Below are positions 1-35,401 of a stretch of 35,401 nt of DNA, one piece after another; positions within the stretch are counted from its first letter, which is position 1, and each line of letters begins with the position of its first letter. The translations under genes and the position numbers were made by a program. Origin of the DNA: Rubricoccaceae bacterium (GTDB lineage Bacteria > Bacteroidota > Rhodothermia > Rhodothermales > Rubricoccaceae); the NCBI GenBank assembly GCA_024639085.1, contig JAHEJB010000013.1, forward strand, positions 1-35,401, read 5' to 3'. The notes beneath the pieces are model-generated. The model ran no database searches. It worked only from the letters and a program-made list of their open reading frames with translations, and was not told the origin of the DNA.

Positions 1-918
1 TACCTGCCGTCGGCTGGTCCTCCTGTATTTCTTGATCCCATCCTGTTAGAGAAGAACTTCGAACCGGTCAACATCTTTCCCCGCGCGCCTCACGTGCTTG
101 AGTGGCTCGGAAAGCGACTGAAGAAGAGCATGCCGGAGATCCATATGCCGGAGTGGATGCCGGGCGATGTGCTGGATGTAGCACATGGAGAAATCAGAGC
201 AGAAGCCCAACAGCGTGTCGTAGAAGACGATTTTGAATCGTACGTGCGAGCGTACGCGGAACGCTATTCCGACTTCTTCGAGGCGCGTCGCGAGCAGCAC
301 GAAAACGAGCAAGCAGAGATTGACTATCTAGATCGATTGCAGCAAAGGTTGTGCGATGCGCTCCAGGCGAAGCTGGACGGCTTTAAGCTGGCTGGTCGTA
401 TTGATCGTCCATTGTACTTCCGTCTCTCGGACGCGCCTGAATATCTTCTGCGCGTCGATTTTGCTAATGGAACGGCAACGACTGCTCCGAATGTCGAAGA
501 GGAAGAGTTTTATGAGCTGGCCGCGCCATCGTGGGAGTTGAAACGTGTCCTCGACGGATTGCTAACGTGGGAAGACTTCGCGCTCTCGTTTCGCATGCGC
601 CTCAATCGTGCCCCCGATATCTATCAGACGCTGATGCAAGGTTTCCTGGTGATGGAACCGGAAGACCTCAACCCGTTCTGCGAGCATGTCCTCGATCTGG
701 AAAGCCGCGCTGAGCGCATTGTAGTGGAAGCAGGAGGGTGCAAGTACTCAATCAATCGAATCTGTCCACATCAGGGAGCTGATCTCGCTGAAGCCTGGGT
801 GGAGGAAGACCGCTATCTTGTTTGCACTCGACACCGGTGGAAATTCGATCTCCACAATGACGGCAAGGCCGAGCAGGCCAACGAGTCCATTCACGCGATC
901 CCGTTAGAGGAGGATTGA
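1..918 (+). CDS. MBL-fold hydrolase/oxygenase with C-terminal Rieske domain (5' partial)
   Basis: The frame is open from the window edge to the TGA at 916-918, so the 5' end is missing and 305 residues are visible. An internal GTG at 94 would give 274 residues, but the frame before it reads as protein (starting YLPSAGPPVFLDP), which resembles the end of a metallo-beta-lactamase-like domain of CMAH/UDP-MurNAc hydroxylase type. The middle, about residues 130-230, resembles the SCP2-like accessory domain found in such hydrolases. The C-terminus is a Rieske [2Fe-2S] domain: CPH at C255/H257 and CTRH at C275/H278 give the Cys2-His2 ligand set. The likely role is iron-sulfur-dependent hydroxylation or electron transfer on a sugar or lipid substrate; the substrate cannot be read from the sequence. 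The next gene is another iron-sulfur protein 62 bp downstream. The Rieske call is firm; the MBL call rests on the fragment and domain order. Confidence 0.75.
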   Translation, partial: YLPSAGPPVFLDPILLEKNFEPVNIFPRAPHVLEWLGKRLKKSMPEIHMPEWMPGDVLDVAHGEIRAEAQQRVVEDDFESYVRAYAERYSDFFEARREQHENEQAEIDYLDRLQQRLCDALQAKLDGFKLAGRIDRPLYFRLSDAPEYLLRVDFANGTATTAPNVEEEEFYELAAPSWELKRVLDGLLTWEDFALSFRMRLNRAPDIYQTLMQGFLVMEPEDLNPFCEHVLDLESRAERIVVEAGGCKYSINRICPHQGADLAEAWVEEDRYLVCTRHRWKFDLHNDGKAEQANESIHAIPLEED

Positions 919-980
919 CAGAACAACGTTGTTGGGCAGCTTATCTTCTGAGCACTTTTAACAACGACCAGTCAAAGCCG

Positions 981-1586
981 ATGGCCGGCACACCCGTAAA
1001 CAACGCAACGCCGAACGAGCGAAAGCTCAATTTCTGGGAACGCCTCTACCTCCCTGAGATATTCAAGGGGCTCAAGTACTCGGCGAGCAAGATGAAGCTG
1101 CCTACGTACGCCTTTGCGTATCCGGAGGAGCAGTTTTACCCGCCAGATTCCTACCGCGGTCGGCCGGTTCTGGTTGAAGAAGAAGGGCGTCCCCGCTGTG
1201 TAGCGTGCGGACTCTGTGCACGAAGCTGTCCACCGCTGGCGATCTCCATGCAGGCGCACGAAGTTGATGACGACATCAAGGAACGCGAACCGGAGTGGTT
1301 CGAGATCAATATGCTCCGCTGCATCTACTGCGGGTTCTGCGAGGAAGTTTGTCCTGAAGAAGCCATTGTGATGTCGAAGGAATACGACATGACGTTTCAG
1401 CATCGCGACGAGGCCATCTTCGATCTCGAGCGCCTGATGGTGCCAAAAGAGCGGCTCAAGGATCGTCTTGGCTTCCTGGAAGCGCAGCGCAACGGGCAGT
1501 TTGGTGAAAAATGGGATCACAAGAAGTCCAACAACATCCACACGCTACGTAACCGGCTTGACTACGTGAAGGGCGCGGACGGGTAA
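981..1586 (+). CDS. nuoI: NuoI-like 2x[4Fe-4S] ferredoxin subunit
   Basis: This 201-residue protein has two [4Fe-4S] motifs, CVACGLCARSCP (C73, C76, C79, C83) and CIYCGFCEEVCP (C114, C117, C120, C124). They sit in the context typical of complex I subunit NuoI, after a basic N-terminus with amphipathic character (NFWERLYLPEIFKGLKYSA). NuoI carries clusters N6a/N6b, which pass electrons towards quinone. The frame is open back to a TTG at 915, but ATG 981 is preferred because the residues before it (RCWAAYLLSTFNNDQ) do not look like the family. No other nuo gene is visible, so this may be a detached complex I subunit or a NuoI-type ferredoxin serving the neighbouring Rieske protein. The DinB-like gene starts 2 bp after its stop, suggesting co-transcription. 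Confidence 0.85.
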   Translation: MAGTPVNNATPNERKLNFWERLYLPEIFKGLKYSASKMKLPTYAFAYPEEQFYPPDSYRGRPVLVEEEGRPRCVACGLCARSCPPLAISMQAHEVDDDIKEREPEWFEINMLRCIYCGFCEEVCPEEAIVMSKEYDMTFQHRDEAIFDLERLMVPKERLKDRLGFLEAQRNGQFGEKWDHKKSNNIHTLRNRLDYVKGADG

Positions 1587-1588
1587 TC

Positions 1589-2131
1589 ATGCTCGACCAA
1601 TACCGTGACGCTCCGCGTAATCCGGAAACGCTCCGAATTCGCCGAGAAGCGCTGATTGATCAGTTGGGGTGGTTGGCCGATGAGGCCACAGCGTTGGAAC
1701 CCATGCTTGCCGAGCTGCCCGCTTGGGCCCTGGATCAAGCCCCGCTTCCCGATGAAAGAACGGCCAAGGAAACATTAGCACATTTGGCAGCGCTAGATCG
1801 CGAGGTCTATCCGCGCTGGATAGAGCTGCTCGTAGCCGATGACAACCCATCACTCGCAGGAAGAGATCTCGAAACGGACAGTGTGGCCAATGTCCGTGAC
1901 CTCAGTTTCTTGTTGAACGATGTCCAGACTGCGCGGGCTTCTCTGATGACGGTTGTTGAGTCCGTTCCAGAATCCGAATGGAACAGGAATGCCACCCTTG
2001 TTGACGAGGAAGTGGATTTGTTCGACCTCGTCCTCAGCATTGTTCGCCACGATGCCGATTGCTTACGAAACCTCGCGTATCGCCTCCACGAGGCCAAGTT
2101 GACTAATCGTCCGCAGGACCTGGCGAAGTAG
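1589..2131 (+). CDS. DinB-like four-helix-bundle protein
   Basis: This 180-residue, mostly helical protein resembles the DinB/DfsB superfamily of metal-binding four-helix bundles, some of which are thiol transferases. Helix 2 has the usual AHLAALDREVYPRW-type segment with one His, and the last helix has VRHDADCLRNL. In the family the last motif is normally HxxxH; here the second His is replaced by Cys, so the metal site may be altered (His2-Cys) or lost. The ATG lies 2 bp after the nuoI stop, so translational coupling is likely. The function is unknown. The family call rests on these motif positions and the length and is moderate. Confidence 0.6.
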   Translation: MLDQYRDAPRNPETLRIRREALIDQLGWLADEATALEPMLAELPAWALDQAPLPDERTAKETLAHLAALDREVYPRWIELLVADDNPSLAGRDLETDSVANVRDLSFLLNDVQTARASLMTVVESVPESEWNRNATLVDEEVDLFDLVLSIVRHDADCLRNLAYRLHEAKLTNRPQDLAK

Positions 2132-2251
2132 GCCGAATGCCCGATCGTGGGCATTTTGTGGACAGAGTGTGCCATACAGGTGACACTTCCGATGGCTAGA
2201 TTGAAGGGCGCGGAAGATCCGCGATACCTCATCCGCCCCCACGGTTTCAAC

Positions 2252-3304
2252 ATGGCCTCCAAGACTGGCGCGTCTTTTAAGGATCTCGTCAACACTTTTC
2301 GGCAAGGCAGATTTCAGCCGCTTTATTTCATTTACGGCGCTGAAGGGTTTTTGATGGACGAGTTGCAGGCGGTGCTCATTGAGAACGCGTTGCAGCCACA
2401 CGAGCATGACTTCAATCTGGAAGTCATATTCGGGCCGGAAGCCAGTACGCCAGATGTACTTTCGCGATGTGCCTCCTTGCCAATGATGGCCGAACGACGC
2501 GTCATCATTGTTCGCGGGTTCGACGAGATGGACGAGCGAAATCTAGATCGCAAGAAGTCGTTCGGTACGTACGCCGAGAACCCCAATCCGGCGGCGGTTG
2601 TCATGCTGATGTGCAACCGTAAGCCCAACCTCAACACGAATCCCTACAGAGCCCTGAAGAAGCACGCGGTTTGGGGGGAGTTCAAAACACTGTACGAGAA
2701 CAAGCTACCCGGCTGGATTAGTCAGCGGTTGAGAGCAAAGGGGTTTGTTGCGCAGGGCGGCGCTGCACAGATGATCGCTGAGGCCGTCGGCCCTGACTTA
2801 CGTACAACCTCGAACGAAATCAACAAGCTGATTGCATACGCGGGAGAGCAGCAGGCGATCACAGAAGAGGACGTAATCCACGCCGCGGGGCATTCCAGAG
2901 AAGCAAACGTCTTCGAACTTCAGAAAGCTGTCGGGCAACGATCGTATGAGCGCGCGCTCTTCATCGCCAACGAATTACTCTCCGCCGCGTCAAGCCGCTC
3001 TGGCGAGGCGTTGATGATTATCGCCATCCTTACCAGCTACTTCACCAAGCTCTGGAAACTGACATCCTGTCTCGAAAGCGGAATGCAGAACAATGCCATG
3101 GCCGGTCATATTGGCGTGAGTCCTTACTTTGTGGGTGATTACGTGAGTGCCTGTCGAACGCTTGGGCCGAACGTCATCCGCCGTGCATTTCATGCGCTCC
3201 TCGCTGCCGACATGGAGCTAAAAGGGGGTTCAGAGCGAGACGAACGTCTCATTCTGACCCTTATGCTCGGCCGACTTTGCGCCAAAAAACGTGCTTTTTC
3301 CTGA
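2252..3304 (+). CDS. holA: DNA polymerase III subunit delta
   Basis: The 350-residue product matches the clamp-loader delta subunit, which opens the beta sliding clamp. The N-terminus has the family signature FQPLYFIYGAEGFLMDE, a degenerate AAA+ domain whose P-loop lacks the usual GKT. It is followed by the beta-binding region around CASLPMMAERRVIIVRGFD, a lid domain with TSNEINKL, and the C-terminal collar domain (SGEALMIIAILTSYFTKLWKL). The length fits the family (about 340). The frame is open upstream to GTG 2147, but ATG 2252 fits the usual N-terminus; ATG 2192 is a second alternative. It starts about 120 bp after the DinB-like gene. Confidence in function is high and in the start moderate. 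Confidence 0.93.
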   Translation: MASKTGASFKDLVNTFRQGRFQPLYFIYGAEGFLMDELQAVLIENALQPHEHDFNLEVIFGPEASTPDVLSRCASLPMMAERRVIIVRGFDEMDERNLDRKKSFGTYAENPNPAAVVMLMCNRKPNLNTNPYRALKKHAVWGEFKTLYENKLPGWISQRLRAKGFVAQGGAAQMIAEAVGPDLRTTSNEINKLIAYAGEQQAITEEDVIHAAGHSREANVFELQKAVGQRSYERALFIANELLSAASSRSGEALMIIAILTSYFTKLWKLTSCLESGMQNNAMAGHIGVSPYFVGDYVSACRTLGPNVIRRAFHALLAADMELKGGSERDERLILTLMLGRLCAKKRAFS

Positions 3305-3476
3305 AACTCAGCCTTGACCTTTCCGTGAAGCACTAATTGACCGGGTTCATTTGTTTAATTAACAATTCGGGCACGGTCCTTGACTTTAACGACCATCCTG
3401 ACAAAGTTTCTTTCCGGGACGGGCTATCCGCTCTGATTGTCCGCCCCGGCGTCACCGCCAAACCGAGGTGCCCTAC

Positions 3477-4139
3477 ATGCCGAACACGCTGAAGAAGCAA
3501 ACGTTCGCGAAGGCCTCCCGCTCTCGTTCGCACGTCAACAAGCACTACGATGTCCTCGTTCAAATGAGCGACGAGGATCTCATGTCGCAGTTCCAGGCGG
3601 GAACCGTTGAAGCATTCGACATTCTCGTCAGCCGGTATAAGGATCCGCTGACGAACTACATCTATCGATTCCTTGGCGATATGAAGGAATGCGAGGATCT
3701 CTTGCAAGAGACCTTCCTCCGCGTCTATCGCAACCGGCATTCCTATCGCCGAATTGCCAAGTTCTCGACGTGGCTCTATACGATCGCCGGCAACCTTGCA
3801 CGCTCGGAGTATCGCAAACGCAAGCGCCGCCGCCTGTACTCGCTTCAGTCCGTTAACCGCGACGACGAGGAGTACGAGGTAGAGATCCCCGACGAAACAT
3901 TCTCGCCCGATACGCACACGGAGAGCACGATTCAGGATCGCCACATCCAGGATGCACTCAAGCAGATTCCGGAAGAGTTTCGGGAAGTCGTTGTGCTCCG
4001 TGATGTGCAACAGCTTGCATACGAGGAGATCGCCGAGATTACGGGTCTCCCGATGGGCACCGTGAAGAGCCGTATCAACCGTGGCCGCACGAAACTGCAA
4101 GGACTCCTGAAGGACGTTTATTTGCCAGCATCAGACTGA
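3477..4139 (+). CDS. RNA polymerase ECF-type sigma factor
   Basis: The 220-residue protein has sigma-70 region 2, with the core-binding and -10 recognition helix CEDLLQETFLRVYRN followed by FSTWLYTIAGNLARSEYRKR. A charged linker of about 45 residues follows, then region 4 with the helix-turn-helix LAYEEIAEITGLPMGTVKSR. There is no sigma 1.1 or region 3, which defines an ECF (group 4) sigma factor. It redirects RNA polymerase to a stress or envelope regulon that cannot be named here. No anti-sigma factor lies next to it; the next gene is 560 bp away, beyond a terminator. The start is ATG 3477; an in-frame GTG at 3468 is equally possible. Confidence 0.9.
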   Translation: MPNTLKKQTFAKASRSRSHVNKHYDVLVQMSDEDLMSQFQAGTVEAFDILVSRYKDPLTNYIYRFLGDMKECEDLLQETFLRVYRNRHSYRRIAKFSTWLYTIAGNLARSEYRKRKRRRLYSLQSVNRDDEEYEVEIPDETFSPDTHTESTIQDRHIQDALKQIPEEFREVVVLRDVQQLAYEEIAEITGLPMGTVKSRINRGRTKLQGLLKDVYLPASD

Positions 4140-4157
4140 CGCAGTCTATGCGCGTAG

Positions 4158-4190
4158 AACGGCCTCGCTAATTAGTGGGGCCGTTTTTGT
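4158..4190 (+). terminator. Rho-independent terminator of the sigma-factor gene
   Basis: AACGGCC (4158-4164) pairs with GGCCGTT (4179-4185) around a 14-nt loop, followed by a T-rich tail. It lies 19 bp after the sigma-factor stop and ends that transcript. Confidence 0.8.
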
Positions 4191-4257
4191 TGGTAGCTGG
4201 CCTCGCCATGCGCATTGCCGCTGATTTATCTGGGGCAGTACCTTCGACTCCCATCTT

Positions 4258-4334
4258 GTGCCCTTAGCTCAGCGGTTTAATGCGTTCCGCCACGCGGCGG
4301 GAAGGTCAGAGTTTCGAATCCAGTAGAGCGCACC
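4258..4334 (+). pseudogene. Decayed tRNA-like relic
   Basis: The 77-nt span has the landmarks of a tRNA. A 7-nt acceptor arm GTGCCCT pairs with AGAGCGC at 4325-4331 with one mismatch and one wobble. TAGCTCAGCGG starts the D arm at 4265, TTCGAAT forms the T loop at 4313-4319, and ACC follows the acceptor. However, the T stem (AGAGT/CCAGT) has three mismatches, the D stem does not close, and the anticodon arm collapses to CCGCC-ACGC-GGCGG with no T33 and no 7-nt loop. It is therefore read as a broken copy, not a working gene. Confidence 0.5.
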
Positions 4335-4411
4335 GTGATGATGAACTAGCGCACCGGTGGCTATCGGCTTCGAGGTACCCCCTCGCGCATTCCCCACAGC
4401 AAACGCTGATA

Positions 4412-4443
4412 CATTCGCGGTTCGAATCCCGTAGGGCCCACCG
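4412..4443 (+). pseudogene. Fragment of a tRNA 3' end
   Basis: TTCGAATCCCGTAGGGCCCA ending in CCG repeats, with few changes, the 3' end of the relic 108 bp upstream. No matching 5' acceptor (GGGCCCT) or D arm lies about 75 nt before it, so only the T-loop and acceptor side remain. It may be debris of a duplicated or integrated tRNA end. Confidence 0.4.
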
Positions 4444-4697
4444 TGAGCCAGTTGAAGGTGTCCGGAGTGATCCGGTCTAGCGCTTAGGAAAAGCGTTCTG
4501 CATCGATCTTGTTTGGTGGCACTGCTTTTGCGTCTCCTTGAGGCGCTTCTTCGCGGTACGAAACAGTGGTTCACTTTCTTGCAGTGTAACACAAGGTTGA
4601 CGTGCGCGGCACTTGAAGTGTCTCACCTGTAAAGGCGACCTTAGCTCTTCAAAAGACAAAGTTTGCCTTGCAACTTATTTCTCCTTCCCTGAGCCCC

Positions 4698-5642
4698 ATG
4701 CCGGTCTATGCGTCGGCGTTTAAAGAAGCCCGTCCGCCGGTAGCCGTCATTGGTGCCGGAGCGATGGCTCACGCGCTTGCGTTGCGGCTCGTGAACAAGG
4801 GATACCCACTGCGTGCTGTTCTCAGCCAGACGAAGGCGCACGCAGAAGAGGTCGCCCGCGCAGCAGGTGCTGCCGTAGCATCGGATGATTTTTCCAGGTT
4901 GCCGAAGGATGTCCGCCTGGTTGTCATCGCGGTGAGTGATTCTGCGCTGGCAGATGTTGCCGAGCTGCTCACGGGTGTAGCCCATCTTTGGAAAGAAACC
5001 GTCGTTGTACACACGTCGGGTGTTCTTTCTGCAGAAGCGCTGGAGCCGTTGGCGACCGAAGGAGCTGCCACCGCGTCGTTTCATCCACTACAGACGATAA
5101 CGCGCTCGGCCGGTCAAGACGCACTGGATCAAGCCTATGCAGGCATCGAAGGGGATGATCGTGCAGTCGCTGCCGGAATTGAACTCGCCGTCGGGTTGGG
5201 GATGCGCTACATCGTGCTTTCAGGAGATGCGAAGGCGCGCTACCATCTTGGCGCTACGATGGCATCGAACTTCTTTGTCACATTGATGGGTATAGTTCAG
5301 GAAGTCCTCGTTTCGCTCGATATCGACAGGGACGACGGGTTTGCCATGATGGAACCACTGCTCCGGGGCACGCTGGACAACCTCGAAATGACGTCGCCGG
5401 AAGAAGCATTGACCGGACCCGTCGTGCGCGGAGATCTGGACACACTCCGAATGCATGGACAGGCACTTCGCCAGCACCTTCCACAGCTGATCCCAGCCTA
5501 TGCGGCGTTGACTGTAGAGACAGTCCGATTGGCTGTACGAAGCGGAAAGCTCGATCCAAACCGCGCCGAAGATGTGCTCAGCCTTATGCAGCGGCTGGTA
5601 ACGACGCCGCTCCCGGCAACCCCAGCGCCCATCAACAATTAA
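4698..5642 (+). CDS. Rossmann-like/DUF2520 domain oxidoreductase-like protein
   Basis: The 314-residue product has an N-terminal NAD(P)-binding Rossmann domain with AVIGAGAMAHALALRL (about residues 16-31) and VVIAVSDSALADV, the layout of F420-dependent or ProC-like reductases. After HTSGVLSAEALEPL and SFHPLQTI comes an all-helical DUF2520 dimerisation domain (about 150-300), including KARYHLGATMASNF. This two-domain pattern is widespread in Bacteroidota; the substrate is unknown. ATG 4698 is chosen over TTG 4668 because the family begins shortly before the glycine-rich loop. lysS starts 53 bp downstream and may be co-transcribed. Confidence 0.8.
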   Translation: MPVYASAFKEARPPVAVIGAGAMAHALALRLVNKGYPLRAVLSQTKAHAEEVARAAGAAVASDDFSRLPKDVRLVVIAVSDSALADVAELLTGVAHLWKETVVVHTSGVLSAEALEPLATEGAATASFHPLQTITRSAGQDALDQAYAGIEGDDRAVAAGIELAVGLGMRYIVLSGDAKARYHLGATMASNFFVTLMGIVQEVLVSLDIDRDDGFAMMEPLLRGTLDNLEMTSPEEALTGPVVRGDLDTLRMHGQALRQHLPQLIPAYAALTVETVRLAVRSGKLDPNRAEDVLSLMQRLVTTPLPATPAPINN

Positions 5643-5695
5643 CCGTAGGGTTTGAGGCAGGGCGGTAGTTTGGAGGCCATCCAATCCAGGCCTTC

Positions 5696-7279
5696 ATGTC
5701 CAGAGAGTTGACCGAGCAGGAGCAGCTACGTCACCAGCACCTCGATGCGTTGCGCGAAGCAGGCGTAGATCCGTTCCCCGCGGAGGAATGGCCGGTTACG
5801 GACAACGCCGCGGAGATTTTTGACACTTATGACGACGCACTGCACGATCCGGAGGGAGACGGCACGAAGCCGTTTAGCGTCCGTATTGCGGGGCGGATGA
5901 TGACCAAGCGGGTAATGGGGAAGGCCGCGTTTTTCCACCTTGCCGATGAATCAGGGCGCATCCAGATTTACGTTCGTCGCGATGACCTGCCTGAGGATTT
6001 TTACAATACGGTCTTCAAGAAGCTGCTCGACACGGGCGATCTGGTTGGGGTAGAAGGCGAGGTCTTCCGCACGAAAATGGGCGAGGTCTCTGTGCGCGCC
6101 GAGAAGTTCAAGCTGCTCGCGAAGAGCCTTAAGCCGTTGCCCGTCGAGAAGGAAATCGTGGACGAGGAGACCGGCGAGAAGCGCATCTTCAACGAAGTCA
6201 CGGATCCCGAATTCCGCTACCGCCAGCGCTACGCCGACCTCGCGTTACATCCGGAGGTCCGCGACGTGTTCAAGAAGCGCGCGCGGATCGTCACGGCCAT
6301 CCGCCGCTTTCTGGACGAGCGCAGCTACACGGAAGTCGAGACGCCCGCACTGCAACCGCTGTACGGCGGCGCCGCGGCGCGGCCCTTCACCACGCACCAC
6401 AACGCGCTGGACATGGGCCTCTTCCTCCGCATTGCCGACGAACTCTACCTCAAGCGCCTCATCGTGGGCGGCTTCGAGGGCGTCTACGAAATCGCGAAAG
6501 ACTTCCGCAACGAGGGCCTCAGCCGCTTCCACAACCCGGAGTTCACGATGCTCGAACTGTACGTGGCCTACCGCGACTACGACTGGATGATGGGCCTCGT
6601 CGAGGAAATGCTGGAAGCCGTCGTGACCGAGCTCCACGGCTCAACGGAGGTTAAGGTTGGGGGTGAAAGCATCAGCTTTTCCAGCCCGTTCAAGCGCATA
6701 CCGCTCTTGGAAGCGATCAAAGAGAAGACCGGTCACGACCTGTACATGAAGTCGCGCGACGAGATTGCTGAGGCTGCGAAAGCACTGCATCTGGAGGTGG
6801 ATGACACGATGGGCGTCGGCAAGCTCATCGACGAGATCTTCGGCGAATTCGTCGAGCCGCACCTCATCCAGCCAACGTTTATCACAGACTACCCCGTCGA
6901 ACTCTCGCCCCTTGCCAAGCGCCATCGCGAGAAGGAAGGCCTTACTGAGCGCTTCGAGTTGATCTGCAACGGAAAGGAGATCTGCAACGCATTCTCTGAG
7001 CTTAACGACCCGATCGACCAGCGCTCACGGTTTGAGGAGCAAGTCCGTCTCGCCCGCGATGGAGACGACGAAGCCGTCAACACTATCGACGAAGACTACC
7101 TCCGCGCTCTCGAATACGGCATGCCGCCCACCGCAGGCATGGGCATGGGCATCGACCGCCTCACGATGCTCCTCACCAACCAGGACTCCATCCGCGACGT
7201 GATTCTGTTTCCGTTGTTAAGGCCAGAAGGTGTTGGGTTAGAAGATGAAGCGGCGGAGAGTTCTGCAAGTGACGGCTGA
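5696..7279 (+). CDS. lysS: Lysyl-tRNA synthetase, class II
   Basis: This 527-residue enzyme charges tRNA-Lys. The N-terminal OB-fold anticodon-binding domain (about residues 60-165) contains RIAGRMMTKRVMGKAAFFHL. The class II catalytic core has motif 2 as FRNEGLSRFHNPEFTMLE and motif 3 as GMGIDRLTML near the C-terminus. EVETPALQPLYGGAAARPF and ITDYPVELSPLAKRH are diagnostic of lysine enzymes. It is slightly longer than E. coli LysS (505). The stretch about 6190-6640, encoding the core up to motif 2, has much more GC-rich third positions than the flanks. The MFS gene begins inside its 3' end. Confidence 0.97.
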   Translation: MSRELTEQEQLRHQHLDALREAGVDPFPAEEWPVTDNAAEIFDTYDDALHDPEGDGTKPFSVRIAGRMMTKRVMGKAAFFHLADESGRIQIYVRRDDLPEDFYNTVFKKLLDTGDLVGVEGEVFRTKMGEVSVRAEKFKLLAKSLKPLPVEKEIVDEETGEKRIFNEVTDPEFRYRQRYADLALHPEVRDVFKKRARIVTAIRRFLDERSYTEVETPALQPLYGGAAARPFTTHHNALDMGLFLRIADELYLKRLIVGGFEGVYEIAKDFRNEGLSRFHNPEFTMLELYVAYRDYDWMMGLVEEMLEAVVTELHGSTEVKVGGESISFSSPFKRIPLLEAIKEKTGHDLYMKSRDEIAEAAKALHLEVDDTMGVGKLIDEIFGEFVEPHLIQPTFITDYPVELSPLAKRHREKEGLTERFELICNGKEICNAFSELNDPIDQRSRFEEQVRLARDGDDEAVNTIDEDYLRALEYGMPPTAGMGMGIDRLTMLLTNQDSIRDVILFPLLRPEGVGLEDEAAESSASDG

Positions 7280-8534
7280 TTCGACCGCCCGTCAATCAGG
7301 CTACTGGGAGCTCCTCCGAGGCAACGCCAATGTTCGGCGGCTGTGGTTCGGCGTCATCATTTCGCTCTTCGGCGACTGGTTCAACACACTGGCTATTTAC
7401 CGCATCGTGCAGGATGAGTCGGGTTCGCCGTTTGCGCTTGCCATTGCTTTTCTAACCAAGCTGCTTCCGCTTGCGCTTGCGTCCCCGCTAGCCGGCGTTC
7501 TGGTTGATCGTTGGGATCGCCGCAAGGTCATGATCGGCGCCGATCTGATTCGCGCTGTGCTCGTCCTAGGCTTCCTATTTGTGCGAGACAGTGGCGATCT
7601 GTGGCTGCTTTACCTGTTGGCGTCTGCGCAAATCGTAGTAAGCTCAGTCTTTATCCCCGCGAAGACGGCCTCGCTTCCCAACATCACGAAACCGCATGAA
7701 TTGCTCACGGCTAATGCGTTCCTGTCGGCCAGTTGGTCGGTCATGCTAGCGGTCGGCGCGGCGGCAGGTGGCTTCGCGGTTGATCTCTTCGGAACAGATG
7801 TGGTGTTCATCTTGGATAGCGTGACCTACCTCGTCAGCGCTTTCTTTATCGCCCGGATGGTCATCCCTCAAGACAAAGACGAAGCGCCCGAAAACGTATC
7901 GATCGTTCGCGCGGCGGTTTCTCAGATCTCGGACGGTTGGCGCTACCTCCGCACACACCCACCCGTTATGCGGATGACATGGGCCAAGGCGACGTGGGCG
8001 CTCGGTGGTGGAGCATTGGTGCTCTTCCTTGCACTCCTCGGAGACACACTTTTTCCCAACGCGCAGACGACGGGCATCGGGATTCTTTTCGCAGCGCGCG
8101 GACTCGGAACCGGGATCGGTCCTGTCGTAGCTCGTAGCCTGTTTGCGGACGAAGCTCGTTGGCCACGCATACTGGGTTTTTGCGTGGCAGCAACGGGCGG
8201 AGGGTACGCGCTTCTGTCGTTCATCGGTTGGATTCCGGTCATCATCGCGCTCGTGATCTTTGCGCACGCTGCCAGCGGAGCCAACTGGGTGCTGTCGACT
8301 ACACTCCTCCAGAAGCGCTCAGAGGACCGATTCAGAGGCAGGGTCTTCGCGACGGACTGGTTCTTCGTGACCCTCATCCAGAGCGGCTCGATTGTGGTCG
8401 GAGCTCTTCTCTTGGAAGCTGGAATGAGCCTCCATACGGTTATCCTGTCTTTCGGAATCGTGCAAATTATCAGCGGACTTCTCTGGGTGCTGGTGGTAGC
8501 TCCCGCGGAGCAAAGTGTGCAAAACAGGGAATAG
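7245..8534 (+). CDS. MFS transporter, EntS-like exporter family
   Basis: The 429-residue integral membrane protein has about 12 predicted hydrophobic segments. The MFS signature between TM2 and TM3 is visible as GVLVDRWDRRKVMIGADLIR, and SVFIPAKTASLPNI follows TM4, as in the MFS_3 / enterobactin-exporter-like group. It probably exports a small molecule using the proton gradient; the substrate is not readable. ATG 7245 overlaps the lysS end by 35 bp; GTG 7269 would reduce the overlap to 11 bp and is equally plausible. The overlap suggests translation coupled to lysS. Confidence 0.88.
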   Translation: MKRRRVLQVTADSTARQSGYWELLRGNANVRRLWFGVIISLFGDWFNTLAIYRIVQDESGSPFALAIAFLTKLLPLALASPLAGVLVDRWDRRKVMIGADLIRAVLVLGFLFVRDSGDLWLLYLLASAQIVVSSVFIPAKTASLPNITKPHELLTANAFLSASWSVMLAVGAAAGGFAVDLFGTDVVFILDSVTYLVSAFFIARMVIPQDKDEAPENVSIVRAAVSQISDGWRYLRTHPPVMRMTWAKATWALGGGALVLFLALLGDTLFPNAQTTGIGILFAARGLGTGIGPVVARSLFADEARWPRILGFCVAATGGGYALLSFIGWIPVIIALVIFAHAASGANWVLSTTLLQKRSEDRFRGRVFATDWFFVTLIQSGSIVVGALLLEAGMSLHTVILSFGIVQIISGLLWVLVVAPAEQSVQNRE

Positions 8535-8615
8535 CGGACCGGCATTTGCAGAGACGTAGATGCGCTTTCACTTGAAAGCCTAGAATCCCCGTAAATCGCC
8601 CTGAAACTGCCCAGT

Positions 8616-10631
8616 ATGGCTTCCAAGGCCGCTCCCGACCGTGCGCCGACATCGTCGGACGCCCAAAGTGCTACGCCTCTACGCGCCCGCGTGGAGAATT
8701 TGCCCTTTGTCGTCATTCGCGTGGCGCGTGATGGCACCTTGCTGGACGTTGGTAGCAATATCGAGAAGCTGACTGGATACGATCGTGCACAACTCCTTGA
8801 ACACGGATTCGGCAAGCGTCTCGTTCACCCCGACGACCTGCTCGTCCTAAAGAGAGGGCTCCGGCAGATTGGTCTGGACGGTCAGACCACCGTTCGCATT
8901 CAGCTCATCTGTGCTGACGGTTCTACGCGTGATGTGGAGGTACATCTGGCTGCATCTGAAGACGAATTTGACGGGGTCGTTTACGACCTCTCATCCGAGT
9001 CGGAAATGGTAGAAGGCATTCGCGTCCGCTCCCGTTTCGATGAAGCGGAACCGGCGCTCCGCAACGCCGCACTGGCCAGCGCGGACATGCTCAAGTTTCT
9101 AGAGGCTGCCGTCTCGCTTGTAGGCGAGGCAGCCCGTGCAGATCGTGGGCGCGTTCTCCTGACTGGCGACGAAGAAACATTGTTGTCCGTGGCGTTCTGG
9201 ACAAAAGAGGGTGGAAGGCCGCCAGAGCCTATCGAACTCGATCCGACCTCGTGGCCCGAATTAGTGGCAGGACGTGTGGTACGAATTACGTCGGATGAAA
9301 GCACGCCCGCCGCCAATCTGATACGGGACATAGGATCTTCCGAAGTGATCCTCGTGCCTTTCCGCGATGACGGCGAACGTGATGGTGCTTTTCTGCTTGA
9401 AGTTGATACGCCACTCATGACGTGGGGCTCGTTCGAGTCCCGGTCGCTGGCACGACTGGCCCGCTTGTTCGAGACGCTATGGGCGTGGATGGGAGCGGAA
9501 GCGCGATACAGGAGCACACTCGCTGACCTCGAAGACGGCCTCTTCAATTTTGGCTACGACGCCAGCGGAAAGCGGCGATATGTTCTGGCAAGTCCCCAGT
9601 TTGAGGAAATCACGGGCTGCAACGCGAACGCTCTGCTGTCGGATGGCGAGAAGCAGCCAAAGCTGTCCTGGCAGTCTGTCGTTTACGAAAGTGACAACCA
9701 GGCCTTCGCCGAACACGAAGAAATACTTCGGTCGGGAGAACGAAGCCAATTGGAATACCGCATTGTTCGGCCCGACGATAAGGCAGTACGATGGTTGAGA
9801 GAAAGCGCAACGCCGAGCTTGAGTCCGAGCGGACGGGCGGTCGTAGGCGGGCTCGTTTCAGACATTACCGAGAGGAAACGCGCAGAAGCTTCGCTGCTCC
9901 AGGCGAAGCAGGCCGCTGAACATGCCAGCCAGGCCAAGACGGTTTTTATGGCAACCATGAGTCACGAAATCCGCTCACCGCTCGGGGCAATTCATGGTTT
10001 TGCGGAACTCCTGGGCGACGAGGTTAACGACCTGAAGGCAGAGGGGAGCGAACCACCAAAGCAATTCGGTGAGTTCGCAGGCATTATTGCCGAAAATACA
10101 AAGCGCGTCCTTCACCTCGTGCACAATCTGTTTGATTTGTCGCGTCTTGAATCCGGTTCATTGGACCTGCAGAACATCCCCGTCGAGTTGCATTCTGCTA
10201 TCGAACGAGTTCTTTCGCAGTACCAGCGGCTCGCCGAGGAGAAGGATCTGGATGTCACGTTCGAGCGAGCTCAAGGCGATCCGGTGCTTCTTGGTGACCC
10301 TGAGCGCGTAGAGCAGATCATAGAGCACCTCATTTCCAATGCGGTGAAGTTCACCGACGAAGGTTCGATCGTCATTCGGACGAAGATTGAAGAATCAAAC
10401 GTAATCCTCCAGGTAGAAGACACGGGAATTGGAATCGCGTCCGAGTATTTGGAAGAGCTATTCGAGCCCTTCACGCAGGAAGATTACAAGCTTACCCGAG
10501 CCTACGACGGCTCCGGACTGGGCTTGGCCATCACCAAGCGGCTCCTCGATGGCATGGGTGGGACAATATCCGTGGAAAGCGAGAAAGGAATCGGTAGCTG
10601 CCTCGAAGTGACATTCGATGCTTGCCGATAG
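8616..10631 (+). CDS. PAS-GAF-PAS sensor histidine kinase
   Basis: The 671-residue kinase has no membrane segment or signal peptide, so it is probably a cytoplasmic sensor. In order it shows a PAS domain (about 25-130, with LTGYDRAQLLEHGF), a GAF-like domain (about 155-290), a second PAS with PAC (about 300-420, ending in SDITERKRAEASLLQAK), then HisKA with phospho-acceptor H450 in SHEIRSPL. The ATPase domain has an N box (ISNAVKF), G1 (DTGIGIA) and G2 (GSGLGLAI). No receiver domain is fused and no response regulator is adjacent, so it is an orphan whose partner lies elsewhere. It starts about 80 bp after the MFS gene and faces queG tail to tail. Confidence 0.92.
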   Translation: MASKAAPDRAPTSSDAQSATPLRARVENLPFVVIRVARDGTLLDVGSNIEKLTGYDRAQLLEHGFGKRLVHPDDLLVLKRGLRQIGLDGQTTVRIQLICADGSTRDVEVHLAASEDEFDGVVYDLSSESEMVEGIRVRSRFDEAEPALRNAALASADMLKFLEAAVSLVGEAARADRGRVLLTGDEETLLSVAFWTKEGGRPPEPIELDPTSWPELVAGRVVRITSDESTPAANLIRDIGSSEVILVPFRDDGERDGAFLLEVDTPLMTWGSFESRSLARLARLFETLWAWMGAEARYRSTLADLEDGLFNFGYDASGKRRYVLASPQFEEITGCNANALLSDGEKQPKLSWQSVVYESDNQAFAEHEEILRSGERSQLEYRIVRPDDKAVRWLRESATPSLSPSGRAVVGGLVSDITERKRAEASLLQAKQAAEHASQAKTVFMATMSHEIRSPLGAIHGFAELLGDEVNDLKAEGSEPPKQFGEFAGIIAENTKRVLHLVHNLFDLSRLESGSLDLQNIPVELHSAIERVLSQYQRLAEEKDLDVTFERAQGDPVLLGDPERVEQIIEHLISNAVKFTDEGSIVIRTKIEESNVILQVEDTGIGIASEYLEELFEPFTQEDYKLTRAYDGSGLGLAITKRLLDGMGGTISVESEKGIGSCLEVTFDACR

Positions 10632-10649
10632 GCATGGTGCAACCGCGTC

Positions 10650-11615
10650 TCATTCTCGCATCGCGTTCTCCAGTGCTTGGCGCACATTGCGCTGGAAGCC
10701 CTCAAATTTGGCACGTTTCACAGGGTTCCTTCGGAAGCGCCGACGGAAATCTTCGAGGTTGAGTTCGGCCCATTCGGAGAGCTGGGTTGTCTCCATGCCT
10801 TCTCGGGGTAAGAATCGGGAGTCGGTCGTTGGCTTTTTGAACTTGTTCCACGGGCACACATCCTGACAGATATCGCAGCCGAAGATCCACGAACCGAAGT
10901 CCTTAGCTACGCTATCCGGAATGTCGTCCCCCCGATGTTCGATGGTCCAGTAGGAGATGCAGCGATTCGAATCCACAGAGTATGGCCGATCAATAGCGTC
11001 CGTTGGGCAGGCATCGATACAACGCGTACACGAACCACAGTAGTCGGCCGAGAATGGTTCATCAGCCGCCAACGGCACATCCACAATCATCTCTGCGATA
11101 AAGAAATAGGAGCCTATCTCGCGGTTGATCAGATTTGTGTGCTTCCCCATCCATCCGAGGCCGGCGCGTTGCGCCCACGCTTTGTCGAGCACCGGAGCGG
11201 AATCCACGAACACACGCCCGGTAATTCCTCCCACTTGTTCATCCAGCCACGCGAATAGCTCCGCCAGCTTTTCTTTCAGTACATCGTGGTAATCGTCTCC
11301 CCAGGCGTATCGGCTGATCTTGCCAACGTCGAGGCTCTGTGTGTGTCCCACAGGTTGGTAGTAGCTGTGCAGAACGGACACGACAGACCTGGCCCCTGGA
11401 ACGAGCTGACGAGGGTCCACACGCTTCTCGAAGTGGTTTTCCATCCAACCCATGCTTGCATGGCGTCCGTCGTTCAACCACGCCTCCAGTCTTCGAGCTT
11501 CATTGTCCAGCCGTTCAGCTCGGGCAATTCCGCAAGCATCAAACCCGATTCGCCGCGCCTCGGCCTTGAGTTCGCGCGAAAGGCGTTCCTGAGCATGGTC
11601 ATCGAAACCGGGCAT
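10650..11615 (-). CDS. queG: Epoxyqueuosine reductase
   Basis: The 321-residue protein catalyses the last step of queuosine synthesis, reducing epoxyqueuosine to queuosine in the anticodon loop of GUN-decoding tRNAs with cobalamin and two [4Fe-4S] clusters. The clusters are visible as CGSCTRCIDACP and CDICQDVCPWNK. The N-terminal region FDACGIARAERLDNEARRLE and the following GWMEN are typical of QueG. The length is somewhat short of E. coli QueG (379) because the C-terminal HEAT-like extension is missing, as in many Bacteroidota. It ends 18 bp from the histidine kinase stop in tail-to-tail orientation. Confidence 0.95.
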   Translation of the reverse strand: MPGFDDHAQERLSRELKAEARRIGFDACGIARAERLDNEARRLEAWLNDGRHASMGWMENHFEKRVDPRQLVPGARSVVSVLHSYYQPVGHTQSLDVGKISRYAWGDDYHDVLKEKLAELFAWLDEQVGGITGRVFVDSAPVLDKAWAQRAGLGWMGKHTNLINREIGSYFFIAEMIVDVPLAADEPFSADYCGSCTRCIDACPTDAIDRPYSVDSNRCISYWTIEHRGDDIPDSVAKDFGSWIFGCDICQDVCPWNKFKKPTTDSRFLPREGMETTQLSEWAELNLEDFRRRFRRNPVKRAKFEGFQRNVRQALENAMRE

Positions 11616-11634
11616 GGCGAATTGGCTTTCCTTG

Positions 11635-11647
11635 GTACGTAACGTAC
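11635..11647. promoter_or_regulatory. Dyad upstream of queG
   Basis: GTACGTAACGTAC is a perfect inverted repeat of GTACGT with a single central base, 20-32 bp before the queG ATG. It could be an operator, but no known regulator is recognised. Confidence 0.25.
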
Positions 11648-11668
11648 GCTCTCTCGGCGGAATGCAAA

Positions 11669-11706
11669 TAAAAACGGCCCCACCAACAGAAGGGCAGGGC
11701 CGTTTG
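11669..11706 (-). terminator. Terminator of OmpA-like gene A
   Basis: On the minus strand, AAACGGCCC pairs with GGGCCGTTT around a short loop and is followed by a T-rich tail. It lies 38-76 bp after the stop of gene A and separates it from queG. Confidence 0.8.
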
Positions 11707-11744
11707 AAGACTCGGGGTGAAGAGTCTAGGTGTCGCAGGATGGC

Positions 11745-13025
11745 TTAGTGAACCATATTCTGAAAGCGACGGCAGTCCATCGGAAGGGACTCGACTCGAC
11801 GTCCGCGGCGGCATCCTTCTTCAGGGTCTTCTTTATCGCATGGCGGGTAAGAAGCCCCTCGGTTGCGCACATGCATCCGGTCGTTAGAGATGCCACGATC
11901 AACATAGTAGTTGTACACGGCTTCGGCGCGGCGACCTGCGAGCGGCATTCCGAACTGATCGTATTCCGACGTGTCGGTGTAACCGTCGATGAAAAGGCAG
12001 CATTCTGGATTCTCGCGAAGCGACTGAACGTTCTCGGCGAGCAGCGCACGCGCCTGTGGAGTCAGGTTTGTTTCGCCGTGGTCGAAGTAAATGGTGTTGA
12101 GTTCGACCAGATCACATACCGCTGGTGGAGGTGTTGGCGGAACCGGCGGCCGTGGTGGCGTTGGAGGTGTCGGCGGAACTGGAGGAACAGGTGGTATTGG
12201 TGGCGGTGGCGGAGGTGCACCTCCGAACCCGAAGTTGAGTCCGCCTGTGAAGAGGGTAGTGTGGAATCTGTTGTCGAAGTTGAAGTCGCCTTCCGGGTCG
12301 ACGTCCGGGTCTTCCTTGCACTCAGGAAGCTCGGGGAATTTCTTGCACTTACATGCCATGCCGTCCGGGTCGACTTCGCAAGGATCGCCGCCGCCGCCTG
12401 AGTTCGCTGTTACTGGAGACACGGCTTCCCCTAGCTCATTGAGCAGGAAGCGGTAGCTGCCCTCCAGATAGAACGAGACGTTGCGCGAGAGGCGGAAGTC
12501 AACACCCAGACCGGCCGGAATGAAGTACGCCGTCCGTTCGCGGTCCAGCGTGTCAATGAAGTCATCCTGCCCGAATGGGTCTGCGATGAGCGCCCCGAAT
12601 CCAGAGAAGATGTAAGGCACGACGTTGCTACGGCGGTGCGATGCCGTCAGGATGAGGTCGCCCTCGGCAAGCAGCAGCTCGTTGGTGAGGAACGGGTTCT
12701 GGCCCGGCCCTACGCCATCCACTTCGCTCGCGCCGATGTTGAGGAGCCCACCGACAGCGCGGAAGTATACCTTGTCGCGTACGAGCGGGAAGGAAAGGTT
12801 GGCCGTAACGCCAAGGCGTGTCTGCGAGACGTTTTCCTGGTCGTCAGGCGATCCGTAGAGGATGTTGGGGCCGAAGTAGCTGAAGGGGCCGATACCAATG
12901 CCAAGGCGTACGCCCGGCGCGTTGTCCTGAGTCTGATCCAGCGTGTGGTAGGGCGTTTGCGCGTCAGCAGTTAATGCGAGCGCGAATCCGAGGCCAAGCG
13001 CAAGGATGAGCGTACGGGATAGCAT
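11745..13025 (-). CDS. OmpA-family outer-membrane protein A (proline-rich linker)
   Basis: The 426-residue protein has a signal peptide (MLSRTLILALGLGFALALTA, cleaved near DA-Q) and an outer-membrane beta-barrel to about residue 270. A proline-rich linker of PPVPP/PPTPP units and an OmpA-like peptidoglycan-binding domain from about 312 follow. The peptidoglycan-binding positions are present: Asp in GYTDTSEYD and Arg in AGRRAEAV. Residues 1-278 are encoded by DNA identical to gene B (12192-13057 = 13894-14759). A cysteine segment, PCEVDPDGMACKCKKFPELP plus EC, lies inside the barrel region. The ATG at 13025 is the only good start; the frame extends to a poor ATT at 13058. It likely tethers the outer membrane to the wall and may act as a porin. 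Confidence 0.9.
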   Translation of the reverse strand: MLSRTLILALGLGFALALTADAQTPYHTLDQTQDNAPGVRLGIGIGPFSYFGPNILYGSPDDQENVSQTRLGVTANLSFPLVRDKVYFRAVGGLLNIGASEVDGVGPGQNPFLTNELLLAEGDLILTASHRRSNVVPYIFSGFGALIADPFGQDDFIDTLDRERTAYFIPAGLGVDFRLSRNVSFYLEGSYRFLLNELGEAVSPVTANSGGGGDPCEVDPDGMACKCKKFPELPECKEDPDVDPEGDFNFDNRFHTTLFTGGLNFGFGGAPPPPPPIPPVPPVPPTPPTPPRPPVPPTPPPAVCDLVELNTIYFDHGETNLTPQARALLAENVQSLRENPECCLFIDGYTDTSEYDQFGMPLAGRRAEAVYNYYVDRGISNDRMHVRNRGASYPPCDKEDPEEGCRRGRRVESLPMDCRRFQNMVH

Positions 13026-13057
13026 GTGCCTAAGGGGGAGAGAGTGGAAGTTCTTCA
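12192..13057. repeat. Copy 1 of an exact 866-bp direct repeat
   Basis: Read against 13894-14759 by eye, no mismatch was found. The repeat covers the start region, signal peptide and beta-barrel coding part of gene A and stops abruptly in the linker, inside a run of GGT/GGC codons' complement. Copies are 1702 bp apart in the same orientation. Confidence 0.9.
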
Positions 13058-13166
13058 ATGGAGAGACGCGAGCCTAACCGAGATCAGGGCTCTGCATCGG
13101 ACCGCGATGCAAGAACCGGCGCATGCTGGTCCACCGGGATTCATCTGAGCAGTCAGGTGACTCATC

Positions 13167-13194
13167 ATTACACCACGCTTTGCTGAAGTGGCAA
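13167..13194 (-). promoter_or_regulatory. Candidate promoter of gene A
   Basis: On the minus strand TTGCCA (13189-13194), a 16-bp spacer and TGTAAT (13167-13172) look like -35/-10 boxes; the -35 box is preceded by a T-run giving TTTTTG. It would give a leader of about 135 nt. It lies outside the repeated block, so it is not shared with gene B. Confidence 0.35.
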
Positions 13195-13283
13195 AAACTG
13201 CGTTGTAGTCTCGCTACTAACGGAGGAAGAAGGGTATGGGAATGTGCTAGTAGCTAAGACTAGAGTCTGAAGGCCGATACACG

Positions 13284-13320
13284 AAAAAGCGGCCTCACTC
13301 TTCAGAGCAAGGCCGCTTAT
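13284..13320 (-). terminator. Terminator of OmpA-like gene B
   Basis: AAGCGGCC pairs with GGCCGCTT, with a further TTGCTC/GAGTGA partial stem and loop between, then a TTTTT tail on the minus strand. It is about 30 bp after the stop of gene B. Confidence 0.82.
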
Positions 13321-13350
13321 TAGTTCAAGTGGGTAAGAGCTTTCGTTGCC

Positions 13351-14727
13351 TTACGGTAACTCGCATGCCCGAATTCCCGGAGGACATGCCGGTGTGATCT
13401 CGATGATGCGACAACTTGGATTACCCGGATTGGGGTTCTCTTTGTCGCAATTCGAGAAGCGCGCCCCGCCTCCTTCATACCGCATGCGGTTGCGAGAAAT
13501 CCCGCGATCGAGGTAATAATCGAAGACAGCTCTCGCTCGTTCGCGTCCTAACTGGGTTCCGTAGCGATCCAGTTCGGAATTGTCGGTATACCCACGAATG
13601 AGCAAATGGCAGTCGGGATTCTCACGGAGTTCGCGGATGTTCTCATCAAGACGAGAAAGTGCGTCGGGGCTAAGGTCCGCTTCTCCATAACTAAAGCTGG
13701 CCGTGTTGAGATCCGCAATATTGCATGCGCAACAGGGTTCTGGCTCCGGCCTACATTCGGGCCGGTTGGGGAACTCAGCGCAGCACGCCGGGCTGCCAGG
13801 ATTTGTCTCGTAGCATGGCGGTTCTGGTTCACATTCAGGTCGGTTGGGGTACTCCGCGCAGCAAGCAGGGCTGCCAGGATCCGTCACATAACATGGTATT
13901 GGTGGCGGTGGCGGAGGTGCACCTCCGAACCCGAAGTTGAGTCCGCCTGTGAAGAGGGTAGTGTGGAATCTGTTGTCGAAGTTGAAGTCGCCTTCCGGGT
14001 CGACGTCCGGGTCTTCCTTGCACTCAGGAAGCTCGGGGAATTTCTTGCACTTACATGCCATGCCGTCCGGGTCGACTTCGCAAGGATCGCCGCCGCCGCC
14101 TGAGTTCGCTGTTACTGGAGACACGGCTTCCCCTAGCTCATTGAGCAGGAAGCGGTAGCTGCCCTCCAGATAGAACGAGACGTTGCGCGAGAGGCGGAAG
14201 TCAACACCCAGACCGGCCGGAATGAAGTACGCCGTCCGTTCGCGGTCCAGCGTGTCAATGAAGTCATCCTGCCCGAATGGGTCTGCGATGAGCGCCCCGA
14301 ATCCAGAGAAGATGTAAGGCACGACGTTGCTACGGCGGTGCGATGCCGTCAGGATGAGGTCGCCCTCGGCAAGCAGCAGCTCGTTGGTGAGGAACGGGTT
14401 CTGGCCCGGCCCTACGCCATCCACTTCGCTCGCGCCGATGTTGAGGAGCCCACCGACAGCGCGGAAGTATACCTTGTCGCGTACGAGCGGGAAGGAAAGG
14501 TTGGCCGTAACGCCAAGGCGTGTCTGCGAGACGTTTTCCTGGTCGTCAGGCGATCCGTAGAGGATGTTGGGGCCGAAGTAGCTGAAGGGGCCGATACCAA
14601 TGCCAAGGCGTACGCCCGGCGCGTTGTCCTGAGTCTGATCCAGCGTGTGGTAGGGCGTTTGCGCGTCAGCAGTTAATGCGAGCGCGAATCCGAGGCCAAG
14701 CGCAAGGATGAGCGTACGGGATAGCAT
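13351..14727 (-). CDS. OmpA-family outer-membrane protein B (cysteine-rich repeat linker)
   Basis: The 458-residue protein has residues 1-278 (signal peptide and beta-barrel) identical to protein A. Its linker (about 279-340) is quite different: two tandem 26-residue units of the pattern PCYxTxPGSPACCAExPNRP followed by EC, rich in Cys and Pro, then a PCCACN segment. The OmpA domain follows (from about 340) with GYTDNSELDRYG and GRERARAVFDYY, keeping the Asp and Arg positions for peptidoglycan. By eye roughly half of its residues match those of A. The many cysteines could form disulfides in the periplasm. It is monocistronic, with its own terminator and upstream region. A and B are probably alternative wall anchors sharing one barrel. 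Confidence 0.9.
   Translation of the reverse strand: MLSRTLILALGLGFALALTADAQTPYHTLDQTQDNAPGVRLGIGIGPFSYFGPNILYGSPDDQENVSQTRLGVTANLSFPLVRDKVYFRAVGGLLNIGASEVDGVGPGQNPFLTNELLLAEGDLILTASHRRSNVVPYIFSGFGALIADPFGQDDFIDTLDRERTAYFIPAGLGVDFRLSRNVSFYLEGSYRFLLNELGEAVSPVTANSGGGGDPCEVDPDGMACKCKKFPELPECKEDPDVDPEGDFNFDNRFHTTLFTGGLNFGFGGAPPPPPPIPCYVTDPGSPACCAEYPNRPECEPEPPCYETNPGSPACCAEFPNRPECRPEPEPCCACNIADLNTASFSYGEADLSPDALSRLDENIRELRENPDCHLLIRGYTDNSELDRYGTQLGRERARAVFDYYLDRGISRNRMRYEGGGARFSNCDKENPNPGNPSCRIIEITPACPPGIRACELP
13753..13895. repeat. Tandem 78-bp repeat encoding 26-residue Cys/Pro units
   Basis: Unit 1 starts at 13753 and unit 2 at 13831 (78 bp apart, reading frame kept), each containing GGTTGGGG, GCGCAGCA and GGGCTGCCAGGAT. 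They encode the linker of protein B. The second unit ends where the 866-bp repeat begins. Confidence 0.85.
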
Positions 14728-14759
14728 GTGCCTAAGGGGGAGAGAGTGGAAGTTCTTCA
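13894..14759. repeat. Copy 2 of the exact 866-bp direct repeat
   Basis: It matches 12192-13057 without visible mismatch. The first difference upstream of the start codon is at 14760 (G versus A at 13058), after which the sequences diverge within about 10 bp. Confidence 0.9.
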
Positions 14760-14840
14760 GTGGAGAGAGGCAGTTCCTAACCGAAGGCAGGACTGTCCAT
14801 GGACATGCCTCACAAAAAGAGGAGCAATATGCTTGCGCAG

Positions 14841-14868
14841 GATATAATCGTGAGATGTGAATCGTAAA
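14841..14868 (-). promoter_or_regulatory. Candidate promoter of gene B
   Basis: On the minus strand TTTACG (14863-14868), a 16-bp spacer and TATATC (14841-14846) precede gene B by about 115 nt. The fit is modest. The sequence differs from the region upstream of gene A. Confidence 0.28.
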
Positions 14869-14985
14869 CGTTACATGAACGGCAGTTAGAGTCTAAAAAC
14901 CATTCAACCTCCAGCAATCCTTACAGCAGTGATTACGGCTACCGAAGAGACGACGTGAACAGGAAAACTTTCTGCTGACGCCCAT

Positions 14986-15029
14986 GAAAAGGGGCGGCCT
15001 CGCAATCATGCGGGTCCGCCCCTTCTTTA
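14986..15029 (-). terminator. Terminator of OmpA-like gene C
   Basis: On the minus strand AAGGGGCGG and a CCGC/GCGG extension pair with CCGCCCCTT, followed by TTTC. Stem and loop resemble the terminator of gene D almost base for base. It lies about 30 bp after the stop of gene C. Confidence 0.82.
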
Positions 15030-15055
15030 TTCAAACCGTGGGGTCCGAATCCTTC

Positions 15056-15925
15056 TTAGTTGAAGCCTCCGAGGCGGGAGCAGTCAACAGGGATGGAGTC
15101 GGAACGGCGCGCGTTACGGTCGCCCGGTCCCGGATCTTCCTTCGAGTTGGAGTCCGGATGTTCACCGAGGCCGCGAGACACAATCCTACTCGCGTCGATG
15201 CCATTGGCAACGTAGTACGCTTGTACTTCGTCAGCACGGCGCTCGGAGAGGCGCAGCTTGTCGCGCTCCTGATCGTCGGCATAGCCATCAATCACGATGC
15301 AGATGTCCGGACAGCGCGAAAGGACGCCTATGTTTTCATCAAGTCGGCCGCGTCCTTCGCTGCTGAGAGAGTTCATCTGGTAGTCGAAGAAGACCGTATT
15401 AAGCTCCGCTACTTCTTCGCAGAAGCCACCAAGGACAGTCACCGTACATGTCGAACTGTCACTGCCCGCGGCATTTGTTGCTGTAACGGTCACAAGGTAG
15501 GTGCCTGGGGCGCTGTAGTTATGAGTAGCAGGCAGGCTGCTAGCAGTGGAGCCATCCCCGAAGTGTACACTCACCGAAGGCTCCGAACCTGTGATATTAC
15601 CGGAGACGGTAATTGTCTGGCCGATATCTGTGCGGCTTGGCGAGACGCGGCAACTTGCCGTCGGTGCTTCGGCTACTTCAGCTACGTTCACGAGGCAGGT
15701 GTCGGTGTCGGAATTGTAAGGCCCTTCAGCCGAAAAGGAGACCGTGTAGGAACCAGGTGCCGAGAAAGCGTGCAAGGCGGTCATGCCACTTCCGGTAGTT
15801 CCGTCGCCAAAGTTCCACGAATAGGAGACAGGCTGTGAGGCGTCAGCGTTGCTCGAAGCTGTGAACGAGCCATTCTGGCCCACGATCAGCTCCGATGAAC
15901 AGTCCGCCATCACATCGACGTTCAC
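15056..15925. repeat. Copy of the PKD-OmpA coding block (gene C), near-identical to 16951-17823
   Basis: This part of gene C matches 16951-17823 of gene D at most positions, with scattered, mostly third-position changes and a one-codon gap. Similarity drops upstream, where the barrels begin. The boundary is estimated by eye. Confidence 0.75.
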
Positions 15926-16627
15926 ACCGGCACCCTTGAAGAAAAAGCGGAGGCCACCGCCATAAAATGTTAGTGCGTCGTAATCGGCATCATCTGCCCA
16001 CGGGAGACTGTTTGCACTCGGGTCGGAGCTGTCAACGGCGTCATCCGGGAAGATCAGAGAGCCGGAGCCTTCAAGGAACAGCGAAACTTGACGACCCAAC
16101 AGAATATCCAGGCCACCGCCTAGATGCGGCCCGTATCCCGCTATCCTATTGCCGCTGCGGGGATCCTCACCCTGCCCCCGAATCACTACGCCACCAAATT
16201 GAATGTAGGGGCTGACTTTCCAACCAGGTATGAGATTAAAGCGGAATAGTCCTTGCAATTGTGATACAGAGGTACCCGCATTGATCTGTCCGGCTTGCAA
16301 AGTGACTGGGCTTAGAGCGTTGGTGCGATCAAGATTGTTGTACTGCCCGTAAAAGAAACCAATGCCAAAACTAAGAGCGCGTGTAAACTGGTAGCCGATC
16401 TCGCCACCACCACCAAAGCCAAGATCACGGATCATCCACGCTAAAGAGCCAGAATCATCGCCAGCGGGCGCAGAACCAGTCCCGTCGAGTTCGCCGCCGT
16501 AGGCGATCGCTCCACCGCGAGCGGAAATGTAAAGTGTTTCGCTAGGTCGCTGAGCGCTCGCAACCGTCGTTGCAACACACAGTGCGACGATGGCAACGAG
16601 AGGCAAGAATCGAAGAGTACGTTCCAT
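15056..16627 (-). CDS. OmpA-family outer-membrane protein C with two PKD domains
   Basis: The 523-residue protein has a signal peptide (MERTLRFLPLVAIVALCVAT, cleaved near ASA-Q26) and a beta-barrel to about residue 245 (GGEIGYQF, YGPHLGGGLDI, GGGLRFFFKG). Two PKD domains follow, at about 250-325 (WNFGDGTTGSG) and 330-405 (VHFGDGSTASS). An OmpA domain runs from about 410, with Asp in GYADDQERD and Arg in SERRADEV. PKD domains probably act as a rigid spacer through the periplasm. The PKD and OmpA part is nearly identical to D, with one codon fewer (SEPSVSV versus SEPYTVSV), whereas the barrel has diverged. The ATG at 16627 is followed by a good signal peptide. It has its own promoter region and terminator. 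Confidence 0.92.
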   Translation of the reverse strand: MERTLRFLPLVAIVALCVATTVASAQRPSETLYISARGGAIAYGGELDGTGSAPAGDDSGSLAWMIRDLGFGGGGEIGYQFTRALSFGIGFFYGQYNNLDRTNALSPVTLQAGQINAGTSVSQLQGLFRFNLIPGWKVSPYIQFGGVVIRGQGEDPRSGNRIAGYGPHLGGGLDILLGRQVSLFLEGSGSLIFPDDAVDSSDPSANSLPWADDADYDALTFYGGGLRFFFKGAGVNVDVMADCSSELIVGQNGSFTASSNADASQPVSYSWNFGDGTTGSGMTALHAFSAPGSYTVSFSAEGPYNSDTDTCLVNVAEVAEAPTASCRVSPSRTDIGQTITVSGNITGSEPSVSVHFGDGSTASSLPATHNYSAPGTYLVTVTATNAAGSDSSTCTVTVLGGFCEEVAELNTVFFDYQMNSLSSEGRGRLDENIGVLSRCPDICIVIDGYADDQERDKLRLSERRADEVQAYYVANGIDASRIVSRGLGEHPDSNSKEDPGPGDRNARRSDSIPVDCSRLGGFN

Positions 16628-16791
16628 GGGGCAGAAGACGATCGAGTGATTGACGGCGGAAATGGCGTCGCTACTCGATATACCAATCTCACCAAAGCGC
16701 GTGGAGGCGGAGAACTTTGGGCAATCGAGAAAGAGCGTAGTTCACCTTTTTGATAATACTCCGTAAAACTTTATACCCCAACAAAACAGTA

Positions 16792-16823
16792 CAAAATTAT
16801 GGTTCAAGGAAGTTCGCCCTAAA
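16792..16823 (-). promoter_or_regulatory. Candidate Bacteroidota-type promoter of gene C
   Basis: On the minus strand TTTA (16820-16823), a 20-bp spacer and TAATTTTG (16792-16799) match the -33 TTTG / -7 TAnnTTTG promoter known in Bacteroidota, with an exact -7 box. It lies in an AT-rich stretch just after the gene D terminator, about 165 nt before gene C. Confidence 0.42.
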
Positions 16824-16883
16824 TCGCAACTGTCTGTGGCTTAGGACGCGAAACTGTACTGTTCCGTGTTTTATCCAAAATAG

Positions 16884-16920
16884 AAAGGGCGGCCCCGCAT
16901 GAAAGCGAGGCCGCCCTTTT
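16884..16920 (-). terminator. Terminator of OmpA-like gene D
   Basis: AAAGGGCGGCCTCGC pairs with GCGGGGCCGCCCTTT (one G.T or mismatch) around a short TTTCAT loop. The stem runs into T residues on the minus strand. It lies about 31 bp after the stop of gene D. Confidence 0.85.
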
Positions 16921-16950
16921 GATATTCAGACCGTGAGGTCCAAATCCGTC

Positions 16951-18555
16951 TTAGTTGAAGCTTCCGAGGCGGGAGCAGTCAACAGGGATGGAGTCGGCAC
17001 GGCGTGCGTTACGGTCGCCCGGTCCCGGATCTTCCTTCGAATTGGAGTCCGGATGCTCACCGAGGCCGCGAGCAACAATCCTGCTCTCGTCGATGCCGTT
17101 GGCGACATAGTACGCTTGTACTTCGTCAGCACGGCGCTCAGAGAGGCGCAGCTTGTCGCGCTCCTGATCGTCGGCGTAGCCGTTGATCACGACGCAGATG
17201 TTCGGACAGCGTGTGAGAACCTCGATGTTCTCGTCAAGGCGGCTACGCGCCTCGCTGCTGAGCGAGCTCATCTCGTAGTCGAAGTAGACCGTGTTCAGTT
17301 CGGTCACTTCGTCGCAGAAGGAGTCGCCGATAGTCACTGTACACGTGCTGCTGTCGCTACCGTAGGCGTTGGTCGCCGTCACTGTGACGGTGTAGGTGCC
17401 TGGGTCGCTGTAGCTATGCGTAGCGGGTAGGCTGCTGGCTGTTGCGCCGTCGCCGAAGTCTACGCTGACCGTGTAAGGCTCGGAGCCTGTGATAGTGCCC
17501 GATACCGTAACCGTCTGGCCGATGTCTGCGCGGCTTGGCGAGACGCGGCAGCTGGCCGTTGGTGCTTCGGTTACTTCAACCACGTTCACGAGACAGGTGT
17601 CTGTGTCGGAGTTGTAGGGGCCATCAGCCGTAACGGAGACGGTGTAGGAACCAGGAGCCGAGAAGGCGTGGGAGGCGGTCATACCGCTTCCGGTGGTTCC
17701 GTCGCCGAAGTTCCATGCGTAGGAGACGGGCTGTGAGGCGTCGGCGTTGCTCGAAGCCGTGAACGAGCCACTCTGGCCTACGTTCAACTCCGAAGAACAG
17801 TCTGCCATCACGTTGACGTTTACACCAGGACCCTTGAAGAAGAAGCGGAGACCGCCTCCATAAAGGTTCAGGTTGTCATAATCCGCGTCGTCACCAAAGG
17901 GAACGGTACCGCCTCCTGGATTTGAGCTGTCAACGGCGTCATCTGGGAAGACAAACGTAGTTGTTGCTTCCAGGAAGAGTGAAACCTTGCGGCCCAACTG
18001 CAGATCAAGGCCACCTCCCAATAGAGGACCGTATCCAGTGATATCGCTGCCACCGGCATCAACACCCTGGCCTCGAACTACGGACGCACCAAGCTCGATG
18101 TAAGGCGTAAGCCTTGAGCTAGGCCATGGCATGTAACGGAACATCGCCTGAATCTGGCTAACATTCTCATCCGCGTTCAACTGGCAGCCTGTTCGAGGCG
18201 GCGTGTTGTTACCAGAGCATCCCGGGATGTTGGGGTTAGCGGCATCATCACGATCAAGGTTGGCATACTTGCCATACAAGTAACCGACCGCAAATCCGAG
18301 ATGCTGGTCAAACTGGTATCCGATCTCGCCGCCGAAGCCATAGCCAAGATCGCTGAAGAGCCATCCGAATTCGCTATCAGCGTCGCCGAACGAAAAGCCG
18401 GTACCGTCGAGTTCGCCGCCGTAGGCGGTCGCACCGCCTCGGAGGCCAATGAAGAGTGTATTGCTAGGGCGCTGTGCCTGGACTTCCGTCATAAAGACGA
18501 GAGTCAGCATGGCAAGACAGCCGAGCATAAATGAAGATGGTAGACGCTTGGTCAT
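16951..18555 (-). CDS. OmpA-family outer-membrane protein D with two PKD domains
   Basis: The 534-residue protein starts at ATG 18555, which is preceded by AGGAGA, an unusually clear ribosome binding site for this window; the frame extends 106 codons further upstream without likely coding sense. A signal peptide (MTKRLPSSFMLGCLAMLTLV, cleaved near VQA-Q28) precedes a beta-barrel to about residue 255. The barrel includes a cysteine-bearing loop (PGCSGNNTPPRTGCQ) absent from C. Two PKD domains (WNFGDGTTGSG, VDFGDGATASS) and an OmpA domain (GYADDQERD, SERRADEV) follow. By eye about half the barrel residues match C, but nearly all of the PKD and OmpA residues do. It probably spans from the outer membrane to peptidoglycan. 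Confidence 0.92.
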   Translation of the reverse strand: MTKRLPSSFMLGCLAMLTLVFMTEVQAQRPSNTLFIGLRGGATAYGGELDGTGFSFGDADSEFGWLFSDLGYGFGGEIGYQFDQHLGFAVGYLYGKYANLDRDDAANPNIPGCSGNNTPPRTGCQLNADENVSQIQAMFRYMPWPSSRLTPYIELGASVVRGQGVDAGGSDITGYGPLLGGGLDLQLGRKVSLFLEATTTFVFPDDAVDSSNPGGGTVPFGDDADYDNLNLYGGGLRFFFKGPGVNVNVMADCSSELNVGQSGSFTASSNADASQPVSYAWNFGDGTTGSGMTASHAFSAPGSYTVSVTADGPYNSDTDTCLVNVVEVTEAPTASCRVSPSRADIGQTVTVSGTITGSEPYTVSVDFGDGATASSLPATHSYSDPGTYTVTVTATNAYGSDSSTCTVTIGDSFCDEVTELNTVYFDYEMSSLSSEARSRLDENIEVLTRCPNICVVINGYADDQERDKLRLSERRADEVQAYYVANGIDESRIVARGLGEHPDSNSKEDPGPGDRNARRADSIPVDCSRLGSFN

Positions 18556-18712
18556 AGTCTTCTCCTTTCGGTTCTGGGGCATGGAGAGTGAGGGTAGAAG
18601 TTGTTGGCTGCTCCGTTCAGAGGACGAGGCCCATCTGAACAGGAACACGGATTCGAGTGTATCGAAAGAGACGTGAGCGCACGGTGTTTGACGCCGTTGC
18701 CCAGTATGCAAA

Positions 18713-18740
18713 ATAATACGCAGACTTGCAAAAAGAACAA
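18713..18740 (-). promoter_or_regulatory. Candidate promoter of gene D
   Basis: On the minus strand TTGTTC (18735-18740), a 16-bp spacer and TATTAT (18713-18718) form good -35/-10 boxes; the latter continues as TATTATTTTG, also close to the Bacteroidota -7 box. The leader would be about 150 nt. The 18556-18890 gap holds nothing else except the rpsT terminator candidate. Confidence 0.45.
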
Positions 18741-18840
18741 GCTGAGTCAAACGCTGAAAACACAACGCAGAACGGAAGATTTGCCCTTCAAATTTTCTGC
18801 GCAGTGCGAATTCTCTTTCTTTGTTACGCTCGGGAATGCC

Positions 18841-18879
18841 AAAAAACGAACGAGGTGGCATGGAATCGCACACGCTCGC
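18841..18879 (-). terminator. Candidate terminator of rpsT
   Basis: On the minus strand CGAGCG pairs with CGTTCG (one G.T pair) across a loop of about 20 nt, followed by a run of six T. It starts about 12 nt after the rpsT stop. The short stem makes it weaker than the other terminators here. Confidence 0.4.
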
Positions 18880-18890
18880 AGGGGGTACGC

Positions 18891-19145
18891 TTAGTCGATC
18901 GTGCTCACGAAACGCTCCAAACGGCTTTTCATGTTTGCCGCTTTATTGGGGTGGAGGAGTCGCCTCGTAGCCAGGCGATCAAGCTGAGCCTTCACCGCAT
19001 TCAGTTTCTGATCAGCGTCCTCGCGGGATGTTGTTTCGCGCAAGTCTTTGATCATCGTACGGACGCGGGCATGATGGAAACGGTTGCTCAAACGGCGTTT
19101 TGCCGATTGGCGGACTCGTTTTGCAGCTGATTTGTGCTGTGGCAT
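18891..19145 (-). CDS. rpsT: 30S ribosomal protein S20
   Basis: The 84-residue, strongly basic, helical protein matches bS20, which binds 16S rRNA early in 30S assembly. The N-terminus MPQHKSAAKRVRQSAKRRLS, the middle KDLRETTS and the C-terminal LHPNKAANMKSRLERFV are characteristic. Length is normal for the family. It is transcribed away from the M23/atp cluster, with about 250 bp between them, and is probably monocistronic. Confidence 0.96.
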   Translation of the reverse strand: MPQHKSAAKRVRQSAKRRLSNRFHHARVRTMIKDLRETTSREDADQKLNAVKAQLDRLATRRLLHPNKAANMKSRLERFVSTID

Positions 19146-19337
19146 AGGTGATATTGTGCGATCTGGTACTGCTAAAGTAAGGACGACGACCTAAAAGATC
19201 CGGCACTTCCTTGCCGTCTCGGAGTAATTCTGCTTCACTGGGGATTGTGCGGCAACGCCGTGCTAATCTGCTAATTTAGTACGCTGTCTATGCAGATACC
19301 GCGAAACAGAAGACTTTTAAAGCTTCGTCCGGCAAGT

Positions 19338-19370
19338 TTTGCGAGCAGTGAGTTGCAGAATACAGTTTTG
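19338..19370 (+). promoter_or_regulatory. Candidate Bacteroidota-type promoter of the M23-bactofilin-atp cluster
   Basis: TTTG (19338-19341), a spacer of exactly 19 bp and TACAGTTTTG (19361-19370) approximate the -33 TTTG / -7 TAnnTTTG promoter, with one extra base in the -7 box. An overlapping TTGCAG-17-TAATTG is the sigma-70-style alternative. The rest of the 19146-19394 gap shows nothing else that can be supported. Confidence 0.38.
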
Positions 19371-19394
19371 TTACCTAATTGAACGACGGACGTC

Positions 19395-20315
19395 TTGAAT
19401 CTCCTTTTCCTCCGCGACCTATTTGCCCGCTCTGGGACAACTCGTACGATTGTTCTGCTGGAGCAGGACATGATGGCCTCGCCGAGGCAGTATGAAGTGA
19501 AGCCCAAAAGCCTTCTTTATGGAATCGGAGCATTCACACTTGTATCTGTACTGCTCGTTGTTGGCGTCTTTCTATTCACACCTGTTCGCGGCTTGTTCGG
19601 AGGAACTAATCTCGAAAACTATCGCGGAATAGCTGAACTGAATGCGCGTAGAGCGGCTGCGTTTGAGGACTCCGTTGCCACCCAGTACCGCCAAATCACT
19701 CAATTGCGTGCGCTGATTACGGGAGACCTGGACAGCTTGACAACCACAGTTCCCGTCTCCGATGATCCCCTTCTTCCCGAACCTGCCGAAGCCGAGGCTG
19801 TTCTTGGCGTGACGCTGGATGAACCGCTCTCTCCAAACCAATCCGTGCACGAACAACCCGCCGTGCCGTTCCGGTGGCTGGATGTTAGTGGAGATACCGA
19901 CCCTCTGCCAGGATCTGTCGCAGAGGCTTATCTCTCCAGTCTGCGTCTCCCAGCTCTTCCTCCTGCAGAGGGTTTCTTCACACGTGGGTTCAACGCACGA
20001 CAAGGCCATTTTGGACTTGATATAGCCGTAGACGATGGATCACCCATTCGAGCGGTTGGTGATGGCTACATAGTTTTCGCAGACTGGACGCATGAAGGGG
20101 GATATGTCATTGCCGTTCAACACGCAGACGGCTACCTATCGGTTTACAAACACAACTCAAGCCTGCTAAAGAGAATCGGCGACCGCGTAGGTAGCCGTGA
20201 AACCGTTGCTCTCAGCGGAAACACAGGCGAAATTACCTCCGGGCCACACCTTCATTTTGAATTGTGGAGAAATGGCCTTGCGCAGGATCCACGGACACTA
20301 TTCGTGACGCCATAA
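19395..20315 (+). CDS. M23-family metallopeptidase, membrane-anchored
   Basis: The 306-residue protein has one N-terminal transmembrane segment (SLLYGIGAFTLVSVLLVVGVF), a periplasmic coiled or extended region, and a C-terminal LytM/M23 domain (about 190-300). The zinc ligands are present: H205 and D209 in GHFGLD and H287 in HLHFEL, with H285 next to it. M23 enzymes are peptidoglycan endopeptidases. The start is uncertain. TTG 19395 keeps the protein-like segment RDLFARSGTTRTIVLLEQD; ATG 19470 has a GGAG eight bases upstream and still includes the anchor. The bactofilin gene begins 4 bp after its stop, a known pairing in which bactofilin positions the hydrolase. Confidence 0.9.
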   Translation: MNLLFLRDLFARSGTTRTIVLLEQDMMASPRQYEVKPKSLLYGIGAFTLVSVLLVVGVFLFTPVRGLFGGTNLENYRGIAELNARRAAAFEDSVATQYRQITQLRALITGDLDSLTTTVPVSDDPLLPEPAEAEAVLGVTLDEPLSPNQSVHEQPAVPFRWLDVSGDTDPLPGSVAEAYLSSLRLPALPPAEGFFTRGFNARQGHFGLDIAVDDGSPIRAVGDGYIVFADWTHEGGYVIAVQHADGYLSVYKHNSSLLKRIGDRVGSRETVALSGNTGEITSGPHLHFELWRNGLAQDPRTLFVTP

Positions 20316-20319
20316 ATCC

Positions 20320-20853
20320 ATGAGTGTTTGGAATCGTAAGAATTTGGCCTTAACTAATCGGCCCGCCCCATCGCAAACCCCCGCACCCATGGCCAGAAAC
20401 CTGACACCAGAGTCCACATCGAATCCCGCAGAACAGCACAACATCCTGGGTAAAGACACAGTAATCGAAGGCACGCTACGTTCGAGTGGCAACGTACATA
20501 TTAGTGGTACGGTCAAAGGCAATGTAGAGGTTCAGGGGCGGACCGTTGTGATGCCCGGTGGTGCTGTGGAAGGCGAGGTTTCCTCTACTACAGCCGAAAT
20601 TGGTGGGAAGGTCCAAGGGCAGATCGCTGTTAGCGAACGCCTTGTTCTGAAATCGACTGCAGTTGTGGATGGAGATCTGCGTACCGCCAAATTGGTTATC
20701 GAAGACGGCGCTTCGTTTTCTGGACGTTGCGACATGAGCGGATCTTCCCGATCATCGCGTTCAACAGAAAAAGAAAGCCCTGGCGACGTCTCAAGACCTA
20801 CGCGAATGCTGGGAGGTAATCCAGACGCACAAAAGGATGCGGTGAAGGCCTAG
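20320..20853 (+). CDS. Bactofilin (polymer-forming cytoskeletal protein)
   Basis: The 177-residue protein has a central right-handed beta-helix bactofilin domain (about residues 40-140) with hydrophobic and glycine periodicity: TVIEGTLRSSGNVHISGTVK, then GNVEVQGRTVVMPGGAVEGE and KLVIEDGASFSGRCDM. Disordered N- and C-terminal tails flank it. Bactofilins polymerise without nucleotide on the inner face of the membrane and organise wall enzymes. It is 4 bp after the M23 gene and 5 bp before atpZ, so it is almost certainly co-transcribed with both. Confidence 0.93.
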   Translation: MSVWNRKNLALTNRPAPSQTPAPMARNLTPESTSNPAEQHNILGKDTVIEGTLRSSGNVHISGTVKGNVEVQGRTVVMPGGAVEGEVSSTTAEIGGKVQGQIAVSERLVLKSTAVVDGDLRTAKLVIEDGASFSGRCDMSGSSRSSRSTEKESPGDVSRPTRMLGGNPDAQKDAVKA

Positions 20854-20858
20854 CAAGC

Positions 20859-21260
20859 ATGGCGGACTCTTCCTCTGGTCCATCGTACGAAAAGCAAGCT
20901 CTGGACGACACCACTGGAGATACCTGGGATGAGGAAGACTCCTGGACAAGAGACGACTGGAAGAATGCAGACTGGGGAAAACCCGCCGCGCCGAGACTGA
21001 ATACAGCAAGAGCGAGTCAACCAGGCGGAATAGCTTCGTATGGCAAGGGCATGATGGATGCCGGGCCATACCTCTCGCTCGGTATGCAGATTGCTTTTGG
21101 GATGGTGTTGTTTGTCGGAATCGGATACGGTGTAGATCAATGGCTTAACTCGACACCATGGGGAATGATTGTGGGTGCCTGTGTAGGGATGATCGGCGTG
21201 TTCTATCTGGTCGTCAGAATGGCAAGAGAGGCGGACGCGGACCAGAAAGAGAAGCAATGA
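20859..21260 (+). CDS. atpZ: AtpZ/AtpI-family ATP synthase accessory protein
   Basis: The 133-residue protein has an acidic, Trp-rich N-terminus (WDEEDSWTRDDWKNADWGK) and two transmembrane helices, GPYLSLGMQIAFGMVLFVGI and MIVGACVGMIGVFYLVVRMA, separated by GYGVDQWLNSTPWG. This is the AtpZ pattern. The family is encoded upstream of F0 genes and is implicated in c-ring assembly or Mg2+ handling. Its stop overlaps the ATG of the following small frame. Confidence 0.8.
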   Translation: MADSSSGPSYEKQALDDTTGDTWDEEDSWTRDDWKNADWGKPAAPRLNTARASQPGGIASYGKGMMDAGPYLSLGMQIAFGMVLFVGIGYGVDQWLNSTPWGMIVGACVGMIGVFYLVVRMAREADADQKEKQ

Positions 21261-21451
21261 CAGCACGGCAGTTAGAACCTGCCCAGGAGTTGGTGCGGAC
21301 CGAGTTACAAAGAGCGATGCCGCCTCCTTTCTACCGGAATTCACTTACCCTTGCAGACGCCTCAATAAGGGCCGATCTAACTTTGCCGCCCTTCCGTTTG
21401 ACGTATCTCTCGATTGAGGTTCTCAACGGCTGTCTCCCTCCTTTCGCATGA
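21257..21451 (+). CDS. Small uncharacterised frame between atpZ and atpI
   Basis: A 64-codon frame starts at ATG 21257, overlapping the atpZ stop (ATGA), and ends 4 bp before the ATG of the next gene. The product (MTARQLEPAQELVRTELQRA at its start) has no membrane segment and is not recognised. Its codon use looks less biased than that of the neighbours. The tight spacing is typical of a coupled gene, but it could be a leader frame or chance. Confidence 0.3.
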   Translation: MTARQLEPAQELVRTELQRAMPPPFYRNSLTLADASIRADLTLPPFRLTYLSIEVLNGCLPPFA

Positions 21452-21455
21452 TCTG

Positions 21456-21776
21456 ATGGAAGTTGCCCTTTGGACGAGTATCGTCCTTGGCGTTCTTCTA
21501 GGGCTTGCGAACGTAGCGGCTGGCTTTCTGTCTTACAGAGTTGCCCGCAACAAGCCTCACGGGACGTTCATGGTGATCGTCTTCGGAGGGATGGTGGGAA
21601 GGATGATGCTTGTGCTTGCCTTGCTGGCCATAATCATCGTTTTCCTGCCGGTCAGTCGGGTTGGCTTTGTCGGCGCATTCTTCGCCACATTTGCGCTAGC
21701 CACGGTTGCGGAGATCATCTTGTTGCAACGCTGGGCCTCGAAGCCCTCTTCTTCCATCGAAAGCCTGCCCCGTTAA
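21456..21776 (+). CDS. atpI: ATP synthase subunit I-like membrane protein
   Basis: The 106-residue protein has four hydrophobic helices, beginning MEVALWTSIVLGVLLGLANV and including RMMLVLALLAIIIVFLPVSR and GAFFATFALATVAEIILLQR. Place and topology fit AtpI-type proteins encoded just before atpB. The frame extends to TTG 21414, but ATG 21456 starts at the first helix. AtpI aids F0 assembly and is not essential in other bacteria. Sequence similarity in this family is low, so the name leans on context. Confidence 0.7.
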   Translation: MEVALWTSIVLGVLLGLANVAAGFLSYRVARNKPHGTFMVIVFGGMVGRMMLVLALLAIIIVFLPVSRVGFVGAFFATFALATVAEIILLQRWASKPSSSIESLPR

Positions 21777-21791
21777 CGGGAGCTGAAGCCT

Positions 21792-23078
21792 GTGTTTCTT
21801 GTGCCTCGCTTGCGGACCTTACCGGCCTTCCTGCTAAGCCTTTTTGCTGTCGTGCTTCTCGCCGGACCTGTGTCCGCGCAGGGGCATGAGGATGCACAGG
21901 ATGTTGTCCACGAAGAAGAGCTTGACGCACTGCATCACTCTGCAGATGGTTTCTACCTCGACTTCACGCCCGGACCTAAGGTTCAGTTGCCGAGGATATT
22001 CGTCGTGCGAGGAGAGGATGGAGGTCTTGGCTTCAAGTTTTTTGGATCAACCACGGCGGCTGTCGAATCGGGAGAATTTGTAGCTGGTGCTGCACATGGT
22101 GAAGACCCAGAGGCACATGGTGCGCCCGATGATCACGGTGAGGCTGCTTCAACAGAATCCGCCGAAGCTCATGCCGATCCCCTTGAAGCTGGCATCGTAC
22201 CCGCGCATGGTGAGATCGTGGCTGACCTGTCTTTCACTCGACACACCATTTTTATGATGCTGGCGGCGCTGATGCTGCTCATCATCTTCCTTCCGCTTGG
22301 TGCGAAGTACCGAAAGGGCATCGGCCGAACGAGCGCCCCCAAAGGCCGCCTCCAGAACGCGATGGAAGCACTCGTCATCTACGTGCGCGAGGAGATCGCC
22401 AAGCCAACGATGGGCGACAAGTACGCCAAGTACATGCCCTACCTGCTGTCGGCGTTCTTTTTCATTCTCTTCGGCAACCTGCTCGGACTCTTTCCATTCG
22501 GCGCGACGATGACCTCCAACATTGCCGTGACGGCGGTGCTGGCCGGATTCACCTTTGTCGTTACTCAATTCGCAGGAACGAAAGATTACTGGGGGCACAT
22601 CTTCAATCCTCCCGGCGTCCCGTTTCTGGTAAAGTTCATCATGGTGCCTATTGAGTTCCTGGGCATCTTTACCAAGCCGTTTGCACTCGCCATTCGTCTA
22701 TTTGCAAACATGACGGCTGGCCACCTTGTCATCCTGAGCCTGATTGGCCTCATCTTTTCATTTGGACAGATTTTCGGTGACGCCGTCGGGTGGGGTACCT
22801 CGCTCGCGGCCGTACCGATGACGGTCTTCGTGTACTGCCTGGAGCTGCTGATCGCCTTCATTCAGGCCTACGTGTTCACCATTCTATCTGCCCTCTTTAT
22901 TGGAATGGCTGCTGCTGAGCATGAGCATCACGGGCACGACGATCATCACGACCAGACGGCGCATGAGAAAGCCGTTCAAGTCTCCAGCGGTATGTCAACT
23001 GATGGGAACGGTCAGATTTACCACGAACCTGAAAAGACAGTAGGCACCGAAGCCGTTCTGGCCCTCGCACCTGCCTGA
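21792..23078 (+). CDS. atpB: ATP synthase F0 subunit a
   Basis: The 428-residue protein forms the proton half-channels against the c-ring. It starts at GTG 21792, ten bases after GGGAG. A signal peptide (LPAFLLSLFAVVLLAGPVSA) leads a periplasmic domain of about 130 residues, a feature of Bacteroidota subunit a, with a His/Asp/Glu-rich part (AHGEDPEAHGAPDDHGEAAS). The membrane part has TM helices and the essential Arg as R302 in RLFANMTAGH, then LELLIAFIQAYVFTILSALF. An unusual His-rich tail (AEHEHHGHDDHHDQTAHEK) and about 40 further residues follow the last helix. It is much longer than E. coli AtpB (271). Confidence 0.96.
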   Translation: MFLVPRLRTLPAFLLSLFAVVLLAGPVSAQGHEDAQDVVHEEELDALHHSADGFYLDFTPGPKVQLPRIFVVRGEDGGLGFKFFGSTTAAVESGEFVAGAAHGEDPEAHGAPDDHGEAASTESAEAHADPLEAGIVPAHGEIVADLSFTRHTIFMMLAALMLLIIFLPLGAKYRKGIGRTSAPKGRLQNAMEALVIYVREEIAKPTMGDKYAKYMPYLLSAFFFILFGNLLGLFPFGATMTSNIAVTAVLAGFTFVVTQFAGTKDYWGHIFNPPGVPFLVKFIMVPIEFLGIFTKPFALAIRLFANMTAGHLVILSLIGLIFSFGQIFGDAVGWGTSLAAVPMTVFVYCLELLIAFIQAYVFTILSALFIGMAAAEHEHHGHDDHHDQTAHEKAVQVSSGMSTDGNGQIYHEPEKTVGTEAVLALAPA

Positions 23079-23189
23079 TTTTCTTCGAAGGGGCTCCACG
23101 CCGCCTTCCCCGAATATCAACAACCAGCGGGCCCCGAGTCCGTCTCCTAAACCGTCCACCGACACTTACTCACCCCAACCTCCATCATC

Positions 23190-23417
23190 ATGGATCCTGC
23201 ATCCCTCGGATATCTCGGAGCCGGTCTTGGCGCCGGTCTTGTTGCCCTCGGCGCCGGTCTCGGCATTGGCCGCCTCGCAGCTTCTGCCCTCGAAGGCGCA
23301 GCGCGTCAGCCAGAGGCCTCAGGCGATCTTCGTACCACGATGATTATCGCCGCCGCCCTTATTGAGGGTGTGGCCCTCTTCGGCCTGGTGATCTGTATCA
23401 TCCTGGCAACGGCGTAA
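23190..23417 (+). CDS. atpE: ATP synthase F0 subunit c
   Basis: This 75-residue hairpin of two transmembrane helices forms the rotor ring. Helix 1 is glycine-rich (GAGLGAGLVALGAGLGIGRL), the polar loop has ARQPE, and helix 2 has the ion-carrying E59 in AALIEGVALFG. The residues after E59 (GVALFG) and the absence of a Gln in helix 1 indicate protons and not sodium. The 110-nt leader after atpB is rich in C and A, poor in G and without a Shine-Dalgarno, suggesting an unstructured translation start. A strong hairpin follows the gene. Confidence 0.97.
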   Translation: MDPASLGYLGAGLGAGLVALGAGLGIGRLAASALEGAARQPEASGDLRTTMIIAAALIEGVALFGLVICIILATA

Positions 23418-23423
23418 CTGGTT

Positions 23424-23460
23424 CGGGGGATGGCCTCACCGGGCGTCCCCCGCTTCTTTT
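23424..23460 (+). other. Intercistronic hairpin after atpE
   Basis: CGGGGGATG (23424-23432) pairs with CGTCCCCCG (23444-23452), nine pairs including one G.T, with an 11-nt loop, followed by CTTCTTTTCG. It resembles a weak terminator or an mRNA-stabilising element 7 bp after the gene for the most abundant subunit. Confidence 0.6.
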
Positions 23461-23483
23461 CGTCTATCCACGCCACTTGAATC

Positions 23484-23993
23484 ATGACGCTACTTGTTGC
23501 CTCGTCTTTGTTGTCGCCCCATTTCGGGCTGATTTTCTGGACGCTCATCGTTTTCGCGATTCTGCTTTTTGTCCTCGGCAAGTATGCCTGGGGCCCGATG
23601 GTCGGCGCACTCGACGAGCGTGAGAAAACTATTGAGGAGTCTCTGACACGCGCCGAAAGCGCCCTTGAAGAAGCCCGCAAAATGCAGGAAGACAACGAGG
23701 CCGCTCGCCGCGATGCCGAGCGTCAGGCGCAAAGCATTCTCCGCGATGCACGCGATGCTTCCGATCAGCTTCGAACCGAAGAAGTCGAGAAAACAAAAGC
23801 ACAGCTCGCGCAGATGCAAGAGCAAGCCCGCGCCGATATCGAGCGGGAGAAGACGCAGGCCCTCACGGCCTTGCGGTCTGAAGTCGCCAGCCTCGCCATT
23901 GGCGCAGCCGGAAAGATTCTCGACGAGAACCTGGACGATGATCGCCAGCGAAAGCTCGTGGACTCCTTTCTCGACGATCTGCCGCAGAACTAG
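23484..23993 (+). CDS. atpF: ATP synthase F0 subunit b
   Basis: The 169-residue stator protein has one N-terminal transmembrane helix (FGLIFWTLIVFAILLFVLGK) and then a long charged coiled coil (about 45-145, EEARKMQEDNEAARRDAERQ). It links F0 to the delta and alpha subunits. The length is normal. It starts 66 bp after atpE, past the hairpin, and is followed by atpH after 18 bp. Confidence 0.95.
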   Translation: MTLLVASSLLSPHFGLIFWTLIVFAILLFVLGKYAWGPMVGALDEREKTIEESLTRAESALEEARKMQEDNEAARRDAERQAQSILRDARDASDQLRTEEVEKTKAQLAQMQEQARADIEREKTQALTALRSEVASLAIGAAGKILDENLDDDRQRKLVDSFLDDLPQN

Positions 23994-24011
23994 GCGTCAA
24001 GCCAGACCGCT

Positions 24012-24566
24012 ATGAGCCACCCAGTCGCACGCAGGTACGCCCTTGCCCTCTATCAGGAGGCGCAGGAAAAAGGCGTGGCCGATCGAATTGACGACGACAT
24101 GGACACGCTCCGTGAGACGCTACACGGCTCGCGCGAACTCGTTTCTATGTTTCGCAGTCCGATCATTTCGCGCCCGAAGAAAGAAGCGGTTCTCAACCGC
24201 CTCTTCGATGGCAAGGTGGATAACCTGACAATGCGGTTCATCAAGCTGCTAGTTGAAAAGGAAAGGGAAGAACTGCTTCCCGATACCGTTTCAGCCTACA
24301 GCGCACTAAAAGACGAGCGTCTTGGTGTCGTTGAAGCACACGTCCGCACGGCGAAGCCGCTTGGCTACGACGAAGCCGAATCCCTGCGCAAAGCTCTCGA
24401 AGCTCGTTCGGGCAAGAAGGTCCGGATGAAGATGGACGTCGAGCCGTCATTGAAAGGTGGGCTCGTCGTTCGCATCGGTGACAAGGTCTTCGACCGCAGT
24501 GTTCGCCATCAACTCCAGGTTCTTAGTGCGCAGTTTCAGGAGCGCGCTTTCCTTAGCCAGAATTGA
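24012..24566 (+). CDS. atpH: ATP synthase F1 subunit delta
   Basis: The 184-residue protein caps the alpha3-beta3 head and holds subunit b. The N-terminal helical domain begins VARRYALALYQEAQEKGVAD, and the C-terminus has the family signature PSLKGGLVVRIGDKVFDRSV. Length is normal. The ATG lies 18 bp after the atpF stop. The 54-bp gap to atpA holds a small TGTGAT/ATCACA stem (24572-24595). Confidence 0.95.
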   Translation: MSHPVARRYALALYQEAQEKGVADRIDDDMDTLRETLHGSRELVSMFRSPIISRPKKEAVLNRLFDGKVDNLTMRFIKLLVEKEREELLPDTVSAYSALKDERLGVVEAHVRTAKPLGYDEAESLRKALEARSGKKVRMKMDVEPSLKGGLVVRIGDKVFDRSVRHQLQVLSAQFQERAFLSQN

Positions 24567-24620
24567 CTTTGTGTGATCTGATGACCTCCATCACATTCAC
24601 ACTCACACTAAATAACGACT

Positions 24621-26213
<1,593 letters not shown>

Positions 26214-26223
26214 ATCGTAGGGA

Positions 26224-26238
26224 CGACCCGACGGGTCG
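26224..26238 (+). other. Intercistronic hairpin between atpA and atpG
   Basis: CGACCC (26224-26229) pairs with GGGTCG (26233-26238) around GAC. No T-run follows, so it is not a terminator; it may affect mRNA decay or atpG translation. Confidence 0.4.
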
Positions 26239-26262
26239 GCCCCTGCCGCAAGACCACGCACG

Positions 26263-27186
26263 ATGGCTAGCCTCCGCGACATCCGCACCCGTATCGGGTC
26301 TGTTAAGAACACGCAGCAAATTACTCGCGCCATGAAAATGGTGGCGGCGGCAAAGTTGCGGAAGGCACAGGAGCGAATCTTTACGGCCCGGCCGTACGCA
26401 TTCAAGATTCGTGAGCTGATCGGACACCTTCGTCAGCGCCTTGACCCCCTGAGTCATCCACTTTTCCGGCCTCGGGAGGAGATACGTTCGGTACTGCTCA
26501 TTGTCGTCACATCGGATCGTGGACTCGCAGGCGCGTTCAACACGAATATCCTGAAGAAGGCCGAAGAGCGCATTTCGGAGGCCTACGCGGACTACAAAGC
26601 AACAAATGATCTACACATCCTGGCGATAGGCAGGAAGGCGCACGAGTACTTCGCCAAGCGTGGCTACAACCTCGTTGGCGACTTCCGGGGGGTCTTTAAT
26701 GATCTGCAGTTTCCAATCTCTGGTAGGATAGTAGATCTCGCCGTGGAAGGCTTTGACGTAGGCAATTGGGATCACGTTGAAGTGGTCTACAACGAGTTCA
26801 AGAACACGATTTCGCAGAACCGGATCGCCGAGCAGCTGCTTCCCGTTCCGACGGGCGATTTTATCACGCCGGTCATGAAGGCCAGCGCTGATTACGGTGA
26901 AGTAGAAGAATCAGCGGGAGAAGTCGAGTACATCTTTGAACCGAGCCCCGAGGTATTGCTGGAGCGCCTGATCCCCGAGTTCATGCAGTACCAGCTCTGG
27001 CGGATGCTCCTCGAATCCAACGCCGCCGAGCAAGGCGCGCGCATGGTGGCCATGGACAACGCGACCACCAACGCAGGCGAGTTGTTGAAGGACCTCCAGC
27101 TCACGTACAACCGTGCTCGCCAAGCCGCGATTACGACAGAGATCATCGAGATTTCAAGTGGCGCGGATGCGCTGGCTGCTGACTAG
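26263..27186 (+). CDS. atpG: ATP synthase F1 subunit gamma
   Basis: The 307-residue central stalk subunit has the N-terminal helix ASLRDIRTRIGSVKNTQQIT with RAMKMVAAAKLRKAQ, the conserved VVTSDRGLAGAFNTN, and the C-terminal helix with MDNATTNAGELLKDLQLTYN and RQAAITTEIIEI. All are classic gamma signatures. The C-terminus GADAL is normal. Its stop lies 3 bp from the stop of the convergent reductase gene, leaving no room for a separate terminator. Confidence 0.97.
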   Translation: MASLRDIRTRIGSVKNTQQITRAMKMVAAAKLRKAQERIFTARPYAFKIRELIGHLRQRLDPLSHPLFRPREEIRSVLLIVVTSDRGLAGAFNTNILKKAEERISEAYADYKATNDLHILAIGRKAHEYFAKRGYNLVGDFRGVFNDLQFPISGRIVDLAVEGFDVGNWDHVEVVYNEFKNTISQNRIAEQLLPVPTGDFITPVMKASADYGEVEESAGEVEYIFEPSPEVLLERLIPEFMQYQLWRMLLESNAAEQGARMVAMDNATTNAGELLKDLQLTYNRARQAAITTEIIEISSGADALAAD

Positions 27187-27189
27187 CAG

Positions 27190-28587
27190 CTACCTCAGCA
27201 CCTCAAGCATCTCCTCAATCCGCGTCAGCTTGACGCGGGGACGGCCCAGTTTTTCGCCTGCTACGGTTTCCAGACCGTCGATTTGCTGCCAGTCTGCGTA
27301 GGAAAAGCATTGAGGCTGACGCTCGCGGACGAGGCTTTCAGCAGAAACTGAATCGGCGTTTGAAGGATCCAGATGGCTTCCGACTGAGGCGTCTTCCAGC
27401 ATGTGTCTGACCGTTTCCTGCGCATCCGGTTTGTTGGTTCCGATGACGCCCGACGGACCACGCTTAATCCACCCGGCGACGTAGAGACCGGGTACCGGGC
27501 TGCCATCTGGTTCTTCCAGAACGCGTCCTTCGTCGTTTGGAACGAGCGCCCAATCATCTCTAAAAGGAACGTCAGGCAAGGCTACTCCTCGATAACCGAC
27601 AGAGCGGAAGACGAGGCCGCATGACAACTCTTCTGTTTCTTCCGTAGCGTGGGAGCTTAATCGGCCAGAACCACTTTTAAATAACTCGTTTCGCACAAGT
27701 CGAACGCCGCCGACACGTCCCGAGCCATCGTCGATTATTTCCGTCGGCGAGACCAAAAATCGCAACGCAATCCGCTTCGATTTGCCTTCAAGTGTACGCT
27801 GTGCGGCTTCCTGAAGTAGGTCGACCTTTTTGTTGAGAAGCCGATCATCCGCAGCCTCCACGTCTTCCCTACTGAGTGCGTCCAACTCGGCTTCGTCGCT
27901 ACGGACGATGAAATCGGCGTCCTGCATCTCGCCCAATTCTTTTACTTCCGGGTTAGTGAACGCAGCCTGTGCAGGGCCACGTCGCCCCAGCATGACAACT
28001 TCTCGCACCTTGCTCTCACGCAACGCTTCCAGCGCGTAGTCGGCAATGTCTGTCGTTGCCAGTTCTTCAGGCGTCCGACATAGAATGCGCGCCACATCCA
28101 CCGCCACATTGCCCACGCCTACGACGACGACGCGCTCGCAGGAAAGATCAAAAGAGCAGTCCCGGTAGTCGGGATGACCGTTGTACCACCACACGAATTC
28201 TGTAGCTGAGTGGCTGCCTTGCAGATCTTCGCCCGGAATGCCCAGGCTTCGATCTGTTTGTGCTCCCGTCGTAAAAAGAACCTGATGGTAATGCTGTCTA
28301 AGCTCTTCAAGCTTCACATGTTCGCCAAAGCGGACATTACCAAAGAACCGAAATCGTTCGTGGCTCGCCACCTTGTCGAACACACGCGTGACGTTCTTGA
28401 TCTTTTGATGGTCGGGCGCAACACCACTGCGGACGAGCCCGAAAGGCGTAGGCAACTCGTCCAGCATATCCACTTCTACAACAACATCGTCTTGCTTCAG
28501 CAGGGCATCGGCGGCATAGAAGCCTGCCGGACCCGCACCAACGATGGCCACGCGGAGTGGGGTAGAGTCTGTTCCGATTGAGGACAT
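27190..28587 (-). CDS. fprA: Adrenodoxin-type ferredoxin-NADP+ reductase
   Basis: The 465-residue flavoprotein has the N-terminal FAD motif VAIVGAGPAGFYAADAL, the family signature ELPTPFGLVRSGVAPDHQ and the NADP-binding segment VVVGVGNVAVDVARIL. Near the C-terminus is GWIKRGPSGVIGTNKPDA. This is the adrenodoxin reductase/FprA type, which passes electrons between NADPH and ferredoxin. Such a reductase could serve the NuoI-like ferredoxin or the Rieske protein at the left end, but that is inference. It is convergent with atpG, and no operon partner is seen. Confidence 0.94.
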   Translation of the reverse strand: MSSIGTDSTPLRVAIVGAGPAGFYAADALLKQDDVVVEVDMLDELPTPFGLVRSGVAPDHQKIKNVTRVFDKVASHERFRFFGNVRFGEHVKLEELRQHYHQVLFTTGAQTDRSLGIPGEDLQGSHSATEFVWWYNGHPDYRDCSFDLSCERVVVVGVGNVAVDVARILCRTPEELATTDIADYALEALRESKVREVVMLGRRGPAQAAFTNPEVKELGEMQDADFIVRSDEAELDALSREDVEAADDRLLNKKVDLLQEAAQRTLEGKSKRIALRFLVSPTEIIDDGSGRVGGVRLVRNELFKSGSGRLSSHATEETEELSCGLVFRSVGYRGVALPDVPFRDDWALVPNDEGRVLEEPDGSPVPGLYVAGWIKRGPSGVIGTNKPDAQETVRHMLEDASVGSHLDPSNADSVSAESLVRERQPQCFSYADWQQIDGLETVAGEKLGRPRVKLTRIEEMLEVLR

Positions 28588-28691
28588 AGAGACCGTAGAT
28601 TTTTGAGCGACTCAAGGATACGCGTCGGCGCGGAAACACGGTATAGGGTCTTACGTACTTCGGAATGCTTCCACGTTCGGACAAAATCCAC

Positions 28692-28723
28692 TTGGTTCGG
28701 CGTGGGCGTGCTTTCTATTTTCC
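28692..28723 (+). promoter_or_regulatory. Candidate promoter of tRNA-Ser
   Basis: TTGG (28692-28695), a 20-bp spacer and TATTTTCC (28716-28723) approximate the -33/-7 Bacteroidota promoter, 28 bp before the tRNA. The match is partial. Confidence 0.28.
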
Positions 28724-28751
28724 CTGCCCCGCCATTCAGCGGGCAAGCAAC

Positions 28752-28840
28752 GGAGAGGTGGGTGAGTGGCTGAAACCACAGGTTTGCTAAACCTGCGTAC
28801 TCCGCTAGGGGTACCGAGGGTTCGAATCCCTCCCTCTCCG
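28752..28840 (+). tRNA. tRNA-Ser (anticodon GCT)
   Basis: An 89-nt class II tRNA. The acceptor GGAGAGG (28752-28758) pairs perfectly with CCTCTCC (28833-28839), with discriminator G at 28840. The D arm region is TGGGTGAGTGGCTGAAACCA and the anticodon stem is CAGGTTTGCTAAACCTG, with GCT at 28786-28788. A long variable arm and the T loop TTCGAAT in GGG-TTCGAAT-CCC follow. It reads AGC/AGU serine codons. The 3' CCA is not encoded. Confidence 0.97.
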
Positions 28841-28856
28841 CAAGGGAAATCTGATA

Positions 28857-28893
28857 CGAAGGGCACGCCGAGTTTACTCGAGCGTGCCCTTCG
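28857..28893. other. Perfect 12-bp stem-loop after tRNA-Ser
   Basis: CGAAGGGCACGC (28857-28868) pairs exactly with GCGTGCCCTTCG (28882-28893) around 13 nt, followed by CAGATAAAAAAGGG and a small GGGC-GAA-GCCC hairpin. The lack of a T-run on the plus strand makes it an atypical terminator, or a tRNA 3'-processing boundary. Confidence 0.55.
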
Positions 28894-29012
28894 CAGATAA
28901 AAAAGGGCGAAGCCCCAGATTTCTATTGCAGGATCCTCGCAAACGGGATGGGCGTCAGCCAATCCTCTTGCCGACTTTGGATTTACTTGATCCCTCGGGA
29001 TTGCCGCGTCGC

Positions 29013-29056
29013 AGAGCCTGTCCTAAGTGTAGTCGAAGGACTCCTCGTAATGACGG
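29013..29056. repeat. REP-like palindromic element
   Basis: A palindromic element of the common bacterial dispersed type: GTCCT (29020-29024) and AGGAC (29037-29041) enclose AAGTGTAGTCGA, with GAG/CTC flanks and TCGTAATGACGG after it. Sequences like CCTGAGCGTAGTCGAAGG recur between genes in many genomes. It lies in the gap between the tRNA and the marC-family gene, where nothing else was found. Confidence 0.55.
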
Positions 29057-29108
29057 TGTTTGAGCGCGCCAACCAATCCAAAAGCCCGCCGATGGCTACG
29101 TTTGCTAA

Positions 29109-29696
29109 ATGACCCTCGTTTCTGCTTTTCTGCTTCTGTTTCTGGTGATGGACCCGGCGGGCAACCTCCCGTTGTTCGTGGCCGCCTTGAAGCCGGTCGA
29201 CCCAACGCGGAGGCGACTTGTAATCATTCGCGAGTTGCTAATCGCTCTCGCAGTATTGGTTCTGTTTCTTTTTGCCGGGCCATACGTTCTTCAGGGGATT
29301 GGCATCTCCGAGCAGGCACTGTCCATAGCAGGTGGAATTATTCTCTTCCTGATTGCGCTGCGGATGATTTTCCCGGGCGCGGGAGGGTCGCCAGGAGAAG
29401 AGCTTGAGGGAGAGCCGTTCGTTGTTCCGCTGGCCATTCCTTTCCTTGCGGGACCGAGCGCGATGGCTTCTGTGATGCTCATCATGAGCAGCGATCCACA
29501 ACAGTGGCCTGTCTGGCTGCTTGCCGTACTTCTCGCCTGGGCTGCGTCGGCGGCAATTCTGATGCTAGGGGAAAGGCTTAGTGGCTTTTTCGGTGCTCGA
29601 GGTTTGATTGCCATCGAGCGGTTAATGGGAATGGTGCTCACCGCGGTGGCTGTGGAGATGTTTATGAATGGCTTGCAAGCGTTTGGCTCCGGTTAG
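29109..29696 (+). CDS. MarC-family integral membrane protein
   Basis: The 195-residue protein has six hydrophobic helices and the MarC/YhgN pattern: FLLLFLVMDPAGNLPLFVAA at the start, GISEQALSIAGGIILFLIAL in the middle, AIPFLAGPSAMASVMLI after the loop, and RLMGMVLTAVAVEMFMNGL at the end. The family is transporter-like with unresolved substrate; the old link to antibiotic resistance is not supported. Length is normal. It appears to stand alone. Confidence 0.92.
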   Translation: MTLVSAFLLLFLVMDPAGNLPLFVAALKPVDPTRRRLVIIRELLIALAVLVLFLFAGPYVLQGIGISEQALSIAGGIILFLIALRMIFPGAGGSPGEELEGEPFVVPLAIPFLAGPSAMASVMLIMSSDPQQWPVWLLAVLLAWAASAAILMLGERLSGFFGARGLIAIERLMGMVLTAVAVEMFMNGLQAFGSG

Positions 29697-29913
29697 CGAC
29701 TGACGAGACTGAAAGTGGTACTTCGGAGACGGAGAGCACCGTCCAGTACAATTCTATTGCGTGAACAGCTGGGGCTGCATTACCCCTGCCACGGGCCCAT
29801 TTGGCACCTATCTTTGTCGCCCCCTCTTCTTTTATGCTTCGTTAGAGGCCGGCGTGAAAGCCCCCCCAACACAGACGCCTCGTGACTTCTCGGTCGACTC
29901 CATCGTGCTGACG

Positions 29914-31494
29914 ATGAAGAAGCGACCGGTTGCCTCCATGGTGCTTGCGGGGATCGTACTGCTATCAGCAATGAGTGCGGCATTCATGATCCGGCAGAAC
30001 GATCCGATAGACGAAGCTGAAATTGCCCGTCGTCTCGCAGCCGATCAGGTTGCGTACTCCGCGGCATTGCGGCAATCACCGCTGTCACTGGGTGGAGAGC
30101 TGGCAACCGGCTCGCTTGAACAAGGGGATGCGCTCAGTTACGATGAACACCTGGAAGACTATTTCTATTATGAGCCTCCGGATTCCAGCTCATTCTCGAT
30201 TATCCTGACCTCGGCAGCGTTTGTCCCGGATTTGACGGTCACGACGCCGGATGGTCGTCGTCTTGCGGCATCCGCGTTGATGCAAACGAATTATCGTGCA
30301 GAGGTTCTGGACCTGTCAGGAATGGGACGGTATGAGATAACCGTCACGACAAGGGATAAGGGCCAAGAAGGAGCGTATGAAGTGTCTGCAGGAGCGCCCG
30401 ACATGCCCGTTCTCATGAACGCACGTGAAGCCACCCACGAAGACACGCTGGGTGTCGTAGGGCTCCTTCGTGCAGGACGCTACGAACAAAGCTATCTAGT
30501 CGAGGCCCGTCCAGGGGAACCTGTAATCCTGAGCGTATATGCCAAAGATTTTACTCCAAGGGTCCATATCCTCGGGCCGGAAGGTGAGGTTGTGGAGCCA
30601 TGGAGTTCGGTTGAGAGGCGTGTGGATGAAGACAGCACCCGTGTTACCGTACTTCGTTTTCGACCGGGCAGTGAAGAACCTTATTTGCTGCTAGCCACGT
30701 CGGAGGAGAGAGCCGCACAGGGTTCGTACATCGTTGAGTTGGAGACCGTCCGTGTTCTCGCTATTCGAACGGATAGCGGTGAGGTCAGCGCAAAACTCGG
30801 CGAACGAAGCTGGTTCAAATCAGGCAAGTACATCGATACGTACCGCTTCAATGCAAGCGCCGACGATCAGGTGGTGATCTCGGTGCGCTCAAGCGAATTC
30901 TCGCCCCGACTGGTTCTTCGCCGTGGAGAGCGTGGCGTGGCGTCAGCAGAAGGCGGGTCCTCTGCGCGAATAGCTAGGACGCTCAGCTCAACGTCCGGCT
31001 ACGAACTAGACGTGACCAGCGTGGATGACGGGGAAGGCGGCTCTTATGTCGTCTCCGTCACGATTGACGAGCCAACGGGTCCCCGAACACAATCGTTCAA
31101 TACTGAGGCTCGAAGAGTGGGCAATTCCTTCCGCGACAACAGGTTTGAGGTTACCGTTACAGGGGTAAACATGGCGCGCGTCTCAGAAGGTCGCGTGCGG
31201 GTTCGGCTGGATGTGACGGAGCGGTCGCTCGACTTCGAAGGCGAATGGGACGAGTGGGCACGCAGGGCTCGCTATGCTTGGGTTACGGATGACACAGGCC
31301 GTCGGTACAATGCGGAAGCATCAGAGGCGCAGGGTGGGGCTGGTGATCTCGTTGTGCCCGGCGGATCACGAAGTGGTCGGCTGACCTTCTACGGACCATC
31401 GGCAGGAGACACGCCGAGTAGCATTACGCTCCACTTCCCCATTGGCGCGAACAGAGGCACAATCGTGTCCATCCCGGTCTCGTTGCAGCGTTAA
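29914..31494 (+). CDS. Membrane-anchored exported protein with three PPC-like beta-sandwich repeats
   Basis: No family name is assigned with confidence. From ATG 29914 the product has 526 residues; the frame extends to GTG 29761, but the extra 51 residues look non-coding. An N-terminal segment (VASMVLAGIVLLSAMSAAFM) is a signal anchor. Three modules of about 100 residues follow, each ending with a similar strand pattern: EGAYEVSA, AQGSYIVELE and GGSYVVSVTI. They resemble pre-peptidase C-terminal (PPC) beta-sandwiches. A distinct C-terminal domain (about 400-526) ends in HFPIGANRGTIVSIPVSL and contains a Trp-rich EGEWDEWARRARYAW. No enzyme motif was found, so a binding or scaffold role outside the cytoplasm is likely. 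Confidence 0.65.
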   Translation: MKKRPVASMVLAGIVLLSAMSAAFMIRQNDPIDEAEIARRLAADQVAYSAALRQSPLSLGGELATGSLEQGDALSYDEHLEDYFYYEPPDSSSFSIILTSAAFVPDLTVTTPDGRRLAASALMQTNYRAEVLDLSGMGRYEITVTTRDKGQEGAYEVSAGAPDMPVLMNAREATHEDTLGVVGLLRAGRYEQSYLVEARPGEPVILSVYAKDFTPRVHILGPEGEVVEPWSSVERRVDEDSTRVTVLRFRPGSEEPYLLLATSEERAAQGSYIVELETVRVLAIRTDSGEVSAKLGERSWFKSGKYIDTYRFNASADDQVVISVRSSEFSPRLVLRRGERGVASAEGGSSARIARTLSSTSGYELDVTSVDDGEGGSYVVSVTIDEPTGPRTQSFNTEARRVGNSFRDNRFEVTVTGVNMARVSEGRVRVRLDVTERSLDFEGEWDEWARRARYAWVTDDTGRRYNAEASEAQGGAGDLVVPGGSRSGRLTFYGPSAGDTPSSITLHFPIGANRGTIVSIPVSLQR

Positions 31495-31571
31495 CGGCCT
31501 AGGTTCTTCCAGGTTTGGCCGCTAGGGCGTATTCTCCGCCGTCTTGTCCGTTCTATCAGCAGAGAAACCCC

Positions 31572-32903
31572 GTGGAACTTTCGACTTTTATGAGCAGCCT
31601 GGAGCAACGCAATCCGGGCCAATCCGAATTCCTGCAAGCAGCTAAGGAGGTTGCAGAGAAAGTCATCCCCTACATAAACGACCACCCTGAATACGAAGAA
31701 GCTCGGATTCTGGAGCGCATTGCCGAACCAGACCGTGTGTTCCACTTTCGCGTGACGTGGGAAGACGACAAGGGGGGCGTTCACGTCAACAGGGGCTACC
31801 GTATCCAGCAGAACAACGCGATTGGGCCGTACAAGGGAGGGCTACGGTTCGATCCCTCCGTAAACCTCTCGGTGCTCAAGTTTCTCGCGTTCGAGCAGGT
31901 TTTCAAGAACAGCCTGACAACACTTCCGATGGGCGGCGGAAAAGGCGGCAGCGATTTTGATCCGAAGGGAAAGAGCGACTCAGAAGTGATGCGTTTCTGC
32001 CAGTCGTTTATGACAGAGCTACAACGACACATCGGGGCTGACACAGACGTTCCGGCTGGCGATATCGGCGTTGGAGGACGCGAAATCGGTTTTCTCTTTG
32101 GGCAATACAAGCGCCTCCGAAACGAATTCACAGGCGTACTTACAGGCAAGGGCGTGGGATGGGGCGGCAGCCTGATCCGGCCTGAAGCAACCGGCTATGG
32201 GTCCGTTTATTTCGCGCAAGAAATGCTTCGGCATCGGGGCGAAGACCTCGATGGAAAGAAGTGCGTGGTTTCCGGATCGGGAAACGTTTCGCAATACACG
32301 GCCGAGAAACTTCTGACGTTGGGCGCGACGGTACTCACACTTTCAGACCGGTCGGGAATGATCCATTTCAAGGATGGACTGACTGAGGAACAACTCGCAG
32401 CTGTCATGCACCACAAGAACAAAGTACGGGGTGCGCTGGTAGATTTTGCGTCGGCCAACGGTCTTGAGTTCCACGCAGACAAGAAGCCTTGGTCAGTTCC
32501 TTGCGATTGTGCGTTTCCCTCGGCTGTACAGAACGAATTGGACGATGACGATGCGAAGACCTTGCTGGAGAACGGGTGTTACGTCGTAAGCGAAGGCGCG
32601 AACATGCCGAGTACGGCAGAGGCCGCACATCGCTTCGAACAGGCTGGAATTCTGTTCGGCCCAGGTAAAGCGGCCAACGCAGGCGGCGTCGCGACATCCG
32701 GTTTGGAGATGAGCCAGAACAGCTTGCGTCTTTCGTGGTCACGCGAGGAAGTGGACAAGAGGTTGCAGGGAATCATGCGGTCAGTCCACGAAACATGCGT
32801 TGAATACGGCACGGAGAACGGAACCGTGAACTACATCACGGGAGCCAACGTCGGCGGGTTTGTCAAAGTGGCGAACGCCATGCTGGCCTACGGCGTGATG
32901 TGA
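31572..32903 (+). CDS. gdhA: NADP-specific glutamate dehydrogenase
   Basis: The 443-residue enzyme interconverts 2-oxoglutarate plus ammonia and glutamate. GPYKGGLRFDPSVNLSVLKF, PMGGGKGGSDFDPKGKS and DTDVPAGDIGVGGREIGFLF are hallmarks of the NADP-dependent hexameric GdhA type; the Rossmann dinucleotide loop is VVSGSGNVSQYTAEKL. The start is taken as GTG 31572, because VELSTFMSSLEQRNP aligns in type with the GdhA N-terminus; ATG 31590 is an alternative, and the frame continues to 31515. It overlaps the next gene by 4 bp (GTGA). Confidence 0.97.
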   Translation: MELSTFMSSLEQRNPGQSEFLQAAKEVAEKVIPYINDHPEYEEARILERIAEPDRVFHFRVTWEDDKGGVHVNRGYRIQQNNAIGPYKGGLRFDPSVNLSVLKFLAFEQVFKNSLTTLPMGGGKGGSDFDPKGKSDSEVMRFCQSFMTELQRHIGADTDVPAGDIGVGGREIGFLFGQYKRLRNEFTGVLTGKGVGWGGSLIRPEATGYGSVYFAQEMLRHRGEDLDGKKCVVSGSGNVSQYTAEKLLTLGATVLTLSDRSGMIHFKDGLTEEQLAAVMHHKNKVRGALVDFASANGLEFHADKKPWSVPCDCAFPSAVQNELDDDDAKTLLENGCYVVSEGANMPSTAEAAHRFEQAGILFGPGKAANAGGVATSGLEMSQNSLRLSWSREEVDKRLQGIMRSVHETCVEYGTENGTVNYITGANVGGFVKVANAMLAYGVM

Positions 32904-33742
32904 GCGTGCCCTTCGACATCCAGGGGCACCGAGGCGCTCGTGGCCTTGCGCCTGAGAATACGTTGCCGTCGTTTGCGGTGGCGCTGGAGTTGGGCGTTAC
33001 GACGCTCGAACTCGACACGGTCATATCGGCGGATAAACAGGTCGTTGTCTCCCATGATCCGTGGATGTCCGGCAAGATTTGCACGAAGCCGAACGGTAGG
33101 CCTGTTTCGGAGGGCGAGGAGCAGGATCACCTCATCTACCAGATGCCGTACGAGGAAATTGCGTGCTACGATTGCGGAAAAAGGCGCCACGCGGACTTTC
33201 CTCAACAGGAGCCGCAAGCGGCCGTCAAACCACTGCTGAGTGAAGTCTTTGCATTCGCAGAGGCATACGTCGCTGAGCACGATCGCCCGGCGGTCTGCTA
33301 CAACGTAGAGACGAAATCGATGCCCGAAGGCGACGGGAAGCTCCATCCCACGCCCGAGGAGTTCGTTGCTTTGATCTGGGAGGTCGCTGAAGCTGCGGGG
33401 ATTGAAGACCGTTTCACGCTTCAGTCGTTTGATGTGCGGACCTTACAGGAAGCCCGACGCATGGATCTTCCGATCAAGTTGGCCCTGCTTGTAGCGGCTG
33501 GTTTTCAATCTCCGAAAAGCCTTCTTCAGAAGAGCGTTGATGACCTTGGATTCATACCGGATATCTACAGCCCAGATTTCCATATTGTGTCCAAGGAGGT
33601 CGTTGCATTGGCGCACAGCAAAGGAATGAAGGTGCTACCGTGGACTGTGAACGAGGCCGGCGATATGCTTCGGCTTCGTGGCTTGGACGTGGACGGCCTG
33701 ATTACGGACTATCCGGATGTCGCGATGGCAACGATCAGGTAA
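32900..33742 (+). CDS. Glycerophosphodiester phosphodiesterase
   Basis: The 280-residue TIM-barrel protein hydrolyses glycerophosphodiesters to sn-glycerol-3-phosphate and an alcohol. The catalytic signature is near the start: QGHRGARGLAPENTLPSF, followed by ELDTVISADKQVVVSHD. The C-terminal MKVLPWTVNEAGDMLRL and GLITDYPD are typical. There is no signal peptide, so it is probably cytoplasmic. The GTG start overlaps the gdhA stop by 4 bp. Its stop runs 8 bp into the convergent glpD gene, whose product uses the glycerol-3-phosphate. Confidence 0.92.
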   Translation: MSVPFDIQGHRGARGLAPENTLPSFAVALELGVTTLELDTVISADKQVVVSHDPWMSGKICTKPNGRPVSEGEEQDHLIYQMPYEEIACYDCGKRRHADFPQQEPQAAVKPLLSEVFAFAEAYVAEHDRPAVCYNVETKSMPEGDGKLHPTPEEFVALIWEVAEAAGIEDRFTLQSFDVRTLQEARRMDLPIKLALLVAAGFQSPKSLLQKSVDDLGFIPDIYSPDFHIVSKEVVALAHSKGMKVLPWTVNEAGDMLRLRGLDVDGLITDYPDVAMATIR

Positions 33743-35300
33743 TCAGGTATCTCTTTGCGAGCGCTGTGTATGTCTTCACCTGTTGCTCGGCCCAGGCCTC
33801 ATCGTAGCCAAGTTCTTCAGCCAGCAATTCAGCCACGTGGGGCGCGACTTCGATGCTGGCTCGCGCGTCTAGGAGAAGTGACCGCGTTCGGCGGGAAAGT
33901 GCGTCTTCAACCGTCCTGGCGAGCTCGTAACGTACGGCCCAGACGATTTCACCAGCAAGGAAGGGCAGGTTGGGATGCAAAGGCGCGGCGTAGCGGAGGT
34001 CTTCTTTCAAGAGTGAGACGAGTTGCGCCGCATCTGAGCCGTACTCACGGAACTGACCGAGTGCCTCGGAAGCTGCGTGGTAACCATGCAGTTGCAGCGA
34101 CTCCGTTGTGGACGGCTTTTCGTCAAGTCCAGCGATAATTGCCGCCTTGTCAATTGTGTCTTCGGCCATTCTTCGGTAGGTCGTCCACTTTCCACCTGTT
34201 ATTGTGACGAGGCCAGTTTGGGAAATCAATAGCGTGTGCTCACGTGAAATGCCTGCCGTTCCCTCCTCGCCTTCCGGGTTGCCGACCAGGGGTCGGAGAC
34301 CAGCAAACGTGCTCAAAACATCGTCTGGTGTGGGGTCTTTGACGAGGTACTTCGCGGCGTGGCGGAGAAGGAAATCGAGTTCTTCCTCAAGCGGTTGGGG
34401 TTCCAGAGATGGTTCTTCAACTTCTGTATCTGTTGTCCCGATGAGAAGCCTATCCTGCCATGGGATTACAAACAGTACGCGTCCGTCGTCGGTTTTGGGG
34501 ACCATGATGGCGGCATCGCCGGGGAGGAATTCCTTCGGCAGAACGATGTGGACGCCCTGGCTCGGCGTAATCATATCAGGCACATCCGCGTCGTCCATTT
34601 GGCGGATGGCATCTGCAAATACGCCTGTGGCATTGATGACCGTGCGGGCAAGGATTTCGCGTTCTTCGCCGGTTTCCTCGTCTCGCGCCCGCACACCGAT
34701 GACTTCGCCACGCGGCGCCTTCATCAACCCCACAACCGGCATGTAGTTGAGCATTACTGCTCCGTGATCGGCGGCCGTGAGGGCCAATGTGATTGCCAAC
34801 CGCGCGTCATCGAACTGGCCATCGAAATAGATCGTGCCTCCTCGAAGTCCCTCCGGTTCAAGGGTTGGAAGATGCTCCAGCGTTTCTTCCTTGGTAAGTC
34901 GTTGGCTCGGTTCAAAGCCTGCCTTGCCTGCGAGCAAGTCGTACACCTTCAGCCCGATGCCGTAGAACGGGCCTTCCCACCATTCGTAGCTAGGTACAAC
35001 GAAGGGCAGGTCGTGAACGAGGTGAGGGGCGTTCTGGACAAGCAAACCACGTTCCTTCAGAGCTTCGAGAACCAACGCCACATTGCCTTGCTGGAGGTAG
35101 CGCACGCCACCGTGAACAAGTTTTGTGCTTCTACTAGATGTACCCTTGGCAAAGTCATGGCCCTCCAGGAGGAGGGTCCGATAACCTCGTGAAGCCGCTT
35201 CTACCGCACAACCCAAGCCGGTCGCACCGCCGCCGATAATGATGAAATCCCACGGATCCGTTGCTGCATCCAAAGCAGCGAGCATGGAAGGGCGCGTCAT
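33735..35300 (-). CDS. glpD: FAD-dependent glycerol-3-phosphate dehydrogenase
   Basis: The 521-residue membrane-associated enzyme oxidises glycerol-3-phosphate to dihydroxyacetone phosphate and passes electrons to quinone. The FAD motif is IIIGGGATGLGCAVEAASRG, followed by KGTSSRSTKLVHGGVRYLQQ. WTTYRRMAEDTID and a helical C-terminal DAO_C domain (about 400-521) complete the fold. Length fits the aerobic GlpD family. It is convergent with the GDPD gene, with an 8-bp 3' overlap. A short open frame upstream ends in an ATGA overlap with its start. Confidence 0.96.
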   Translation of the reverse strand: MTRPSMLAALDAATDPWDFIIIGGGATGLGCAVEAASRGYRTLLLEGHDFAKGTSSRSTKLVHGGVRYLQQGNVALVLEALKERGLLVQNAPHLVHDLPFVVPSYEWWEGPFYGIGLKVYDLLAGKAGFEPSQRLTKEETLEHLPTLEPEGLRGGTIYFDGQFDDARLAITLALTAADHGAVMLNYMPVVGLMKAPRGEVIGVRARDEETGEEREILARTVINATGVFADAIRQMDDADVPDMITPSQGVHIVLPKEFLPGDAAIMVPKTDDGRVLFVIPWQDRLLIGTTDTEVEEPSLEPQPLEEELDFLLRHAAKYLVKDPTPDDVLSTFAGLRPLVGNPEGEEGTAGISREHTLLISQTGLVTITGGKWTTYRRMAEDTIDKAAIIAGLDEKPSTTESLQLHGYHAASEALGQFREYGSDAAQLVSLLKEDLRYAAPLHPNLPFLAGEIVWAVRYELARTVEDALSRRTRSLLLDARASIEVAPHVAELLAEELGYDEAWAEQQVKTYTALAKRYLIT

Positions 35301-35401
35301 ATTGGGATAGTTCGGTTGATTTCTTGATTGATGAGCCTGCGTTTTAGTCTACCGCCAGGCATCTCTGGATGAAACAGGAGCGGGAGAACAATGACGCCCA
35401 T
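35297..35401 (-). CDS. Possible 3' end of a gene upstream of glpD
   Basis: On the minus strand a frame is open from the window edge to a TGA at 35297-35299, overlapping the glpD ATG as ATGA. The 34 visible residues (ending RLINQEINRTIPI) are not recognised. The overlap hints at a coupled gene, but 34 open codons can also occur by chance. Confidence 0.22.
   Translation of the reverse strand: MGVIVLPLLFHPEMPGGRLKRRLINQEINRTIPI

Follow-up and report, generated by a model that had tools for sequence, protein, structure and literature searches.

A cluster of four probable membrane-to-wall tether genes in a Rubricoccaceae genome, two of which share an identical barrel sequence

The closest described relatives of the proteins considered here are OmpA, the lipoprotein Pal, and PorE of type IX secretion, all of which contain an OmpA domain. 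For PorE, the residues Asp576 and Arg591 of this domain are used for binding of the stem peptide (PMC7192894). A second point of reference is the pairing of an M23 peptidase with a bactofilin, a cell-shape pair reported in 226 species (PMC10945521). Such morphogenesis pairs are known from other phyla. With regard to tandem paralogues, one account of concerted evolution in prokaryotes describes gene conversion that leaves paralogues within a genome more alike than orthologues (PMC6053082). A literature search for a named system matching the present locus found none.

The window, i.e., the whole stretch of 35,401 nucleotides that was analysed, contains four intact open reading frames at 11745–18555, all on the minus strand and transcribed in the order D, C, B, A. 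Gene A (11745–13025) encodes a signal peptide, a putative barrel, a proline-rich spacer (12123–12194), and an OmpA domain; gene B (13351–14727) has a barrel sequence identical to that of A, followed by two 26-residue cysteine repeats and a divergent OmpA domain. Genes C (15056–16627) and D (16951–18555) both combine a putative barrel with a double PKD spacer (15425–15925 and 17320–17823, respectively) and an OmpA domain. The start of D is placed at 18555, in line with the sequence-only reading described below, the longer GTG-initiated frame that reaches 18873 being mechanical. In profile searches, the OmpA domain model PF00691 scores 41.9–53.3 bits in all four proteins (cut-off 27.2), and the PKD domain exceeds its cut-off twice each in C and D. 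A sequence-only reading of this DNA had described four same-strand genes for signal peptide, barrel, spacer, and OmpA domain, with three types of spacer (proline-rich in A, cysteine repeats in B, and double PKD in C and D); the array is confirmed as described, and is real far beyond chance.

The N-terminal parts of A–D are probably outer-membrane barrels, to judge from sequence. The barrel model PF13505 (cut-off 28.7) scores 30.1 in D, 23.7 in C, and about 17.6 in A and B, so that only D lies above the cut-off, and relatives of the C/D barrel reach 38.6–39.9. AlphaFold models of B and D, built from input alignments of just three to four sequences, have a pLDDT below 40 in the barrel region. 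The signal peptides terminate in DAQ, SAQ, or QAQ, and the lipobox cysteine sought at the signal-peptide end is absent from all four proteins. The Asp and Arg of the peptidoglycan-binding groove, which grasp the stem peptide in OmpA domains of solved structure, are retained in A, B, C, and D (GYTD or GYAD, and the RA motif), the loop separating them being two residues shorter in C and D.

To judge from these domains, A–D are probably tethers that hold the outer membrane to the cell wall. The barrel would reside in the outer membrane, the OmpA domain would grip the peptide stem of peptidoglycan, and the spacer would bridge some of the periplasm. Lying between membrane barrel and wall-gripping domain, the spacer would set the reach and stiffness of the tether; the three spacer types would differ in length and stiffness, and the four genes may be put to different uses.

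Separate expression of the genes is suggested by their 3′ ends. A hairpin scan identified terminator-like hairpins on the minus strand after D (16884–16919), B (13287–13318), and A (11672–11705). An imperfect hairpin after C (14991–15022, minus strand) was absent from the scan output and was read from the sequence; it is weaker and resembles the hairpin after D. Given the hairpins after D, B, and A, together with the weaker one after C, the array probably comprises four separate transcription units, each gene giving its own transcript. A scan for sigma-70-type promoters produced matches that were not above those in shuffled sequence.

Downstream of A lies queG (10650–11615, minus strand; TIGR00276, 360 bits, cut-off 200), which is also the downstream neighbour in most families. 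The conserved divergent neighbour on the opposite side is an M23 peptidase gene (19395–20315, plus strand; PF01551, 92 bits), adjoined by a bactofilin gene (20320–20853, plus strand; PF04519, 95.5 bits), and the presence of these two genes next door suits an envelope locus. ATP synthase genes come after the pair. Between D and the M23 gene is a gene for ribosomal protein S20 (18891–19145, minus strand; PF01649, 76 bits), shorter than the 100-residue limit of the open reading frame list.

The comparison took in nine genomes from the family, along with 28 more from elsewhere in the order. The recurring arrangement starts with the M23 peptidase, continues with zero to three PKD-OmpA genes and a single A-type gene, and closes with queG and then a histidine kinase; the order from M23 to queG is kept over several families. 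The A-type gene is present once per genome in relatives, in a conserved position by queG. Exceptions are two genera of the family, in which queG is non-adjacent, and family f4, in which the PKD-type and A-type genes occupy separate loci. Some arrays show irregularities. In two genomes the reading frame of the A-type gene is broken, by a frame change at G004:C1:4115066-4116356 and by an in-frame TAG at G005:C169:66982-68112, reflecting either decay or sequencing error. An additional, strongly diverged PKD-type gene heads the array of G004 (L034:4931-6976), with a 681-residue open reading frame of odd letter make-up. The genus itself is represented by one other genome, G001, whose array is split over two contigs. 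Its second array gene stops within the barrel at the end of contig C82 (L031:1-1420) and continues into unrelated sequence, and the tail of this gene probably begins contig C143, which looks like an assembly fault.

In a tree of 72 OmpA domains (36 + 36), a single branch separates the A type from the C/D type (SH-aLRT 87, from few columns), and no exchange of modules between the two types is seen. As each type falls on one side of this branch, spacer, barrel, and OmpA type appear to travel together. The sequence-only reading had gone further and proposed that barrels, spacers, and wall anchors are reshuffled here, as an adaptive system that could adjust envelope spacing or surface exposure. 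The linkage of module types across the 72 domains and the conserved gene order both run against such a system, and we consider it very doubtful.

Genes A and B are identical, with 0 differences, over 866 nt, made up of the 32 nt ahead of the ATG and 834 nt of coding sequence that reach the barrel's end and the first prolines of the spacer. The two copies (12192–13057 in A and 13894–14759 in B, both on the minus strand) are the only occurrences of the stretch in the whole genome. Past the tract, amino-acid identity between A and B drops to about 47%, and the OmpA codons are about 55% identical; just upstream of it, the two leaders are alike yet diverged (z = 7.9). Within the tract, the paralogues (100%) are closer to one another than A is to its orthologue in G001, with which it shares about 80% nucleotide identity across the same stretch; over the full length, A and its same-genus orthologue are 84% identical. 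A sharp tract edge lying within longer, diverged homology (leader and OmpA domain) is the usual sign of conversion, and the best explanation thus appears to be an older A/B duplication in which gene conversion has recently taken place. The prolines at the end of the tract are A-like, which makes A the more probable donor. Independent change of modules between neighbours, as the earlier reading had it, is therefore borne out in A and B insofar as the barrel is copied and the tails are far apart. The exact identity of the barrels, like the resemblance of the B repeats to a barrel loop, had been overlooked.

An exact repeat in a draft genome also invites an explanation by assembly: a loop in a short-read graph or a mixture of strains could have produced the present sequence from a genome with one A-type gene, or with a B that has its own barrel. 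Since the assembly is a fragmented draft of 235 contigs, 88.7% complete and with no 16S found, as fits a short-read metagenome bin, such a cause keeps some probability; the 866-nt repeat exceeds short-read length, and B occurs in this genome only among those of the family and order that were compared. It is nevertheless unlikely to lie behind the repeat. The two copies share a single contig, and all four of their flanks are different; immediately beyond the tract, the leaders are those of diverged paralogues; the B tail is intact and related to the A-type tails of the genus; and a graph loop of this kind, by reasoning, could be read linearly in only one way, with both copies present.

Alternatively, a recent copy of the barrel half of A may have become joined to the front of an old, orphaned OmpA tail, making B a fusion. 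This partial duplication would account for the distance of the B tail from that of A and for the long branch (1.38) of its OmpA domain, but a full-length paralogue would be expected to show both the homologous yet diverged A/B leader found upstream of the tract and the grouping of the B domain with A-type genes of the genus in the OmpA tree, and we regard a fusion as improbable. A functional variant, in which the repeat is kept identical through use, recombination being able to attach the common barrel to each of the two wall-binding tails, strikes us as highly improbable. Were it true, a crossover between the copies would remove 1,702 bp, and the product would be one hybrid gene with B leader, common barrel, and A tail, and hybrid formation would constitute a simple switch of tether type.

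Conversion within an older duplication, the explanation we prefer, leaves the spacer and tail of B to be accounted for. The two cysteine repeats (CYxTxPGSPACCAExPNRPEC; 13738–13893, minus strand) are similar to a Cys loop of the barrel (14020–14082), with a likeness score reached by 0 of 20,000 shuffles. Among 60 relatives, the repeats gave marginal matches only (E 0.003–0.01), and the cysteine-repeat spacer seems private to B. The spacer may thus have been rebuilt from repeats resembling the barrel loop, while the OmpA domain would have diverged fast.

Genes C and D present a different picture. Protein barrels reject a grouping of C with D (AU p = 0.004), and tail DNA rejects a grouping of D with its orthologue, the first array gene of G001 (AU p = 0.016); barrel DNA trees and tail protein do not separate the alternatives for this pair. 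Barrel and tail distances are 0.388 and 0.162 between C and D (ratio 2.4), and 0.293 and 0.154 between D and its G001 orthologue (ratio 1.9). As the orthologues show a similar ratio, the C/D contrast seems to be mainly one of rate, with barrels evolving about twice as fast as tails, and there is modest evidence that the C and D tails have been partly converted. The claim of independent module change accordingly retains the two AU results for this pair, although most of the contrast behind it is attributable to rate. For the reshuffling proposal, the evidence again points both ways: the half that is shared differs between A/B and C/D, as reshuffling would have it, but the predominance of rate in C/D detracts from this. 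In G004 and G006, the tail DNA of the two PKD-type genes clusters by genome, with positional orthology rejected (AU p 7.5e-6), for which independent duplication could be an alternative. Across the locus, module trees are congruent between gene types but not within a type.

The clearest modular change at the locus is the predicted lipoprotein form of the PKD-OmpA gene in two families, f5 and f9, where the gene at this position has a lipobox (xGC) and no barrel. Genomes of both families carry barrel-PKD-OmpA genes with related tails at other loci; examples of the lipoprotein and barrel forms at different loci are L046:9653-10699 and L107:1432-3036. A lipoprotein at the locus, in genomes that keep barrel versions at other sites, is a further point in favour of reshuffling, against which the test is compatible with the lipoprotein form having arisen once (p = 0.126). 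A single clade of the barrel forms found elsewhere is rejected (p = 0.004). A simple swap from barrel to lipid anchor at the locus was also considered and had to be softened, since these families keep barrel forms elsewhere; replacement by a paralogue is, for this reason, as likely as an anchor swap. The same double-PKD/OmpA tether on either a barrel or a lipid anchor offers a natural comparison for membrane-anchor exchange.

Overall, we think it fairly likely that, in this order, the locus is an old cluster of genes for tethers between outer membrane and peptidoglycan. Its base form would be one A-type gene (barrel, proline linker, and OmpA domain) with at least one PKD/OmpA gene of the C/D type ahead of it. 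In this genome, A would have been duplicated to give B, whose tail then diverged, and the 866-nt barrel tract of A would recently have been copied onto B by gene conversion. C and D would be an older PKD-type pair, with D retaining the orthologous barrel and the tails of both partly homogenised. An impression of shuffled surface genes thereby gives way to a probable tether locus that is defined for one order, with one clean tract of likely conversion.

Set against the described systems, A–D are like OmpA in having a signal peptide, a probable N-terminal barrel, a linker, a C-terminal OmpA domain, and the groove Asp and Arg; they differ in their linkers (proline-rich, cysteine repeats, or two PKD domains) and in occurring as several tandem paralogues, and none of the NCBIfam OmpA equivalogs reaches its cut-off in A–D. 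The likeness to Pal lies in the predicted lipoprotein with an OmpA domain found at this place in f5 and f9, whereas A–D have putative barrels and no lipobox, C and D carry two PKD domains before the OmpA domain, and the Pal model gives 32–46 bits against a cut-off of 125. With PorE, A–D share an OmpA domain of Bacteroidota, the PorE domain being one that binds the stem peptide (PMC7192894); however, PorE is a multi-domain lipoprotein, unlike A–D, which score 35–43 bits against a cut-off of 600. The M23–bactofilin morphogenesis pair is represented by the same two genes at 19395–20853, which are linked by position to the tether genes. Finally, the probable A/B conversion differs from concerted evolution as described in prokaryotes, in that a single module, the barrel, would be converted while the other stays strongly diverged.
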